NCBI GenBank assembly: GCA_024275825.1
Contig: JAJRYK010000030.1
Span: 1 to 64,000, forward strand
DNA length: 64,000 nt
DNA from: Alphaproteobacteria bacterium
GTDB taxonomy: Bacteria; Pseudomonadota; Alphaproteobacteria; Micavibrionales; Micavibrionaceae
Reading direction: 5' to 3'
Notes under the pieces: model-generated
Databases searched by the model: none
What the model saw: only the letters and a program-made list of their open reading frames with translations
Told to the model about the DNA's origin: nothing
Made by a program: the position numbers and the translations under genes
In this document: in pieces, positions 1 to 64,000 of the stretch
Layout of the letters: each line of letters starts with the position of its first letter
Position numbering within the stretch: the stretch's first letter is position 1

Positions 1-54
1 AATATTACGAACAACCTTGTCCGCCTCGTTTTTATGATCTTGTTTTTGTCTCAT
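1..54 (-). CDS. 5' end of an unidentified gene, cut by the window edge
   Basis: An ATG at 54-52 on the minus strand is preceded by GGAAGGAACGAAG, a good Shine-Dalgarno sequence, and opens a frame of 18 codons (MRQKQDHKNEADKVVRNI) that runs off the window. It follows the truncated integrase on the same strand, so it probably belongs to the same decayed element. Too little is visible to name a family. Confidence 0.4.
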   Translation of the reverse strand, partial: MRQKQDHKNEADKVVRNI

Positions 55-110
55 CTTCGTTCCTTCCAGTCACTTCGATAAGCCAAAAACATCACCTTAA
101 CAATGGGCCG

Positions 111-413
111 TCATCTGTCCAACTTGTGCTGACGGGGTACACGAAGCTTTTGTGCTTTCTTTTCACGGGTAGGGTGCTTGCCAGCCTCTACCAACTCTCG
201 TGCTTCATCGCGTAGCTTGCGGGCTTTTTGTAGCGATATAGCAGGATACTTACCCAATGCTAATACTTGCTGCTTGCCTTGAAAGTAATATCTCCAACGC
301 CATAGCTTTCCGCCTGCTGGGGTGATTTCAATGGCAAGGCCGCCGCCATCGGTCTTTTGATAGAGTTTTTTCTGAGACTTGAAATTCCTTATTGCCAGCT
401 CGGTAAGGGGCAT
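111..413 (-). pseudogene. truncated tyrosine integrase, DUF4102 arm-binding domain only
   Basis: The 100-residue product matches the N-terminal DUF4102 domain of P4-type tyrosine integrases: MPLTELAIRNFK at the start, then a KTDGGGLAIEITPAGGKLWRW segment and the ALGKYPAISLQKAR motif near residues 52-65. Full integrases of this type are about 400 residues; the core-binding and catalytic domains (R..H.R..Y) are absent because of a stop codon at 113-111. The start has a Shine-Dalgarno (AGGA) about 9 nt upstream. The gene is oriented away from the 3' end of a tRNA-Ser gene 158 bp off, the standard arrangement of tRNA-site integrases at their attachment site. It is most likely a remnant unable to recombine. 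Confidence 0.75.
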
Positions 414-428
414 ACGTTATGGTCCTTG

Positions 429-453
429 TATAGATCTATACTTAAATCTATAC
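429..453. promoter_or_regulatory. possible operator or arm sites upstream of the integrase remnant
   Basis: A perfect palindrome TATAGATCTATA (429-440) is followed by a further AAATCTATAC. The site lies directly upstream of the integrase start, where integrase arm sites or repressor sites are often found. The assignment is positional only. Confidence 0.25.
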
Positions 454-570
454 ATGTTTTCTCTGGCTTGTAAAGGATGTCTCTGGAGCAAGCTGGATAT
501 AAAAATAGCTTTAAGAGCTATACTGTAAAATATTTATAGGATTTCATGAGATGTCCTTGGAAGTAGTAAA

Positions 571-663
571 TGGCGGACACGGAGGGATTCGAACCCTCGA
601 TGGAGCTATTAACCCCATACTCCCTTAGCAGGGGAGCGCCTTCAGCCACTCGGCCACGTGCCC
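571..663 (-). tRNA. tRNA-Ser, anticodon GCU
   Basis: Read on the minus strand, the gene starts GGGCACG and ends CGTGTCC-G-CCA, giving a full 7-bp acceptor stem with one G-U pair, an encoded CCA and discriminator G. The anticodon stem is CTCCC/GGGAG with loop CTGCTAA, so the anticodon is GCU, reading AGC/AGU serine codons. A long class II variable arm and the T arm GAGGG-TTCGAAT-CCCTC are present. The 3' end faces the integrase remnant, making this gene the likely attachment site of the element to the left. Confidence 0.95.
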
Positions 664-701
664 TCATTGGTTGGTCACGCGGCCTCATGCTTTTTTGAGT
701 T

Positions 702-732
702 CCTCCACAAAGTGGAGGGGCCACGTGCCCTC
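702..732 (-). repeat. second copy of the tRNA-Ser 5' end plus a hairpin
   Basis: The 14-nt string GGCCACGTGCCCTC, which covers the first 12 nt of tRNA-Ser(GCU), occurs at 652-665 and again at 719-732. Next to the second copy is a perfect hairpin, CCTCCAC-AAA-GTGGAGG (702-718). This looks like a tandem tRNA copy reduced to its first 12 nt, lying between the tRNA and its probable promoter. Confidence 0.55.
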
Positions 733-750
733 TCATAAATGAGAACCCTT

Positions 751-779
751 GGGATAGCAGAAAAGAATCGCAAGATCAA
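751..779 (-). promoter_or_regulatory. candidate sigma-70 promoter for tRNA-Ser
   Basis: On the minus strand TTGATC (779-774) and TATCCC (756-751) are separated by 17 nt. Transcription would begin about 10-15 nt upstream of the tRNA 5'-end copy at 730 and about 80 nt before the intact tRNA. The spacing suits an original tRNA start at 730. Confidence 0.4.
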
Positions 780-906
780 TTTCCTTGTGCCGCTATCTTA
801 AATAAAACACACACCATTTTATTTTACGAAATGTTTTCATGGAAAATTTAGAGTTTTTTGATAGGATAATGGAAGAGTATTTCATTATTTTCTAAAGGCC
901 TTCACC

Positions 907-1113
907 ATGACATCATATGCCCATTGTAGAAAAGAGAGATTATACGCCGGTGCCTTCGGCTTTGCGCTGGTTTTGCTGACTGCGGGCGCTATGGGGGTGG
1001 CGTTTTCTGGTGCGGGGTCTGTTGTGCTGGGCACGGAAGTCAACGCCAATGGCAGTGTGGAATATCTGTGCCTTGGCCGTTCTTGCGAAAATATGCAGGC
1101 GATGGATTGGTAG
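907..1113 (+). CDS. small single-pass membrane protein, unknown
   Basis: The 68-residue product has a basic N-terminus (CRKER), one hydrophobic helix at about residues 13-38, and a short tail with two cysteines (YLCLGRSC) that would be periplasmic if the helix follows the positive-inside rule. Upstream is TCTAAAGGCCTTCACC, an acceptable Shine-Dalgarno. It does not resemble a family I recognise. It lies alone between the tRNA region and terD, convergent with terD. Confidence 0.5.
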   Translation: MTSYAHCRKERLYAGAFGFALVLLTAGAMGVAFSGAGSVVLGTEVNANGSVEYLCLGRSCENMQAMDW

Positions 1114-1128
1114 GGCGCGCTGGCCGCT

Positions 1129-1737
1129 CTAATCGATGTAGGTTTTCAGGATCGCTGCTATATCATCCGCGCCTTTGAGGCTTTTAAACTCATCAATATT
1201 ATGCACCATCCAGCCATCTGCGCCTTCATAAAGGCGGGCGAAGACATAGCAGTTATCATCCTTGCCTTTTTCATCACCCTTTAAAGATTTCTTGTGAAAG
1301 GTGTGATCGCTATAACCATCACCGATGCGGATTTCCGGCGCAGCGATTTCGCCGAATATGTGGCCGCTCTTGATCGTTGTAACGAAGACGATGTGCTGAA
1401 TCTCTGGATCGAGGTCTTTCAGCTCAACGGAGATCTGTTCATCATCACCATCACCGAGGCCTTCTTTATTATCGCCGCTGTGATAAATTTTACCGGTTTT
1501 GTCACTGACCAGCTCCGGATCGGCTGTGACATATTCGATCAGGGCTTTTGAGGAATCGTAAATATAGCAGGATAGATCGAGATCATGCTGAACCGGCTTG
1601 CCCCCCATCAGGGCTTTTGCCTCATCCAAAATACCAAACTTTTCATTCGGGTCCCAGCCGAGGCCCACAAACACGCGGTGGCGCGCTTCTTGTGTGACAT
1701 TGAGCGGGGCATGTTCGTTTTTGGCGAGTTGGGGCAT
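1129..1737 (-). CDS. terD: TerD-family protein
   Basis: The 202-residue product has the TerD fold signature: VGLGWDPN near residue 25, then DLDLSCYIYD, and the acidic Ca2+-binding stretch GLGDGDDEQISVEL near residue 95, followed by the DPEIQHIVFVTTI strand. TerD proteins are calcium-binding and are linked to tellurite and general stress resistance. Here it stands alone, with no terB, terC or terZ in the window, 10 nt downstream of gatB on the same strand. It could be read through from gatB; the start has its own ATAGGAATAA Shine-Dalgarno. The link with amidotransferase genes is probably not functional. Confidence 0.85.
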   Translation of the reverse strand: MPQLAKNEHAPLNVTQEARHRVFVGLGWDPNEKFGILDEAKALMGGKPVQHDLDLSCYIYDSSKALIEYVTADPELVSDKTGKIYHSGDNKEGLGDGDDEQISVELKDLDPEIQHIVFVTTIKSGHIFGEIAAPEIRIGDGYSDHTFHKKSLKGDEKGKDDNCYVFARLYEGADGWMVHNIDEFKSLKGADDIAAILKTYID

Positions 1738-1747
1738 ATATTTATTC

Positions 1748-3202
1748 CTATGAAAGCTTGGCTTTTAACAACTCATTCACCGCCGCAGGGTTGGCCTTGC
1801 CTTGTGATTTTTTCATCACCTGACCAACGAAGAAACCGAAGAGCTTGTCTTTTCCGCCTTTATAGGCTGCCACATTATCGGGGTTCTCGGCAATGACTTC
1901 GTCTATAATGGTTTCGATTGCGCCGGTGTCGGTGACTTGTTTCAGGCCCTTTTCTTCAACGATGTCTGCTGGTTTTTTGCCGGTTTTGTACATCTCCGCG
2001 AACACATCCTTGGCGATTTTGCCGGAGATTGTGTTGTCTGAGATTAGCGCCGTGAGGGCGCCTATATGCTCTGCTGAGACAGGCGATTGGGTAATGGCTT
2101 TGTTCTCATCCTTATTCAGCGCGCCGAGCAATTCGTTGATTACCCAGTTCGCAGTGAGCTTTGCATCATTGCCGTTTGCGGCTGTCTCAAAATATTGCGC
2201 GCGCTCACGCTCGGCAATCAGGACGCTGGCGTCATAGAGGCTGAGGCCAAAAGCACCCATGAATCGGTGCTTTTTTTGATCCGGCAGCTCGGGCAGGGCG
2301 GCTTTAATCTCGTCAATTTGTTCCTGGCTGACATGCAACGGGAGGAGGTCGGGGTCAGGGAAATAGCGGTAATCCTGCGCTTCTTCTTTAGAGCGCATAG
2401 AGCGCGTTTCGTTCTTCGCTGGATCCCACAGGCGCGTTTCCTGCACCACTTTTCCGCCATCCTCGATAATCTCGATTTGGCGTGGGACCTCATAATCGAT
2501 GGCTTGCTGTACGGCTTTGAGGGAGTTGACGTTCTTGATCTCTGCGCGTGTCCCCAATTCATCACCAAGCTTACGCACAGAGATATTCACATCGGCGCGC
2601 ATAGAGCCCTCATCCATATTCCCATCGCAGGTCTCAAGATAGCGCAGAATCATACGAATTTTTGAGAGATAGGCGACGGCTTCCTCTGGGCTGCGAATAT
2701 CTGGCTCAGACACAATTTCCATCAGCGCGCAGCCTGAGCGGTTGAGATCGACAAATGATTTGCTCGGGTGTTGATCATGAACGGACTTCCCTGCATCTTG
2801 CTCCAGATGCAGGCGGGTAATACCGATTTCTTTGGTTGAGCCATCGGGCAGGTCGATCTCGATTACACCTTCGCCGACAATAGGGTGTTCGAACTGTGAA
2901 ATCTGATAGCCCTGTGGTAGATCGGGGTAGAAATAGTTTTTACGCTCAAACACTGAGGTGTGGTTGATTTTGGAATTGAGGCCGAGACCGGTCTTTATGG
3001 CTTGGGCGACCACATGCTCATTCGGCACAGGCAGCATGCCGGGCATGGCGGCGTCCACGATAGAGACTTGGCTGTTAGGCTCCGCGCCGAAATTAGTTGC
3101 CGCACCAGAGAACAGCTTGGAGTTCGCAATCACCTGTGCGTGAACCTCCATGCCAATCACGACTTCCCAATCACCTGTTTCGCCTTTAATTAAATATGTC
3201 AT
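1748..3202 (-). CDS. gatB: Asp-tRNA(Asn)/Glu-tRNA(Gln) amidotransferase subunit B
   Basis: GatB binds misacylated Glu-tRNA(Gln) or Asp-tRNA(Asn) and activates it for amidation with ammonia from GatA. The 484-residue length is normal. The family opening [12 protein letters not shown] is at residues 12-23, followed by [19 protein letters not shown] and the [17 protein letters not shown] segment; the C-terminal YqeY-like tail domain ends in [13 protein letters not shown]. It is the last amidotransferase gene of the minus-strand cluster gatC-orf-gatA-gatB. Unusually, it is separated from gatA by two tandem palindromic repeats (247 bp), whereas the upstream genes overlap. Confidence 0.97.
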
Positions 3203-3228
3203 TATTTCAATAGCCTTTTTTGTTTTTT

Positions 3229-3336
3229 ACCACAGAGGTTAAAGAGTTTTAGAAGAGTTCACGGCGTTTTTTATTTTATTTTTTTAATAAAGAAAAACTC
3301 TTTAACCTCTTTTTGTTTCTCTGTGTACTCTGTGGT
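3229..3336. repeat. long imperfect palindrome, class 1, in the gatB leader
   Basis: The left arm starts ACCACAGAGGTTAAAGAG and the right arm ends CTCTGTGTACTCTGTGGT; the reverse complement of the right arm begins ACCACAGAGTACACAGAG and also contains AGAGGTTAAAGAGTTTT. The arms are made of short CACAGAG/TTAAAGAG words at 8-9 nt spacing. The element ends 26 nt before the gatB start. The copy before fabI (30782-30915) has nearly the same words. Confidence 0.85.
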
Positions 3337-3362
3337 ATTACCTTTTTAATCTTTTTATTTCA

Positions 3363-3443
3363 AACCACTAAGACACTAAGGCTCACTAAGAAGTATTTAG
3401 GTGTTGTTTTAAAAACTTAGTGAATCTTAGTGTCTTAGTGGTT
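3363..3443. repeat. long near-perfect palindrome, class 1, after gatA
   Basis: The 28-nt arms at 3363-3390 and 3416-3443 match at 26 positions. Each arm is AACCACTAAGACACTAAG followed by a degenerate third CACTAAG word. It begins 6 nt past the gatA stop codon and lies in tandem with the palindrome at 3229-3336. A solitary arm of the same sequence lies upstream of prfC (16141-16168). Confidence 0.9.
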
Positions 3444-3449
3444 GAAATT

Positions 3450-4925
3450 TTAAATACCCTTAGGCACAGCCTTAAAATCTACCGCATTTTCAATTACGCC
3501 GCCAACTCTCAGCACTGTTTCTTCGTCCCAAGCCTTGCCGATAATTTGCAAGCCAAGCGGCAGGCCTTGCGAGTCCAGTCCGCCCGGAACGGAAATTGCG
3601 GGCAGGCCTGCTAAATTGGCCGTTACCGTGAAGATGTCATTCAAATACATCTTAATCGGATCATCCTCGTTCTCGCCAATGGCGAAGGCGGCAGATGGCG
3701 CGGTGGGCGTTAAAATCGTATCGCACACCTCAAACGCTTTCTCAAAATCTTCAAGGATCAGGCGGCGCACGCGCTGGGCTTTGCGGTAATAGGCATCATA
3801 ATAGCCTGCAGAAAGCACATAGGTGCCGATCATAATCCGGCGCTTAACCTCTTCACCAAAGCCTTGGCTCCTAGTTTTGAAATACATCTCTTCGAGCGTT
3901 TGGCCATCGCCATTAACGCGTAGGCCATAGCGCACGCCATCATAGCGCGCGAGGTTGGAGGACGCCTCGGCCGGTGCAATCACATAGTAAACGGGCAGGG
4001 CGTACTGTGTATGTGGCAAAGAGATATCGACGGGTTCTGCGCCCGCGTCCTTGAGCCAGGAAATGCCCTGTTCCCACAGTTTTTCAATCTCGGTCGGCAT
4101 ACCATCCATGCGGAATTCTTTGGGAATGCCGATTTTCATGCCCTTGATGTCGCCTGTGAGCGCCGCGGCGAAATTCGGCACAGCGATGTTGGCCGATGTC
4201 GCATCCTTCGGATCATGGCCCGACATCGCTTCGAGCATTAATGCACAATCCTTAACTGTACGCGCAAATGGCCCCGGATGATCGAGCGAAGAGGCAAAGG
4301 CCACAACGCCCCAACGCGAGCAGCGCCCATAGGTTGGCTTCATGCCCACAATGCCGGTAAAGGCCGCGGGCTGGCGAATTGATCCGCCGGTATCTGTCCC
4401 GGTTGCGCCCATGGCCATGCGCGCGGCAACGGCGGCCGATGATCCGCCGGACGAGCCGCCGGGCACCAGATCCGCATCATCATTCTGGCGCTTCCACGGG
4501 TTAATCACATTGCCGAAATGGCTGGTCGTGTTGGATGAGCCCATAGCGAATTCATCAAGATTGGTCTTGCCCAGAGAAATCGTCCCCGCATCTTTCAGCT
4601 TTTGGCTAACCGTTGATTCATAGGGCGGGACAAAGCCCTCAAGAATATGGCTCCCCGCCGTGGTCTGCACGCCTTCGGTACAAAACAGATCCTTCATGGC
4701 AATGGGAATGCCCTCCAGCGCCCCTGCGGTGCCATTGGCGCGGCGCTTGTCAGAGGTCGCCGCCTGCTCCAGCGCAGCCTCCGGCGTTTCGGTGATAAAC
4801 GCATTCAGCCCCTTGGCCTTACCCATCGCATCAATATGCGCTTGCGTTAGCTCAACCGCGCTGAAGTCTTTACTCTCAAGGCCCTTGAGGGCTTCGGTGA
4901 TTGTGAGGTTGGTGAGATTAGTCAT
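3450..4925 (-). CDS. gatA: Asp-tRNA(Asn)/Glu-tRNA(Gln) amidotransferase subunit A
   Basis: GatA is the amidase-signature subunit that hydrolyses glutamine and channels ammonia to GatB. The Ser-cisSer-Lys triad is visible: AMKDLF (Lys near residue 77), [13 protein letters not shown], and [13 protein letters not shown]. The length of 491 residues is typical. The start ATG overlaps the stop of the upstream small gene (ATGA), so translation is probably coupled. The C-terminus ends cleanly at FKAVPKGI just before the palindrome at 3443. Confidence 0.97.
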
Positions 4926-5140
4926 TCCGGGTCCTTATCTGCGAACTTTATCTTAGCAACGAGGATGTCCGTGAGGCCTGTAAAAACGAGCATACCACTT
5001 ATAATTTGTGCTGTAGTTTTGTCGAAGGAAAAAAAGTTCATGATGTAGTGGCTATAGAAAAATGAAATCACACCCATCGCAAAGAATATGATTCCTGCGA
5101 GAGTAAGCATTATTCTTATTAGCTTTTTGTTTTTGTTCAT
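4922..5140 (-). CDS. small two-helix membrane protein inside the gatCAB operon
   Basis: The 72-residue product has two hydrophobic helices (about residues 8-30 and 42-62) with a lysine-rich N-terminus (MNKNKKLIR). Its start overlaps the gatC stop (TAATG) and its stop overlaps the gatA start (ATGA), so it sits as a fully coupled extra cistron between the two subunits. The sequence is AT-richer than gatC or gatA. I do not recognise a family and do not infer a role in amidation; the tight overlaps do argue that it is a real gene. Confidence 0.65.
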
Positions 5141-5436
5141 TATCCTTCTTGCTCCACAATCTTCGGCACAACGAAGAACCCTTGTGTTTCTTCCGGCGCG
5201 TTGGCCAAAACCTTTTGCGCGTCGCCGCCATCGGTGATTTCGTCTTTGCGCAGTTGAAGCTCAATATTCGCCACATTCGCCAACGGCTCGACATTGTCTG
5301 TATCGACCTCGGACAGCTGTTCAATCCAGTTCATGATGGTGTTTAATTGTGGCACGCGGCGCTCCAGCTCTTCCTCGCTCATTTCCAAATGCGAGAGGCG
5401 GGCGACTTTTCTGGCGGTTTCTTTATCTAATGACAT
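5140..5436 (-). CDS. gatC: Asp-tRNA(Asn)/Glu-tRNA(Gln) amidotransferase subunit C
   Basis: GatC is the small chain that wraps around and stabilises the GatA-GatB interface. The 98-residue product shows the family pattern: KVARLSHLEMSEEEL at residues 10-24, LNTIMNWIEQLSEVDTDNVEPL in the middle and the APEETQGFFVVPKIVEQ tail. An AAGGAAG Shine-Dalgarno lies before the start. It opens the amidotransferase cluster and is divergent from ruvX, a common alphaproteobacterial neighbourhood. Confidence 0.97.
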   Translation of the reverse strand: MSLDKETARKVARLSHLEMSEEELERRVPQLNTIMNWIEQLSEVDTDNVEPLANVANIELQLRKDEITDGGDAQKVLANAPEETQGFFVVPKIVEQEG

Positions 5437-5463
5437 GTTTTCTTCCTTGTTTCAGATCAGCAG

Positions 5464-5494
5464 TTTTAACCGCTGAGGCGCAAAGACGCAAAGG
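5464..5494. repeat. solitary class 1 arm upstream of gatC
   Basis: AACCGCTGAGGCGCAAAG followed by ACGCAAAGG has the word structure of the class 1 palindromes, but no complementary arm is nearby. It lies 28 nt from the gatC start and next to the full palindrome at 5502-5566. Confidence 0.6.
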
Positions 5495-5501
5495 AAATTT
5501 A

Positions 5502-5566
5502 AACGCGAAGGGGTGAAGAAACAAAGAAAAAAATAATAAAACTTCGAATCTTCGTCACTTCGCGTT
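5502..5566. repeat. imperfect palindrome, class 1, upstream of ruvX
   Basis: The left arm begins AACGCGAAGGGGTGAAG and the right arm is CTTCGAATCTTCGTCACTTC followed by GCGTT. The reverse complement of the right arm, AACGCGAAGTGACGAAG, matches the left arm over about 25 nt with a few mismatches. The ruvX ATG follows 12 nt later with no convincing Shine-Dalgarno between. Confidence 0.8.
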
Positions 5567-5577
5567 AAAAAACAAGA

Positions 5578-6075
5578 ATGACTGTTGGTTTATTAAAAGA
5601 TATTGTTAAAGAGTGCCTGCCAAATGTGGCGCTGCTTGGCCTCGATGTGGGCAAAAAGACGATAGGGCTTGCGGTGTGCGATCCTGATTGGTGCGTGGCC
5701 ACGCCGCTCAAGACGATCAAGCGTACGAAATTCACGAAAGATATTCAGGCGATCGCGGATGTGATGGCTGAGTACGATATTGGCGGCTTCGTCATTGGCC
5801 TACCCGTTAATATGGATGGCAGCGAAGGCCCGCGCGCGCAATCCGTGCGCGATTTCGCGCTGGAGATGGCCAATCATCCCAATATCTTTGGCGCTGATCC
5901 GTGGATCGCCCTGTGGGATGAACGGTTATCCACAGCTTCTGTGGAAAGCGTTGTGGATAGTTTCGTGGAAAAACGAAAAACCAAAATAAACTCAAAGTCT
6001 TCCGGCCTCATCGATAAGCTAGCCGCACAGGTCATTTTGCAGGGCGCGATAGAATATCTTAGCCGTAACGCATAA
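5578..6075 (+). CDS. ruvX: Holliday junction resolvase-like / pre-16S rRNA nuclease RuvX (YqgF)
   Basis: The RNase H-fold motifs are in order: LGLDVGKKTIGLAVCD near residue 20 with the first catalytic Asp, VIGLPVNMDGSEGPRAQSV near residue 77, and WDERLSTASVE near residue 120. YqgF/RuvX acts in 16S rRNA 5'-end maturation and has been proposed to act on Holliday junctions. The 165-residue length is normal. It is divergent from gatC and overlaps the convergent metallopeptidase gene by 17 bp at the 3' end. Confidence 0.93.
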   Translation: MTVGLLKDIVKECLPNVALLGLDVGKKTIGLAVCDPDWCVATPLKTIKRTKFTKDIQAIADVMAEYDIGGFVIGLPVNMDGSEGPRAQSVRDFALEMANHPNIFGADPWIALWDERLSTASVESVVDSFVEKRKTKINSKSSGLIDKLAAQVILQGAIEYLSRNA

Positions 6076-6763
6076 GCTCTCGTCCATGTTCGTTCATCCA
6101 ATATTTTCCTTCGACAAAATCATCAGACAGCTTGCGGCAAACGCTCCAGAATTCTTTGCTGTGGTCTAGATGGACCAAATGCGCGACCTCGTGCGCGACA
6201 ACGTAATCCAGCGCCTCATGCGGGGCGAAGATTAAGCGCCAGGAGAAATTGAGGTTCCCATCCTCGGTGCAGCTTCCCCAGCGGGTCTTGGTATCGCGTA
6301 CGCGGATTTCATTAATGTGCTTGCCGATGGTCGCAGCCTTCTCATGCGCCAGAGTAGAAAGCCGCGCCTTGGCTTCTTTTTTCAAATAGCGCTTGATACG
6401 CGGTGCAGGATTATCCAAATAGCTGCGAACCAAAATTTCCTTATTTTTCAGTATGATAGAGGTTTGTTTCAAAGAGCTATCATGCTCAATATTAATCCGC
6501 CTGAGCTGTCCAAAAAGCGGAATGCGCGCCCCATGCTCAAAAACTATGGGCGGGGCAAGCTTGCTCAATTTGCCCTGCATCCATTCCTCATGCTCTTGCG
6601 CAAATTTATGCGCGCGCTTCAGGCTCGTGCCCTTGGGCAGGGTCAGCGTAAAGGCTCGTGCCTTCGTATCCAGCCGCAGCGCCATCCGCCGCGCCCGCCC
6701 ATTGCGCTTCACCACGACATGGTCGGGGAAATCGGGCGGGTTTGATTTGAGAAGTTTAATCAC
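6059..6763 (-). CDS. YgjP-type zinc metallopeptidase (M48-like, DUF45)
   Basis: The 234-residue product has the zinc motif HEVAHLVHLDHSKEFW near residue 190 (HExxH with a third His) and the upstream RDTKTRWGSCTEDGNLNFSWRL segment typical of the YgjP/DUF45 family. Members are cytosolic putative metallopeptidases of unknown substrate. The start is GTG at 6763 and overlaps the stop of the upstream gene (GTGA), so the two are probably co-translated. The N-terminal half is the usual beta-rich region with basic residues. Confidence 0.85.
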   Translation of the reverse strand: MIKLLKSNPPDFPDHVVVKRNGRARRMALRLDTKARAFTLTLPKGTSLKRAHKFAQEHEEWMQGKLSKLAPPIVFEHGARIPLFGQLRRINIEHDSSLKQTSIILKNKEILVRSYLDNPAPRIKRYLKKEAKARLSTLAHEKAATIGKHINEIRVRDTKTRWGSCTEDGNLNFSWRLIFAPHEALDYVVAHEVAHLVHLDHSKEFWSVCRKLSDDFVEGKYWMNEHGRELMRYG

Positions 6764-7251
6764 ATGTCAAATTTTACATTAATTTTGACGGGAGGGATAG
6801 ATTCAAGTACTGCTTTTCTATTTTTGGTAATAATTTCCTCAGCGCGCTTATGGAATTCATGTATTAAAAAAGATTCTCCATCTAGCGTTGTGACTTTAGC
6901 GCTAGGTAATTCTAATTTTGAATCTGAATGATAGCCATAGCCCAGACTGTTGCTATAATTTCTTGGGTTTGGGTATCTTCCTAAGGTAACAGATTTGGGA
7001 AGGTGGTCAAACTGTTCTGGTGTATATTGTTTATGCTCAGAATTTGGCACATATTCCGGATCGATAGACTCAATTTGAATACCTTTTGCAGGAACGGTGA
7101 TTTTTGTATCTTCGAAATATGGGCCGTCTTCTTCTTGCTTATCTTTGGGGATGGGAGTCATTTTTGTGAGCGTGATGCGAACGCTGTCTTCAATACTCGC
7201 TGTTACGGCCATGGCGGCAACCGCTTTTCCTATTTGATCTTCTAAGCCCAT
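6760..7251 (-). CDS. unknown protein coupled to the YgjP-type peptidase
   Basis: The 163-residue product is soluble, with a glycine- and tyrosine-rich middle (NYSNSLGYGYHSDSK). I see no signal peptide and no known motif. A clear AAGGA Shine-Dalgarno precedes the ATG at 7251. The gene overlaps the peptidase start by 4 nt, so a partner or substrate relationship is possible, but only context suggests it. Its base composition is AT-richer than its neighbours. Confidence 0.6.
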   Translation of the reverse strand: MGLEDQIGKAVAAMAVTASIEDSVRITLTKMTPIPKDKQEEDGPYFEDTKITVPAKGIQIESIDPEYVPNSEHKQYTPEQFDHLPKSVTLGRYPNPRNYSNSLGYGYHSDSKLELPSAKVTTLDGESFLIHEFHKRAEEIITKNRKAVLESIPPVKINVKFDM

Positions 7252-7333
7252 GATGCGCAGTTCCTTTTTGTGTGAATATGGAAGGACCTTACGGCTTGTC
7301 TATATGAAAATTAAGGTGAAAAACCCACATAAC

Positions 7334-7409
7334 CGTCATCACACGGCTTGTCCGTGTGATCCATAGAGTGCAGGAGGTATGGATTGCACGAATAAATCGT
7401 GCAATGACG
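7334..7409. repeat. class 3 composite hairpin element
   Basis: CGTCAT at 7334 pairs with ATGACG ending at 7409, and ATCCAT pairs with ATGGAT inside it. The two halves each carry a hairpin: CACACGG-CTTGT-CCGTGTG and TGCACGA-ATAAA-TCGTGCA. It lies in the 181-bp gap between phaZ and the upstream gene 6760-7251, downstream of phaZ. Confidence 0.75.
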
Positions 7410-7432
7410 TTGAGGGAGGGGGCGGGTAAGTC

Positions 7433-8815
7433 TTAATCCTCATTATCCTTAAAATGCTGTTCTTGATTATCGCGTAGCCATCTTCGGACTGCGGCTATGC
7501 CGTGTGTGTCGCGGTTATAGCGTGATAGAGTGACTTCGGGAACGGATTTTAGATCTTTTTTCGGGACGGGGCTTTTGCCGGTGTCATGCGCGCGGATGAA
7601 TTTGCGGATGGTGGGCATGATGTGCTCGCGCCAGCGGCCGCCATTGAATATGCCGTAATGGCCGCAGCCAAGCTGGAAGTGGTGGAATTGCTTGTTTTGC
7701 GGGATGGAATAGCACAGCTCGTGCGCGGCGGTGGTTTGGCCGCGGGCGGAGATATCGTCTTTCTCGCCCTCAATCGTCAAGAGCGCGGTTTTGTTGATAT
7801 CCTGGGGGTGTACGTCTTTTATGTCTTTAGTTTCCGGGTCCACCCATTTCATCAGGCGGCGCGGCAGAGCGTGGGTCTGGAACACGGTTTCAACGGTTTG
7901 CAGGTAAAATTCACCGGGAATATCCATGACCGAGAGATATTCATCATAGAATTTGCGGTGCATCTCCGCTGATTCCCCGTCGCCATCAACCAGATGCTGG
8001 TAAAACTCCATGTAGGAGCCAACATGCTTGTCCAAATTCATCGACATGAACCCGCCAAGTTGCAAAAATCCGGGATAAACCTTGCGGAATGAGCCGCCGC
8101 GGAAAAAGGGTACGGTGCAGACGACGGATTTCTCAAACCAGCTGATGTCGCGGGTTTCGGCTAGTTCTGTCACTTCGGTCTTCGAAATGCGCGTATCAAC
8201 CGGGCCGCCCATCAGAGTCATGGTAAGGGGCTGGTTCGGGTCATTATCGCTGGCCATAAGGGAGACAGCGGCCAAAACGGGCACGGTGGGCTGGCACACG
8301 GCGATAATGTGTGTATCCGGGCCTAAAACGCTCATAAAATGGCGCAGATAGGCGATGAAATCGTCCAGATCGAACTTTCCTTCGCTTAAGGGCACTTCGC
8401 CCGCATCCTCCCAATCGGTGATATAGACGTCGTGATGCGGGAGCAGAGCCTTAACCGTGCCGCACAGAAGGGTCGCGTAATGCCCGGACATGGGCGCGGC
8501 GAGCAGGATTTTCGGGTCCTTGCGCTTGGTATCGCGCTGAAAATTGATGAGGCGACCAAAGGGCTGCTCGGCCATGATTTTCTCTGTTACGGCGACTTTT
8601 TTACCGTCAATCACGGTTTCCGGTAGGTCGAATGCGGGCTTGCCAAAACGGCGTGTGGAGCGCTCCATCATTTCTGCGCCGGCGGCAATCGTGCGGCCCA
8701 TTTGCGTGTGTGACAGGGGGTTCCACGGGTTTTCCATGATGGCCTTTGTCCACTCCGCCTGATGGCGCATGGGGGTGGTCATCGCGTGTTTGAGTTCATG
8801 GAGGTGGTAAAGCAA
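7433..8815 (-). CDS. phaZ: intracellular polyhydroxyalkanoate depolymerase
   Basis: The 460-residue product matches the intracellular PhaZ family, which mobilises stored PHB granules using a cysteine nucleophile. The lipase-like box is AVCQPTVPVLAAVSLMA near residue 170, with VYITDWEDAGEVPL before it and CGHYGIFNGGRW near residue 398 holding the catalytic His. The start is TTG: the typical N-terminus MLY-LHE is encoded only from this codon, and an AAGGA Shine-Dalgarno lies 8 nt upstream. No phaC, phaB or phasin gene is in the window, so PHA synthesis must be encoded elsewhere. Confidence 0.9.
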   Translation of the reverse strand: MLYHLHELKHAMTTPMRHQAEWTKAIMENPWNPLSHTQMGRTIAAGAEMMERSTRRFGKPAFDLPETVIDGKKVAVTEKIMAEQPFGRLINFQRDTKRKDPKILLAAPMSGHYATLLCGTVKALLPHHDVYITDWEDAGEVPLSEGKFDLDDFIAYLRHFMSVLGPDTHIIAVCQPTVPVLAAVSLMASDNDPNQPLTMTLMGGPVDTRISKTEVTELAETRDISWFEKSVVCTVPFFRGGSFRKVYPGFLQLGGFMSMNLDKHVGSYMEFYQHLVDGDGESAEMHRKFYDEYLSVMDIPGEFYLQTVETVFQTHALPRRLMKWVDPETKDIKDVHPQDINKTALLTIEGEKDDISARGQTTAAHELCYSIPQNKQFHHFQLGCGHYGIFNGGRWREHIMPTIRKFIRAHDTGKSPVPKKDLKSVPEVTLSRYNRDTHGIAAVRRWLRDNQEQHFKDNED

Positions 8816-8901
8816 TATAAAGGATCCTTCTTTATCGCATAGGCATTACACTATATACTCTATTCTACACGAAAAATAGTGTGAAGCGGAAAGTTTTTGC
8901 A

Positions 8902-9975
8902 ATGCAGCATAGTTTCAGTGAGATATTAACACAGGCGCATGTAGCCCTTATGGATCCGGAGCGGATACCGCTGGCGATCGGGGCGATTATGGTCTCGATC
9001 ATTGTTGGCATAATTTCCGGGCCGCTAGCGGGGAATGCCAATCCGTTTCTCTGGATTATTCTTGATAAGCTGTTCGGCGGGGTTGGTGATCGATTGGATA
9101 AGGCGACACGCAGGCGCAGTGATTTGGCGTTTCGAGGATTCGTTTTGACTGCTTTTGTGATGTTTTTGGCAATTTTTGTCGGGAAAATGCTACAATATGG
9201 TGTTTCTGGGCATGTTTTTTACGGTCTTACCGAGGTTTTTTGTGTTTCATTGCTTATTTCCTCCGGTTCAGTGTGGTTTTGCCTGCTCAGACTGTATTTT
9301 GCTATGGAGCAAAAACAGGTTGGCCAGGGTGCATATTACGCGATTTCACGCTCGACGCGCAGTAATTTGACCATTGGCGATGATTTCGGCATTACGCGCG
9401 CGGCGATGAACTTTACGGTGCGCAGCTTTGATAAGGGGCTGGTCGCGCCGATTTTCTGGTATCTGATCGGTGGGTTGCCGCTGATTGTGCTCTATAGCGC
9501 GCTGGCCGGGCTATCCTGGCGCTTCGGGAAGAGCGGCTTTACCAAGGGATTTGGCGCTGTGCCACTGGCGCTGGAGCGTTTGCTGGGGGCTGTGCCGTCA
9601 TTGCTGAGCGCTATGCTGATCACGCTCGCCAGCGCTTTCACGCCCACAGCGCGTACGCATAAGGCCATCACTGCGTGGTTAGGCGCAAAGAATCGTAGCC
9701 CGTACGAACAGGGCGGGTTGCCGCTTTCTGCGCTGGCGTGGGGCTTAAATGTCTCGCTGGGCGGTGCGTCGCAGGATTTAGGTGGTAGCGCGATTAAGGC
9801 GGCATGGACAGGGCCGGAGGGCGCCTCTGCAAAGCTTGATCACGGTCATTTGCGGCGGGGGTTGTATGTTAGCGTCATGGCCCATATCTTGTTTTTAGCG
9901 AGCCTGTGCGGCGCGTATTTATGGGGAGGTTCAGATTTTGCACTGTTTTCTTATATACAAAGCTTGACTTTATAG
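8902..9975 (+). CDS. cobD: CobD/CbiB-family adenosylcobinamide-phosphate synthase, membrane protein
   Basis: The product of about 357 residues has the family pattern: an N-terminal LAIGAI membrane helix, then NPFLWIILDKLFGGVGDRLDK, a region with conserved R/N residues (ITRAAMNFTVRSFDKGLVAPIFWYL) and the TAWLG...YEQGGLPLSALAWGLNVSLGG segment, with about five membrane helices. The enzyme condenses cobyric acid with aminopropanol phosphate. The ATG at 8902 is preferred over an upstream GTG (8881) because GCGGAAAG precedes it. No other cobalamin gene is nearby, and the sequence is divergent, so a related function is possible. Confidence 0.7.
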   Translation: MQHSFSEILTQAHVALMDPERIPLAIGAIMVSIIVGIISGPLAGNANPFLWIILDKLFGGVGDRLDKATRRRSDLAFRGFVLTAFVMFLAIFVGKMLQYGVSGHVFYGLTEVFCVSLLISSGSVWFCLLRLYFAMEQKQVGQGAYYAISRSTRSNLTIGDDFGITRAAMNFTVRSFDKGLVAPIFWYLIGGLPLIVLYSALAGLSWRFGKSGFTKGFGAVPLALERLLGAVPSLLSAMLITLASAFTPTARTHKAITAWLGAKNRSPYEQGGLPLSALAWGLNVSLGGASQDLGGSAIKAAWTGPEGASAKLDHGHLRRGLYVSVMAHILFLASLCGAYLWGGSDFALFSYIQSLTL

Positions 9976-9993
9976 GCGGGAATAGACTATTTT
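9964..9993 (+). promoter_or_regulatory. candidate sigma-70 promoter of rpmB
   Basis: TTGACT (9964-9969) and TATTTT (9988-9993) are 18 nt apart and overlap the end of the cobD frame. The rpmB start is about 50 nt downstream. Confidence 0.4.
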
Positions 9994-10044
9994 CCGCGCA
10001 ATTGAATTTTTTAGAGAGGGCTTAAGGCCCAAAAGGATAGTAAA

Positions 10045-10341
10045 ATGAGCCGTCGTTGTGTTGTAACAGGTAAGATCCCGATGAGCGGGAATAATGTATC
10101 CCACGCGAAGAACAGAACGCGTCGCCGTTTCCTGCCAAATATTCAGGATAACAGCGTGTATAGCGAAGCACTTGGCCGTTGGGTTAAGATGCGCGTTAGC
10201 GCTGCGGGCCTGCGCACAGTGGATCATAAGGGCGGTCTGGATGCATATTTGACAGGCACAGCGACAACCAAGCTGGATCCAACATTGCGCCGCGTTAAAA
10301 AGGCTATTGTTAAGGCTCTGGCGAAAAAAGCTGCCGCTTAA
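10045..10341 (+). CDS. rpmB: 50S ribosomal protein L28
   Basis: L28 binds 23S rRNA in the large subunit. The N-terminus [23 protein letters not shown] is the classic L28 signature, followed by RRRFLPNIQ and [20 protein letters not shown]; the alanine/lysine-rich C-terminal tail gives 98 residues, the usual alphaproteobacterial length. It is monocistronic, with its own promoter candidate and a strong terminator. Confidence 0.98.
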
Positions 10342-10368
10342 GCGTTTGATACTACATGATTTAAAATG

Positions 10369-10403
10369 CCCGCTGCGTTCATTCCGGCGGGTTTTTTATT
10401 TTT
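10369..10403 (+). terminator. intrinsic terminator of rpmB
   Basis: CCCGC (10369-10373) pairs with GCGGG (10387-10391) around a 13-nt loop, followed by a run of T residues (10392-10403). It lies 27 nt past the rpmB stop. Confidence 0.8.
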
Positions 10404-10404
10404 T

Positions 10405-10571
10405 AACCACAGATGGACACAGATGGGCACAGATTTATTATCTATTTTCGAAATCCCGTTGAAAAACGGGGTCCTCTGTAATAATCATCACAAGAACAGA
10501 AGGCCCCGTGTCAAGCACGGGGTTGCAGTAACAAAGGTTGAATCCGTGTTTATCTGTGTTCATCTGTGGTT
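10405..10571. repeat. long palindrome, class 1, with an inserted hairpin element, upstream of tgt
   Basis: The left arm AACCACAGATGGACACAG plus ATGGGCACAGATT pairs with the right arm AATCCGTGTTTATCTGTG plus TTCATCTGTGGTT over about 31 nt with few mismatches. The loop is unusually long because a class 3 hairpin element (10453-10525) lies in it. The tgt ATG is 20 nt past the right arm. Confidence 0.85.
10453..10525. repeat. class 3 hairpin pair nested in the tgt-leader palindrome
   Basis: Two hairpins, CCCGTTGAAAAACGGGG and CCCCGTGTCAAGCACGGGG, flank a spacer, with TCCT and AGG(A) at their inner ends. This has the same arrangement as the class 3 elements at 7334, 20134 and 24388. Confidence 0.7.
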
Positions 10572-10591
10572 TTTAAAAGAAATTAGAAAAA

Positions 10592-11776
10592 ATGACCCTC
10601 ACATACCCAAATTTCGGCTTTGATATTACGCATAGCGATCCGTCCAGTAAGGCGCGCATTGGTCAGCTCAAGACGCCGCACGGCACGATTGAAACGCCCA
10701 ATTATATTTTTTGCGGAACCAAGGCCAGCATCAAAAACGTTGCTCCGGCGCAGATGCATGAGGCGCGCACAGACATTATTCTGGCCAATACCTATCATTT
10801 AATGCTCCAGCCTGGTGCGGATCTCGTGGAGAAGATGGGCGGTTTGCACAAATTTATGCAGTGGGATGGGCCACTGCTCACCGATTCCGGTGGGTTTCAG
10901 GTGTTTTCGATGGGCCATGGGTCGCCCACAGATGAGATTAAGGGGCGCGCACAGGGGCATGTGAACAAGACGTTGCTGAAAATCACTGAAGAGGGCGCGC
11001 TGTTCCGTTCCTATATTGATGGGCAGAAAATTCTGCTCACGCCGGAAAGCTCGATGGAGATCCAGCGCAAGCTGGGCGCAGATTTGCTGATGCAGTTTGA
11101 TGAGTGTACGTCTTATAATCATGATAAAGAGTACACGGCTAAATCGATGGAAATGAGCATGCGTTGGGGGGATCGCTGCCTCAGTGAGTTTGAGCGTCAC
11201 GATAACGGCGCGCAGGGGCTTTACGGCATCGTGCAGGGCGGTGTGCATGAGGATCTGCGCCGTACGAGCGCTGAATATACCGCTGATCGTGATTTTTTTG
11301 GCACTGCGCTGGGCGGCTGTCTGGGTGGTACGGATGAGGAAATGCGAGTGATTGTTGAATCCTCTGTGCCTTACATACACCCTGACCGGCCCGTTCATTT
11401 CCTTGGAATCGGGCGGATTAAAGACATTTTCACCTTTGTGCGTTTGGGTATCGATACGTTTGATTGTGTGATCCCGACGCGGCTGGCGCGTCACGGCGTG
11501 GCGTTCTTGAAGGGGCATCCGGGGGAGACGATTAATCTCAAAAATGCGCGTTTTAAGGAAGATCCTGAGCCCCTTGACCCGGAGAATGGTATTGCCGCTT
11601 CTGCTGATTTTTCAAAGGCTTATATCCATCACCTTCTCAAGGCACGTGAGCTTTTGGGGCTTCAACTTCTGGCTCATCACAATGTGGCGACCATTAACCG
11701 CTTGATGCGCGAAGTGCGTGGGGCCATTAAGGATGGCACGCTCGATGTGCTTGAGAAAGAGTGGCTGCCGGAATAA
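10592..11776 (+). CDS. tgt: divergent tRNA-guanine(34) transglycosylase, zinc cysteines absent
   Basis: Tgt exchanges guanine 34 of Asn/Asp/His/Tyr tRNAs for preQ1 (or queuine in eukaryotes). The 394-residue product keeps LLTDSGGFQVFS (general base Asp), FDECT, GIVQGG and the nucleophile motif IDTFDCVIPTR. Two features depart from the usual bacterial enzyme. The zinc site, normally E-CDCYTC-RNYTRAY, reads E-NGIAAS-ADFSKAY with no frame change, so all three Cys ligands are gone although LLAHHN keeps His. The base-recognition loop, normally GGLAVGE, reads GGCLGGT, replacing the key Val by Gly and Glu by Thr. No other queuosine gene is nearby. Activity and substrate are therefore uncertain. Confidence 0.85.
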   Translation: MTLTYPNFGFDITHSDPSSKARIGQLKTPHGTIETPNYIFCGTKASIKNVAPAQMHEARTDIILANTYHLMLQPGADLVEKMGGLHKFMQWDGPLLTDSGGFQVFSMGHGSPTDEIKGRAQGHVNKTLLKITEEGALFRSYIDGQKILLTPESSMEIQRKLGADLLMQFDECTSYNHDKEYTAKSMEMSMRWGDRCLSEFERHDNGAQGLYGIVQGGVHEDLRRTSAEYTADRDFFGTALGGCLGGTDEEMRVIVESSVPYIHPDRPVHFLGIGRIKDIFTFVRLGIDTFDCVIPTRLARHGVAFLKGHPGETINLKNARFKEDPEPLDPENGIAASADFSKAYIHHLLKARELLGLQLLAHHNVATINRLMREVRGAIKDGTLDVLEKEWLPE

Positions 11777-11813
11777 CTATGATCTTCGTCATTCCCGTGG
11801 CTTAGCGCGCTAA

Positions 11814-11923
11814 TCTCCTCCCCCTGAGGGGGAGGACTAAGGTGGGGGGTGATGGTGTTTGATTAGTTCACCGTCCCTAAACCCTTCCCTAACCCCTCCC
11901 TAACCCCTCCCTCAGGGAGGGGA
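11814..11923 (+). repeat. GC-rich interspersed repeat, class 2, copy 1
   Basis: It opens with the palindrome CTCCTCCCCCTGAGGGGGAG, then GACTAAGGTGGGGGGTGATG, GTGTTTGATTAGTTCACCG, several CCCTAACCCCT units, and closes with CCTCCCTCAGGGAGG. It lies in the untranslated stretch between tgt and the GGDEF gene, where I see nothing else. Confidence 0.85.
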
Positions 11924-12076
11924 AGCTATAGCTGCCTCGCCCCTTGGCGGTAAATATCCGTGACGTTTGAAAGCTAATTTTTCTGCATTTTTTCGCTTTT
12001 GTTAACACATTCAACAGAATTTCCGTGTATTTTTGAAGATGCGAAAGATTTTCAAGGTAAGGGCACGCATATTGTT

Positions 12077-12985
12077 ATGATTCTAGAATATGGAGCAGAT
12101 CTGCGGATTAAGGATGTTACGGCCGTGCTGGATGAATATTCCAGCTGGTTCATGCAGCTTGCGCGCGGCTTGTCTTATCCCAATCATGTGCGTGAGGGCT
12201 ATAACGCCGCGGTGCCGAAAAGCTATGAACGGTGGGCGGCGGAAGCCAAGCAGGCAGGGCTCGCGCCAGAGTTGATTGCCAAGCTGGATAGTTTGCACAG
12301 TGATTTAAGCACGGTCAGTGCCTATATGCTGGAGGAGGCTCTAAAGCATAAAAAACCGCCGGAGTATGAAGCGCACAGTCATCTTGTTTTGATCTATGAA
12401 GGGTTTATCAATCATATCCGCCGTATTGAGAAGGATATTTACCTTGAGGATAGCGGGATTGATCAACTGACGGGGCTGCGCAATATATCGGCCTTTAAGA
12501 AAGATTTTGGCCGGGAGATGGAGCGTCTGGCGCGGCATGGGCGGCAATTTTGCGTGGCGCTTGTGCGCATTGATGATCTGGCGAAGATCAAGAAGGCGCA
12601 TGATGAGCAGCATGTGCTGGAGTATGTCAGGTTTGTCTCCAATATTATCAAGCAATGCGTCCGCACCTTTGATGATGCCTACCGGATGGATAACAATGAA
12701 TTTGTGCTGTTTTTGAAGCTCACGGATATTACAGGCAGTTTGAAGGCGATGGACCGGTTGAAGGGTGAGATGGAGGCGCAGGAAACCACATATAAGTTGA
12801 ATGGGCAGAGCGTTGATTTGACGCTCTCCTCTTGCATTGCTGCGCCCATTCAGGGCGATGATGTACAGAAAATTCTAAATAATCTTCAGGAGGATTTGGG
12901 TAAATGCGCTACGCAAAAAGGCGCTGTGTTTGAGTATTACGAAATGAGCCCTTTGCAGCGCTATGTCAGCGGTGATGCAGAGTGA
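12077..12985 (+). CDS. degenerate GGDEF-domain protein with N-terminal helical domain
   Basis: The C-terminal half (from about residue 140) has the diguanylate-cyclase opening IDQLTGLRNISAFKKDF and the following strands, but the signature loop is YRMDNNEFVLF, so GGDEF has become DNNEF. The active-site loop is lost, which argues against c-di-GMP synthesis and for a sensory, binding or protein-interaction role. The N-terminal 120 residues are helical and have no recognised motif. The start may be the ATG at 12077 or a TTG at 11999 adding 26 residues; neither has a strong Shine-Dalgarno. The histidine kinase gene starts 42 nt downstream, suggesting a shared signalling unit. Confidence 0.7.
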   Translation: MILEYGADLRIKDVTAVLDEYSSWFMQLARGLSYPNHVREGYNAAVPKSYERWAAEAKQAGLAPELIAKLDSLHSDLSTVSAYMLEEALKHKKPPEYEAHSHLVLIYEGFINHIRRIEKDIYLEDSGIDQLTGLRNISAFKKDFGREMERLARHGRQFCVALVRIDDLAKIKKAHDEQHVLEYVRFVSNIIKQCVRTFDDAYRMDNNEFVLFLKLTDITGSLKAMDRLKGEMEAQETTYKLNGQSVDLTLSSCIAAPIQGDDVQKILNNLQEDLGKCATQKGAVFEYYEMSPLQRYVSGDAE

Positions 12986-13027
12986 TTTGTCACGTCTTTA
13001 TAATGAACATCTAAGTTTCTTTTGATC

Positions 13028-14620
13028 ATGAATGATACCCCATACAATGATGAGCAGCTTTTTGAGCAAATGCCGATCCCGCGCTTTATCGTGCGCGCGC
13101 TTCAGGTGAAGGGTAAGCCTGATCGTTATGTCGTAGAGCGCGTAAACGTGCTGGCGCTCAAATATTTTGATCAAGAGCGCAGTGAAATTGAAGGCCATCA
13201 AATTTTAGACTTTATGGGTTCGGATAATGCTTTGCACTTTGGGCAGTCTTTTGAGGTGTGCTTGCAGAAAAAAGCGCCGGTGACTATTCAAGCGCTGCCG
13301 GGCGTACCGGGCCAGATTAAAATCTCCTCTTTTATCATCAGCCCTGTGCTTTGTGACGCTGGCACTGTTGAGTGCATTGATGTTATCGGTCAGGTTGATG
13401 TGACTGATCAATCCGCGTTGCAGCGTGAGCGTGATGATGCGCTGCTTCTTTTGACCTCTATCTTTGATGTGAGCGAGATCGGTATTGTTGTGACTGATTA
13501 CACGGGCCGGATCGTGCGGGTGAATGAGAGCTTTGTGCGTAATTACGGCTGGTCGCGCAACGAGCTGCTGCATGAGGATATGATTAGCTTTGTCTCACCC
13601 GATGAACGAGAGGCGGTGCGCAGCAATTATGAGGAATTTATCAAGAGCGGGCTGCGGACCTCTGGTGAGCTGAAGCTGATCCGGAAGGAGGGCACGATCG
13701 CCAATGTCCTGTTCACCACCGCAACGATGGAGCTTTCCCAGCGCAGGCGGTTTCAGGTCACAACGGTGATGGATATTTCCTTGCGGAAAAAGATGGAAGA
13801 ATCGCTGCGCAAGGCCAAGGAAGATGCGGATTCCGCCAATCATGCCAAGTCGACATTCCTGGCGAATATGAGCCATGAGCTGCGTACGCCGCTTAACGCC
13901 ATTCTCGGTTTTTCTGAGATGATGATCAAGGAAACCTTCGGCGCGCTTGGCCACCCAAAATACAAGGAATATATGGAAGACGTGCATGGCAGCGCGGAAC
14001 ATTTGCTGCAGATCATCAACGAGGTGCTCGATATGTCGAAGATTGAGGCGGAGCGTATTGAGCTGGATGAGCACCGGATTCGCCTTGTGGATTTGGTAAA
14101 TTCTGTTGCGCGTATGCTGGCCTCCAAGGCCTTTAGTAGCGGGATAGAAATTACAGTTGATCTGCTTGATGATGCGCCGGATCTTTGGGCGGATGAGCGC
14201 CTTATCCGTCAGGTATTGATCAATTTGATGACCAACGCGGTGAAGTTTTCACAGCCTGGCGGAGTTGTGCAGGTGCGTTCCGAAATTTTGAAAGGCGGTG
14301 CGCTTTGTCTGAGTATTGAAGATCACGGCGTGGGTATTCCTGAAGGCAAAATAGAGCAGGCGATGGAGCCCTTTGGGCAAGTCTCTGAGCAAGCAGAAAA
14401 TGCGGTGCACCGGCAAGGCACAGGGCTGGGCTTGCCATTGGCCAAAGCCATGGTTGAGCTGCATGGCGGGCGGTTAAGCATCGAGTCGAAAGAGAATTCT
14501 GGTACGACTGTTTTTGTTGAGCTCCCCGCCGAGCGTCTTATGGCGCGCGAAGATGTATCTGAGAAACCTGTTTCCCAAAAAGACGACAACCCCCTTGCGG
14601 CGGGCGGCAAGGACGCCTAA
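13028..14620 (+). CDS. PAS-domain sensor histidine kinase, cytosolic
   Basis: The product of about 530 residues has two PAS-like regions (roughly 15-125 and 140-255, the second with TDYTGRIVRVNESFVRNYGW), a coiled linker, and HisKA with the phospho-accepting His in MSHELRTPLNAILGF near residue 283. The ATPase domain shows the N box (LMTNAVKFS), G1 (DHGVGIPEG) and G2 (GTGLGLPLAKAM). No membrane helix or receiver domain is seen, so it senses a cytosolic signal and must phosphorylate a partner encoded elsewhere. It directly follows the degenerate GGDEF gene. The ATG at 13028 is preferred over TTG at 13022. Confidence 0.9.
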   Translation: MNDTPYNDEQLFEQMPIPRFIVRALQVKGKPDRYVVERVNVLALKYFDQERSEIEGHQILDFMGSDNALHFGQSFEVCLQKKAPVTIQALPGVPGQIKISSFIISPVLCDAGTVECIDVIGQVDVTDQSALQRERDDALLLLTSIFDVSEIGIVVTDYTGRIVRVNESFVRNYGWSRNELLHEDMISFVSPDEREAVRSNYEEFIKSGLRTSGELKLIRKEGTIANVLFTTATMELSQRRRFQVTTVMDISLRKKMEESLRKAKEDADSANHAKSTFLANMSHELRTPLNAILGFSEMMIKETFGALGHPKYKEYMEDVHGSAEHLLQIINEVLDMSKIEAERIELDEHRIRLVDLVNSVARMLASKAFSSGIEITVDLLDDAPDLWADERLIRQVLINLMTNAVKFSQPGGVVQVRSEILKGGALCLSIEDHGVGIPEGKIEQAMEPFGQVSEQAENAVHRQGTGLGLPLAKAMVELHGGRLSIESKENSGTTVFVELPAERLMAREDVSEKPVSQKDDNPLAAGGKDA

Positions 14621-14656
14621 AATCGCTTTATTGTTTTTTAAAGGGAGAAAGAGCGT

Positions 14657-15067
14657 ATGAGCGATCTTGAACAGCGTTGCACAGAAGCCGGCCTGAAAAT
14701 GACCGGTCAGCGGCGTGTTATATTAAAGGTCCTGGACACGGCCAAGGATCATCCATCCGTTGAGGATGTCTATGGCCGGGCTAAAAAGATTGATCAATCC
14801 ATCAGCATCGCCACCGTTTACCGGACGCTCAGCTTGCTGGACGAGCTTGATGTTGTCACAAGGCACGAGTTTCAGGAGGGGTATTCCCGCTATGAAGTGA
14901 ATGAGGAGCACCATCATCATTTGGTTGATTTAGAGACCGGCAAGGTGATTGAGTTTCAAAACGAAGAGCTGGAAGTGCTTAAGGAAAAAATTGCGCAAGA
15001 GCTGGGGTATGAGCTGGTGGATCACCGGCTTGAGCTCTATGGTAAAAAACTGAAGAAAAAGAAGTAA
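14657..15067 (+). CDS. fur: Fur-family metal-responsive repressor, alphaproteobacterial type
   Basis: The 136-residue product has the Fur winged helix (LKMTGQRRVILKVLD and SIATVYRTLSLLDEL) and the metal-binding EEHHHHLVDLETGKVIEF stretch. The CxxC zinc pairs of enterobacterial Fur are missing, as is usual in alphaproteobacterial Fur/Mur proteins, which respond to iron or manganese. Irr also lacks them and has a His-rich motif, so Irr is the alternative; the ELVDHRLELYG C-terminus favours Fur/Mur. The Shine-Dalgarno is AAAGGGAG. The 75-residue gene that follows starts 6 nt after the stop. Confidence 0.88.
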   Translation: MSDLEQRCTEAGLKMTGQRRVILKVLDTAKDHPSVEDVYGRAKKIDQSISIATVYRTLSLLDELDVVTRHEFQEGYSRYEVNEEHHHHLVDLETGKVIEFQNEELEVLKEKIAQELGYELVDHRLELYGKKLKKKK

Positions 15068-15073
15068 AACATT

Positions 15074-15301
15074 ATGGCCTGCACTATTAAAACTGTACAA
15101 GGCGTGAAAGCCGCCTCTGATTGCAAATGCTACGGCGCGGTGATGCGCACCTATGCCGGGATGAGCAGCGAGCCAGATCATGTTGCCTGCGAAGCCGCGC
15201 TGCGCGTTTATCGCTATCATCACCCGGAAGACCCCATAGACAAGGCCGCCCTGACGGTCGAAAGCTGGGTCTATGCGGGCGAGCAGCGTAATTGTCATTA
15301 A
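15074..15301 (+). CDS. small Cys-containing protein downstream of fur, unknown
   Basis: The 75-residue product has five cysteines (C3, C17, C19, C39, C74) and the segment HVACEAALRVYRYHHPED. It starts 6 nt after fur, without its own Shine-Dalgarno, so it is probably translated by coupling and could be controlled with fur. A role in metal handling is conceivable from the Cys/His content, but this is inference; I do not recognise the family. Confidence 0.6.
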   Translation: MACTIKTVQGVKAASDCKCYGAVMRTYAGMSSEPDHVACEAALRVYRYHHPEDPIDKAALTVESWVYAGEQRNCH

Positions 15302-15311
15302 CCCAAATAAT

Positions 15312-15415
15312 CCCCTCTCCCTGATGGAGGGGGTCAGGGGGAGGGGGGATAATGCTGAATTAATAAAGCACCGTCACTCCTCACCTCTATCCTCCCCCTC
15401 AGGGGGAGGAGGTAC
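15312..15415 (-). repeat. GC-rich interspersed repeat, class 2, copy 2, inverted and diverged
   Basis: On the minus strand it reads CTCCTCCCCCTGAGGGGGAG, then GATAGAGGTGAGGAGTGACG and GTGCTTTATTAATTCAG, matching the order of the plus-strand copies but with more changes. It closes with CCCCTCCATCAGGGAGAGGG. It lies between the Fur-linked small gene and the DUF1491 gene. Confidence 0.75.
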
Positions 15416-15429
15416 GGGAAGTAGAAAAG

Positions 15430-15762
15430 ATGAGCGATGACCGCCTGCCCACCGCGCTTTTTGTCGATGCGTGCCTGCAGCCGCTGGCCGGACGCGGGAT
15501 ATTTCACTACATCATCAATAAGGGCGAGCAAAATTCCGGCATTGTGCTGCTCAAACTCAACGGCCTAACAGGCAAGTGCCGCCTCCTGATCCAGCAACGC
15601 AATTTTGAAACCAACGAGATGGGCTGGACGGCGGCGCTGGCCGAAGAAATGGTGGAGGAGGCCAAAGCCGATGAATATATCCAGCGCTCGATAGGCCGCG
15701 ACCCTGATCTCTGGGTGATTGAGGTTGAGGATCGAGAGATGGTTAATCCATTTGAAGATTAG
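15430..15762 (+). CDS. DUF1491 family protein
   Basis: The 110-residue product begins LPTALFVDACLQPLAGRGI and has the GIVLLKLNGLTGKCRLLIQQR and MGWTAAL elements expected of DUF1491, a small alphaproteobacterial family of unknown function. The tail DPDLWVIEVEDRE is also typical. It follows a class 2 repeat, which supplies the G-rich sequence upstream of the start. The sequence predicts no enzymatic motif. Confidence 0.7.
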   Translation: MSDDRLPTALFVDACLQPLAGRGIFHYIINKGEQNSGIVLLKLNGLTGKCRLLIQQRNFETNEMGWTAALAEEMVEEAKADEYIQRSIGRDPDLWVIEVEDREMVNPFED

Positions 15763-15787
15763 TTAATTACTATAGCAATAGAGGGCG

Positions 15788-15979
15788 CTAGCTTTTTGGA
15801 CGACAGTCTGGCGTAAATGCATAGTGAGCGTTGTTTCCAACTTGCGTAATCCTACCTTCTTCTTGCAAGTGATGTAGAGCACGATCTATTCCAGGGCCAA
15901 GTGGTATGTCCCTTTTTAACTCCTCACGTGTTGCTCCGCCTTCTCCCGCCTTTTCAAGGAAGGCAGATACGATAGCCAT
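15788..15979 (-). CDS. small winged-helix-like protein, unknown
   Basis: The 63-residue product, AFLEKAGEGGATREELKRDI then IDRALHHLQEEGRITQVGN, looks like a minimal winged helix: two helices and a short wing with AHYAF. It could bind DNA or be a degraded regulator. No clear Shine-Dalgarno precedes the ATG at 15979. It is convergent with the DUF1491 gene; no target site is evident. The 200-bp gap on its upstream side holds only a solitary class 1 arm. Confidence 0.45.
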   Translation of the reverse strand: MAIVSAFLEKAGEGGATREELKRDIPLGPGIDRALHHLQEEGRITQVGNNAHYAFTPDCRPKS

Positions 15980-16140
15980 TTCAAGTGCTGAGCGCTCGAT
16001 TATGTATTCCTTTTTATTAACTTAATTTCTATAAGGCTATCATGGCGCATGTGAGAATCAAACCTTTAATTTGAGTATGCCTAAGAACCTTCCTAAAATT
16101 AGGTATCCTATCCTGCAACATTTTCTTTACTGTGAAAAAA

Positions 16141-16168
16141 CTTAGTGACCCTTAGTGTCTTAGTGGTT
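16141..16168. repeat. solitary class 1 arm upstream of prfC
   Basis: The reverse complement is AACCACTAAGACACTAAG followed by GGTCACTAAG, which differs from the gatA-gatB palindrome arms (3363-3443) at only one or two of 28 positions. No complementary arm lies upstream. It ends 11 nt before the prfC ATG, in the place where a Shine-Dalgarno would be expected. Confidence 0.8.
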
Positions 16169-16179
16169 ACAACCATCAA

Positions 16180-17754
16180 ATGACTTTACCAGACATCATC
16201 GCTAACCGCCGTACGTTCGCCATCATCTCCCACCCGGATGCGGGGAAGACGACGCTTACTGAAAAGCTGCTGCTGTTTGGCGGGGCGATTGAGATGGCGG
16301 GGGCGGTGAAGGCCAAGGGTGCGCGGCGGCGGGCGCGCTCTGACTGGATGAAGGTGGAGCAAGAGCGCGGAATTTCTGTGGCCTCGTCCGTGATGACATT
16401 TGAGAATGGCGGGATCACCTATAATCTGCTCGACACGCCGGGGCACGAGGATTTTTCGGAGGACACGTACAGGGTTCTTACGGCCGTGGATAGCGCGATT
16501 ATGGTGCTGGATGCGGCGAAGGGGATTGAGGTGCAAACGCGCAAGTTGTTTGAGGTTTGCCGCCTTAGGGATATGCCGATCATCACCTTCATCAACAAGC
16601 TTGACCGTGATGGGCAAGACCCGTTTGATCTGCTTGATGAGATTGAGCAGAGCCTTGCTTTGGATGTTACGCCCGCCAGTTGGCCGATCGGCATGGGCCG
16701 CGATTTTAAGGGCTGTTACGATTTGATCAATGATCAGCTCGTGCTGTTTGATCGCTCCAAGGGTGATGTGTTGCAGAGCAGCGCTCAGTGCTCCGGCCTT
16801 GATGATCCAAAGCTTGATGAGCTGCTCAGCGCCGATGAAGCGACCAAGCTGCGCGAGGATGTCGAGATGGTGCGCGGCCTGTGCCCGGAGTTTGATCGCG
16901 AGGCGTATCTGCAGGGCACAATGACGCCGGTCTTTTTTGGCTCGGCCGTGAATAATTTTGGTGTACGCGAGATGTTGGCTGGGATCGAAACATTTGCGCC
17001 ATCGCCGCGTCCGCAAAAGACCGAAGGGCGCGCGATTAACCCTGATGAAAAAAAGGTTACGGCTTTTGTTTTCAAGATCCAGGCGAATATGGATCCGAAG
17101 CACCGTGATCGTATGGCCTTCGCCCGTATTTGCTCCGGCAAGTTTAAGCGCGGGATGAAGCTTAAGCACGTACGCTCTGGTAAAATGTTGACCATTCATT
17201 CGCCGCAGCTTTTCCTGGCCCAAGATCGCGAGATGGCCGAAGTTGCGTTCCCAGGTGATATCATCGGCCTGCCCAACTATGGCGGTCTGCGGATCGGAGA
17301 TTCTTTGACGGAGGGCGAGGATTTGGTCTTCGCTGATATCCCAAGTTTTGCGCCAGAATTGATGCAGCGCGCGCGGCCGGAAGACCCGCTAAAGGCCAAG
17401 CATTTGGGCAAGGCGCTAGAGCAACTGGCCGAAGAGGGTGCAGCCCGCGTGTTTAAGCCGATCATGGACCCAGATTGGGTGGTCGGCGTTGTCGGCGCTC
17501 TGCAATTCGAAGTGCTCGCTGACCGCATTCGTACTGAATACGAGATCCCGGTGAAGTTTGAGCAAACCCAGCTTTACACCGCCCGCTGGCTGTCCTGCGA
17601 TGATACCGCGGTTTTGAAGGGGTTCATAGACGGAACCCGTAGCGCTGTTGCTTATGACCATGACGGTGACCCGGTGTTTTTGGCGCGTAATGATTGGCAT
17701 TTAACCGATGCGATGGAGAAGAATCCGGAGATTGAATTTAAAGCTGTGAAGTGA
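16180..17754 (+). CDS. prfC: peptide chain release factor 3
   Basis: RF3 is the GTPase that recycles RF1/RF2 from terminating ribosomes. The G motifs are SHPDAGKTTL (G1, residue 18), EQERGISVASS (G2), DTPGHEDFSEDTYR (G3, the SEDTYR extension being RF3-specific) and INKLDRDG (G4). The KARRRARSDWMKVEQERGI stretch confirms RF3 over EF-G. Length is 524 residues, normal. The ATG has no obvious Shine-Dalgarno because a repeat half-arm lies immediately upstream. Confidence 0.97.
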   Translation: MTLPDIIANRRTFAIISHPDAGKTTLTEKLLLFGGAIEMAGAVKAKGARRRARSDWMKVEQERGISVASSVMTFENGGITYNLLDTPGHEDFSEDTYRVLTAVDSAIMVLDAAKGIEVQTRKLFEVCRLRDMPIITFINKLDRDGQDPFDLLDEIEQSLALDVTPASWPIGMGRDFKGCYDLINDQLVLFDRSKGDVLQSSAQCSGLDDPKLDELLSADEATKLREDVEMVRGLCPEFDREAYLQGTMTPVFFGSAVNNFGVREMLAGIETFAPSPRPQKTEGRAINPDEKKVTAFVFKIQANMDPKHRDRMAFARICSGKFKRGMKLKHVRSGKMLTIHSPQLFLAQDREMAEVAFPGDIIGLPNYGGLRIGDSLTEGEDLVFADIPSFAPELMQRARPEDPLKAKHLGKALEQLAEEGAARVFKPIMDPDWVVGVVGALQFEVLADRIRTEYEIPVKFEQTQLYTARWLSCDDTAVLKGFIDGTRSAVAYDHDGDPVFLARNDWHLTDAMEKNPEIEFKAVK

Positions 17755-17758
17755 CGGT

Positions 17759-17923
17759 TTATTTAAATGTAAATTCCGATGTGGCGTCTGCGCTCACACT
17801 TGGTGTTTCGCTAAAGTGTGATTCAAAAACAGAGCGAGCATAAGCGGCTTGCACAGATAGTGGTTCTGGTGCATTTGCAATTTCTGAGATAAGGCTTTGT
17901 CCATTAAATGCGTTTCTAACCAT
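17759..17923 (-). CDS. small 54-residue protein, unknown
   Basis: Between prfC and iscR a minus-strand frame encodes MVRNAFNGQSLISEIANAPE, continuing to a stop at 17759. An AAAAGGATTACAACACC leader gives a Shine-Dalgarno about 10 nt before the ATG. The product is soluble and serine/alanine-rich with no motif that I recognise. It is the only coding signal in this 374-bp gap. Confidence 0.5.
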   Translation of the reverse strand: MVRNAFNGQSLISEIANAPEPLSVQAAYARSVFESHFSETPSVSADATSEFTFK

Positions 17924-18095
17924 GGTGTTGTAATCCTTTTAATTCTATGACATTTCAAACACTTGACCTCAGAATACGCGGCGAATCTTTATAAAACCTT
18001 AATGAGGCGCTGAAAATGGCATGTTTTTGTATGTTTTTGGCAAGAAGGGGGTTGAAAAGCGCGGTCAGACATGACATTTAAACAGTACAAAACTT

Positions 18096-18119
18096 ATACC
18101 TAATTGAAGTGCACGGTAT
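18096..18119. promoter_or_regulatory. candidate Rrf2/IscR operator of the suf operon
   Basis: ATACC (18096-18100) and GGTAT (18115-18119) form the outer arms of a 24-nt site just upstream of the iscR start (18129). Type 1 IscR sites have ATA...TAT ends at similar spacing (25 nt), which suggests autoregulation; the inner bases match poorly. Confidence 0.4.
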
Positions 18120-18128
18120 GCTTATTAC

Positions 18129-18560
18129 ATGATCAAAGTTTCAAAACTCGCTGACTATGCTGTTGTGATTTTGTCCGTTATTGGGCAGGACGAGGCGCTT
18201 ATGAATGCCAGCGATGTGGCCAAAACGTCTAATTTGCCGGAGCCGACAGTCGCGAAGGTGCTTAAGCTCCTAACAAAAGCGGATGTTTTAAGCTCTGTGC
18301 GCGGCGCGAGCGGTGGTTATCATTTGGCGCGGCCGATCGAAAACATCACCATTGCCGATGTGATCTGCGCGATTGATGGGCCGATTGCGCTGACCTCTTG
18401 CGTGGAGGCGGTGGATGAGTCCTGCTGTGATTATGCGCAATGCTGTCCGATGAATGGGCGCTGGAATAAAGTGAATGCGGCGATTAAAACGGCGTTGGAC
18501 GGTGTGAGCTTGGCGGATATGACTGAGGGCTGCATGGCCGAAATGAAGGAAAGAGCATGA
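18129..18560 (+). CDS. iscR: Rrf2-family Fe-S cluster assembly regulator
   Basis: The 143-residue product has the Rrf2 winged helix ([17 protein letters not shown], then [22 protein letters not shown]) and a cysteine cluster [20 protein letters not shown] near residues 98-117 that would hold a [2Fe-2S] centre. It belongs to the suf-associated regulator group and heads the suf operon, overlapping sufB by 4 nt (ATGA). When the cluster is intact it would be expected to repress the operon. Confidence 0.92.
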
Positions 18561-20020
18561 GCAGCGCAATCTCAAAAGAAACGATCGATACTGTTAATGA
18601 CATGGCCGGGAAATATGAGGCGGGCTTTGTCACCGATATTGAGAGCGAAAAGGCGCCGATGGGCTTGTCCGAGGACACTGTGCGCTTTATCTCTGCGAAG
18701 AAGAGCGAGCCGGAATGGCTGCTTGAATGGCGCTTGAAGGCGTACCGGAAATGGTTGGAGATGCCCGAACCGGACTGGGCGAAGCTGGATATTAAGCCGA
18801 TTGATTATCAGGCCTCCTATTACTACGCCGCGCCAAAGAGCATGGAGGACCGCCCGCAAAGCCTTGATGAGGTTGACCCGAAATTGCTGGAGACGTATGA
18901 GAAGCTCGGCATTCCATTGCGGGAGCAGGAAATGCTGGCGGGCGTTGCGGTGGATGTGGTGTTTGATTCTGTCTCCGTTGGCACAACGTTCAAGGCGAAG
19001 CTGGCCGAGGAGGGCGTGATTTTCTGCTCCATTTCCGAGGCCGTGCAGGACCATCCTGAACTGGTGAAGAAATATATGGGCAGCGTTGTGCCGCCGGGCG
19101 ATAACAAACATGCGTGCCTGAACAGCGCGGTGTTCACCGATGGTTCGTTTGTCTATATCCCGCCGGGTGTGCGCTGTCCGATGGAGTTGTCAACGTACTT
19201 CCGCATTAATGAGCTGAACACCGGCCAGTTCGAACGTACGCTTATCATCGCGGATAAGGGCAGCTATGTGAGTTATCTGGAGGGCTGCACCGCGCCGATG
19301 CGTGATGAAAACCAGCTGCACGCGGCGGTGGTGGAGCTGGTCACGCATGAGGATGCGGAGATCAAATATTCCACCGTGCAAAACTGGTATCCCGGCGACC
19401 CGGAAACCGGCGTGGGCGGGATTTACAATTTCGTGACCAAGCGCGGCATTTGCGAAGGGCGCAATTCAAAGATCAGCTGGACACAGGTCGAGACCGGCAG
19501 CGCGATCACGTGGAAATATCCGTCCTGTATCCTCAAGGGTGACAATTCAATCGGCGAGTTTTACAGCGTTGCGATCACTAACGGCCGTAAGCAAGCCGAT
19601 ACCGGCACCAAGATGATCCATATCGGCAAAAACACCCGCAGCCGCGTGATCTCCAAGGGGATCAGCGCGGGGCGGGCGAACAACACGTATCGCGGGCTGG
19701 TCAAAATATTACCAAAGGCGGAAGGCGCGCGGAATTTCACCGTGTGTGACAGCCTGCTGATCGGCGATCAATGCGGCGCGCACACCGTGCCCTATATCGA
19801 AAGCCGGAATAAGTCGGCGAGTTTGGAACATGAAGCAACCACCAGCAAAATCGGTGAAGACCAAATGTTCTACTGTCTCCAACGCGGCATGAGCGAGGAA
19901 GAAGCAATCGCCCTGATCGTAAACGGCTTCGCGAGAGAGGTAATGCAGCACCTGCCGATGGAATTCGCGGTCGAGGCGCAGAAATTGATTGGGATTAGTT
20001 TGGAAGGGAGCGTTGGGTAG
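18557..20020 (+). CDS. sufB: Fe-S cluster scaffold subunit SufB
   Basis: SufB forms the SufBC2D scaffold on which Fe-S clusters are built. The 487-residue product has the conserved core [38 protein letters not shown] (cluster-ligand Cys candidate) and [16 protein letters not shown], and the C-terminal [20 protein letters not shown] helix. It overlaps iscR and is followed by a repeat-rich gap and an inserted orphan gene before sufC. Confidence 0.97.
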
Positions 20021-20030
20021 AATGTTTTTA

Positions 20031-20057
20031 AACCACCAAGACACGAAGACACCAAGT
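20031..20057. repeat. solitary class 1 arm after sufB
   Basis: AACCACCAAGACACGAAG followed by ACACCAAG has the class 1 word pattern. No complementary arm is seen; a block of class 3 hairpins follows instead. Confidence 0.65.
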
Positions 20058-20071
20058 TACTCAGCCCACCT

Positions 20072-20211
20072 TGTCATCCCGAGCGAAGCCGAGGGATCTG
20101 ATCAAGAGACGACAGGGGGCGGCCCATCCATTTCCGTCATTCCGGCGAAGGCCGGAATCCATAACCTTGTATCAACTATGCATGGATCCCGGATCAAGTC
20201 CGGGATGACGG
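20072..20211. repeat. class 3 hairpin cluster between sufB and the orphan gene
   Basis: The first unit is GTCATCCCGAGCGAAGCCGA plus GGGATC (20072-20098). The second, 20134-20211, opens CCGTCATTCCGGCGAAGG with hairpin TTCCGG/CCGGAA, has outer ATCCAT/ATGGAT pairs, and closes TCCCGGATCAAGTCCGGGA plus TGACGG. It is transcribed within the suf operon if that is a single unit. Confidence 0.8.
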
Positions 20212-20239
20212 GGTTTTATGTGGAGAGGAGTGTTGGGTG

Positions 20240-20779
20240 ATGATTACAAGCAAGCAAGCTTTTTATACATTGGATGAAACTTTTCGAAGGAAATCACTTA
20301 TCCACCCATCCCTTGGGCCTTGTTGGAGGCAGGCGGATGTTCTCGATGTTCTTGACCACTGCTTGTCCAAGAACCTTCTTGTAGAAAGTGCTGAAGTGTT
20401 TTTGATACAGGAGAAGCCACTTGATCCTGAATATATTCCGTTTTCACCGCATTTTTCACCTTTTTATGGAAGTGCAGAAAAGGGTGGTGAAGAACATCAA
20501 GAAATTTTCATTGAGCAAAGTTATGTGTATTCTCTTATTCCTAATAAAAACGGAGAGTTAATTCTGTACGTTGTAGATTTAGAAGATGAAGGCGTAGATT
20601 TAAATAATGGCTCCTGGACAGACTTATGTTTGAGTTCTTCTGATGTGATGAAAACCAAGGTTAAGGATAGTCATGAGGCATTTTTCGATGATATTGAAAA
20701 CCATCTATTAGATGATTTTTATTGGACATTTTTATTGGTATGTAAAAAAGAGTGGGAAAATCCTGATGATCAAAATTAA
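20240..20779 (+). CDS. orphan protein inserted between sufB and sufC
   Basis: The product of about 179 residues is acidic and soluble, with phrases such as IPFSPHFSPFYGSAEKGGEE and LYVVDLEDEGVDLNNGSW. It resembles no Suf protein or other family I know. Its codon use is visibly AT-richer than sufB or sufC. The stop lies 14 nt inside sufC, so the sufC ribosome-binding region is within this gene. The ATG at 20240 is chosen over an adjacent GTG at 20237. It looks like an acquired gene fixed inside the operon; no role in Fe-S assembly is implied by sequence. Confidence 0.7.
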   Translation: MITSKQAFYTLDETFRRKSLIHPSLGPCWRQADVLDVLDHCLSKNLLVESAEVFLIQEKPLDPEYIPFSPHFSPFYGSAEKGGEEHQEIFIEQSYVYSLIPNKNGELILYVVDLEDEGVDLNNGSWTDLCLSSSDVMKTKVKDSHEAFFDDIENHLLDDFYWTFLLVCKKEWENPDDQN

Positions 20780-21527
20780 AGACTTAAAAGCCAGCGTCGA
20801 AACCGATGACGGCGCTGTGGAAATCTTGAAGGGCATATCGCTCGATATCCCGGCGGGCGAAGTCCATGCGATTATGGGGCCGAACGGATCGGGGAAATCG
20901 ACGCTTTCATATGTGCTGGCGGGGCGTGATGAGTATGAGGTTACCGGCGGATCGGTTACGCTGGATGGCGAGGATTTGCTGGAGCTGGCGCCCGAAGAAC
21001 GCGCGGCGGCGGGGATGTTTTTGGCGTTTCAATATCCTGTGGAAATCCCTGGGGTTAATATGAGTATGTTTCTGAAAACCTCAATTAATTCAATCCGTAA
21101 GCAGCGCGGAGAGGAAGAGCTTAATGCGCTTTCTATGCTGAAACTGATGAAAACCAAATGCAGAGAGCTGGGCATTTCTGACGATATGATGAAGCGCGCG
21201 GTCAATGTTGGTTTTTCCGGCGGAGAGAAAAAGCGCAATGAAGTGCTGCAAATGGCGATGCTGGACCCGAAATTCTGCGTGCTGGATGAGACCGATAGCG
21301 GGCTGGATATTGATGCGCTGAAAATTGTCGCGAGCGGCGTGAATGCGATGCGCAGCCCGGATAAATCCTTTCTGATTATCACGCATTATCAGCGCTTGCT
21401 GGATTATATAAAGCCCGATGTGGTGCATATTTTAGCGGATGGTAAGATCATCAAAACCGGCGGGCCGGAGCTAGCGCAAGAGCTGGAAGATAAGGGATAC
21501 GCTGAATTTGTGGGTGAGGCGGCTTAA
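20766..21527 (+). CDS. sufC: Fe-S cluster assembly ATPase SufC
   Basis: SufC is the ABC-type ATPase of the SufBC2D complex. The Walker A is GPNGSGKSTL, the signature is VGFSGGEKKRNEVLQM (SufC-specific), the Walker B is FCVLDETDSGLD, and the H-loop is IITHYQRLLDYI. The natural start is the ATG at 20766 (MIKIKDLKASVE); the longer upstream extension in the same frame lies within the orphan gene and does not resemble SufC. The product is 253 residues. Confidence 0.97.
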   Translation: MIKIKDLKASVETDDGAVEILKGISLDIPAGEVHAIMGPNGSGKSTLSYVLAGRDEYEVTGGSVTLDGEDLLELAPEERAAAGMFLAFQYPVEIPGVNMSMFLKTSINSIRKQRGEEELNALSMLKLMKTKCRELGISDDMMKRAVNVGFSGGEKKRNEVLQMAMLDPKFCVLDETDSGLDIDALKIVASGVNAMRSPDKSFLIITHYQRLLDYIKPDVVHILADGKIIKTGGPELAQELEDKGYAEFVGEAA

Positions 21528-21535
21528 GAAGGGTT

Positions 21536-21622
21536 ACCACAAAGGCTCAAAGGACACTAAGAATCACAAAGAAAAAAATAAAAATACTTTGTGATTCTTT
21601 GAGGGCTTTGAGTCTTTGTGGT
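21536..21622. repeat. long palindrome, class 1, sufC-sufD gap
   Basis: The left arm ACCACAAAGGCTCAAAGG plus ACACTAAGAATCACAAAG pairs with the right arm CTTTGTGATTCTTTGAGG plus GCTTTGAGTCTTTGTGGT over about 36 nt. It is nearly the same sequence as the palindrome at 22591-22683, so the two copies flank sufD. The sufD ATG is 20 nt past the right arm, with AAAAAAGG as Shine-Dalgarno. Confidence 0.9.
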
Positions 21623-21641
21623 GAAATAAAAAAGGTTAAAA

Positions 21642-22640
21642 ATGAAAGCACTAAAGTTAGACAATTTACCAACGCCCAAGGTTGAGGAATGGAAATATAC
21701 CAACCTTCCGCGCGCGATTTCGGCTGATCTGGTGGATGCGCCGGTGCAGGAAATTACTATCCACAAAACCCGTGGACAAATTTGTGGACAGGCTGAGGAT
21801 ATTTTATTTACCGGTGAGGCCGGAGCGCTTCACTCGCTGCGGCTGAAGATTATTTTGGAGGAAGGCGCGCAGCTGACAGTGCTGGAGCGCCATGACGGTA
21901 GCGGCGCGTATTGGAAGAATATGGTCACCGAGATTGAGGTCGGCGCGCATGCGCGGCTCAATCACATTCGTTTGGTCGAGGATAGCGGGGAGGGTGTGAA
22001 TACCAATATGGTGCATATCACGCAAGGGGCGGACTCGCTCTATAATGGCTTTACGCTCAATATTGGCGGCAAATTAACGCGCCACGAAATTCATGCGGAA
22101 ATTCAGGGGCAAAATGCGGAGCTGCATTTGAATGGCTTGAATTTGTTGGCGGGGCAGCAGCATGGCGATACAACAATCTTGATCGAGCATCAAGCGCCGC
22201 ATTCTCAATCAAACCAATTCTATCGCTCGCTGCTGGATGATAATGCACGCGGGGTTTTTCAGGGTAAAGTGCACGTACATCAGATAGCGCAGAAAACCGA
22301 TGCGTATCAGCTTTCGAACGCGATCTTGCTTTCGCAAGGGGCGGAGATGGATACGAAGCCGGAGCTGGAAATTTACGCTGATGATGTAAAATGTTCGCAT
22401 GGCGCGACGACGGGGCAACTGGACGAAGAGCCTTTGTTTTACTTGCGTTCGCGGGGCTTAAGCGAGAAGGCAGCGCGCCAGCTCTTGATCGAAGCCTTTG
22501 TGGATGACGTTGTGGAAAAGATTGGGGATGAAGAGCTTGAGGCAAGAGTGAGTAAGATGTGTAGGCAATGGTTAGGGGGAGTTTTAAGTATTCACCACAA
22601 AGGCTCAAAGGATACAAAGTTTCTCAAAGAAAATAAATAA
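21642..22640 (+). CDS. sufD: Fe-S cluster assembly protein SufD, with a repeat-encoded tail
   Basis: SufD pairs with SufB in the scaffold. The N-terminus has VEEWKYTNLPRAI, and the core has ILLSQGAEMDTKPELEIYAD, DVKCSHGATTGQLDEEPLFY and LRSRGLSEKAARQLLIEAF, all family signatures including the functionally important Cys/His region. The length is 332 residues. The last 16 residues (IHHKGSKDTKFLKENK) are encoded by the left arm of the class 1 palindrome that starts at 22591, so the natural end was probably near RQWLGG and the repeat supplied a new stop codon. Confidence 0.95.
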   Translation: MKALKLDNLPTPKVEEWKYTNLPRAISADLVDAPVQEITIHKTRGQICGQAEDILFTGEAGALHSLRLKIILEEGAQLTVLERHDGSGAYWKNMVTEIEVGAHARLNHIRLVEDSGEGVNTNMVHITQGADSLYNGFTLNIGGKLTRHEIHAEIQGQNAELHLNGLNLLAGQQHGDTTILIEHQAPHSQSNQFYRSLLDDNARGVFQGKVHVHQIAQKTDAYQLSNAILLSQGAEMDTKPELEIYADDVKCSHGATTGQLDEEPLFYLRSRGLSEKAARQLLIEAFVDDVVEKIGDEELEARVSKMCRQWLGGVLSIHHKGSKDTKFLKENK

Positions 22641-22683
22641 AATACTTTGTGATTCTTTGAGGCCTTAGAGCCTTTGTGGTGAA
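22591..22683. repeat. long palindrome, class 1, overlapping the sufD 3' end
   Basis: TTCACCACAAAGGCTCAAAG (22591-22610) and its partner ending CCTTTGTGGTGAA (22683) form arms of about 39 nt with scattered mismatches. The left arm and loop up to 22640 are translated as the last 16 residues and stop of sufD. The sufS ATG is at 22692, only 8 nt past the element, without a clear Shine-Dalgarno. Confidence 0.9.
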
Positions 22684-22691
22684 AAAATAGA

Positions 22692-23933
22692 ATGTTAATG
22701 ATGGAAAATAAAACAGATATATCGTACTGCCGCAAAGACTTCTCGATTTTGCAAACGCAGATGAATGGGAAGCGTTTGGCGTTTTTGGATAGTGCGGCCA
22801 GTGCGCAGAAGCCGGCCTGCGTACTGGCGGCGATGAATGAGGTTTATGAGAGTGGATATGCGAATATTCACAGGGGGCTATACGGACTTTCTCAGAATTT
22901 GACGCAAGCGTACGAGGGCGTACGCTCTAGGGTTGCCAGTTTCATCAATGCCCAGTCGGAGCGCAATATTGTCTTCACACGCAACGCGACGGAGGCGATT
23001 AATCTGGTCGCGCAGAGTTGGGGACGTACGTTTTTATCGGAGGGTGATGAGGTTATTTTGACCGAGATGGAGCATCACGCGAATATTGTGCCGTGGCAAT
23101 TACTGCGTGATCAGATTGGTATCGTTATAAAAACGGTTCCGGTTGATGAAACTGGCGCGCTGGACCTTGTGGCGTTTGATCAATTATTTACCCATAAGAC
23201 GAAATTGGCCGCTTTTACCCATGTATCTAATGCGCTGGGGATCATCAATCCAGTTAAGCAAATGGTTGAAATGGCTAAAGATTTCTATCCTGAGATGGCT
23301 GTGCTTGTGGATGGATCGCAGGGCATTGTGCATGGATCTGTGGATATCCAGAGTATAGGTGCAGATTTCTATGTGTTTACAGGGCACAAGCTCTATGGCC
23401 CGACTGGGATTGGGGTTTTGTATGGTAAGGCAGAGCTTTTGAACGATATGCCGCCCTATCAGGGGGGCGGCGATATGATTGAGACGGTCAGTTTTGATCG
23501 CACAGTGTATAAAAATGCGCCTTATCGGTTTGAGGCTGGCACGCCGCCGATTGTTGAGGTGATCGGGCTGGGCGCGGCTGTGGACTACCTTGTGGATATC
23601 GGGATGGATAACATTGCAGCGCATGAGGCGGCATTGCTTGAATACGCCACCGCGCAGCTGTTGGAGATTGATGGGCTAAGCTTGCACGGCACGGCGGCGG
23701 AGAAAGTCGGGATTATAAGCTTTACGATGGACGGCGCGCATCCCAGCGATATTGGGATGGTGCTGGACCAAATGGGCGTGGCGGTGCGTACGGGGCATCA
23801 TTGCTGTATGCCGCTGATGGAGGCGATGGGTGTGGATTCAACGGCGCGCGCGTCGTTGGGCTTGTATAGTAACCGTGATGATATAGATCAATTGATAGAG
23901 GGGCTTCACAAGGTGAAGTCGATGTTTTCATGA
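22692..23933 (+). CDS. sufS: cysteine desulfurase SufS (group II)
   Basis: SufS is the PLP enzyme that removes sulfur from cysteine for cluster assembly. The family start YCRKDFSILQTQMNGKRLAF then LDSAASAQKPACVLAAM, the DEVILTEMEHHANIVPWQ and the PLP lysine motif FTGHKLYGPTGIGVLYG are present. The catalytic Cys lies in VRTGHHCCMPLMEAMG near residue 365. The 413-residue length is standard for SufS. The stop overlaps the following sufT start by 4 nt. Confidence 0.97.
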   Translation: MLMMENKTDISYCRKDFSILQTQMNGKRLAFLDSAASAQKPACVLAAMNEVYESGYANIHRGLYGLSQNLTQAYEGVRSRVASFINAQSERNIVFTRNATEAINLVAQSWGRTFLSEGDEVILTEMEHHANIVPWQLLRDQIGIVIKTVPVDETGALDLVAFDQLFTHKTKLAAFTHVSNALGIINPVKQMVEMAKDFYPEMAVLVDGSQGIVHGSVDIQSIGADFYVFTGHKLYGPTGIGVLYGKAELLNDMPPYQGGGDMIETVSFDRTVYKNAPYRFEAGTPPIVEVIGLGAAVDYLVDIGMDNIAAHEAALLEYATAQLLEIDGLSLHGTAAEKVGIISFTMDGAHPSDIGMVLDQMGVAVRTGHHCCMPLMEAMGVDSTARASLGLYSNRDDIDQLIEGLHKVKSMFS

Positions 23934-24355
23934 ATAAAATGATACCGGTAGCGGATAAAGAGATGGTGAAAAATGCTGTCGGCGGCGCGGATGAATATGA
24001 TGAGCTGGCTGAGCCGCCGAACGTGACGGTCTCGGAAGATCATCCGCTATGCGCGAAGGTCGTTGCGGCGATCAGAGAGATTTATGACCCGGAAATTCCG
24101 GTGAATATTTATGAGCTTGGCCTGATTTATCTGGTTGATATTAAGGATAAGGACGGCAAGGCGGATGTCTTTGTGCAAATGTCGCTGACCTCGCCGGGGT
24201 GCCCGGTGGCGCAGGAAATGCCCGGCTGGGTGCAGGCGGCGATCTTGCCGCTGGAGGGTGTTGGTGATGTGGATGTTGAAATCGTCTGGGACCCGACCTG
24301 GGATCCGTCAATGATGGCGGAGACGGCGAAGATGCAATTGAATATGTTCGTCTAG
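23930..24355 (+). CDS. sufT: SUF system DUF59/MIP18 protein SufT
   Basis: The 141-residue product has the DUF59 core AAIREIYDPEIPVNIYELGL and the MSLTSPGCPVAQEMPGWV motif with the conserved Cys, ending VEIVWDPTWDPSMM. This family helps Fe-S protein maturation and is regularly found in alphaproteobacterial suf operons. It is translationally coupled to sufS (ATGA overlap). The 114 nt after it are mostly a class 3 repeat. Confidence 0.92.
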   Translation: MNKMIPVADKEMVKNAVGGADEYDELAEPPNVTVSEDHPLCAKVVAAIREIYDPEIPVNIYELGLIYLVDIKDKDGKADVFVQMSLTSPGCPVAQEMPGWVQAAILPLEGVGDVDVEIVWDPTWDPSMMAETAKMQLNMFV

Positions 24356-24387
24356 TTTTTCTTGACGAACGGCGTGAGTTTAGAAAA

Positions 24388-24461
24388 ATGACGTCCCCGC
24401 GAAGGCGGGGATCTGGTACAATCAGAACAACAAGATCCCTCGACTTTGCTCGGGATGACGG
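24388..24461. repeat. class 3 element between sufT and sufA
   Basis: ATGACGTCCCCGCGAAGGCG plus GGGATC opens the element, and GATCCCTCGACTTTGCTCGG plus GATGACGG closes it, each half carrying a hairpin. Its right end runs directly into the sufA Shine-Dalgarno (GGAGGAA), so the element sets the spacing of the sufA ribosome-binding site. Confidence 0.75.
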
Positions 24462-24469
24462 AGGAAATG

Positions 24470-24844
24470 ATGCAACCAATAACAATTACAGATAAAGCCG
24501 CGCAGCAAATTGAAGCGCTTTTGACTAAGGCGCCAGAGGGCACGCAAGGCGTTCGTTTGAACGTTAAACCTACGGGCTGTTCGGGCAATAGCTATCAGAT
24601 GGAATATATCAAGCCGGGTGACAATCTGGCGGGCGATGATGTGTTTGAGGCTGGCGGGGTGAGCCTCTATATCCCCAAGGTCCATTCATGGATGCTGTTC
24701 GGCATGGCTGTGGATTATACTGTGGATGAATTGGGGAGCACAAAATTCCAATTCACCAACCCCAACGAAACCAGCCGCTGCGGCTGCGGCGAGTCATTCC
24801 ATGTTGATGTGGATGAATTGCAGAAATTGCAGGATGGGCAGTAA
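24470..24844 (+). CDS. sufA: A-type Fe-S carrier protein SufA (HesB/IscA family)
   Basis: SufA receives Fe-S clusters from the scaffold and passes them to apoproteins. The three conserved cysteines are present: GCSGNSY near residue 39 and TSRCGCGESFHV near residue 105. Length is about 124 residues. The ATG at 24470 is preferred because GGAGG lies 5 nt upstream; an adjacent in-frame ATG at 24467 is also possible. It is the last gene of the suf operon and is convergent with the minus-strand gene ending at 24856. Confidence 0.93.
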   Translation: MQPITITDKAAQQIEALLTKAPEGTQGVRLNVKPTGCSGNSYQMEYIKPGDNLAGDDVFEAGGVSLYIPKVHSWMLFGMAVDYTVDELGSTKFQFTNPNETSRCGCGESFHVDVDELQKLQDGQ

Positions 24845-24855
24845 AAGGCGTATAG

Positions 24856-25104
24856 TTACTGACTTCTGCCAACGCCAAAGCTTCCCATTCCTGCCGCACT
24901 AACTTGTACTTGAGAGCCCCATTGCGCGCGATTATCGCCAGCATTGACGGCGCTTTTAATCATTTGCGTGAGGTTCATGACCTTATTTCTAAAGGGAAGA
25001 AAGCGACTCATCAAACCTGCTGTCATTTTCTTCGTTTGCGTGTTCAGGTGCGGAAATGTTCCGCCTGGCTGTCCGTCATCATCTGCTGTTACAAAACATC
25101 TCAT
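24856..25104 (-). CDS. small protein coupled to the upstream orphan, unknown
   Basis: The 82-residue product (MRCFVTADDDGQPGGTFPHL then basic and Gly/Ser-rich) has no recognised motif. Its ATG at 25104 lies 4 nt after the stop of the 353-residue orphan gene, and AAAGGATAAGAAT provides a strong Shine-Dalgarno overlapping that gene's end. This supports a real, translationally linked second cistron. Overlapping plus-strand frames have no such support. Confidence 0.55.
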   Translation of the reverse strand: MRCFVTADDDGQPGGTFPHLNTQTKKMTAGLMSRFLPFRNKVMNLTQMIKSAVNAGDNRAQWGSQVQVSAAGMGSFGVGRSQ

Positions 25105-25108
25105 ATTC

Positions 25109-26170
25109 TTATCCTTTTGGTTTTTCCATCAAGCCGGCTTGTTCTAGGGATTTGAAGTAATACTTCTCCATATCATATTCTCTCACACCGTCTTTATAAG
25201 CCTCATAGGCTAAGCCTAATCCCATATTTTCAAGCGCCATACGAGATTCGGGTATGTTTTGAGCCTCATACTCACTTACTATTTTACAGGTTTCGAGGAA
25301 AATATCCAAATTGTTGCCGTAATTTACCTGTAAATACAGGTCTTTATCATCAATGGGATGAGCTTGGTAATATTGATTTTTGACCTGTTTCAGGCCCTGA
25401 AGGCATGCTGCCATGCATATGGCCTGCATATATTTAGCATTTTGCTCGGCGGTTGGCATGGCGATATAGCCAGTGCCAGCATTGGTATGAAAGGCTTGGT
25501 AATGTGGTGAGGCAAGGACGCGCAAGTCAGCCTCTGGGTTTTCAGCCAGCATCGCCACGCCGACCTTGGTCATGGAGAGCAGGGCTTTGCTTTGCTCGAG
25601 TATTTGCTCTTCCAACGGGTGGCGATAGGGGTTGGCGGTGTCGGGATGGAGTTCGGTGAGGAACGAAACCTCAATAGGTTTGCGCACATGGATATGGCCT
25701 TCTGCTGTGATTTCAACGCGGCCTTCAACCTCTTGGTTTTGATACATCAGGGGCAGCGCGATGTTATATGTTTGGTGTGCTTCGTCATAAGTTGGCGAGA
25801 GATTTTTGGCTTTTCTATGAAGGAAAATCAAGCTATTGCCGCGCTCATAGACGTAGGAGATGAAGGCACGAATATAGTCGCCGACGTTATCGATGTTTAA
25901 ATTCAGCGCGCCCTGGCTGCTGACATTGTGAAAGGCGCGCTCGCTGCCATCTATGTAATAATGCTGTTCGCCATTGCTGAAATAATCAAAGACGAGCGCG
26001 GGGATCGAGTGATTATTGACGATGCGGATCAGGTCATAGCCCAGATAATAATCGGCAGGGTGTTTATGGACTTCGCACAATGTCGGGTCGAAGAACACCG
26101 GATCGCCATTACCAGTAACAGCTTTCAGAAACGATGCAGAATCTTGTGGAGATAATTGGGTCCAGCTCAT
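25109..26170 (-). CDS. orphan 353-residue protein, unknown
   Basis: The product is soluble with no signal peptide or membrane helix. It appears to have an N-terminal region of beta character (residues 1-130), a middle with PLMYQNQEVEGRVEITAEGH, and a helical C-terminal half beginning near YRHPLEEQILEQSKALLSMT. An IAMPTAEQNAKYMQAICMAA stretch could be the core of a helical domain. I recognise no family. The gene is AT-richer than dusA upstream. It forms a two-gene unit with the 82-residue gene downstream, and dusA lies 17 bp upstream on the same strand, so co-transcription with dusA is likely. Confidence 0.75.
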   Translation of the reverse strand: MSWTQLSPQDSASFLKAVTGNGDPVFFDPTLCEVHKHPADYYLGYDLIRIVNNHSIPALVFDYFSNGEQHYYIDGSERAFHNVSSQGALNLNIDNVGDYIRAFISYVYERGNSLIFLHRKAKNLSPTYDEAHQTYNIALPLMYQNQEVEGRVEITAEGHIHVRKPIEVSFLTELHPDTANPYRHPLEEQILEQSKALLSMTKVGVAMLAENPEADLRVLASPHYQAFHTNAGTGYIAMPTAEQNAKYMQAICMAACLQGLKQVKNQYYQAHPIDDKDLYLQVNYGNNLDIFLETCKIVSEYEAQNIPESRMALENMGLGLAYEAYKDGVREYDMEKYYFKSLEQAGLMEKPKG

Positions 26171-26187
26171 AATTGTGATCTTACACC

Positions 26188-27195
26188 TTAAGCGGCATCG
26201 CGCAAAGAGGTGGCGGCTTTTTCTTGGGCTTCTAAGGCTTTGAGGATAACGGCGTGGTCTGCGCCGTCTTCGTAAGGCAGGGTGCTGAGCGTGCGTTTCC
26301 AGGCCTTTGCGCCGGGCTGATGGTGGTAGAGGCCTAAGATGTGGCGCGTGATAGATTTTATGGGCGTGCCGTTATCTGCGGCTTGTTGCGCAGCGTAATT
26401 GGCCATGGCGCGGGCGATGTCTTCGCGGCTGAGGGCTGTTGGGTTGTTGAAAATTTCCCGCTCGATTTTGGCAAGGAAATAGGGGTTTTGATAGGCTTCG
26501 CGGCCGATCATGGCGCCATCGAGCACCGGGAGATGTTCTTTGATCTTTTCCAGAGTTGTTAATTCACCATTCACGATGATTTTAAGGTGAGGGTGCTTGT
26601 CCTTAATAGCGTGTACATGTTCATACATAATGGGCGGTTTTGTTCGGTTTTCCTTGGGGCTGAGGCCTTTCAGCCACGCCTTGCGCGCATGGATGATAAA
26701 GGTCGTGCAGCCCTTATCCGCAACTTTGTCCACAAAGTTATCCAGTGCAGGGAAATCATCTTGATCATCAACGCCGATGCGGCATTTAACGGTGACGGGG
26801 ATATTGACGGCTTTGATCATGGCCTGGACGCAGTCGGCGACCGTTTCGGGCTCTTTCATCAAACACGCGCCAAAGCGTCCCTTTTGCACGCGATCAGAGG
26901 GGCAGCCGCAATTGAGGTTAATTTCATCATAACCGTGATCCGCACCGATTTTGGCACACTCAGCCAGATCCGCGAGCTCAGAGCCGCCGAGCTGGAGTGC
27001 AACGGGGTGTTCGCTCTCATCAAAGCGCAAAAACCGCTCGCGATCGCCGTTCAGCAAGGCGCCAGTGGTGATCATCTCTGTATAGAGCAGCGTGTTTGGG
27101 CTGATCAGCCGGTGGAAATACCGGCAATGCCGATCCGTCCAATCCATCATTGGGGCGACTGAAATTTCGGGCTTTGTGGTATGCTCTTGATTCAT
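26188..27195 (-). CDS. dusA: tRNA-dihydrouridine(20/20a) synthase
   Basis: DusA reduces U20/U20a in the tRNA D-loop with FMN and NADPH. Signatures are SVAPMMDWTDRHCRYFHRL at the N-terminus, GYDEINLNCGCPSDRVQKG with the catalytic Cys region, VTVKCRIGVDD and FIIHARKAWLKGLSPKENR, followed by the helical tRNA-binding tail with TRHILGLYHHQPGAKAWKR. The 335-residue length is normal. It is divergent from the SH3 protein gene with 30 bp between starts. Confidence 0.96.
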   Translation of the reverse strand: MNQEHTTKPEISVAPMMDWTDRHCRYFHRLISPNTLLYTEMITTGALLNGDRERFLRFDESEHPVALQLGGSELADLAECAKIGADHGYDEINLNCGCPSDRVQKGRFGACLMKEPETVADCVQAMIKAVNIPVTVKCRIGVDDQDDFPALDNFVDKVADKGCTTFIIHARKAWLKGLSPKENRTKPPIMYEHVHAIKDKHPHLKIIVNGELTTLEKIKEHLPVLDGAMIGREAYQNPYFLAKIEREIFNNPTALSREDIARAMANYAAQQAADNGTPIKSITRHILGLYHHQPGAKAWKRTLSTLPYEDGADHAVILKALEAQEKAATSLRDAA

Positions 27196-27225
27196 GAGCG
27201 GATTTTTATCATAAAAAGAACTGAT

Positions 27226-27741
27226 ATGACCAACAAAAGCTTCATTTTTTTCGTATTTATTATTCTAGGCGCTGTGCAGGTTCTTCCGCTAGCGCATGCG
27301 CAGGAGAAAAATGCGTTCAAATCCACGCCATATCCTGTGCCGCGTTTTGTGTCTTTGGGCTCTGATAAAGTCTCTGTACGTACGGGGCCGGGGCGGAAGT
27401 TTCCGGTTGAATTTGTCTTTAAAAAGAAAGGTTTACCGGTTGAAGTTGTATTGGAATATGAGAACTGGCGGAAGATTAAAGACCATGAGGGCGAGCAGGG
27501 CTGGGTGCATCAATCGTTGATTTCTGGCAAACGTACGGGTGTTTTGCAAGGCGAGGCGCTGGTTGCCTTTTATAGTGCGCCGAAGGAGGGCTCACGCCTC
27601 GTTGCACGCGCGGAACCCGGCGGTGTGGGCAAAATTGATGAATGCCGCGCAGAATTTTGCCGTTTTGAGCTTTCTGGTTATAAAGGCTGGGTTGAAAAGG
27701 CACATATTTGGGGAGCCTACACGGACGAAGTCTTTGATTAG
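27226..27741 (+). CDS. secreted SH3-domain protein
   Basis: The product of 171 residues begins with a signal peptide (MTNKSFIFFVFIILGAVQVL, cleavage likely after AHA). A bacterial SH3 domain follows: KVSVRTGPGRKFPVEFVFKK, then NWRKIKDHEGEQGWVHQSLI. A second SH3-like half contains EALVAFYSAPKEGSRLVARA and GYKGWVEKAHIWG. Such proteins are periplasmic and often bind cell wall or other envelope ligands. The ATG at 27226 gives a clean signal peptide; the longer upstream extension overlaps dusA and is rejected. Confidence 0.85.
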   Translation: MTNKSFIFFVFIILGAVQVLPLAHAQEKNAFKSTPYPVPRFVSLGSDKVSVRTGPGRKFPVEFVFKKKGLPVEVVLEYENWRKIKDHEGEQGWVHQSLISGKRTGVLQGEALVAFYSAPKEGSRLVARAEPGGVGKIDECRAEFCRFELSGYKGWVEKAHIWGAYTDEVFD

Positions 27742-27895
27742 ACTCATGAAATAAAAAAACCTTATCTACCCTATTTACCGGAATCAGATTTTCGCTTAAC
27801 ATTTATACAGGTGATTCGTTTTTCACCGCCTGATCTTTGCGTTTCCCCCACCTGCGTTTTCTTTCCCCTTATATTCTCAGCTTTTGGATTTTTAT

Positions 27896-28870
27896 ATGTT
27901 TGCATTGACGAACAAGCCCGATATGGCGGCGCGACTCTATCAAGGCCTTATTGCTCTGGCGAGTGAAGAGGGTAAGGGCACCGATGCTATGCGCCTCATT
28001 CAGCATATTGCTGGCGTGTTGGTGGAGACCTATTTCGTGTTTGAGAACCCGGATGAAACGATGTTGGCGAGCTTTGATAAGCTGTCTGGGCTTATGGGCT
28101 GCGTGCCTGCGCAGGGTGATTTGGCAACCAATGCCCTGCCGCCGCCGCATATTATTGATATGGAGACCGAGCGTGGCCGCGCCGCGGCGCGTATATTCTT
28201 CGAAGATTGGCTCGATTGTGAATATGAGTTTCATGACCTGATGCTGGTGATTATTCACAATATTTTTGTGAGCTGGGAAGATGAGGGGCTGCACCGTGCT
28301 GAATCTCTGCGCTTGCTGGTGGAATGTACGACCCGCTGTATGGGGTTTGAAATTGCCGCGCAGGAGCTGTGCGATGTTGTGATTGATAAAAAGGTCGCGG
28401 GCGAGCAATGGTCGCTCAATGAATGTATCGCGTCCTTAAGCGCCGTAGCAGGGCGTCGCATGGCAATGCTGCTGAGCGCCGATTGCTGCCAGATGTTTAG
28501 CGGCGCGGATGTGCCGGATGATTTGGATCAAGTGATCTATGTGATGTCGCAGGAGGCTGTACGTTTGGGCTTGCCTGTGAGCAGCGAATGGCGCTTTGGC
28601 CTGCCGGCCAATGATCGTCCGATTAATGCGCCTGTCGAGCTGGTGATCGGGATTGAGCCGTACTGCAAAAGCTTTTTCCGCGCTATTCAGATGGATGATA
28701 AGCACGAGCAAGCTGTCTGCTGCGCCAAGGCCGCCGGGCGGATGGTTGCTGTTGCCGCGGGCGGCGAAGATCCGGAGATGGAGCCCGCGCTTGCCAAACC
28801 GCTTGCGCTCTCCGCGATGACTGAAAGCTATAAGTCTGTCTGTGTACAGCATGTTTTGATGGCGCGGTAG
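27896..28870 (+). CDS. unknown 324-residue protein upstream of fabA
   Basis: The product is mostly helical and soluble, rich in Cys and Met, with segments FFEDWLDCEYEFHDLMLVII, SLRLLVECTTRCMGFEIAA and AVCCAKAAGRMVAVAAGGED. I see no catalytic motif. The ATG at 27896 is chosen over TTG at 27884, but neither has a good Shine-Dalgarno. It reads in the same direction as fabA, 107 bp upstream of it, in the place where irr often lies in rhizobia; no resemblance to Irr is seen. Confidence 0.65.
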   Translation: MFALTNKPDMAARLYQGLIALASEEGKGTDAMRLIQHIAGVLVETYFVFENPDETMLASFDKLSGLMGCVPAQGDLATNALPPPHIIDMETERGRAAARIFFEDWLDCEYEFHDLMLVIIHNIFVSWEDEGLHRAESLRLLVECTTRCMGFEIAAQELCDVVIDKKVAGEQWSLNECIASLSAVAGRRMAMLLSADCCQMFSGADVPDDLDQVIYVMSQEAVRLGLPVSSEWRFGLPANDRPINAPVELVIGIEPYCKSFFRAIQMDDKHEQAVCCAKAAGRMVAVAAGGEDPEMEPALAKPLALSAMTESYKSVCVQHVLMAR

Positions 28871-28977
28871 AGCTGTTTTTAAAGGCGTAGTTTGCTTTAC
28901 AAAGCCCTCTTGCGCCGTTTTCCTATACCCCTTATAACTCTTTGTGAATGAATTAATAACCAAGGTGAAGGTCAGTA

Positions 28978-29505
28978 ATGAGCTCTGAGCAAAAATCCAG
29001 CTATTCCTATGAAGATATTCTAGCCTGCGGCCGGGGGGAGCTTTTTGGTCCCGGTAATGCGCAGCTTCCTGCGCCGCCGATGCTGATGTTTGATCGCATC
29101 ACAAAAGTGTCGCTTGAGGGCGGCGCGTACGGCAAGGGCGTGATTGAAGCGGAATTTGATATTAAGCCTGATCTTTGGTTTTTTGAGTGTCATTTCTTGG
29201 GTGATCCGGTGATGCCGGGCTGTTTGGGGCTTGATGCGATTTGGCAGCTCTTGGGCTTTTACCTTGGCTGGACCGGCGCGCAGGGCGCAGGGCGCGCTTT
29301 GGGGTTAAATGAGCTGAAGCTAACTGAAATGATCACACCGGAAGTGAAGCAACTGAAATACGTCGTTGATATTAAGCGCGTCATTAATCGCAAGCTGGTC
29401 TTGGGGATTGCTGATGGGAAGGTTTATGCCGATGGTAAGCTCGCCTATGATGCAAAAGGGCTAAAGGTTGGGCTGTTTGATAATTCAGAAGATGCCGCAG
29501 AATAA
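28978..29505 (+). CDS. fabA: 3-hydroxydecanoyl-ACP dehydratase/isomerase FabA
   Basis: FabA dehydrates 3-hydroxydecanoyl-ACP and isomerises the product to cis-3-decenoyl-ACP, the branch point of unsaturated fatty acid synthesis. The catalytic His is in [18 protein letters not shown] (near residue 73) and the Asp in [12 protein letters not shown]. The 175-residue length and [15 protein letters not shown]-terminal motif are typical. It leads the fabA-fabB-fabI cluster. Confidence 0.97.
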
Positions 29506-29510
29506 AAGAC

Positions 29511-29547
29511 TTAACGTGAAGATTTTAACACGAAGTAAGGAAAGATT
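29511..29547. repeat. solitary class 1 arm upstream of fabB
   Basis: TTAACGTGAAG is followed by TTTTAACACGAAGTAAGG AAAGATT. The second part matches the reverse complement of the right arm of the dapD-leader palindrome (TTTTAACACGAAGTAAGT then GAAGATT) almost exactly. The arm contains the AAGGAAAG that serves as the fabB Shine-Dalgarno. Confidence 0.7.
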
Positions 29548-30774
29548 ATGAGACGAGTTGTAATCACAGGAATAGGGATCATTTCCTGCATTGGGAATAA
29601 TCAGGACGAGGTTTTGGAATCGTTGAAGGCTGGGCGCTCTGGCATTACGCATTCACCGGAATATGCTGAGATGGGTTTTCGTAGCCATGTTCATGGCAAG
29701 CCGGATATTGATTTGAAAGCGGCCATTGACAAGCGCTTGTTCCGCTTTATGGGCGATGCGGCCGGCTATACGCATCTTTCGATGGAGCAAGCCATTGCTG
29801 ATTCTGGCCTTGCGGAAAGCGATGTGGTGAATGAGCGTACGGGCATTATCGTAGGCTCCGGCGGGCCATCGACACGCGCGCAGGTTGCTGCGGCCGATAT
29901 CACGCGCGAGAAGGGCGCAAAGCGCGTTGGGCCGTTCGCTGTGCCAAAGGCGATGTGCTCGACAACCTCGGCAACGGCAGCGACGAATTTCAAAATTAAG
30001 GGCGTGAATTATACGATTTCATCGGCATGTTCAACGTCTGCGCACTGCATCGGCAGCGCGACGGAACAAATCCAGTGGGGCAAGCAGGATGTGATGTTTG
30101 CTGGCGGCGGTGAAGAGCTGGACTGGACGCTGTCCGTCCTGTTCGATGCGATGGGCGCGATGAGCAGCAAATATAACGACACACCGGAACGGGCCGCGCG
30201 GGCCTATGATGCAAACCGCGACGGCTTTGTCATTTCCGGCGGCGGCGGGATTGTGGTGCTCGAAGAGCTGGAGCACGCCAAAGCCCGCGGCGCAAAAATT
30301 TACGGCGAGATTACAGGCTATGGCGCAACGTCCGATGGCGCCGATATGGTCGCGCCAAGTGGTGAGGGCGGCAAGCGCGCGATGCTTAAGGCTTTGGAAA
30401 CGGTTGAAACGCCAGTGACCTACATCAACACGCACGGCACATCAACGCCGGTTGGCGATATTGGCGAGCTGGACGCTATCCGCGAGGTGTTCGGCCCGCT
30501 GGATCAGGATATCCCGCATATCAGCGCAACAAAATCAATGACTGGCCACTCGCTGGGCGGCACAGGCGTGCAGGAGGCGATTTACTGCCTGCTGATGATG
30601 CAAAATAATTTCGTCGCGCCCAGTATTAATATAGAAGAGCTGGACGAGGGCGCAAAGGGCCTGCCGATTGCGCAAGCGCGCGTTGATGACGTTGAGCATG
30701 AAACAATAATTTCAAACAGCTTTGGTTTCGGCGGTACGAACTGCACGCTGGCGATGAGTAAGTATGAGGGTTAA
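29548..30774 (+). CDS. fabB: beta-ketoacyl-ACP synthase I
   Basis: FabB elongates acyl-ACPs, including the unsaturated branch fed by FabA. The Cys-His-His triad is visible: [26 protein letters not shown] and [13 protein letters not shown], with the closing [13 protein letters not shown]. The start [18 protein letters not shown] and length of 408 residues are normal. Its Shine-Dalgarno (AAGGAAAG) lies in a class 1 half-arm. Confidence 0.97.
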
Positions 30775-30781
30775 TTTTTAA

Positions 30782-30915
30782 TACCACAGAGGTTAAAGAG
30801 AAAAAGAAGAGTTTACAGAGGTTTATTATTAGATGTTTTACATAGTGCGAAGCTTGAGGTAAAAGAACGAAAAAACTCTTTAATCTCTTTTTTAAACTCT
30901 GTGTTCTCTGTGGTA
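30782..30915. repeat. long imperfect palindrome, class 1, in the fabI leader
   Basis: TACCACAGAGGTTAAAGAG at the left pairs with CTCTGTGTTCTCTGTGGTA at the right; inner words GAAGAG/TTAAAGAG and CTCTTTAATCTC continue the arms with a loop of about 40 nt. It shares its words with the gatB-leader element (3229-3336). The fabI ATG is 19 nt downstream. Confidence 0.85.
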
Positions 30916-30934
30916 AAAAAAGAAATGGAAAACA

Positions 30935-31756
30935 ATGAACACTGAAATGAAATTAATGAAGGGCAAGCGCGGCTTGGTTATGGGCGTGGCGAATGCAAAG
31001 TCGATCGCCTGGGGCATGGCCACAGCGCTGTATGATCATGGTGCAGAGCTGGCCTTTACCTATCAGGGTGATGCATTTGGCAAGCGGGTAAAGCCGCTGG
31101 CTGAGAGTGTCGGCTCTGACATTTTGATTGATTGCGATGTAACGAATGAGGCTGATCTTGATAAGGTTTTCAGCATTCTTGAAGAGAAATGGGGCGAGCT
31201 GGATTTCATCATTCACGCGATTGCCTTTTCAGATAAGAACGAGCTGCAGGGGCGCTACGTTGATACGTCGTTGGATAATTTTCTGATGTCTATGCATATC
31301 TCGTGCTATTCCTTCACATCGATCATGCGCCGGGCTAAGGATATGATGAAGCCGGGCAGCGCGGCCGTGACGCTCACCTATTACGGTTCGGAAAAGGTGA
31401 TGCCGAATTATAACGTAATGGGCGTAGCAAAAGCGGCACTAGAGGCCTCCACGCGCTATCTGGCCGCTGATTTAGGCGCGGACGGCATTCGCGTAAACGC
31501 GATCTCCGCCGGGCCAATGAGAACCCTCGCAGGCGCAGTGATCGGCGGCGCGCGCCGGACATTCAAACAAAGCGTTCTTACCGCACCGTTAAAGCGCTCA
31601 GTCGAGCTGGAAGAGCTTGGCGGCGCAGGTCTTTATCTCCTTTCCGACCTATCTTCAGCTGTCACCGGCGAGATCCACTATGTCGATTGCGGCTACAACA
31701 TCATGGGTATGCCGCCGCATGATAATCTGGATGAGCTGGCGGGGAATGAGAGTTAA
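30935..31756 (+). CDS. fabI: enoyl-ACP reductase FabI
   Basis: FabI performs the last reduction of each fatty acid elongation cycle with NADH. It is an atypical short-chain dehydrogenase: GVANAKSIAWGMATAL binds the nucleotide, LDFIIHAIAFSDKNELQGRY follows, and the Tyr-x6-Lys pair is in YYGSEKVMPNYNVMGVAKAA (Tyr in VMPNY, Lys in AKAA). The C-terminal ISAGPMRTLAGAVIGG is FabI-specific. The 273-residue length is normal. It ends 4 nt inside the convergent PAP2 gene. Confidence 0.96.
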   Translation: MNTEMKLMKGKRGLVMGVANAKSIAWGMATALYDHGAELAFTYQGDAFGKRVKPLAESVGSDILIDCDVTNEADLDKVFSILEEKWGELDFIIHAIAFSDKNELQGRYVDTSLDNFLMSMHISCYSFTSIMRRAKDMMKPGSAAVTLTYYGSEKVMPNYNVMGVAKAALEASTRYLAADLGADGIRVNAISAGPMRTLAGAVIGGARRTFKQSVLTAPLKRSVELEELGGAGLYLLSDLSSAVTGEIHYVDCGYNIMGMPPHDNLDELAGNES

Positions 31757-32781
31757 GGTTTTTTAGTCAGCCTTCCACAGCCCCACCAAATTCCCCACGT
31801 ACTCAAAATCGCGAAATAGCCATCCACGGCGTAATGCCACCCTAGATGCACTGAACCAAGCATTATGGCGATGAAAAACGCGATAAATCCGCTAAAAATT
31901 AGCTTGTGTTTATGCCGTGTTAGTAGCACGAACAGGAATGCTGTGGCGACATGGACGCTGGGGAAGGCGGAGATTCCGCCGCCGAGCATGTTGCCGCCGC
32001 TCACATAGTTCTCCCACAGGGATTCCTGCGTTGGCAGGGCGTAGATTTTTGTGTGCTCATGCACGCTATAGAGGTAATCCATCAGCGGGGTAAACGTTCC
32101 GCCGCCCGTGACATTTTCGTAGAAGCATGGCCCGGCGGAGGAAAAGGCAATCGCCATAAATGTCCCATTGATTGCCCAGATCAGCACGAAGCTATAGAAA
32201 AACCGCATGCGCAGGGCCTCGTCCTTGCGCTGAAAAAGCTGCCAATATAGCACCAGAAAAAACAGCGGCAGCCATAGGATGTAGGCAAAGGACAGGGCTT
32301 TGGTGATTAATGGATGGCCGAGCAGGGGCTGGAGCAGTTGCCACGGATCACGGCCAAAATGCAGCGCGCGGTCTGCGTTCATGAAAAATTCGTCCCATCC
32401 GGAGCTCATAAACGGATTAATCTGCGCAATCAGAAATTTCATGCTGGTGAAGGTTGAAAAGAAAAAAATGAAGGCGATGAAGATCGGCAGGGCTCTGGTG
32501 TATAGTTCGGCCCGTAGCGGCCCTTTTTTCAGATCGGCGAGCAGATGCGCGCTTGGGCGCTTTGGTTTGTCTTTAACAAGTAAATAAACAGCGCGGAGCA
32601 GGCGATATAATATATAGATCAAGGCGAAGGTGAAGCTAAACCGTACGCCGGCACCCAGATAAATCAGCGGTGAAAACGCCGCGCCATGTCCGGTATAAAG
32701 CACCAGCCCCCAGCACATCAAAACATACGCGCCAACGAGCGCGATAAAGCTGAGATTAAAACGTGATAGATGCAAAGGCAT
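31753..32781 (-). CDS. PAP2-family membrane phosphatase/phosphotransferase
   Basis: The 342-residue product has about seven membrane helices. The PAP2 motifs are SAFPSVHVATAFLF (motif 2, His) and GSVHLGWHYAVDGY (motif 3, catalytic His and Asp). The large N-terminal portion and GGGISAFPSVHVA sequence resemble the PAP2_3 / inositolphosphotransferase-like branch rather than simple lipid phosphatases, so a phosphosphingolipid- or inositol-lipid-type reaction is possible. It is the last gene of a three-gene minus-strand unit with a GDPD gene and a secreted protein. Confidence 0.82.
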   Translation of the reverse strand: MPLHLSRFNLSFIALVGAYVLMCWGLVLYTGHGAAFSPLIYLGAGVRFSFTFALIYILYRLLRAVYLLVKDKPKRPSAHLLADLKKGPLRAELYTRALPIFIAFIFFFSTFTSMKFLIAQINPFMSSGWDEFFMNADRALHFGRDPWQLLQPLLGHPLITKALSFAYILWLPLFFLVLYWQLFQRKDEALRMRFFYSFVLIWAINGTFMAIAFSSAGPCFYENVTGGGTFTPLMDYLYSVHEHTKIYALPTQESLWENYVSGGNMLGGGISAFPSVHVATAFLFVLLTRHKHKLIFSGFIAFFIAIMLGSVHLGWHYAVDGYFAILSTWGIWWGCGRLTKKP

Positions 32782-32814
32782 AGATGCGAGATATATGTTC
32801 GGAGTGTGCGGCGC

Positions 32815-33561
32815 TTAATGCACCATCAGTAACCCTTCACTTATAGCATCTGGTGCATCAGAGAAAAAGCCATCAACGCCCCAGCCTTGTAAAATACGGG
32901 CGCGGTCAGGGTCGTTTATGGTGTAGGCGAGGATGGGTTTTTCTTGATCCATTAGCTGTCCTACTTGGTTTTTTGTACATTCATTGCCATTGATGTTGAA
33001 TGCACTGACTTGCAGGTATTGCGCTAGCTCAGCCCAGTTTTCCGGCCATTCCGCCGGCATTAAAAAGCCGCGATGAAAGTCTGGGGCCATGTCGAGTGCG
33101 GCTTCCAAGCTTACATGTTGGAAGGATGAAAGCAGGAGCTTTTCCCGCGTGTCCCAAATTTGTGAAAGCACATCCAGCGCGACCTCGGCGGTTTCCTTCT
33201 CGCGGCCGGAGCAGGGCTTGATCTCTATATTTACGCCCAAGTCGCGCTCCAGCAGAACATCAATGGCCTCTTCCAGTGTTGGGATTTCAGCGCCAATAAA
33301 GCTTTCACCGAACCAGCTTCCGGCATCCAGCTCTTTAATTTCTGCGAGCGTTAGCTCCGCAATATTGCCGCTTGCGCTTGTTGTGCGCTCCAGCGTGTCA
33401 TCATGGAACAGGATCGCAATTTGGTCTTTGGTGATCTTTACGTCCAGCTCAACCCACTCCACCCCCATATCAGCAGCGCTGTGGATGCTCTCTAGCGTGT
33501 TTTCAGGCGCATAGGCAGCAACGCCGCGATGGCCGATAATTTTGGGGAGTTTCAACGTCAT
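32815..33561 (-). CDS. ugpQ: glycerophosphodiester phosphodiesterase
   Basis: GDPD enzymes cleave glycerophosphodiesters to glycerol-3-phosphate and an alcohol. The 248-residue product has IGHRGVAAYAPENTLES at the start (catalytic His), VEWVELDVKITKDQIAILF then HDDTLERTT (second His), and NIEIKPCSGREKETAE (metal ligand). No signal peptide, so cytosolic. It lies 9 nt after the secreted-protein gene and 33 nt before the PAP2 gene, suggesting a lipid turnover unit. Confidence 0.93.
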   Translation of the reverse strand: MTLKLPKIIGHRGVAAYAPENTLESIHSAADMGVEWVELDVKITKDQIAILFHDDTLERTTSASGNIAELTLAEIKELDAGSWFGESFIGAEIPTLEEAIDVLLERDLGVNIEIKPCSGREKETAEVALDVLSQIWDTREKLLLSSFQHVSLEAALDMAPDFHRGFLMPAEWPENWAELAQYLQVSAFNINGNECTKNQVGQLMDQEKPILAYTINDPDRARILQGWGVDGFFSDAPDAISEGLLMVH

Positions 33562-33570
33562 GGAAATGTT

Positions 33571-33939
33571 TTAAAGGCTGATATCCAGAAGCGCAAGATG
33601 TTCAATGCGATTCAGGGACGATTGCGCAGGCTTATAGCCTTTCTCAGCCAGTGCGAAAATCATATTTACCCCGGCTTTGTAATAGATCGGGGAGGCGATG
33701 CTTTTACGGTATAGCGTTTTAGCGATTTCATATTTGCCATCATCATTAAGGAAGAGCGCTTTTGTCTGGTGCGCGGCCACGTTGATCTTGAATAATGTCG
33801 GGGCGATGTCTAGCAAAATGGCTTGATCGTTTTGTGCGCGCAGATAGGTATGCGTCGCGGTTGCTGAAAACGCAAAGCTTACAGCAAGCATAACCAATAA
33901 TAGGCGTCTAAAATTTCTCCGCGCGTGCGACATATTCAT
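33571..33939 (-). CDS. small secreted protein, possible TPR-like, unknown
   Basis: The 122-residue product has a basic N-terminus (MNMSHARRNFRRLL), a hydrophobic signal segment to about residue 30 (cleavage likely near ATATHTYL), and helical KYEIAKTLYRKSIAS and KYKAG-like segments reminiscent of one or two TPR/Sel1 units. It is the first gene of the minus-strand unit with ugpQ and the PAP2 gene. Family unknown. Confidence 0.6.
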   Translation of the reverse strand: MNMSHARRNFRRLLLVMLAVSFAFSATATHTYLRAQNDQAILLDIAPTLFKINVAAHQTKALFLNDDGKYEIAKTLYRKSIASPIYYKAGVNMIFALAEKGYKPAQSSLNRIEHLALLDISL

Positions 33940-34000
33940 TTCCTTTAATTGCGATAGGTATACCCTTAGTGCTTATAAAAAGCAAATTTGGTGCCAAATG

Positions 34001-34031
34001 AAAAAACAGCCCTGTGAAGGGGGCTGTTTTT
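34001..34031 (-). terminator. intrinsic terminator downstream of pnp
   Basis: AAAACAGCCC (34003-34012) pairs with GGGCTGTTTT (34021-34030). On the minus strand the stem is followed by a T run, so it ends transcripts from pnp; the A/T flanks also permit plus-strand activity. A class 2 repeat lies between it and pnp. Confidence 0.8.
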
Positions 34032-34046
34032 AAACTCTAATCTTGT

Positions 34047-34146
34047 TCCTTCCCCATGGGGAGGAAGGTTAGGATGGGGGTGGTGGTTTTGATTAAATTC
34101 ACTATCGTAACCCCTCCCCCTAGCCCCCTCCCTCAGGGAGGGGGGA
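34047..34146 (+). repeat. GC-rich interspersed repeat, class 2, copy 3
   Basis: It opens CCTTCCCCATGGGGAGG, continues AAGGTTAGGATGGGGGTGG and TTTTGATTAAATTCACTA, and closes CCCCCTCCCTCAGGGAGGGG. It is immediately downstream of pnp; the following GATGTTGGGCTATGG also follows copy 5 (60681-60785). Confidence 0.85.
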
Positions 34147-34163
34147 TGTTGGGCTATGGTGGG

Positions 34164-36299
34164 TTAGCCGTTCGCCTCTTTACGATCATCGCCTGAAATT
34201 TCTTCGCCAGTTTCTTGATCTACGCGCTTCATGGAAAGCTTGACCTTGCCGCGATCATCCATGCCGATGCATAGGACTTTCACGTCGTCGCCTTCCTTGA
34301 TTACGTCGGTCGTGTTGGCGGTGCGGCCTTCGGCTAGTTCAGAGATGTGCACGAGGCCATCTTTTGCGCCCATGAAGTTCACGAATGCGCCAAAATCAAC
34401 AGTTTTTACAACTTTACCGTTATAGACTTTGCCAACTTCCGGCTCTTCCGTGATGCCCTCGATCATGCCAACGGCGATGTCGATTGCGTCTTGATTAACG
34501 GCGGATACCTTGATTGTACCGTCATCATCGATGTCGACCTTCGCGCCGGATACTTCGCAAATCTCGCGAATAACCTTACCGCCTGTGCCGATCACTTCGC
34601 GAATTTTGTCCGTTGGGACTTTCAGCGTCACGATTTGCGGCGCGTTCGGGTTCAGCTCGGCGCGACCTTCACTCAAGGCTTTGGCCATTTCATCAAGAAT
34701 GAACATGCGGCCTTCTTTGGCTTGCTCCAGCGCGATAGTCATGATTTCTTCGGTAATTGATGTAATCTTGATATCCATTTGAAGCGCCGTGATGCCTTTT
34801 TCGGTACCGGCCACTTTAAAGTCCATATCGCCGAGGTGATCTTCATCACCAAGAATGTCAGACAGAACGGCGAAATCATCGCCTTCCTTGATCAGGCCCA
34901 TCGCAATGCCCGCCACCGGAGCCTTCAGCGGAACGCCAGCATCCATAAGGGATAGTGATGCGCCGCAAACAGAGGCCATAGAGGACGAACCGTTGGATTC
35001 TGTGATTTCAGAAACAACGCGCATTGTGTAGGGGAAGTCTTCTGCGCTAGGCAAAAGCGGGTTTAGCGCGCGCCATGCGAGCTTTCCGTGACCAATCTCG
35101 CGGCGACCCGGCGGGCCCATACGGCCAGCTTCACCAACAGAATATGGAGGGAAGTTGTAATGCAGCAAAAAGCGCTCACGTGTTGAGCCTTCGAGGCGAT
35201 CCATGATCTGTTCGTCCTGTCCAGTGCCAAGCGTTGCAACCACAAGCGCCTGTGTCTCGCCGCGTGTGAACAGCGCAGAGCCATGTGTACGGGGGAGAAT
35301 GCCTGCCTCGGAAACGATTGCACGCACAGTCTTTGTATCACGCTCATCAATGCGCTTGCCGGTTTTCAAGATCTGGCCGCGGACAACGTCAGCTTCCAGC
35401 GATTTGAACTTGCCGGATATAACCTTTCCACAAATGCCGTTTTCTTCATCGGTGAAGGCTTCGATAGCGGCTGTTTTAACCGCACCAACAGCGTCTTGAC
35501 GCTCCAGCTTGTCTGTAATGCCATAGGCTTTTTCAACATCCTTGGCGAATTTGGCCTTGATGTCTTTTTCAAGCTTAACAATGTGGTCTGGCGTTTCCGC
35601 AATGTCCCACATGTCTTTGGCACACATTTCAGCCAGATCGATAATGCCGTCAATAACGGGCTGATAAGCTGCGTGTCCGGCAGCAACAGCGCCGAGCATA
35701 ATTTCTTCGGTTAGCTCATGGGCTTCTGATTCAACCATCATCACGCCTTCGCCAGTACCGGCAACAACCAGGTTCAGCTCAGTGTCTTCAACCTCTAGCA
35801 TTGGTGGGTTGATCAGATATTCGCCGTCTTTGTAACAAACGCGCGCGCCGCCAATCGGGCCCATGAACGGAATGCCGGAGATTGTCAGAGCAGCAGAAGC
35901 GCCGATCATCGCAATCATGTCCGGGTCATTCTCAAGGTCATGAGAAATAACAGTCAGCACAACTTGAACTTCATTGAGGAAGCCTTTAGGGAAGAGCGGA
36001 CGCAAGGGGCGATCGATCAAGCGGCTGGTCAGCGTTTCTTTCTCAGATGGACGTGCTTCACGTTTGAAGAACCCGCCGGGGATTTTACCCGCTGAATATG
36101 TTTTTTCCTGATAGTGAACAGAAAGCGGGAAGAAGTCTTGTCCCGGCTTGATGTTTTTAGAACCGGTAACGGCACAAAGTACGCTTGTCTCACCAATGGT
36201 TGCAATAACACAGCCATCAGCCTGACGAGCAATCTTGCCCGTTTCCAGTGTTAGCGTTTTACCGCCAAATTCGATTTCTTTTTTAAATACTTTAAACAT
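34164..36299 (-). CDS. pnp: polynucleotide phosphorylase
   Basis: PNPase degrades RNA 3'-5' phosphorolytically and is part of the degradosome. The 711-residue product has two RNase PH cores (first with [20 protein letters not shown] then [15 protein letters not shown]; second with [19 protein letters not shown]), a KH domain ([18 protein letters not shown] near residue 560) and an S1 domain ([20 protein letters not shown]). It usually follows rpsO directly; here gpmA and dapD on the opposite strand lie between. The start ATG is at 36299; AAAGGAAAACATAA supplies the Shine-Dalgarno. Confidence 0.98.
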
Positions 36300-36545
36300 T
36301 TATGTTTTCCTTTTTGTATAGTAAAATCTTCCGCAAATCGTGCGGATTGTTTAGGTTAATTACCTTGAAGAGGTGGTCTATTTTCGGAGGACGGTGGAAA
36401 ACACTTTTGTCCTTATTGGAAGCGCATTTCAATGTTTTCAACAGTCAACCGAGAAGTAGGATAATTCCCACCTTTTCAAGTCGCGCTAGATATGCCATTA
36501 AATGGCGGATAAGTCAAAGTTTTCTTGCATTAAAGGAGTATATTT

Positions 36546-37169
36546 ATGAACTACCTTGTTCTTCTTCGCCACGGCCAAAGCCAGTGGAATTTAGAAAACC
36601 GCTTTACTGGCTTCCATGATGCAGATTTAAGCCCCGCCGGTATTGAGGAGGCTAAAAATTCTGGAAAACTATTAAAAGAAGCTGGAATCAGCTTTGATCA
36701 GGTGTTCACCAGCACATTAATGCGCGCCAACAAGACCGCCAGACTGTCTTTAGAGCAAGCCGGGCAGGGCGATTTGATCGATACAATGATCGCTCATGAT
36801 GATCTGCGAGAGCGCGATTACGGCGATCTTGTCGGTCTGAACAAGGATGAAACCCGCGCAAAATATGGTGATGAGCAAGTGCATATCTGGCGCAGATCAT
36901 ATGACGTACCGCCGCCGGGCGGCGAATGTCTGAAAGATGTCGTCGAAAATCGCGTCCGTCCGTATTATGAAGCCCATATCAAGGACATGGTGATGGCGCA
37001 GGGCAAAAATGTGCTTTTTGCCACGCATGGAAACACCATACGTGCAATGCTGATCATACTGGGCGTAGAAACGCCTGAGAGCATTAACGAAGCCGAAATC
37101 CCCACCGGCGTGCCGTTGGTGTTTGAATTTGAGAATGGAGAGATTAAGGCGCGGTATTTTTTGGATTAA
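36546..37169 (+). CDS. gpmA: 2,3-bisphosphoglycerate-dependent phosphoglycerate mutase
   Basis: GpmA interconverts 3- and 2-phosphoglycerate. The phospho-His motif is LLRHGQSQWNLENRFTGFHD, followed by TSTLMRANKTA, the ERDYGDLVGLNKDE pair, PPPGGECLKD and the second catalytic His in LFATHGNTIRAML. At 207 residues it is the short alphaproteobacterial form lacking part of the helical insert. AAAGGAG lies 7 nt before the ATG. It shares a 246-bp divergent promoter region with pnp. Confidence 0.95.
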   Translation: MNYLVLLRHGQSQWNLENRFTGFHDADLSPAGIEEAKNSGKLLKEAGISFDQVFTSTLMRANKTARLSLEQAGQGDLIDTMIAHDDLRERDYGDLVGLNKDETRAKYGDEQVHIWRRSYDVPPPGGECLKDVVENRVRPYYEAHIKDMVMAQGKNVLFATHGNTIRAMLIILGVETPESINEAEIPTGVPLVFEFENGEIKARYFLD

Positions 37170-37173
37170 AAGG

Positions 37174-37266
37174 TTTTAACACGAAGCTCGAAAAGTTAAA
37201 AAGAACATGAAGAAAATAATAATAAAACTTCGTGAACTTATAATCTTCACTTACTTCGTGTTAAAA
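37174..37266. repeat. long imperfect palindrome, class 1, gpmA-dapD gap
   Basis: The arms are TTTTAACACGAAGCTCG plus AAAAGTTAAAAAGAACATG and the complementary CTTCGTGAACTTATAATC plus TTCACTTACTTCGTGTTAAA A. It starts 4 nt past the gpmA stop. The dapD ATG is 49 nt past the element with AAGGA as Shine-Dalgarno. The right arm matches the half-arm before fabB. Confidence 0.85.
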
Positions 37267-37315
37267 AATATCCTCAACTTCGCAATTAAAAATTTAATTT
37301 AAGGACACATATAGA

Positions 37316-38521
37316 ATGACCATCACACCCCTAAAAACCCAAAATGAATTCAAAGCTTTCGTCGCCGAACAAAAGGCGCAAATCTGGTGGAGCGCACCTT
37401 TGGCTTATGCCGTGGCGCGGGTTGAATATGGGCCGATTAGCGGCGAAGTGATGAGCGCACAAATGCCGGTTGTGAACTGGAAAGCTAATGAGGGCAGCTT
37501 TGCGGTGATGATGGCGGCCGCCATTGCGCATGGTTTTGAGCCGAGCCAAATCGGGCAGGGGCCGGAGCTGATTATCCCGCTAACCCGCGCAATGATTGAG
37601 GATATGGGAAAGCTGTTCGCGCCCTACATGGACGATCTTGAGGGCCATGCAAACGTTAATGTGGTAAAGCAAATGCTTGATTTATCCGCCGAGACGGCGG
37701 CAGGTCAGCCGCAATTTGAGCTGGTCGCGCTGTTTGCTGATGAGGCATGCACTAGCGTTGAGAGCGCGTATCTAAAGCTGATCGCGATGTCTGAAGGTCA
37801 CGTAAAGCCGCGCGAGGTTAACTTTGATGGCGTGTTTGGCGCGCTGCCCAATGTGGCTTGGGTGGGGAATATTCCCCATGAGCTGGCGCATCTGCGCAAG
37901 AACAAGGCCGCGCTGCAACTGGCGGGCGAGTATCCGCATATTGGTTATGTGGACAAGCTGCCGCGCTTTCTCCACCATGTTATTCCGGCGGATAATACGC
38001 GCATTATTGATGGCGCAAAGGTGCGCATCGGCGCGCATCTCGCGGCGGGCACAACCGTAATGCCGGGGGCGAGCTATATTAACTTTAACGCCGGAACGCT
38101 AGGCCCGGCGATGATTGAGGGGCGGGTGTCCAGCTCCGTCATCATCGGCTCCGGCACAGATGTTGGCGGCGGTGCGTCTATTCTTGGCGTGCTGAGCGGC
38201 GGAAATTCCACCCCCATCGGCATTGGCGAGAATGGTTTGCTCGGCGCAAACGCCGTATGCGGCATTCCACTGGGCGATGGCTGCATCATTGATGCGGGCG
38301 CAAGCGTTCTTGCGGGATCGAAAGTGAAAATCAAGGCCGCGCAGCTAAAGGCCCTAGCCGAAATAAACAAAGCCGTGCCAGAAGAGCGCGAAGACGAAAC
38401 CTACAAAGCCGCCGATCTATCCGGCCTAAACGGCCTCCATTTCCGTCAAAACAGCATGACAGGCGTGTTGGAGGCGTTTCGGAGCAACTTTGAGATTAAG
38501 CTGAATGAGGCTTTGCATTGA
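37316..38521 (+). CDS. dapD: tetrahydrodipicolinate N-succinyltransferase, long form
   Basis: DapD succinylates tetrahydrodipicolinate in the lysine/diaminopimelate pathway. The 401-residue product is longer than the usual alphaproteobacterial enzyme (about 280) and belongs to the long, actinobacterial/Pseudomonas-like branch: the left-handed beta helix begins DGAKVRIGAHLAAGTTVMPG and continues with MIEGRVSSSVIIGSGTDVGG, GASILGVLSGGNSTPIGIG and NGLLGANAVCGIPLGDGCII. It separates pnp from rpsO. Confidence 0.9.
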   Translation: MTITPLKTQNEFKAFVAEQKAQIWWSAPLAYAVARVEYGPISGEVMSAQMPVVNWKANEGSFAVMMAAAIAHGFEPSQIGQGPELIIPLTRAMIEDMGKLFAPYMDDLEGHANVNVVKQMLDLSAETAAGQPQFELVALFADEACTSVESAYLKLIAMSEGHVKPREVNFDGVFGALPNVAWVGNIPHELAHLRKNKAALQLAGEYPHIGYVDKLPRFLHHVIPADNTRIIDGAKVRIGAHLAAGTTVMPGASYINFNAGTLGPAMIEGRVSSSVIIGSGTDVGGGASILGVLSGGNSTPIGIGENGLLGANAVCGIPLGDGCIIDAGASVLAGSKVKIKAAQLKALAEINKAVPEEREDETYKAADLSGLNGLHFRQNSMTGVLEAFRSNFEIKLNEALH

Positions 38522-38523
38522 GG

Positions 38524-38643
38524 TTTAAGGGGTTCACGCAAAGAACGCTAAGACTTCCGCAAAGGCCGCAAAGTTTTTAAATTAAAAATCTTTTGCGGCT
38601 TTTGCGCCTTTAACCTTCGCGTTCTTTGCGCGAACCCCTTAAA
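38524..38643. repeat. long palindrome, class 1, downstream of dapD
   Basis: TTTAAGGGGTTCACGCAAAG plus AACGCTAAG at the left matches the reverse complement of the right arm, TTTAAGGGGTTCGCGCAAAG plus AACGCGAAG. Inner words CCGCAAAGGCCGCAAAG pair with CTTTTGCGGCTTTTGCG. It directly follows the dapD stop and is the one full copy lying 3' of two convergent genes, not in a leader. Confidence 0.9.
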
Positions 38644-38646
38644 CAA

Positions 38647-38679
38647 AAAAGGCCGCTCTTATCTCTAAGGCGGCCTTTT
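38647..38679. terminator. bidirectional terminator between dapD and rpsO
   Basis: AAAAGGCCGC (38647-38656) pairs with GCGGCCTTTT (38670-38679). The A- and T-tracts at the two ends suit termination in both directions: dapD on the plus strand and rpsO on the minus strand. Confidence 0.8.
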
Positions 38680-38699
38680 GAATTCTATGATTGTTTGGA

Positions 38700-38969
38700 T
38701 TAACGTCTGATGTTCAAACGTTTAATCAAATCCTGGTAACGCGCATCTTCTTTTGACTTCACGTAGTCTAGCAGCTTACGGCGCTTGGCGACCATGGCGA
38801 GCAGGCCGCGGCGGCTGTGGAAGTCTTTTTTGTGCTGCTGCATATGCTCGGACAGCTCGTTGATGCGGGTGGTCAGGATCGCGACCTGAACTTCCGGTGA
38901 GCCGGTATCGTCCTTTGTTGTTGCGTATTCCTTGATCACAGTTTGTTTCTTTTCGGCGGTAATCGACAT
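38700..38969 (-). CDS. rpsO: 30S ribosomal protein S15
   Basis: S15 binds the 16S rRNA three-way junction and organises the platform. The 89-residue product from [20 protein letters not shown] has [40 protein letters not shown] and the [13 protein letters not shown] end. The ATG at 38969 has AAGGAGA upstream; an in-frame ATG 33 nt earlier is rejected. It ends the minus-strand translation block, and its usual neighbour pnp has been displaced. Confidence 0.98.
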
Positions 38970-39014
38970 CGTCTTCTCCTTCTTTGTTTTTACTGTGGGC
39001 ACGCCCGCAGTTTT

Positions 39015-39950
39015 TTACATGTTAAAGACCCGAACGGGGTAAATTTTTGGTCCTTCGACTTCGACAATCGCCACGGGTGTATCTTGGAAGATCGCCAGCG
39101 CCTCTTGCGGGTCTTTCCCTTCGATACCAGTTTGGGCTAAACGCTCAAAATCCGGGCGGGAAATGAAGGACAAAGCTTGCCCGTTCTTTAACAAGGCCAT
39201 TTCATCTGCCCGTAAGGCCAGAGCCGGGATGTCGTCCAGCGCGGTCTGCAGGGGTAATAAAGCCTCATTTACGGCAGCAATATTGCCCATTTCCTGTAAT
39301 TTGTCCAGTAAAATCGCGCTTTGGCTGTTCATCGGTCCAACGGCCTCGCGGCGCAGAGCGGAAATATAGCCGAATGTACCGAGTTTTAGGGCTAAATCGC
39401 GGGCCAGAGAGCGTACGTATGTGCCCTTGCCGCAAACCATGATTAGATCAGCTTCGTCCGTGCGGGTCTTTAGCAGCTCCAGGCGTTCAATATAGACCTG
39501 ACGAGACTTTATCTCGAAATCCTCACCGCCGCGGGCGAGGTCGTAAGCGCGCTGTCCGTCAATTTTAATCGCAGAAAAGCGCGGCGGGGTTTGCTTTATG
39601 TCGCCGGTGAAGGCGGGCAGGGCGGCGTTTATGGCTTCTTCAGTTGGGCGTGCATCAGAGGTCTCAATCACATCGCCCTCCGCATCATCGGTATCGCGCT
39701 GCTGCCCCCATGTGATCGTAAAGCTATACGTTTTAAGGCTGTCTTGTATGTAGGGAATGGTTTTTGTCGCCTCGCCTAGCGCGATGGGCAGTATGCCGGT
39801 AGCTAGCGGGTCGAGCGTTCCCGCATGTCCGGCCTTTTGCGCATTTAACGCACGGCGCACTTTCGCCATGGCCTGCGTCGAGGTCAAGCCGATCGGCTTG
39901 TCGAGGTTGATCCACCCGTCAATTTTATCGCCTTTGCGTTTTCTGGCCAT
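39015..39950 (-). CDS. truB: tRNA pseudouridine(55) synthase TruB
   Basis: TruB makes pseudouridine 55 in the T loop of tRNAs. The catalytic Asp is in KAGHAGTLDPLATGILPIAL near residue 45; the start has GWINLDKPIGLTSTQAMAKV, and the KIDGQRAYDLARGGE and CGKGTYVRSLARDLALKLG motifs follow. The length of 311 residues is typical. Its start overlaps the rbfA stop by one nucleotide (TAATG). Confidence 0.96.
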   Translation of the reverse strand: MARKRKGDKIDGWINLDKPIGLTSTQAMAKVRRALNAQKAGHAGTLDPLATGILPIALGEATKTIPYIQDSLKTYSFTITWGQQRDTDDAEGDVIETSDARPTEEAINAALPAFTGDIKQTPPRFSAIKIDGQRAYDLARGGEDFEIKSRQVYIERLELLKTRTDEADLIMVCGKGTYVRSLARDLALKLGTFGYISALRREAVGPMNSQSAILLDKLQEMGNIAAVNEALLPLQTALDDIPALALRADEMALLKNGQALSFISRPDFERLAQTGIEGKDPQEALAIFQDTPVAIVEVEGPKIYPVRVFNM

Positions 39951-40345
39951 TATTCGTCTTCTGGATTGTCTTTGGGGATGTTTACGCTTTTGAGAATATC
40001 TTCAATGCGCCGCGCTTCGTCAAAGCTTTCATCATTTTTAAAGCGTACGCGCGGGGTGAATTTCATGCTGGAGTTGCGGCCGATTTCCTTTTGGAACATG
40101 TAGCTTTCTTCGTTTAGGGCGGGAAGGATTTTATCCATATCGCCACCGCCGAGCGACATCACATAGGCCGTCGCGTTCTTTAGGTCCGGTGAACAGCGTA
40201 CCTCTGATACCGTAACTGCGCTGATATTCATCAAGGCTTCGCTGTGAAAGTGCCCGCGCTGCATCGTCTCGGAAATAATTTGCCGAAGAAGCTCGCCAGC
40301 GCGCAGCTGTCGCTGTGATGGGCCTTTTGAGTGATTGTTTTTCAT
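39950..40345 (-). CDS. rbfA: 30S ribosome-binding factor A
   Basis: RbfA binds the 30S neck during late 16S maturation and cold adaptation. The 131-residue product has the RbfA start RQLRAGELLRQIISETMQRG, the VTVSEVRCSPDLKNATAYV core and the MKFTPRVRFKNDESFDEARR motif. It lies 12 nt after infB and overlaps truB. Confidence 0.95.
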   Translation of the reverse strand: MKNNHSKGPSQRQLRAGELLRQIISETMQRGHFHSEALMNISAVTVSEVRCSPDLKNATAYVMSLGGGDMDKILPALNEESYMFQKEIGRNSSMKFTPRVRFKNDESFDEARRIEDILKSVNIPKDNPEDE

Positions 40346-40357
40346 GATTTTAAGCTC

Positions 40358-42889
40358 TTAAGTAACTTCGCGGGCTTCCTCAACGATTTCATAGCATTCG
40401 ATGATGTCGGCTTCCTTCAGGTCGTCATAGTTTTCAAAGGCCATACCGCATTCTGTGCCTTCTTTGACCTCGGCCACTTCGTCTTTGTGACGCTTTAGGG
40501 TCTTGAGCATACCTTCGTGGATGACAACATCATCACGCAATAGACGCACTTTTGCGCCGCGTTTGACCATGCCGACAGTCACGTTACAACCCGCAATCTT
40601 ACCGACCTTGGTGATGTTGAAGACCTCGAGGATCTTCGCCTGGCCGAGATACTCTTCGCGCTCTATTGGTTTCAAGAGCCCTGTCAGGATAGCTTTTGCA
40701 TCATCGATGACGTTGTAAATCACGTTGTAGTAGCGGATATCAACGCCGTTTTGTTGCGCTTGATCGCGGGCCTGCGCGTTGGCGCGTACGTTAAATCCGA
40801 TGATAATCCCGCCGGATGCGCCGGCCAATGTGACATCAGATTCGCTAATTCCGCCCACGCCGCTAAACAAAATTTGCACAGCGATATCGTCATTTTCCTC
40901 AACCATTTTATTGAGCGAGCCGATAATGGCCTCAACTGAACCATGGACATCGCCATTGATGATAACGGGCAGGGTTGTGAGTTCGGTCGTGCCGCGCTGC
41001 GCGATAAGGTCATCAATCGTGGTGCGGCCTTGAACGGCGATAGAGGCTTGCGCTTTACGTTTGCTGCTCTGGCGATATTCGGCCACTTCGCGCGCTTTGG
41101 CTTCGTCCGGCGTGACGTTCAGGCTGTCACCAGCATCGGGCGTTCCGTTCAGGCCCAAGACCTCAACAGGCTCGCCCGGAATGGCGGTTTTGACATTTTG
41201 GCCTTTATCATTAATCAAGGCGCGGACCTTGCCAAATTCTGCGCCAGCCACGAAAATATCACCGATTTTAAGCGTTCCGTTTTGGATCAGGACTGTTGCA
41301 ACAGAGCCGCGACCTTTCTCGACTTTAGATTCAACCACAACGCCGCTGGCTTCACGGTTTGGGTTGGCCTTCAGGTCGAGCAATTCAGACTGCAGCAAGA
41401 TGGCTTCTTCCAGCTTATCCAGATTGGTTTTCTGCATCGCGGACACTTCGACACATTGTACATCACCGCTAAGTTCTTCAACGATGACCTCATGCTGCAA
41501 AAGCTCGGTTTTCACCTTCATGGGGTCCGCGCTCGGCAGGTCAATTTTATTGATTGCAACGATGATCGGCACACCAGCTGCTTTTGAGTGTGCAATGGCC
41601 TCAATGGTTTGTGGCATAATGCTATCTTCGGCAGAAACCACTAGAATTACAATATCTGTCGCGTTCGCACCGCGTGCACGCATTTCAGTAAAGGCGGCGT
41701 GGCCGGGAGTATCAAGGAATGTGATTTTATCACCGGAGCTTATTTCGACCTGATAGGCGCCGATATGCTGTGTAATGCCGCCAGCTTCGCCAGCCACCAC
41801 ATCGGTTTCGCGCAGGGCATCAAGAAGGGAGGTTTTCCCATGATCAACGTGACCCATGATGGTCACAACCGGCGGGCGAGAGACGAGATCCTTTGGATCA
41901 TCCTCAATGCCATCAAGGCCGATTTCAACATCGGCTTCGGTAACGCGGGCGATTTTGTGGCCAAATTCTTCGATAATTAGCTCAGCCGTATCCGCATCAA
42001 TATTTTGTGTGACGGTGGCCATCACACCAAGTTTCATGAGGGCTTTGACGACAACCGCGCTAGGCTCCGCCATACGGTTGGCCAGTTCGGCCACGGTGAT
42101 GACTTCGGGCACAACCACATCGCGGATGATCTTTTCCGTTGGCATTTGTGTGCTGCCCTTGGCAGCCATGCGCGCCTTTTCTTTCGCTCGCCTTTGCGCA
42201 GCCATAGAGGGGCCGCGGCGATCATAGTTACCGCTTAGGGCTTGCGTCACTGTAATGCGGCGCGCAGAGCGATCATGAGTAGTTTGTCTTTTTGGCGCTT
42301 CTCTTTCAGCAGCTTTTTTAATGCGGTCGCGATAGCTTTCTTTATTGTCGCTATCAGAGAATTTATTTTTACGTCCAGCATCTTCTAGCGGTGGCGCGGA
42401 TAGTTGTGCCTTTTCGTTTGATGTGCGCTCTTCTTCTTCGATGCGCTTCATCTCCGCCATTTCTTTGTCGCGGGCGCTTTGTGGCGCACCAGTTGCGGCT
42501 TCCTCTTTTTTCGCAGCTTCCTCTTTTTTCTTGGATTCAATGGTGTGACGTTTCGGCAGAGAGCTTTTGGCTTTCCCTCCATCTTTGAGCGCCTGTTCAA
42601 GCGCACGAGCACGTGATGCACGCTCGCCGTCGGTCAGAAGATCTGCGCCACTGTTTTCGGCAGCAGGCGTTATTGTGGATGGTTTGGATATGGGGGCTGC
42701 GCGGCTGCGGCGCTTGACTTCAACTGCAATGCCCGGGCCAGATGACCCGGCAGGATTTGCCGCGCCAGACGCGCCTTTAAGGCTTAGCGTACCGCCAAGG
42801 CTCAAGGTTTTTTTGCCAGGCTCTTTTTTTGCAACAGACTCTTTTACGTCATCGCTTGAGCCATTGTCGTTTTCTTTTGTATTTGTCAT
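40358..42889 (-). CDS. infB: translation initiation factor IF-2
   Basis: IF-2 positions fMet-tRNA on the 30S subunit and hydrolyses GTP on subunit joining. The 843-residue product has an N-terminal low-complexity region with charged tracts (residues 1-240), an IF2N domain ([18 protein letters not shown]), and the G domain: [34 protein letters not shown] and [13 protein letters not shown]. The C-terminal domains contain the initiator-binding region with [20 protein letters not shown]. Only 60 bp separate it from nusA. Confidence 0.97.
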
Positions 42890-42949
42890 TAAATATCCAA
42901 ATCGAGTTACTATGTATTACACATATAGGTTTGAAACGTGCGTGTCCCA

Positions 42950-44602
42950 TTATTCTGTTTTAGTGTCGGGTGTATCAGCCGCTTGCGCGTCTTCTGCTCC
43001 GTCTTCCGGTGTTGTTTCGGTTGTCTCTTCAGTCGCAGCTTCTGGTGCTTCACCAGCCTCTGTTTCACCGTCAGCTTCTGCTTCTGCCGCAGCCGCAGCG
43101 GCAGCGGCATCTTCTTCCGCAAACCAGTGCGCGCGCGCATCCATGATCACCTTATTGGCTTCGGTGAAGGTCATCTGTCCTTCGCCAAGCATGTCAATCA
43201 GCTCGTCACCGGCAAGGTCGGCCAGATCATCAAGCGTTTTAACGCCTTTCTCACCCACCGATAAAGTATGAGCAGGAGAGAGGCTTTCGAAGCTTGTGAG
43301 GTCTTCAGCCAAGCCAAGCTCTGCTTGCTTCTCAGCAAGCTCAGTGGCCTTGGCGTTCAAAAAGGCAATTGCCCGGTTTTGAAGCTCTTGTGAAAGCTCA
43401 TCTTCAAAGCCTTCAATTTGACTGAGTTCTTCAATTGGTGTTTCTGCGATTTCTTCAATGCGTGTAAAGCCCTCAACGACCAGCAAATGTGCCATCACAT
43501 CATCAATATCCAGTGCGCCGATAAACAGCTCGGAGCGAATTTTGAACTCTTCCGCGCGGCGCTCTGATTCTTCGGCTTCGGTCATGATGTCGATGTCCCA
43601 GCCGGTCAGGATAGAGGCGAGGCGTACGTTTTGACCACGGCGACCAATTGCCAGGCTCAGCTGATCATCAGGCACAACCACATCCATGCGCTTGGCGTCT
43701 TCGTCCAGAACAACCTTTTCAACAGCCGCAGGCTGAAGGGCGCTAACAACAAAGGCCGCGATGTCTTCTGACCATGGAACAATATCAATTTTCTCACCGC
43801 CAAGCTCGTTCACAACGGCCTGAACACGGCTTCCGCGCATACCAACGCACGCACCAACTGGGTCGATAGAGCTGTCTTTGGATATAACGGCGATCTTCGC
43901 GCGGCTACCGGCATCGCGGGCCACAGCCTTGATCTCGATAATGCCATCATAGATTTCAGGCACTTCCTGTGTGAACAGTTTTGCCATGAATTCGGGGTGT
44001 GAGCGCGAGAGGAAAATCTGCGGTCCGCGTAGTTCCTCACGTACTTCGTAGATAATGGCGCGAACGCGGTCGCCGTTCTTCAAATGCTCGCGCGGCAAAC
44101 TCTCGTCGCGGCGGAGCAGGCCTTCGGCGCGGCCTTGAATATCGATCGTGGAGTTGCCGTATTCAACACGCTTAACAGCGCCATTGATGACTTCGCCAAC
44201 GCGGTCTTTAAATTCTTCGTACTGACGCGCGCGCTCGGCTTCACGGACTTTTTGTGTGAGCACTTGTTTCGCAGTTTGCGCGGCGATGCGGCCGAAATCG
44301 AGCGGCGGTAGATCATCAATCAAAAATTCACCAACGGCGGCGTCTGGCTTGATGCGCTTGGCTTGATCAATGGTCAGCTGCGCCACTTCATTTTCAATCT
44401 CTGCTTCATTGTCCAGAACTTCGCGGTAGCGCTTCAGTTCAATAATACCATTGCCACGGTTGATTTCTGCGCGGATATCCTGGTCATGACCGTATTTAGA
44501 GCGCCCAGCCTTCTGGATCGCTTCTTCCATCGCGCTGATGACGATCTCTGGATCGATATTTTTCTCGCGCGCTACGTTTTCAGCAACTTGTAGTAATTCC
44601 AT
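42950..44602 (-). CDS. nusA: transcription termination/antitermination factor NusA
   Basis: NusA binds RNA polymerase and acts in pausing, termination and rrn antitermination. The 550-residue product starts MELLQVAENVAREKNIDPEI, has S1 and two KH domains (SIDPVGACVGMRGSRVQAVV and DDQLSLAIGRRGQNVRLASI) and two C-terminal acidic helix-hairpin repeats, ending in an alanine/glutamate/threonine-rich tail. GAGGAG precedes the start. YlxR, often between nusA and infB, is absent. Confidence 0.97.
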   Translation of the reverse strand: MELLQVAENVAREKNIDPEIVISAMEEAIQKAGRSKYGHDQDIRAEINRGNGIIELKRYREVLDNEAEIENEVAQLTIDQAKRIKPDAAVGEFLIDDLPPLDFGRIAAQTAKQVLTQKVREAERARQYEEFKDRVGEVINGAVKRVEYGNSTIDIQGRAEGLLRRDESLPREHLKNGDRVRAIIYEVREELRGPQIFLSRSHPEFMAKLFTQEVPEIYDGIIEIKAVARDAGSRAKIAVISKDSSIDPVGACVGMRGSRVQAVVNELGGEKIDIVPWSEDIAAFVVSALQPAAVEKVVLDEDAKRMDVVVPDDQLSLAIGRRGQNVRLASILTGWDIDIMTEAEESERRAEEFKIRSELFIGALDIDDVMAHLLVVEGFTRIEEIAETPIEELSQIEGFEDELSQELQNRAIAFLNAKATELAEKQAELGLAEDLTSFESLSPAHTLSVGEKGVKTLDDLADLAGDELIDMLGEGQMTFTEANKVIMDARAHWFAEEDAAAAAAAAEAEADGETEAGEAPEAATEETTETTPEDGAEDAQAADTPDTKTE

Positions 44603-44670
44603 TTTGTGTTTCTCCTCTTAGAAATGGATAGTATGTTCTTAATTATGCTCTTCGTCTTATGCTCTTTGTC

Positions 44671-45168
44671 TTATTTTGTGGCTGTCGCCTTAATCAGTTC
44701 ATCGGTCAATACCAGTTTGGCCTTTGCCAGTGAATCAAAGGCAATCACAATATCGCCCTGATTTGTATTCAAAAGAATATCGTTGTCCTTAATGCCATTC
44801 AGGCGGCCGCGGAAACGTTTTTGACCATTTTCGTCTGGCATGTCCATTTCAACTTTGGCTTCGTGCCCGCTATAGGTCTCAAAATCTTTCAAACGCGTCA
44901 GTGGACGATCAATGCCCGGCGAGCTGACCTCTAGCCTGTACGCGCCGTTAATCGGGTCTTCGACGTCCAGTGTGGCGGACAGTGCGCGGCTGAGTTTCGC
45001 ACAATCATCAACGCCTAAGCGGCCTGTGGCCGGGTCTTCCGCCATGATCTGCAGGTTTTGCATTTCGGCTTCGGTTCCAATTTTCACGTAAACCATCTCC
45101 AGCCCAAGATCTTGCGCGACCGGGACAGCGATGTCAAAAATTTTGCGCTCAAGCGGGTTTAGTCTCAT
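44671..45168 (-). CDS. rimP: ribosome maturation factor RimP
   Basis: RimP assists 30S assembly. The 165-residue product has the family start IFDIAVPVAQDLGLEMVYV, the DDCAKLSRALSATLDVEDPI motif and the YRLEVSSPGIDRPLTRLKDF signature, then an SH3-like C-terminal domain. It is the first gene of the rimP-nusA-infB-rbfA-truB-rpsO unit and follows the trmB terminator, so it probably has its own promoter in the 101-bp gap. Confidence 0.96.
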   Translation of the reverse strand: MRLNPLERKIFDIAVPVAQDLGLEMVYVKIGTEAEMQNLQIMAEDPATGRLGVDDCAKLSRALSATLDVEDPINGAYRLEVSSPGIDRPLTRLKDFETYSGHEAKVEMDMPDENGQKRFRGRLNGIKDNDILLNTNQGDIVIAFDSLAKAKLVLTDELIKATATK

Positions 45169-45203
45169 CGTCTATTTTCAATCCTTTGTCCTGAATTTCG
45201 CAT

Positions 45204-45235
45204 TAAAAAAGGCGGGCCTTTTTATGAGCCCACCC
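45204..45235 (-). terminator. intrinsic terminator of trmB
   Basis: On the minus strand GGTGGGC pairs with GCCCGCC (one G-U pair) across a 10-nt loop and is followed by TTTTTT. It lies between the trmB stop and the rimP start and would separate the metK-trmB transcript from the rimP operon. Confidence 0.75.
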
Positions 45236-45269
45236 GTTTATCACTTCAGGTTTTGTAAGGTTTATATGC

Positions 45270-45992
45270 CTATTTTTTGCGATTTGCAAGAATTTTCTCA
45301 AAAATCAAATAGCACATGCGATCAGCGCCTTTGGCACCTTTTGTCTCATATGTCGTGGTGATCCAGTTTTTTGGTGGGGTTTTCCAATCATTGGCGCTGC
45401 CCGCTGTCCATGTGAAGGCCGGGTGATTGATCGTATGGGTAAGCATCCATTCGGCTAGATAGGGTACATCAGTGCTGAGAACCATCTGCGCGCCGGGTTT
45501 AAGGACGCGCGCGAAGTGACCCAGATTATTTGGGTTAACGATGCGGCGCTTGTGATGGCGCGTTTTATGCCAGGGATCGGGGTTGAGAATGTATAGACGC
45601 TCCAGACTTTCATCAGATAAAGAGCGAACGACCTGCATCGCATCATCCATATAGACACGGACGCGGCCCTCATCAGTCTTATCTAAAGATTTGAGGAAAG
45701 AGGCCATACCATTCACGAAAGGCTCTACGCCGATGAAGGCTGTGTCAGGGTTTTGATTCATGATGCCTTTGAGGTGTATGCCATCGCCAAAACCAATTTC
45801 CATCCAGATATTGTTTGGGGTATCTGCAAAGAGAGAGGAGGGTACTAACGCAGCCGCATTCTCAAGAGTGCTTTCGGGAATGTCTAGGGCGGGCAGCAAG
45901 GTTTTTAGCGCATCTTTTTGCGCTTTTCTCAGCGGGCGACCGGTCCGCCGTCCGTAGAACTGTTTTTGTTTAATATTTTTTTCTTTTGTCAT
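45270..45992 (-). CDS. trmB: tRNA (guanine-N7-)-methyltransferase
   Basis: TrmB methylates G46 in the variable loop. The SAM-binding motif is WMEIGFGDGIHLKGIMNQNP, with FIGVEPFVNGMASFLKSL, the LYILNPDPWHKTRHHKRRIV motif and the STDVPYLAEWML segment. The N-terminus YGRRTGRPLRKAQ is the usual one. Length is 240 residues. A class 3 hairpin ends at its ribosome-binding region. Confidence 0.95.
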   Translation of the reverse strand: MTKEKNIKQKQFYGRRTGRPLRKAQKDALKTLLPALDIPESTLENAAALVPSSLFADTPNNIWMEIGFGDGIHLKGIMNQNPDTAFIGVEPFVNGMASFLKSLDKTDEGRVRVYMDDAMQVVRSLSDESLERLYILNPDPWHKTRHHKRRIVNPNNLGHFARVLKPGAQMVLSTDVPYLAEWMLTHTINHPAFTWTAGSANDWKTPPKNWITTTYETKGAKGADRMCYLIFEKILANRKK

Positions 45993-46000
45993 TTCCGAGG

Positions 46001-46118
46001 TCCTGCTTTTTGCAGGACATTAACGTCGGGAATCCACAAGGTCAACGTGCTTTGCACGTTGTCTTTTTCTGGATCCCCGCAGTTTAAGCAGCGCGTGTGC
46101 GCTGCCGCGGGGATGACG
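46001..46118. repeat. class 3 hairpin cluster between metK and trmB
   Basis: TCCTGC-TTTT-GCAGGA is followed by CAACGTGCTTTGCACGTTG and then GGATCCCCGC...GCGGGGATGACG enclosing GCAGCGCGTGTGCGCTGC. It fills the 137-bp gap and reaches the trmB start region. Confidence 0.75.
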
Positions 46119-46129
46119 GTAAGAGGCAA

Positions 46130-47371
46130 TCAGCCAAGCAGCTTGCGTAGATCATCGACGATATCGGTTTTCTCCCACGAAAATCCGCCATCTTCTGTCG
46201 GTGTGCGCCCAAAATGGCCGTATGCTGCGGTGCGCGCGTAGATTGGGCAACTAAGCTGCAGATGCTCTCGAATGCCGCGCGGGCTTAAATCTACCAGCTT
46301 TTGCAGCGCTTCGACAATCACATGCTCTGGCGCTGTGCCGGTGCCGTGGGTATTGAGGTAGACAGAGAGCGGTTTTGACACGCCGATCGCGTAGGAAAGC
46401 TGTACAGTGCAGCCGCTTGCATATCCCGCCGCGACAACATTTTTGGCCAAATAGCGCGCAACATAGGCCGCAGAGCGGTCAACCTTTGTCGGATCTTTCC
46501 CGGAAAATGCGCCGCCGCCATGGGGCGCAGAACCGCCATAGGTATCAACGATAATTTTACGTCCCGTCAGGCCAGCATCACCAACCGGGCCACCAATCAC
46601 AAAGCGGCCAGTGGGGTTGACGTAGAATTCGTCTTCCGGCGGCATCCAGCCTTCTGGCAGAATGCTTTGCACGATTGGGCGCACCATCTCTTTGATGTCT
46701 TCCTGGCTCAAACCCTCGGCATGCTGCGTTGATACAACGACAGAGGTTGCGCGGACAGGCTTGTCATCACGATATTCCAGTGTGACTTGAGATTTTGAAT
46801 CAGGCTCGATTTTGCCTTTAAGATCGCCAGTCTTGCGCGCCTTTGCAAGCGCTTGGAGGATTTTGTGTGAATAGTGAATGGCCGCAGGCATCAGGCATTC
46901 CGTCTCGCGCGTGGCGTAACCGAACATAATGCCCTGATCGCCAGCGCCTTCGTTTGTGTCAACGCCTGTGCCCTCATCAACGCCCTGTGCGATATCGACG
47001 GATTGCTTATGTAGCTTCACATCAATGTTTACAGTTTCGTGGTGAAAGCCTTCTTGTTCGTAGCCGATGTCTTTGATGGCTTCGCGCACGGCCTGATCGA
47101 TTATTTCCGGGGTCACGCTGTCTGGTCCGCGGGTTTCGCCGGCAATAACGACAGTGTCTGTGGTCACAAGTGTTTCTGCAGCAACGCGAGAAAGTGGATC
47201 AGCATCTAAATACAGATCTAGGATAGTATCGGAAATACGATCGCATATTTTATCGGGGTGGCCTTCAGAGACAGATTCGCTCGTGAATAAATAATTTTTA
47301 AGGCTGCTGGCTTTGTCGCCGTCATTATGAACCATATCTTTGACTGGCGCCGCTGTTTCTGCGAGAGACAT
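46130..47371 (-). CDS. metK: S-adenosylmethionine synthetase
   Basis: MetK makes SAM from methionine and ATP. The signature [20 protein letters not shown] is near residue 28, [20 protein letters not shown] near residue 142, and [19 protein letters not shown] near residue 276. The length of 413 residues includes an extra N-terminal stretch of about 25 residues before the domain. It is downstream of the XRE regulator gene, an arrangement conserved in Alphaproteobacteria. Confidence 0.97.
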
Positions 47372-47475
47372 ACTTAACTTTCCACTTTCTGATTAATCGA
47401 CAATTCATGTTTCAGAAATCGAGAGTAATCAGACTATAGAACAGTTTCAAGGGGAATATGGGCCGGTGTCACGTT

Positions 47476-47910
47476 TTATTTTGTCCGCTCAGCCATTGAT
47501 TTAATGAACTTCATGATGTCTTTGCGCATCTCTGGGTCTTTGATGGCGTAGTAGGTGCGCACAAGGTCGAGCGTTTCCTTGCTTTGCATCACATCATCGT
47601 TTTTGAAGCCTTCTTGCTTGTTGTCTGATAGTCCATATTGAGCTTGAGATGTACCGTTCGTACTTTTTAAGCCTTCGTAGAAATAGGTGACAGGCACTTC
47701 TAATATTCTGCTTAGCTCGTAGAGGCGCCCAGCACTTACGCGGTTCATGCCGCGTTCGTATTTTTGAATCTGCTGAAAGGTCAGCCCAATAGCCTCGGCT
47801 AGCTTTTCCTGACTAAGCCCCAATAGAGAACGCTTAATTTTAAGGCGTTTGCCGACATGGACGTCAACAAAATCCGGGGTGCCTTTAGTTTTTCTTTTTT
47901 GTGCAGCCAT
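47476..47910 (-). CDS. XRE-family transcriptional regulator
   Basis: The 144-residue product has a helix-turn-helix at residues 22-75 (KRLKIKRSLLGLSQEKLAEA then IGLTFQQIQKYERGMNRVSA) and a C-terminal helical region (ETLDLVRTYYAIKDPEMRKD). This regulator type sits between lnt and metK in many Alphaproteobacteria. A good AAAGGAACG Shine-Dalgarno is present. A 13-nt inverted repeat about 70 nt upstream is a candidate autoregulatory site. Confidence 0.88.
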   Translation of the reverse strand: MAAQKRKTKGTPDFVDVHVGKRLKIKRSLLGLSQEKLAEAIGLTFQQIQKYERGMNRVSAGRLYELSRILEVPVTYFYEGLKSTNGTSQAQYGLSDNKQEGFKNDDVMQSKETLDLVRTYYAIKDPEMRKDIMKFIKSMAERTK

Positions 47911-47977
47911 AACGTTCCTTTTACTGGCTCATACATTTTATCTTGCCCCCACAAGATAATACCCATGATTCTTTAGT

Positions 47978-48013
47978 GGATATCCTTAGTTGGTAGCATT
48001 ATCCACTAAGAAT
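47978..48013. promoter_or_regulatory. candidate operator of the XRE regulator
   Basis: ATTCTTTAGTGGAT (47978-47991) and ATCCACTAAGAAT (48001-48013) form a near-perfect inverted repeat with a 9-nt spacer containing another CTTAGT. It lies 68-103 nt upstream of the regulator start, in the promoter region. Confidence 0.5.
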
Positions 48014-48062
48014 ACACAAGCATGCAACTAACCTGAAGTATACTCTATCCCGAAGAGTGCAA

Positions 48063-49622
48063 TTATTGGTATTTTTTAGCGGGTTTTAAAAGCATTGCAA
48101 GAAGAAAAAACCCTATCATGAGCAAAGTAAAGCTCGCATTTTCAAAAAGGGTTGGTTTTTTGAAAACCCTGTGAGGTTTGGGCAGGGGGGATGTTCTTGC
48201 GCTTTCTTCAAATAAGGAGGTGTGCTGCACGATACGGCCCAGAGGATCAATAACAGCAGAGATGCCGGTATTGGCTGCGCGTATAAGCGGTGTGCCAGTT
48301 TCAATAGCGCGAAATTTTGCCTGCGTCAGGTGTTGGTGCGGTCCGGCGCTAAATCCGTACCAGGCGTCGTTGGTCACGTTTACAATGAAGTCAGGCGCAT
48401 TTCCTGTGTGCGATAAGCGCGGGAAGATCACTTCATAGCAAATGAGAGGAAGATAGCGAAGGCCTTGAGCGGCGCGTACGGGCTCTGGTTCCGCCCCCCC
48501 CTGAAAGCCCGAAAAGTTAGTGACGGGCGCGAGGGGAATAAATTTTTGGAAGGGAATATATTCACCAAAGGGCACAAGGTGATGTTTGTTGTAGGTGTTT
48601 TGAATATCGCCATTTTTATTAATATTGAGCAGAGAATTAAAATATTGTCCATTTTCTTTACGCAGCGCTCCGGTCAATAAGTGCGTTTCGCCCCCGTATG
48701 ATTGCAGCGCTTGTGACAAAATGCTCATCGATGTTTTGTCTTGCAGATAGTGATAGCTCAGCGCTGTTTCCGGCCAGATGATATAGGTGGTTTTGTCGTC
48801 TTGTGTGTTTTCAGGGTAAGCGTTTTCAGGATAAGACAGGCGAATGAGCGAGAAGAAATGCTCGCTCATCTTGCTGGGGTTCCATTTATCGGCCTGGTTT
48901 ATGTTGGGCTGTACGAGACGGATTTGCACGTCCTCATGGTAGGTTGTCGGCGTGCTGTTTAGGCGCCAAGCCCCAAACCCATATGATAAAGCGAGGGTGA
49001 GGACACTGATCGAAAGGATGATCACTCTTTCTTTTTTTGACGGCGCTTTTAAAAGCACGAACCCGGCGCTTGCGGCCCAGAAAATTGTTAGCGCTGTAAG
49101 ATGGTAAATATTCCCAAGTGCTGCGACTTGCGCAATTTCTAATGTGTCCCCCCATGTATAACCAAATAAATTCCAGGGAAATCCGGTAAATATATGCCCG
49201 CGCAGCCATTCGCTTGTGCTGAGCAGGGCAACAAAGCCAAAGAACCCGCCGAGCGATTTAAGATCAAATAATCTTTTGCTGGCCCAGCATGCGGCGGCCG
49301 TGAAGGGCGCGAGGATCAGGGGCAGGCCGCAAATCGCCAGTGGCAGCGCCCACTTGTAAGGATTGCCCTCCACCAATAACGCATTCCCAACCCAGCTAAG
49401 GCTCAGCAAGAAATAGCCAAAGGCAAATATGAATCCATAGAGAAAGGCTACCTTGCTCGAAGCGGCTGAAGAGATAGCCATATATAAAAGGCTAAGGCCC
49501 ACAAATAAAACAGGCCAAAATAATGTGGGCGCCATGGCGAATGAGCTTAAGGCTCCCGCTGCGAAACATAGTGCGGAAAGCTTTATTAGTGTTGAAGGAA
49601 TGAATGTTTTTGAGAGTTTCAT
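48063..49622 (-). CDS. lnt: apolipoprotein N-acyltransferase
   Basis: Lnt adds the third acyl chain to lipoproteins in the inner membrane. About six N-terminal helices are followed by a nitrilase domain with the triad: Glu in TTYIIWPETALSYHY, Lys in YNKHHLVPFGEYIPF and Cys in LPLICYEVIFPRLSH. A last helix is at the C-terminus (LLMIGFFLLAMLL). Length is 519 residues. It follows corC in the same direction, separated by a class 2 repeat. Confidence 0.95.
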   Translation of the reverse strand: MKLSKTFIPSTLIKLSALCFAAGALSSFAMAPTLFWPVLFVGLSLLYMAISSAASSKVAFLYGFIFAFGYFLLSLSWVGNALLVEGNPYKWALPLAICGLPLILAPFTAAACWASKRLFDLKSLGGFFGFVALLSTSEWLRGHIFTGFPWNLFGYTWGDTLEIAQVAALGNIYHLTALTIFWAASAGFVLLKAPSKKERVIILSISVLTLALSYGFGAWRLNSTPTTYHEDVQIRLVQPNINQADKWNPSKMSEHFFSLIRLSYPENAYPENTQDDKTTYIIWPETALSYHYLQDKTSMSILSQALQSYGGETHLLTGALRKENGQYFNSLLNINKNGDIQNTYNKHHLVPFGEYIPFQKFIPLAPVTNFSGFQGGAEPEPVRAAQGLRYLPLICYEVIFPRLSHTGNAPDFIVNVTNDAWYGFSAGPHQHLTQAKFRAIETGTPLIRAANTGISAVIDPLGRIVQHTSLFEESARTSPLPKPHRVFKKPTLFENASFTLLMIGFFLLAMLLKPAKKYQ

Positions 49623-49640
49623 TATAGTTTTTTCTGTATG

Positions 49641-49741
49641 TCTTCCTCCCCCTTAGGGAGAGGGTTAAGGTGGGGGGTGACGGTGTTTGATTAGTTTACT
49701 GTCCGTAAACCCTCCCTGACCCCTCCCTCAGGGAGGGGGGG
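49641..49741 (+). repeat. GC-rich interspersed repeat, class 2, copy 4
   Basis: CTTCCTCCCCCTTAGGGAGA is followed by GGGTTAAGGTGGGGGGTGAC, GGTGTTTGATTAGTTTACTG and a closing CCTCCCTCAGGGAGGG. It fills the gap between corC and lnt. Confidence 0.85.
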
Positions 49742-49753
49742 TGCTTTTAATGT

Positions 49754-50722
49754 TTACTCGGCGCTTTGTGGCATTTGTGAAATTTTGAGGCGATTAACGC
49801 GGCGCGGATCAGCATCTAAAACTTCAAATCGCAAGCCAGCTTTGTGCATCAAAATCTCACCGCGCGCCGGCACGCGTCCGGCAATATCACAAACAATGCC
49901 GCCCAGTGTGTCGCTATCTTGGCGTTCTTCATCGCTGAAAAATCGACCGAAGCGCTCTTCAAAATCGTCAATATCGACCCGGCCATCGGCCAATATAGAG
50001 CCATCTTCGTTCACGACAATCTCGTGATCTTCGTCCGTATCATGCTCATCATCAATTTCACCGATGATCGACTCGATAACATCACCGATTGTCACTAGCC
50101 CATCAATGCCGCCATATTCATCTACCACCATCACCATGTGACGACGGCTCTGGCGCATTTTGATCACCAGATCGAGAATGGATAGAGAGGGGGAAACAAT
50201 CGGGATATCGGTCAGCATTTCGCCAATGACGATATCTTCATTTTTCGCCAGCGCTGCCATGATATCCTTGATATGGATTGTACCAACAACGTCATCCAAA
50301 TTGTCTTTGAAGACAGGAATGCGGCTAAATTGCTTTTCGGCGAGCAGGGCAAAAAGCTCTTCTCGTTTTGTGCCGAGCTCAAGCGCAATAATATCTGCGC
50401 GCGGGACCATCACATCGAGCACTGTGATGTGTTGCAGGCTTAGAATGTTAGACAGAATTGCGCGCTCTTCAGCTGAGATCGTTGGTACGTCTTCATAGCT
50501 TTGCGGCTCTTCAATATATTCCTCAATGGCTTCGCGCAGGGTCGTGTCCGGTTTGGGCGCAAACATGTTTTTAACCCAGCCGACAAGGCCGCCCTTAGCA
50601 CCATTGGGCGGTTGTCCATTTGTGTTTTGTTGAGAGTGCGTGGGGGCGGAACCAAGAATTGAGGGCTCCGCGCTCATACTCGAAGGCTCTTCCGGGGCGG
50701 AGGGCACGGGGTCTTTCGTCAT
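49754..50722 (-). CDS. corC: CorC/HlyC-family protein with paired CBS domains
   Basis: The 322-residue product has a CBS pair (first from MVPRADIIALELGTKREELF, second around RQSRRHMVMVVDEYGGIDGL near residue 195) and a C-terminal CorC domain (LADGRVDIDDFEERFGRFF then GRVPARGEILMHKAGLRFEV). The disordered N-terminus precedes EEYIEEPQSYEDVPTIS. Members are linked to Mg2+/Co2+ efflux. No membrane helix is present, as in short CorC forms. It follows ybeY in the conserved order. Confidence 0.93.
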   Translation of the reverse strand: MTKDPVPSAPEEPSSMSAEPSILGSAPTHSQQNTNGQPPNGAKGGLVGWVKNMFAPKPDTTLREAIEEYIEEPQSYEDVPTISAEERAILSNILSLQHITVLDVMVPRADIIALELGTKREELFALLAEKQFSRIPVFKDNLDDVVGTIHIKDIMAALAKNEDIVIGEMLTDIPIVSPSLSILDLVIKMRQSRRHMVMVVDEYGGIDGLVTIGDVIESIIGEIDDEHDTDEDHEIVVNEDGSILADGRVDIDDFEERFGRFFSDEERQDSDTLGGIVCDIAGRVPARGEILMHKAGLRFEVLDADPRRVNRLKISQMPQSAE

Positions 50723-50778
50723 TTTATATCATCATCACTTATAGTTAATTTTATATCTAAAATGTATCACACAAAAGC

Positions 50779-51213
50779 CTATGTTTCATAAGGGTTTTTT
50801 ATACCCAAATTCGATAAAACTGCAATTTCTAACGCTTCCATCGTTTCGGCTTCGCCGTCCTCTTCATGATCATGCCCAATTAAATGCAAAATGCCGTGAA
50901 CAATTAAATGCGTGACATGGTCTTTTAATGATTTGTTTTGCGCCTCGGCTTCGGCCGCCACAGTTTCATAGGCGAGAATAACATCACCGAGCAATCCGGG
51001 GTCATCCTGCGGGAAGGACAGCACATTCGTGGGTTTATCTTTATCACGGTATTGTTTGTTCAGCGCTTGAATAAAGGCATCATCCGCCAGTACAATGCTC
51101 AGCTCGCCCGCCGCGTCAGAGGCCGTCAACGTAGCTTGCGCTGCGGTTTTAATCAGCGCGTCTATGCTGGGCCAGAGATCGGATTGATGGGCGATGTCAA
51201 TATCGGGTGTCAT
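50779..51213 (-). CDS. ybeY: endoribonuclease YbeY, 16S rRNA maturation
   Basis: YbeY is a zinc RNase needed for 16S 3'-end processing and ribosome quality control. The zinc motif is HLIVHGILHLIGHDHEED near residue 111. The NKQYRDKDKPTNVLSFPQDD and GDVILAYETV motifs precede it. The ATG at 51213 gives a 144-residue protein; a longer frame upstream overlaps phoH and is not YbeY-like. The start lies 17 nt inside phoH, so translation is coupled. Confidence 0.95.
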   Translation of the reverse strand: MTPDIDIAHQSDLWPSIDALIKTAAQATLTASDAAGELSIVLADDAFIQALNKQYRDKDKPTNVLSFPQDDPGLLGDVILAYETVAAEAEAQNKSLKDHVTHLIVHGILHLIGHDHEEDGEAETMEALEIAVLSNLGIKNPYET

Positions 51214-52177
51214 TGTCTCCGCTATTCTTATCATAGGCATGCACAATTTTACTGACCAGCGGGTGGCGAATAACATCTTCTTTGGCGAAGCGGTTAAAAT
51301 AGATCCCTTCCACGCCCTCCAGAATTTCAGTGGCATCGCGCAGGCCGGATTTCTCATGCTTGGGCAGGTCGGTCTGGCTGATGTCGCCTGTGATCACCAT
51401 GCGAGAGGCCTCGCCCATGCGGGTCAGGAACATCTTCATTTGCGTGCTGGTTGTGTTTTGCGCTTCATCAAGAATGACGAACGCGTTGCTTAAGGTCCGG
51501 CCGCGCATGAAGGCGAGCGGCGCGACTTCGATCTCGCCGCTGTCCATTTTCTTCATCATCTCGTCCCACGGCATCATGTCATGCAGCGCGTCATAGATGG
51601 GGCGCAGATAGGGATCAATCTTGTCTTTCAGATCACCGGGCAGAAAACCGAGCCGCTCGCCCGCTTCCAACGCCGGGCGTGTGAAGATCAAGCGCTCGAC
51701 TTTACCAGAGAGATACATGGACACCCCGGCGGCAACTGCCAGATACGTCTTTCCGGTCCCCGCAGGGCCAAGGCCAAAGACCATTTCATTATCCATGATC
51801 GCCTGTAAATACTTAGCCTGATTGGGCGAGCGGGGGTGAATGCTCTTCTTTTTGGTTTCAATGGTGATATCTTGCTTTTTCATCTTCTTTTTCGCGTTGG
51901 TCGAGCGGTTCTTTTTATCCTGAATAAAGCGCAGCGCCGCGTCAATCTCTGCGATATCGACATGCTCGTTATTTTTCAGCCTGTCCCACAGAAACTTTAA
52001 CACAGTTTCCGCCTTTTGAATGCCCGCCGGAGAGCCGTTCAAGGTCAATTCATTACCCCGATCCGCGATCGTGATGTCTAGTTTGTCTTCAATATGATGG
52101 AGATGGGCATTATGCGCACCAAAAAGCAGAGGGATTAGGCTATTGTCGTCAAACGATAAAATTTGTTTTTGTGCCAA
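51197..52177 (-). CDS. phoH: PhoH-like ATPase (PhoH/YbeZ)
   Basis: The 326-residue product has the P-loop FGLGPAGTGKTYLAVAAGVS, then TRPALEAGERLGFLPGDLKD and FVILDEAQNTTSTQMKMFLT (Walker B) and MVITGDISQTDLPK. An N-terminal KH-like region precedes it. PhoH works with YbeY in RNA metabolism. The start is TTG at 52177: the family N-terminus (QILSFDDNSLIPLLFGAHNA) leaves no later option, and AAAAGGG lies upstream. Confidence 0.93.
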   Translation of the reverse strand: MAQKQILSFDDNSLIPLLFGAHNAHLHHIEDKLDITIADRGNELTLNGSPAGIQKAETVLKFLWDRLKNNEHVDIAEIDAALRFIQDKKNRSTNAKKKMKKQDITIETKKKSIHPRSPNQAKYLQAIMDNEMVFGLGPAGTGKTYLAVAAGVSMYLSGKVERLIFTRPALEAGERLGFLPGDLKDKIDPYLRPIYDALHDMMPWDEMMKKMDSGEIEVAPLAFMRGRTLSNAFVILDEAQNTTSTQMKMFLTRMGEASRMVITGDISQTDLPKHEKSGLRDATEILEGVEGIYFNRFAKEDVIRHPLVSKIVHAYDKNSGDNDTRY

Positions 52178-52258
52178 ATTTTTGGTGCCCTTTTGTAGTT
52201 AATTCTATAGTTTTACTATACGCTAAAATACTGAAGAAAAGGATAAAATTATGATGGT

Positions 52259-53002
52259 TTATAGGTGGAGCGTTTTTGGCTCAGTAGTCGGCGATATGGG
52301 GAGCGGAGCCTGGCTCTCAAACTCCACAATAAACTCATGGATTAGTCTGGATATTTCATATGTTTGTTCTTTCTGGGACAAAATCAAGAGTGCTTTAAAA
52401 CTCTCGACTGAGCCATTAAAATAATCCCAAAATTCGTCTAGTGCTGTTTGGCATGTTTCAAAATCTTTTGATAATATTGAGCGCGCGACCATGGCTTCAA
52501 CAATGTTTTCGATGTCGTTCCATTCTGCTTCTTTTCTTGCTCCCAAGTGCATAAGGTTGGCAATAAACCAAGCAACAGGGTGTTTGTCGAGGGAGTTAAG
52601 CCAGCGATTAAAGTATGTTTGAGCCTCATCAGTTCTAAGTATAACAGGAAAGGAAACTCCTCCGGCGCGTTCAATGGAATCTATAAGGCTCAAAGCCTTA
52701 TTTTCGGTTGCCCAATCTACAATACGTCGCCCGTTTGGCGCCGGTAGGTTTGGGATGCTGATTTTACCTTCATATTTAATATTGAGGTTTGTAAAAACAT
52801 TTGCGGCATCATGCCTGACCAGTGCATCGCATATTTCACAAAGAATTCCGTGTGTCTTTGCATCTGGGTCAAAAACTCTGTTATCTTCTTTTTCTTCAAG
52901 AGATAGCTCTTTATGGATTTGTTGGATGAGGCCAGAGAGCCAGCTTGTATCTTCAAGCTTTACCGCACGATCAATATTCTCTTTTTGTTTTTCATTTAGC
53001 AT
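52259..53002 (-). CDS. orphan 247-residue protein between phoH and miaB
   Basis: The product is soluble, rich in Trp, Leu and Asn, with helical character throughout (e.g. WNDIENIVEAMVARSILSKD and LILSQKEQTYEISRLIHEFI). A DIAVDWATEN-like segment, RRIVDWATENKALSLIDSIE, is near residue 94. I recognise no family. It is visibly AT-richer than phoH and miaB and interrupts a gene order that is otherwise contiguous in many Alphaproteobacteria. The gene has an AGAAGG sequence about 12 nt upstream of the ATG. Confidence 0.7.
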   Translation of the reverse strand: MLNEKQKENIDRAVKLEDTSWLSGLIQQIHKELSLEEKEDNRVFDPDAKTHGILCEICDALVRHDAANVFTNLNIKYEGKISIPNLPAPNGRRIVDWATENKALSLIDSIERAGGVSFPVILRTDEAQTYFNRWLNSLDKHPVAWFIANLMHLGARKEAEWNDIENIVEAMVARSILSKDFETCQTALDEFWDYFNGSVESFKALLILSQKEQTYEISRLIHEFIVEFESQAPLPISPTTEPKTLHL

Positions 53003-53070
53003 TTTTTATTAGCACCTTCTAATCTGATGAAGGAAGCTACTACCTTATGAAAACTTTGGCAAGGAAAACT

Positions 53071-54435
53071 TTATATTCTTAAAATACTTTCGTTAGTCAC
53101 GATCTCACCCGTCAGCGAGTTATCAAACCCTTCGGTGATCTTAATATCCTGAATTGTGTTCATCAGGCGCGGATTGCCCTCGATATACACTGATTGGTTA
53201 AACGGGCTGCGGCCTACTAATTGTCCTTCGCGTTTGCCTTTGCGGTCGAACAGGACGGGCAGGGTTTGGCCGATGGTGCTTTCGTTAAAGCTGCGCTGCT
53301 GCTCGTTTATCAGGGCTTGCAGGCGGGCTAAACGCTCGGAGGCGATTTTATCGTGGATCAAACCCTGCATATTGGCCGCGGGTGTGCCGGGCCGGGCGGA
53401 GTATTTGAAGGAATAGCATGATGCGAAATTCACGTCGCGCACCAGCTGCATTGTGTCCTCAAAGTCTTGATCGCTCTCCCCCGGAAAGCCGACAATGAAG
53501 TCGGAGGAAAAGGCGAGGTCCGGGCGCGCTTTGCGCAGCTTTTCAATGATATCGCGGAAGTGATTGCTCGTATGTTTGCGGTTCATCGCCTCCAGAATTT
53601 TGTCAGATCCACTTTGCACCGGCAGATGCAGGAACGGCATAAGCTTCGGCAGAGCGTGCATTTCAATCAGCGCCTCATCCATATCGCGCGGGTGTGATGT
53701 GGTGTAGCGAATGCGGGCGAGGCTTTCAATCTTTGCCACTTCCTCAATCAGCTTCCCCAGCCCCCAAACATTGCCGTCTGGTCCCTCACCATGAAACGCA
53801 TTGACGTTTTGGCCTAGCAGGGTGATTTCCAGCGTGCCATTATCGACCAGCTTTTTACACTCATCGACAATCTTTTGCACGGGCCGGGAATATTCGCTGC
53901 CGCGCGTATAGGGCACAACGCAGAAGGTGCAGAATTTATCGCAGCCTTCCTGAATAGACACAAAGGCCGAAACGCCCTGTGATGTGTGTTCCTCGGGCAG
54001 GGAGTCAAACTTGCTCTGTGCCGGGAATTCGGTGTTAACCACGCGCTCACCGCTGGCCTTGATGATCATTTCCGGTAGCTCGTGATAGGTTTGCGGACCG
54101 AAAACCATATCAACATAGGGCGCGCGTTCGAGGATAAATTCACCCTCAGCCTGCGCAACGCAGCCCGCCACAGCCATGAGCATTTTCTCGCCCTTGGCCT
54201 CTTTAGCCTCTTTCAGGGGGCGCAAGCGGCCGAGGTCGGAGAAAACTTTATCGGTGGCTTTTTCACGAATGTGGCAGGTATTCAGGATCACCATATCGGC
54301 GTCCTCCGGGCTGTCCACGGCCTTATAGCCCTGCGCGCTGAGGATATCAGCCATGCGGTGGCTGTCATAGACATTCATTTGGCAGCCCCAGGTCTTTATA
54401 TAGAGCTTCTTATTCTTATTTGCGCTTTGTGTCAT
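53071..54435 (-). CDS. miaB: tRNA-2-methylthio-N6-dimethylallyladenosine synthase
   Basis: MiaB is a radical-SAM enzyme that methylthiolates A37. The N-terminal domain has cysteines for one cluster (KTWGCQMNVYDSHRMADIL, LNTCHIREKA and AGCVAQAEG), the radical-SAM CxxxCxxC is EGCDKFCTFCVVPYTRGSE, and a TRAM domain closes the protein. The product is 454 residues from the ATG at 54435; an alternative ATG is 12 nt upstream, but AAGGATGTACAAGAAT favours 54435. It begins the minus-strand block that runs to rpsO. Confidence 0.96.
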   Translation of the reverse strand: MTQSANKNKKLYIKTWGCQMNVYDSHRMADILSAQGYKAVDSPEDADMVILNTCHIREKATDKVFSDLGRLRPLKEAKEAKGEKMLMAVAGCVAQAEGEFILERAPYVDMVFGPQTYHELPEMIIKASGERVVNTEFPAQSKFDSLPEEHTSQGVSAFVSIQEGCDKFCTFCVVPYTRGSEYSRPVQKIVDECKKLVDNGTLEITLLGQNVNAFHGEGPDGNVWGLGKLIEEVAKIESLARIRYTTSHPRDMDEALIEMHALPKLMPFLHLPVQSGSDKILEAMNRKHTSNHFRDIIEKLRKARPDLAFSSDFIVGFPGESDQDFEDTMQLVRDVNFASCYSFKYSARPGTPAANMQGLIHDKIASERLARLQALINEQQRSFNESTIGQTLPVLFDRKGKREGQLVGRSPFNQSVYIEGNPRLMNTIQDIKITEGFDNSLTGEIVTNESILRI

Positions 54436-54534
54436 ATTCTTGTACATCCTTCTACGCTGCCATAAACCACAAAGTGGCGATGGAAATCAAGATTTATGAG
54501 GTCGGCGTGGCGGTCATCGTGACAAACAAGTGAG

Positions 54535-55023
54535 ATGTATCATTTAATGAGAGTGTTTTTGGGCCTGATTGTAATCTGTATCTTTGCCGTTCCTGCGTAC
54601 GCTGAGGAGTGTTATTCCAAGGCTGAAGTCGAGGCGGAACAAGGTATACGTATCCATAGTGAGCTGATGGTCATTGGTCTTAATTGCCAGCATATGGGCA
54701 AGCGTTACGGGATGGATCTTTATAGTGATTATCGCCGCTTTACAAATGATCACGCGTCGTTGTTCAGCAAATATGAGGATATTCTTATTGGCTTTTTCAC
54801 CCGCCGCGGCGATGCGAAGCCGGAGGCTAGCCTCAATACGCTGCGCACGAATTTTGCAAATAATATCTCAACCGATGCGGCCGCTATGCGCCCTGATATC
54901 TTTTGCGCCAAGTATGTGCCGCGTATAGAGAAAGCGTCAGTGATGGACAGGGATGATATTCGCCGCTGGGCTTCTGTTGTTCATGAGTCTCATCCGGTCT
55001 CTTATCCCGCGTGTCCGGGCTAA
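54535..55023 (+). CDS. secreted Cys-containing protein, unknown
   Basis: The 162-residue product has a signal peptide (MYHLMRVFLGLIVICIFAVP, cleavage near AYAEE) and four mature cysteines (C26, GLNCQHMGKRYG, PDIFCAKYV and PACPG) that could form two disulfides in the periplasm. The mature part is helical with YSDYRRFTNDHASLFSKYED. It resembles small periplasmic proteins of unknown function in Alphaproteobacteria. It is divergent from miaB. Confidence 0.75.
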   Translation: MYHLMRVFLGLIVICIFAVPAYAEECYSKAEVEAEQGIRIHSELMVIGLNCQHMGKRYGMDLYSDYRRFTNDHASLFSKYEDILIGFFTRRGDAKPEASLNTLRTNFANNISTDAAAMRPDIFCAKYVPRIEKASVMDRDDIRRWASVVHESHPVSYPACPG

Positions 55024-55093
55024 GCTGTTGATTCTAAGGCGCTTTAAAAAACCCTTCAAAAATCGACCACGATCTCTATCATGATACCTGTCA

Positions 55094-55099
55094 TATAAT
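55094..55099 (+). promoter_or_regulatory. candidate -10 box of the symporter gene
   Basis: A perfect TATAAT lies 23 nt upstream of the symporter ATG. The hexamer 17 nt upstream of it does not match the -35 consensus well, so this is a weak prediction. Confidence 0.3.
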
Positions 55100-55121
55100 A
55101 AAAGCAGGGAAGAATTTTGAT

Positions 55122-56561
55122 ATGGGGATTGATCAGCAGATTAACGCGTTTTTTGAGCCGATTGCGAATGGGCTCGCCAGCGTTGTGTTTTACAGCGTCA
55201 ATTTTGGTGAGGGGCTGGATGTAAAGCTTATCCTTGTTTGGTTGGTGGTTGCGGCGCTGTTTTTCACTGTGCATTTTGGGTTCATCAATTTTCGTTATTT
55301 TATGCATGCCGTGCGTCTTGTTTGTCGCAAACCTGACGATTCCGAGAAGGGACAGATTAGTTCGTTTCAGGCACTGATGACCTCGATGGCGGCGACAGTG
55401 GGGCTTGGGAATATCGCCGGCGTGGCGGTGGCGATTTCTGTTGGTGGCCCTGGCGCTGCACTGTGGATGGTGGTTATGGGCTTTTTTGGTATGTCTGTGA
55501 AATTTGCAGAGGTGATGGCGGGCGTTAAATACCGCCATTATCCCGATCCCGATCGACCGGATGAGGTTTATGGCGGGCCGATGTATTATATTCGCGATGC
55601 CTTTGCCAATCGTGCTATCCCGCATGTGGGAATTGGGCGCTTTACGGCGCTGGTTTTTGCGGCTTTCACAATGATTGGTGCGCTGGGCGCGGCGGCATTA
55701 TTCCAAACCAATCAGTCTTTCCAGCAGCTTTTGAATGTCACAGGTGGCGATACCAGCTATTTTGCGGATAAGGCCTGGATGTTTGGCCTGTTCATGGTGG
55801 TGATTGCCGGAGTTGTGATTATTGGTGGGATTAAGTCTATCGCGAATGTCTCGGGCAAGGTCGTGCCGCTTATGGCGGGCCTCTATATTCTGATGGGAAT
55901 TGTTGTTTTAGTCTTGAATTTCAGTGCAGTGCCGGGCGCTCTTGTGGTGATTATTAAGGGTGCATTTACGCCCGCTGCCGGGTTTGGCGCGGTGCTGGGT
56001 ACGATCCTGACAGGCGTACAGCGCGCGAGCTTCTCGAACGAGGCTGGTCTTGGCTCTGCGGCGATTTCACAATCCTCTGTACGTACAAAAGATCCGGTGG
56101 AGCAGGGGTTTGTCGGTATGCTCGGGCCGTTTATTGACACGGTGGTTGTCTGTAGCGTCACGGCAATCGTAATCGTTGTGACCGGCGTTTATGATGTCGC
56201 GAATGGTGTGGAGGGGGTCGAGCTGACCTCTCGCGCGTTCGGTAGTGTGATTTCCTGGTTCCCGATATTGCTTGCCGTGATTGTCTTTATGTTTGCCTAT
56301 TCAACGATTATTGGCTGGTATTACATAGGGATGAAAGGTTTTGCTTATATCTTTGGTGAGCGCCGAATTGTTGAACATGTGTATCAGTTTATATTTTGTG
56401 TTTTCATTGTGATCGGTGCGGCGTCTACGCTTGATAATATCATTACCTTTACCGATGCCTCTATTCTGGCTATGGCCGTGCCTAACCTGATTGGGCTATA
56501 TCTTTTAGCGCCGGAATTGAAGCGTGATCTCAGGGAATATATCGAAAAATTAAAAACGTAA
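55122..56561 (+). CDS. sodium:alanine symporter family transporter (AGCS)
   Basis: The 479-residue product has about ten membrane helices and AGCS signatures: SSFQALMTSMAATVGLGNIA then GVAVAISVGGPGAALWMVVM, KFAEVMAGVKYR, YGGPMYYIRDAF, and QRASFSNEAGLGSAAIS. These symporters take up alanine or glycine with Na+. The AGAATTTTGAT stretch ahead of the ATG has no strong Shine-Dalgarno. It is followed by a 187-bp gap and the coiled-coil gene. Confidence 0.93.
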   Translation: MGIDQQINAFFEPIANGLASVVFYSVNFGEGLDVKLILVWLVVAALFFTVHFGFINFRYFMHAVRLVCRKPDDSEKGQISSFQALMTSMAATVGLGNIAGVAVAISVGGPGAALWMVVMGFFGMSVKFAEVMAGVKYRHYPDPDRPDEVYGGPMYYIRDAFANRAIPHVGIGRFTALVFAAFTMIGALGAAALFQTNQSFQQLLNVTGGDTSYFADKAWMFGLFMVVIAGVVIIGGIKSIANVSGKVVPLMAGLYILMGIVVLVLNFSAVPGALVVIIKGAFTPAAGFGAVLGTILTGVQRASFSNEAGLGSAAISQSSVRTKDPVEQGFVGMLGPFIDTVVVCSVTAIVIVVTGVYDVANGVEGVELTSRAFGSVISWFPILLAVIVFMFAYSTIIGWYYIGMKGFAYIFGERRIVEHVYQFIFCVFIVIGAASTLDNIITFTDASILAMAVPNLIGLYLLAPELKRDLREYIEKLKT

Positions 56562-56748
56562 AAATCTATCCACAGCTGCGGTTTTTGCTGTAGCTCCAGT
56601 GCTTCTGCGGGTCTTTGTGTATGCGCTGTGCATAACGTAAAAAACGGTGCTTGTGCAAAGCCTTATTCCATGGCTCTATAGGTTTCATTCAATGCAATCA
56701 TTATTCACCAAGGCCTGCGCACAGCGCAGTTCTTAAGGAGCTTTATAT

Positions 56749-59700
56749 ATGTCAGATTTGTCCGCAATCAAACAGGCTGAGCAAAAACACAAAGAGCAAA
56801 AAGCAAAAGAAACTCAGTCAGATGTGCGTGCATTTAGAGCTGATGCTTTAGGAGAAAATATGCCGACAGCGAAAGTCTCAGGACTTGGAGCATTGAAAAT
56901 CATATCCAAGCCGTCCGAAAATACGCCAGAGATTAAAGCAGAAAAACCTGTCTCTAAGCTCAAGGCGCAATTAAAGGAAAAAGCGCAGGACGTGAAACCG
57001 GCTCCAACACTGACACCTGCGGCGCCTGTTGTGGCCAAGGTTGAGCCAAAAATAGAGGCGAAAGCCGCGCCGCACTCATTAGAGCTGCCTGAAGATTACG
57101 ATGATGATGCAGTTTTGTTGACCAGTCCTGTTGAGCCAGCATCTAACCATAAGGTTTCTCTGGCGAAAATGAGCCGTCCGATGGAAATTCTCTATGGCGC
57201 AGGTATTGTCGGAACGGCCATGTGGTTAGCCTTTTGCGCGATATATGCTGTTCGTCATGGCGTGGGCCTATCCCCAGAAGAGCTGGGTGCATTTTTGGCG
57301 GGTGCATTTGCGCCGCCGGCTTTGTTTTGGTTGATGGCCACGATGATTAACCGCCGCGCTGATGTGAATGAGTACGCTTCGGCGCTGCGGGCTGAGCTGC
57401 AATCGCTGATCTTCCCGTCAGAGGAAAGTGCGAGCATCATAAACAAGGATGTGGAGCGCCTGTGCCGTCAAGCGGCGGAGGTGTCTGCGGCGTCTAATGC
57501 GGTGCTGAAATCGCTCCAGCGCGCGCGGCAGGGCTTGCGCGTTGAGATTCGTGACTTTTCTGGCGTATCCAAAAAGGCAGAATTCCACATTGATCGTCTG
57601 GCGCAGTCCTTGACTGAAAAATCTGGTCAGCTTTTGTCAGTAACAGAGGAAATTGAGAAGCGTACAAGCGGCATTGATAAGAACGTACAAGCCGGGGCGC
57701 AAGCTTGGGATAATGCGACATTGGCTGTTTTAGAGCGCGCCGGGAAAATGGAAGCGGCGCTGGGGCGCGGCAGTGATAAAATTCTGGTTGCTGCTGATCG
57801 TGCAATGAGCAAGACACAAGAGGTTGGGATGAGCCTCGAGAAGAGCTGTATTGGTATGAATGATGCAGTTGATCGTGTGTCTGGCCGTCTCGAAGGCCTG
57901 AGCAATCGCTTTGATGACCATACGGAAAGCCTGTCGGGCGCGGCGGATAATGTATCTGAAGAAATTGAGCGCCTGGTGGAGATGATCCGTGATCAGGTTG
58001 AGGGGCTGGAGAGCACGACTGAGCGCACTGTTGATGCGATGAGTGCCTCTGCGATGACGATCCAGGAGCACAAGGCTGCTCTAACCGATAGTGCGGAGCA
58101 GGTGGCAAAGCAATCTGATTACATCACCTCCTCTATTACTGCGAGCGCTGAAAATCTGAACAGCACGGTTGCTGATGTGATCGCCAAGACCGAAGGGCTT
58201 GAGGTGCGTATCGATGAAAAAACGCGCAATCTGCATGATGTGGTACAGGGCATTTCTAAAGAAGCCAACTTGATTGAAGAGGCAGGCGAGCATGCGGCAA
58301 ACAAGCTGGGTGAAGCGCTCTCAACAGCGATTTCTGGCTCAGAATCTATTAGCTCTGCGGTGCAGCGCGCGGTGGAGGCGCTAGAAAGCTCAACCATGAA
58401 TGCGCAAGATCGCGCTGATACGTTGATGGTGACCACGAAGCAACACGTACAGGTGCTCGCCGAGGCTGGTGCCGGCAATGTTGAGCAGGTCAAACAGATT
58501 ACTGAATTGCTAGAACAAAGCCGTACGCAAATTGAAGAGGTTTCTCGCAGTTCAGAGACTCATGTGAAGGCCTTGTCGCAAGCGATTACGCATCAGAATG
58601 AGGAGCTCAGCCTGTCTGCAGAGACTCTATTAGAGCGCATTGATTCTGTGCGCAAATCATTTGAACGGCCTCTAAGGGAAATCCAGACGGCTGTGGGCGA
58701 GGCAGATAAACGTCATGAGCTGATCAGTGATGTGCTTGATCGCCGCGTTACGGATCTTAATGCATCCAGTGATCGCGCGGTGAGTGTTGCGGAAACCATT
58801 CGCGGTACACTGCGTGGGCAGGCGCAGGAAATCTCAACACTTTCCGGTCAAATCGCCGGACAAGCACGTGTGATTAACGAAGAGATGCGTACGCAAAAAG
58901 ACGGGCTGAACGATGAGGTAACGCAGTCTCTGAGCATGTTAGAGACTGTACGTGAGGCGCTCGATGCGCAAGCCAGAGAGCTGCATACGCTTTCCGACGG
59001 TGCTGTAGGCGATATCACGAAGGTGAGCGCGCAGATATCTGACGGTAGTGCGAAGGTTACAAACTTCACCAAGACCGCTTTTGTTGATCTTGAGGCGCTT
59101 GATCACTCTATCGATGATAAAATTACGCGCTTGAGCGAACAGGCGAAAGACGCGACGCGCTCAGTTGAGGCGGTGAAAGATACGCTGGCCTCCTCCGCGC
59201 AAGAGATTGAGCCTATTTATATTAACGCGATAGAGCAGGCTGAGGAAACACGTACACGCTTTGATGCGCTGAAATCCAGCTATGAAACCACAACGCAAAC
59301 GACATTGGACCGGTTTGCGCAGATTGGCATTATGTTTGATGGGCGTTTGCAAGATCTGAAGCAGGGTACCGAAGAGGCTAACATTCTCCTGCGTGGCTCT
59401 AGTGAGACTATTCAGGCACGTACAAAGGATATTGAAGAGGCCTCAAGCACGGCGCATGAGCGTATGCGCGATATTTCTGCCTCATTGCAGGACCAATCTT
59501 CGGACGTGCATCTGATGACCGATCAGGCATTGTTGAAGATCGAGGCTATTCAAAAGGCCATGAACGAGCAGTTCTTTGAGCTTTCAGCGTCTGTTGGCGC
59601 TGCGGTGGCGCAGCTTGAGGGCGCGGGCGATGGCTTTGTCCGTCAATCGAATAATGTTCAAAGCGAAGCGCAGAAGGTTATCGGAACGTTTGATCGCGTT

Positions 59701-60651
59701 GGTGAGAAGGCGCTGGATGAGACTCATAAGCTCAGTGATGCAGCAGATAAAACCGCCGCGCGCTCTGCGGAGCTGGTCGCACATGTGAAGAGGGAGGCTG
59801 AAGCGCTTCTTGGCAACGCCAATGATAGCTTGTTTGAGCTGAAGAAAGCCGGTGATAGCTTTGCTATTCGTGCGCGTGAAGTGGCGGAGCAGATGAGCGG
59901 ATCACTGAAGACCTCGGCGACCTATGGGCAGGAATTAAAATCACAGTCCAAGGCGATTGCTGACAGCTCTGTGAATGCAGCAGAGCGGATGAGTAAGGCT
60001 GTTGCGACGATGGGCGCGCAGCTTGATGAGGTCAATGATGCGGCTAATGATGCGGCGTTCAAGGTCGAGAGGTCGCGGGAGAAGCTACAGACCGAATCTG
60101 ATCGTTTGCTTAATGTTTCAACTGCGGCGCTCGATGGCGCGCGCGATGCGGCTATTACCTTTACGAAGCAGTCTGAATCGCTGTTTAAGGCTTCTCAGGA
60201 TGCCAGTGAATTTGCGAAGAGCATTCAGGAAAGGGAAACGCGCGCGCAGCGTGAGGCCTTCATGTCCTCGGCCAAGTTCATCATTGAGAGCTTGCACTCG
60301 CTCTCAGTTGATCTGACCCGGATGCTTGATGGAGATGTTTCCGAGAAGACCTGGAAGGCGTTCCAGAAGGGTGATGTGTCGGCCTTTACGCGTAAGCTGA
60401 TCGATATGGAGGGCAAAATGCCGCTGGATAAGGCGCAGGAGAAATTTGCGTCTGATAATGAGTTCAGAACCTATGCCCAGCGCTTCATTCGTCAGTTTGA
60501 GGAAATGTATGATCAAGCCTTTGAGGCCGATCACGGCGCGCTTCTCAGCTCCACGATCGGCTCTAGTGAGGTTGGTAAGCTGTATCAGTTCATGTGTCAG
60601 GTGGCCGGTAAGGATTCAAAGCTTGGAAAAATAGCGCTGAAGGCAGCGTAG
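56749..60651 (+). CDS. giant membrane-anchored coiled-coil protein
   Basis: The 1300-residue product has a charged, proline-rich cytosolic N-terminus (1-140), two membrane helices (about 147-167 and 180-200) and then some 1050 residues of nearly uninterrupted coiled coil, with repeated SxxxVxxxAExxL-type heptads (e.g. SSTMNAQDRADTLMVTTKQH). A short globular C-terminal region from about residue 1195 (SVDLTRMLDGDVSEKTWKAF) ends it. There is no methyl-accepting signature, so it is not a chemoreceptor. Two N-terminal helices plus long cytosolic coil resembles polarity or cell-shape scaffolds such as TipN, but this rests on architecture only. AAGGAG lies 10 nt before the ATG. Confidence 0.85.
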   Translation: MSDLSAIKQAEQKHKEQKAKETQSDVRAFRADALGENMPTAKVSGLGALKIISKPSENTPEIKAEKPVSKLKAQLKEKAQDVKPAPTLTPAAPVVAKVEPKIEAKAAPHSLELPEDYDDDAVLLTSPVEPASNHKVSLAKMSRPMEILYGAGIVGTAMWLAFCAIYAVRHGVGLSPEELGAFLAGAFAPPALFWLMATMINRRADVNEYASALRAELQSLIFPSEESASIINKDVERLCRQAAEVSAASNAVLKSLQRARQGLRVEIRDFSGVSKKAEFHIDRLAQSLTEKSGQLLSVTEEIEKRTSGIDKNVQAGAQAWDNATLAVLERAGKMEAALGRGSDKILVAADRAMSKTQEVGMSLEKSCIGMNDAVDRVSGRLEGLSNRFDDHTESLSGAADNVSEEIERLVEMIRDQVEGLESTTERTVDAMSASAMTIQEHKAALTDSAEQVAKQSDYITSSITASAENLNSTVADVIAKTEGLEVRIDEKTRNLHDVVQGISKEANLIEEAGEHAANKLGEALSTAISGSESISSAVQRAVEALESSTMNAQDRADTLMVTTKQHVQVLAEAGAGNVEQVKQITELLEQSRTQIEEVSRSSETHVKALSQAITHQNEELSLSAETLLERIDSVRKSFERPLREIQTAVGEADKRHELISDVLDRRVTDLNASSDRAVSVAETIRGTLRGQAQEISTLSGQIAGQARVINEEMRTQKDGLNDEVTQSLSMLETVREALDAQARELHTLSDGAVGDITKVSAQISDGSAKVTNFTKTAFVDLEALDHSIDDKITRLSEQAKDATRSVEAVKDTLASSAQEIEPIYINAIEQAEETRTRFDALKSSYETTTQTTLDRFAQIGIMFDGRLQDLKQGTEEANILLRGSSETIQARTKDIEEASSTAHERMRDISASLQDQSSDVHLMTDQALLKIEAIQKAMNEQFFELSASVGAAVAQLEGAGDGFVRQSNNVQSEAQKVIGTFDRVGEKALDETHKLSDAADKTAARSAELVAHVKREAEALLGNANDSLFELKKAGDSFAIRAREVAEQMSGSLKTSATYGQELKSQSKAIADSSVNAAERMSKAVATMGAQLDEVNDAANDAAFKVERSREKLQTESDRLLNVSTAALDGARDAAITFTKQSESLFKASQDASEFAKSIQERETRAQREAFMSSAKFIIESLHSLSVDLTRMLDGDVSEKTWKAFQKGDVSAFTRKLIDMEGKMPLDKAQEKFASDNEFRTYAQRFIRQFEEMYDQAFEADHGALLSSTIGSSEVGKLYQFMCQVAGKDSKLGKIALKAA

Positions 60652-60680
60652 GGTGATTTAATCTAGAGTTTTTAGCCTTA

Positions 60681-60785
60681 GTCTCCTCCCCCTTAGGGGG
60701 AGGATTAAGGTGGGGGGTGATGGTGTTTGATTAAGGCAGCCGTTCGTAACCCTTCCCCCTAGCCCCCTCCCATAGGGCGGGGGGA
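60681..60785 (+). repeat. GC-rich interspersed repeat, class 2, copy 5
   Basis: CTCCTCCCCCTTAGGGGGAG, GATTAAGGTGGGGGGTGATG, GTGTTTGATTAAGG and a closing CCTCCCATAGGGCGGGGG follow the class order. The flanking GTTGGGCTATGG also follows copy 3. The 272-bp gap before the HAD gene holds nothing else that I see. Confidence 0.85.
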
Positions 60786-60923
60786 TAGATGACGTGTTGG
60801 GCTATGGCAATATTATTAGGCTAATGCTCATCTAGCTATTGATTAAAACCCTTAAAGCCACAATAATAGATGCGCGCGGAACCCTCTGCGCGCATCACAT
60901 TTATTCAAGGTGGCGATTCCGCT

Positions 60924-61862
60924 ATGAGCATCATAAAAAAGACTAAATTTTGCCAAGGCATTTCCGATATATCTGACAGCTATATGGGCTTTATCATTGA
61001 TCAGTGGGGCGTGCTCCATGATGGTGAGAAGGCGTATGATGGCGTTGTTGAATGCTTGAAGGAGCTGAAGTCACGCAAAAAATATATTATCATCTTGTCC
61101 AATTCTGGTAAGCGGGCAGCGGAGAATAAGGAACGCCTGAAAAAACTGGGCATTGGCCCCAGCCTGTATGATGAGATTTTGACCTCTGGTGAAATGACTT
61201 GGCAGGGTTTGAAAAATGAGGATGAAGAATTCTTCAAAGGTCTGGGTGATAAGGTCTATGTGATTAGCCGCGGCGGTGATCGTTCGATCGTTGATGGGCT
61301 GGATGTTGAGGTTGTTGATGATGTGAATGATGCGACGTTCTTTATTATTGCGGGTGCGGATTCACCAGAAATGACGATTGAGGATTATGAGCCTGCTTTG
61401 AAAACAGCGGCGCGTAAGGGATTGACCGCTATTTGTGCAAACCCGGATAGTCTGGGCTTAATGAAGGGCGCGAATATTATGGGGCCGGGCACGCTGGCTG
61501 CGCGTTATAAGGATTTTGGCGGCGTTGTGCATTATATCGGCAAGCCGCACCAGCCAATTTTTCAGCGCTGCATTCGTACGCTTCAGGGGCAGGGTATCTA
61601 TCCCGGCCATACGATTGTGATTGGCGACACGATGGCGCACGATATTCTTGGTGGCTCGCTGGTGAATATTGATACGTGCCTTGTGGCGCAAGGCCTCCAC
61701 TGGGGTTCGCTCAAGAAGGCGCATAGCGCCCTGGAGCTGGATAAGGCGCTTGAGGTGCTCTCTAATCAGTACGGTAATATCAAACCGAAATATCTGGTGA
61801 AGACGATGAGGTGGGGCAATGCACTGCCTGATCGCAAGCATAAGAAGCGCGTCGCGCGCTGA
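60924..61862 (+). CDS. HAD superfamily class IIA hydrolase
   Basis: The 312-residue product has the class IIA HAD motifs: I in FIIDQWGVLHDGEKAYDGV (Asp nucleophile), II in IIILSNSGKRAAEN, III Lys in HYIGKPHQPIFQR and IV in TIVIGDTMAHDILGG. This matches the HAD-IIA subgroup of unknown physiological substrate found in Alphaproteobacteria. The ATG at 60924 has AAGGTGG upstream; a longer frame start at 60870 is rejected. Flanked by class 2 repeats on both sides. Confidence 0.9.
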   Translation: MSIIKKTKFCQGISDISDSYMGFIIDQWGVLHDGEKAYDGVVECLKELKSRKKYIIILSNSGKRAAENKERLKKLGIGPSLYDEILTSGEMTWQGLKNEDEEFFKGLGDKVYVISRGGDRSIVDGLDVEVVDDVNDATFFIIAGADSPEMTIEDYEPALKTAARKGLTAICANPDSLGLMKGANIMGPGTLAARYKDFGGVVHYIGKPHQPIFQRCIRTLQGQGIYPGHTIVIGDTMAHDILGGSLVNIDTCLVAQGLHWGSLKKAHSALELDKALEVLSNQYGNIKPKYLVKTMRWGNALPDRKHKKRVAR

Positions 61863-61900
61863 TTTTTTCGTTTTTCTGATTAATATATAGTCGCCGTTTT

Positions 61901-61998
61901 CCCTTCTCCTTAGGGGGAGGATTAAGGTGGGGGGTGATGGTGTTTGATTAGTTTACCGTTCCTAAACCCTCCCCCCCCTCCCTCAGGGAGGGGGGGGA
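61901..61998 (+). repeat. GC-rich interspersed repeat, class 2, copy 6
   Basis: CCTTCTCCTTAGGGGGAGG, ATTAAGGTGGGGGGTGATGG, TGTTTGATTAGTTTACCG and CCTCCCTCAGGGAGGGGG. It lies between the convergent HAD and patatin genes and is the copy closest to copy 1. Confidence 0.85.
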
Positions 61999-62012
61999 GA
62001 TGTTGGGTTTAA

Positions 62013-62993
62013 TTAGCCATCCGGCATAAAGACAGACATCGCGGCACGGATATCCGGTAGCGCTTTTTCGGCGGCGGCCTCGCCCTCTGCGATTAATTCC
62101 GGCGCTTTTTCGAATTCTAGCAGGCCGATATGCCCAATTTGTGGCTTAATGTGAATGTCGGGCGGTTCCCCCGCTAGGCGTGATCGCGTCAGGCGATCCT
62201 GGATAATACCCAGTGATGAAACCATGACGCCGAACAAGCTGGGATTATGTTCTTCGCGGCGGAATAGGCGGCGGCTGAGGCCAGTTTTGAATTTCTTTTG
62301 CTCCTCTTTCGGGACATCTTTCTCATCAAAAATGTCGAACCCAGCAACGGTTTGGTAGGTGGTGCCGGGTTTGGCGGCCTTTCCGATGATGTCGGCATGT
62401 AGATCCACGCCGATCGTCATGCGCGCGCCAAGGGCTTGGCAGACAGAAACTGGCACCGGGTTTACCAGCGCGCCATCAATTAATAGGCGATCTTTGCGCT
62501 TCACGGGCGGGAAAACGCCGGGCAGCGCAAATGACGCCTTCATCGCTTCGATCAAGTTTCCTCGGCGCATCCAGACCTCATGCCCGGTCAGTAAATCTGC
62601 CGCGATTGTGATATAAGGGTGGGGGAGGTCTTCGATGTTCATGTCCCCAAAATGTTCGCCGAGCAGCTTATCAAGGCGGTTTCCGCCGATTAACCCTGCG
62701 CTGCGGACGCGTATATCGAGATAGGATAGAATTTTCAGGCGGTTGAGCGAGCGTGCCCAATCTTCAATATCATCTAGTTTACCGGCCAAATAAGCGGCCC
62801 CGACGACCGCGCCAATTGATGTGCCCGCAACGATTCGCGGTTTAATGCCATTTTTCTCCAGCACCCTCAAAACGCCGATATGGCTGAACCCGCGGGCTAA
62901 CCCGCCGCCTAGCGCAAGGCCAATGCCAGCGGATTCAAAGCCGGATTTTTCAGCGTCTAAATCTGCGAAAGGGGTGTTGTCTTCTGTATTCAT
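62013..62993 (-). CDS. patatin-like phospholipase (RssA type)
   Basis: The 326-residue product has the oxyanion motif GLALGGGLARGFSHIGVLRV, the serine nucleophile GTSIGAVVGAAYLAG and the Asp in LIDGALVNPVPVSV, which define the patatin Ser-Asp dyad. Close to the RssA group. Such enzymes release fatty acids from phospholipids. No signal peptide. It starts 60 bp from the divergent ABC exporter gene, hinting at a shared lipid theme. Confidence 0.9.
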   Translation of the reverse strand: MNTEDNTPFADLDAEKSGFESAGIGLALGGGLARGFSHIGVLRVLEKNGIKPRIVAGTSIGAVVGAAYLAGKLDDIEDWARSLNRLKILSYLDIRVRSAGLIGGNRLDKLLGEHFGDMNIEDLPHPYITIAADLLTGHEVWMRRGNLIEAMKASFALPGVFPPVKRKDRLLIDGALVNPVPVSVCQALGARMTIGVDLHADIIGKAAKPGTTYQTVAGFDIFDEKDVPKEEQKKFKTGLSRRLFRREEHNPSLFGVMVSSLGIIQDRLTRSRLAGEPPDIHIKPQIGHIGLLEFEKAPELIAEGEAAAEKALPDIRAAMSVFMPDG

Positions 62994-63053
62994 GATTGTA
63001 TGCCGACCGTTTGTGAAGAATTAGGCCTCTAGATTTATTATAGCACATAGGCT

Positions 63054-64000
63054 ATGTCTAAACCTATGACTATCGCTGCTGCATCGCCGAAGAAAACTAC
63101 GGCTAACCTTATGAAAAGGTTGGCGAATTCTTACATGAACCCATATGTTCGCCAGATTGTGCTGGCGATGGTGTTCATGGCGATTGCCTCGGCGATGACG
63201 GCCAGTATTCCGCTCTTGATGGAGCCTATTCTGGATAAGGTGCTGAGTGGGACGAACAAAGCGCTGATTTATCCGTTTGGTGGGGTGATCTTTCTTATCT
63301 TCATTACACGTGGTCTGTCGACCTATGTTCATGTGATTATCATGAATAAAGTGGGGCAATCGATGGTGGCGGATATCCAAAAGGATATGTTTGCGCATTT
63401 TATGCGTCTCGATCTGGCGTTCTTTCATGCCAACCCCAGCGGGCATTTGATCTCTCGCGTGATTAATGATGTCACGGTGCTGCGCGCGGCTATGTCTGAT
63501 ACATTAACAGCGCTTGGTAAGAACTTGATGACATTGGTCTTTTTGCTCGCAGTAATGCTCAGTAAAGATTGGCAATTAAGCCTGATTTCCTTTGTGATTG
63601 TTCCGTTTCTGGTGGGATTTGTTGTTTATATCGGGCGGCGTTTGCGTAAGATTTCTAAAAGCATACAGGAGGAGCTTTCACATTTGACAGACAAGCTTTC
63701 TCAAATTTTCCACGGCATTCGCCAGGTAAAGGCGTACAACGCCGAAGACTATGAAACCCGCCGTGCGGGCGGTGTGATTGGGCGCGTACGTGATAAAATG
63801 ATCAAGGCCGTACGTGTCAGCAATATGTCGACCCCGGTGAATGAGGTGCTCATTGGCTTGGTCGCGGGCAGTATTATCATTTATGGTGGCCTTCAGGTTG
63901 CTGAAGGCGCGATGACAACCGGGCAGCTTATCGCATTTTTGATGGCCTTTATCATGGCCTATGAGCCGGTGAAGAAGCTGGCCAAACTGAATAACTCTAT
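63054..64000 (+). CDS. msbA: MsbA-like lipid A/lipid ABC exporter, 5' part
   Basis: A frame from the ATG at 63054 runs to the window edge (315 codons). The translation begins MSKPMTIAAASPKKTTANLM and has four or five membrane helices of an ABC transporter type 1 domain, with the family phrases ADIQKDMFAHFMRLDLAFFH, SGHLISRVINDVTVLR and MTTGQLIAFLMAFIMAYEPV then KKLAKL. This matches the MsbA subfamily that flips lipid A. The ATPase domain is outside the window. The next in-frame ATG is 12 nt later and equally possible as the start. Confidence 0.85.
   Translation, partial: MSKPMTIAAASPKKTTANLMKRLANSYMNPYVRQIVLAMVFMAIASAMTASIPLLMEPILDKVLSGTNKALIYPFGGVIFLIFITRGLSTYVHVIIMNKVGQSMVADIQKDMFAHFMRLDLAFFHANPSGHLISRVINDVTVLRAAMSDTLTALGKNLMTLVFLLAVMLSKDWQLSLISFVIVPFLVGFVVYIGRRLRKISKSIQEELSHLTDKLSQIFHGIRQVKAYNAEDYETRRAGGVIGRVRDKMIKAVRVSNMSTPVNEVLIGLVAGSIIIYGGLQVAEGAMTTGQLIAFLMAFIMAYEPVKKLAKLNNS

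Follow-up and report, generated by a model that had tools for sequence, protein, structure and literature searches.

Gene-less CACAAAG-type palindromes at the suf operon junctions of a Micavibrionaceae bacterium and their association with GxxExxY genes

Introduction

REPIN-RAYT systems consist of hairpin-forming, non-autonomous repeats together with a cognate enzyme gene that has these repeats on either side, every enzyme copy being distinct (PMC3116915), and REP sequences are defined by a GTAG (or CGTC) tag and a short stem (PMC3733652). MITEs are short, gene-less elements with terminal inverted repeats, present in many copies and having a related, longer element that bears a gene (PMC10969869). 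Rickettsia palindromic elements (RPE; Ogata, 2000) measure about 100–150 bp and are reported to lie in-frame within protein genes, with which they are translated (PMC2229807, PMC10969869). The intervening sequence (IVS) of 23S rRNA is a selfish element in which an S23 ORF is held in a long-stem hairpin (PMC4990558). Here we describe two palindromes on either side of sufD in an alphaproteobacterium of the Micavibrionaceae; the window is the whole stretch of 64,000 nucleotides that was analysed.

Results

Two palindromes at suf operon junctions

The features of the locus are as follows.

20712..21527, + strand: sufC (ATPase), the upstream neighbour
21536..21622, no strand assigned: gene-less palindromic element 1 of the CACAAAG type, in the sufC–sufD gap; two 36-nt arms, 21536-21571 and 21587-21622
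21642..22640, + strand: sufD, 332 aa (PF01458, E 2e-80), the host-derived part ending near codon 316
22590..22640, + strand: element-encoded SufD tail IHHKGSKDTKFLKENK with stop codon, absent from 29 relatives
22591..22683, no strand assigned: gene-less palindromic element 2, also of the CACAAAG type, where sufD meets sufS; its arms are 22591-22629 and 22645-22683
22692..23933, + strand: sufS (cysteine desulfurase), its start 8 nt 3' of element 2

A sequence-only reading of this DNA had placed near-identical palindromes on both sides of sufD; its coordinates were exact and both of the strings that it quoted are present in each copy. The two elements are 87% identical across 94 nt and have the ends TTCACC...GGTGAA, element 2 being spelled TTCACCAC...GTGGTGAA. 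The arms of element 1 are 86% complementary and enclose a 15-nt loop. As RNA, element 1 folds at -46.0 kcal/mol (z = -10.9) and element 2 at -45.3 kcal/mol (z = -9.6), with 0 shuffles as good in either case, and an Rfam search of the palindromes gave only sub-threshold matches to microRNA precursors, as expected for any long hairpin. No gene runs into element 1, the sufC stop codon (21525-21527) lying 8 nt upstream, and the GGTGA end of element 2 occupies the expected position of the ribosome-binding site of sufS.

Element 2 had also been read as beginning within sufD and providing its last 16 residues and stop codon, which the sequence bears out to the base. The SufD C-terminus reads ...RQWLGGVLS followed by IHHKGSKDTKFLKENK and the stop, and the final 16 codons (22590-22637) with the stop codon are element sequence but for one base, the first in the Ile codon. 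Joining the flanks of element 2, at a presumed exact position, gives an end of ...VLSKIEC and a stop that overlaps the sufS start, which fits an ancestral overlap.

The sufD region in relatives

The sufD gene was located in 56 of 58 genomes and the surrounding region was compared in 29 relatives. SufD had been expected to end normally near the RQWLGG region, and in nearly all of these relatives it does stop 0–7 residues past 'WL', the few exceptions including G021 and G052, in which the end is longer or different. The gap between sufD and sufS is short or negative (overlap) in most relatives with a readable junction. When the SufD C-termini were aligned, as had been proposed, the tail and the CACAAAG-type palindrome were found in 0 of the 29 relatives, the same-genus sister G001 (SufD terminus ...KLWLQNIL) included; a tail common to all relatives, the outcome that had been named as contrary to insertion, was thus not seen among them. 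In a tree of sufC, sufD and sufS the genome of the window (G000) pairs with G001 with a support of 0.972, and since G001 has neither palindrome at its suf junctions, both insertions are younger than the split between the two. The empty sister site and the relatives lacking tail and palindrome support the earlier claim of an insertion at the end of sufD and of past mobility. We hold with high confidence that the sufD palindromes were inserted and that they belong to the heptad family described below. The nearest empty site at sufD–sufS is ~72% identical, too diverged to define the element ends or a target-site duplication.

Palindromes of other types occur at the suf junctions of two relatives, with a CACAGAG-type palindrome in the sufC–sufD gap of G029 and CGCAAAG/CGCGAAG-type palindromes in both the sufC–sufD and sufD–sufS gaps of G036. 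These look like independent insertions because close relatives on the tree are without them, and the same sites would apparently have been entered separately. A seeming fusion of the G036 sufD to an arm (...KTRS) was a frame artefact, the arm starting a few bases after the gene ends in ...WLERVL.

The heptad-arm superfamily

The arms are iterations of the heptad CRCNNAG with spacers of 1–4 nt, and the palindromes of the window fit this definition as inverted CRCNNAG-heptad arms with 1–4 nt spacers. Arms were searched for with sequence patterns and short stretches, by which 22 matches to the CACAAAG-type arm were found in the source genome (0 with the reversed-pattern control), and at least 15 gene-less arms of type (CACAA,1,2) are present there. 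Spellings in the window and genome include CACAAAG, CACTAAG, CACCAAG, CACAGAG and CGCAAAG, among others. Within one copy all heptads of both arms are spelled alike, and the spelling differs between copies.

Other palindromes of the superfamily, whole or half, lie in the window at 3228-3337, 3352-3454, 5469-5570, 16141-16167, 20032-20056, 30776-30921, 37174-37266 and 38523-38644, with heptads CACAGAG, CACTAAG, CGCGAAG, CACCAAG, CACGAAG and CGCAAAG. Directly 3' of sufB and a half heptad palindrome, at 20070-20215, there are REP-like repeats (GTCATCCCGAGCGAAGC..., CCGTCATTCCGGCGAAGGCCGGAATCC) that resemble CGTC-tagged REPs. In the relative G016 (L192-L196) palindromes were observed nested within each other's loops around a core of REP-like repeats. 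In the source genome the end of contig C46 and the start of contig C22 (L206, L207) both terminate in the loop of one palindrome and have inverted sequence in common, which suggests that a larger repeat is inserted in that loop. Dolichospermum and Nostoc (L123, L172) carry a GxxExxY element at the same locus with CGCAGAG heptads in both arms of one and CGCAAAG heptads in both arms of the other, a difference that suggests a concerted change of all heptads.

The outer flanks of elements are more complementary than mismatched flanks (mean score 3.1 v 1.9, p 2e-6). At one carA–carB junction (L252, G144 C19) the palindrome continues beyond its arms and takes in the last part of carA, a possible inverted copy of the host flank. 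An inverted duplication of host flanks, considered from this case, is not claimed, the effect being a few bases and possibly reflecting longer arms instead of host DNA.

GxxExxY genes within full copies

A full element runs from a left CRCNNAG-heptad arm through a GxxExxY (TIGR04256) gene to an inverted right arm. Heptad arms were found at 16 of the 20 GxxExxY genes of the source genome and its relatives. In named genomes, 77 GxxExxY loci were sampled from some archaea and from a wide range of bacterial phyla; an inverted repeat scoring at least 15 is present at 81% of them, a proportion that may not hold for distant members of the family as these loci are the best matches to an alignment from this clade. 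The corresponding values were 2.2% of 405 shifted windows and 14% of 5852 pairings in which arms were swapped between loci, and because the pairing of arms from different loci gives just 14%, the arms are copy-specific.

The GxxExxY alignment has invariant E, D, ExK and Q residues, as in PD-(D/E)XK nucleases, and the profile matches PDDEXK_3 (E about 1e-42). An AlphaFold2 model (pLDDT 95.6) gave SSO0001 (4ic1), which we take to be a Cas4-type nuclease, and lambda exonuclease as the best PDB structure matches, with modest TM-scores of about 0.54; a sequence search of the PDB gave no match. We predict with high confidence that GxxExxY is a small PD-(D/E)XK nuclease. It was not found in phages, and plasmids carrying it amounted to 7 records. 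Mentions of GxxExxY in the papers searched are rare and apparently none concerns function, PF13366 likewise being named there in passing. No paper was found on an association of GxxExxY with palindromes, most subscription papers falling outside the search, so that novelty is unproven.

Genes of other kinds were also seen inside palindromes. At L082:325-952 a GIY-YIG protein (MUG113/T5orf172) is encoded within CGCAGAG arms, and a GxxExxY gene that has the same right arm follows immediately downstream. S23 four-helix-bundle genes of the relatives (TIGR02436, L097-L109) lie between inverted repeats made up of iterations of a short unit such as GTTGCAAG; among 11 full-length copies, 8 score at least 16 and, as far as seen, they lie outside rRNA genes.

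Gene-less and full copies compared

The association of the elements with GxxExxY is quantitative as well as physical. A CACAAAG-type full copy with a GxxExxY gene between its arms is present at C13 (about 52857-53338), and among five full copies the sufD palindrome arms fit this one best, scoring 26–30 of 36 against its better arm vs. at most 14 for the others. On sequence grounds it is most likely the cognate full copy of the sufD palindromes. Across 58 genomes heptad-arm counts rise with GxxExxY gene counts (rho 0.82, p 3e-15; 0.85 within the family), and no such relation was seen with Y1_Tnp (rho 0.17, p 0.19), heptad arms being found at 0 of 8 Y1_Tnp loci. A full copy of the own genome shares heptad and spacing type with 35 of 82 gene-less arms (permuted mean 14.2, rank 2 of 120). 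Protein similarity is correlated with arm similarity over 64 loci (Mantel 0.14, p < 0.001), a value inflated by partly shared descent.

Other operon junctions

In a second genus of the same class, cobJ and cobM of G442 overlap by ATGA (CobJ ending ...GYAGKQT) and the junction is empty. An element occupies this junction in G162, G439, G440 and G433 of the same genus, and the GxxExxY gene inside it was confirmed by profile for G162 and G433. The end of CobJ is encoded by the left arm in G440 and G433, and in G440 it reads ...GEENREERQEGRKGR before the stop. Read from the sequence, the palindrome would be translated along with a host protein both here and in the SufD tail. Full elements are also found at carA–carB and trpE–trpG junctions (these gene names, like cobJ and cobM, were read from sequence) and at the annotated fabD–fabG junction of Sphingomonas parapaucimobilis, that of S. 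paeninsulae being uninterrupted. No empty site within the genus was established for a gene-less copy in G054, as conservation there is limited to one of its flanks.

At 18 of 29 well-defined loci a co-directional upstream stop codon falls between 40 nt upstream and 30 nt downstream of the left-arm start (9 in the opposite-strand control), which is suggestive only of a preference for upstream stop codons.

Discussion

The sufD palindromes are best explained, with good though not full confidence, as MITE-like copies, lacking the gene, of a mobile palindromic element that bears GxxExxY. Such elements would insert where operon genes abut closely or overlap, at a point just past the upstream stop codon or across it. 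In the case of sufD and sufS a coupled stop and start would have been split; sufD translation would run on through 16 codons of the left arm and stop at the TAA within the element, and sufS would retain its own start behind the right arm. The GxxExxY nuclease may act on a hairpin or cruciform into which the arms fold and may spread full and gene-less copies in trans, a role like that proposed for RAYT transposases on REPINs. We put forward this mobilisation in trans tentatively, as a possibility that falls a little short of probable. Somewhat more tentative is the wider proposal that a new class of mobile element owes its spread to GxxExxY proteins. In this class a lone PD-(D/E)XK nuclease without a transposase would recognise its own copy-specific heptad hairpin and carry hairpins, with or without the gene, into operon stop/start junctions, new C-termini of host proteins (SufD, CobJ) being a recurrent outcome. 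To our knowledge, stand-alone PD-(D/E)XK nucleases are not known as transposases, which counts against a mobilising role. It also counts against the favoured explanation that transposition or excision in progress was not seen and that the empty sites yielded no target-site duplication.

The main rival to GxxExxY as mobiliser is that it is a passenger, heptad palindromes being spread by another factor (host replication/repair, or a transposase elsewhere) and small nuclease or S23 genes being cargo captured in the loop. The GIY-YIG protein in CGCAGAG arms and the S23 genes in palindromes of other units are cargo of this kind, and GxxExxY could be the same. Palindromes also nest in one another's loops, and five genomes have several arms with GxxExxY undetected, two of them incomplete assemblies (77%, 88%), which likewise counts against mobilisation by GxxExxY. 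The passenger explanation is nonetheless considered unlikely, as arms accompany GxxExxY genes across phyla and the arm type co-varies with both the protein and the full copy of the own genome.

Improbable to a clearly greater degree is that these are REP/REPIN-type elements moved by a RAYT (HUH, Y1) transposase. The sufD palindromes are indeed multi-copy, palindromic and mostly intergenic, the source genome has one partial Y1_Tnp gene, and the logic of REPINs is similar in that distinct enzyme copies each have their own repeats (PMC3116915). However, arm counts show no relation to Y1_Tnp, the eight Y1_Tnp loci are without heptad arms, and the element ends have no GTAG or CGTC tag, with arms of about 36 bp vs. 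stems of 5–13 bp (PMC3733652). Non-mobile regulatory hairpins (attenuators or mRNA processing sites) that arose in place in the suf operon would suit very stable RNA hairpins at operon junctions, but near-identical copies at unrelated loci, the absence of this palindrome from the same junctions of relatives and the gene held between the arms of full copies refute this as an origin, a later regulatory effect being possible.

On the favoured reading of a GxxExxY-bearing mobile element, a widespread and unstudied nuclease family gains a testable genomic role, its genes being the inside of palindromic elements, and such elements enter coupled operon junctions and rewrite protein ends, in suf of one lineage and in cobJ of another genus. 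Beyond the sequence-only reading, this ties a cross-phylum family to GxxExxY, adds suf junctions entered elsewhere with other heptads, and adds the cobJ–cobM fusion. It also raises the question of how both arms share one heptad spelling per copy yet differ between copies, even at the same locus, as in Dolichospermum versus Nostoc.

Comparison with known systems

As in REPIN-RAYT systems, GxxExxY elements pair gene-less hairpins with an enzyme gene flanked by the same repeats. They differ in that the enzyme is a predicted PD-(D/E)XK nuclease and not an HUH/Y1 transposase, the arms are heptad iterations and not GTAG-tagged REPs, and the GxxExxY gene sits within a split palindrome; the sufD palindromes have neither the tag and short stem of REPs nor an association with Y1/HUH. 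Like an RPE, element 2 is a palindrome inserted in a protein gene and translated, but it replaces the gene end at an operon junction, and the likeness meant here is one of description. We know of no carrier gene for RPEs. With the 23S IVS the full elements share an ORF in a long-stem hairpin placed in a transcribed unit, but the protein and the arms are other ones and the location is outside rRNA genes; the sufD palindromes lie in the suf operon, the source genome gave no TIGR02436 match, and their arm type is that of the GxxExxY-bearing copy at C13. The description of a MITE also fits the sufD palindromes, as they are short (87–93 bp), multi-copy and without transposase coding, and have 36-nt arms as terminal inverted repeats. 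The GxxExxY element departs from MITE systems in being without a classical transposase, and the known empty sites are too diverged for a target-site duplication to be read. The arms of the sufD palindromes are common to the GxxExxY copy at C13, which is a candidate for the autonomous element.
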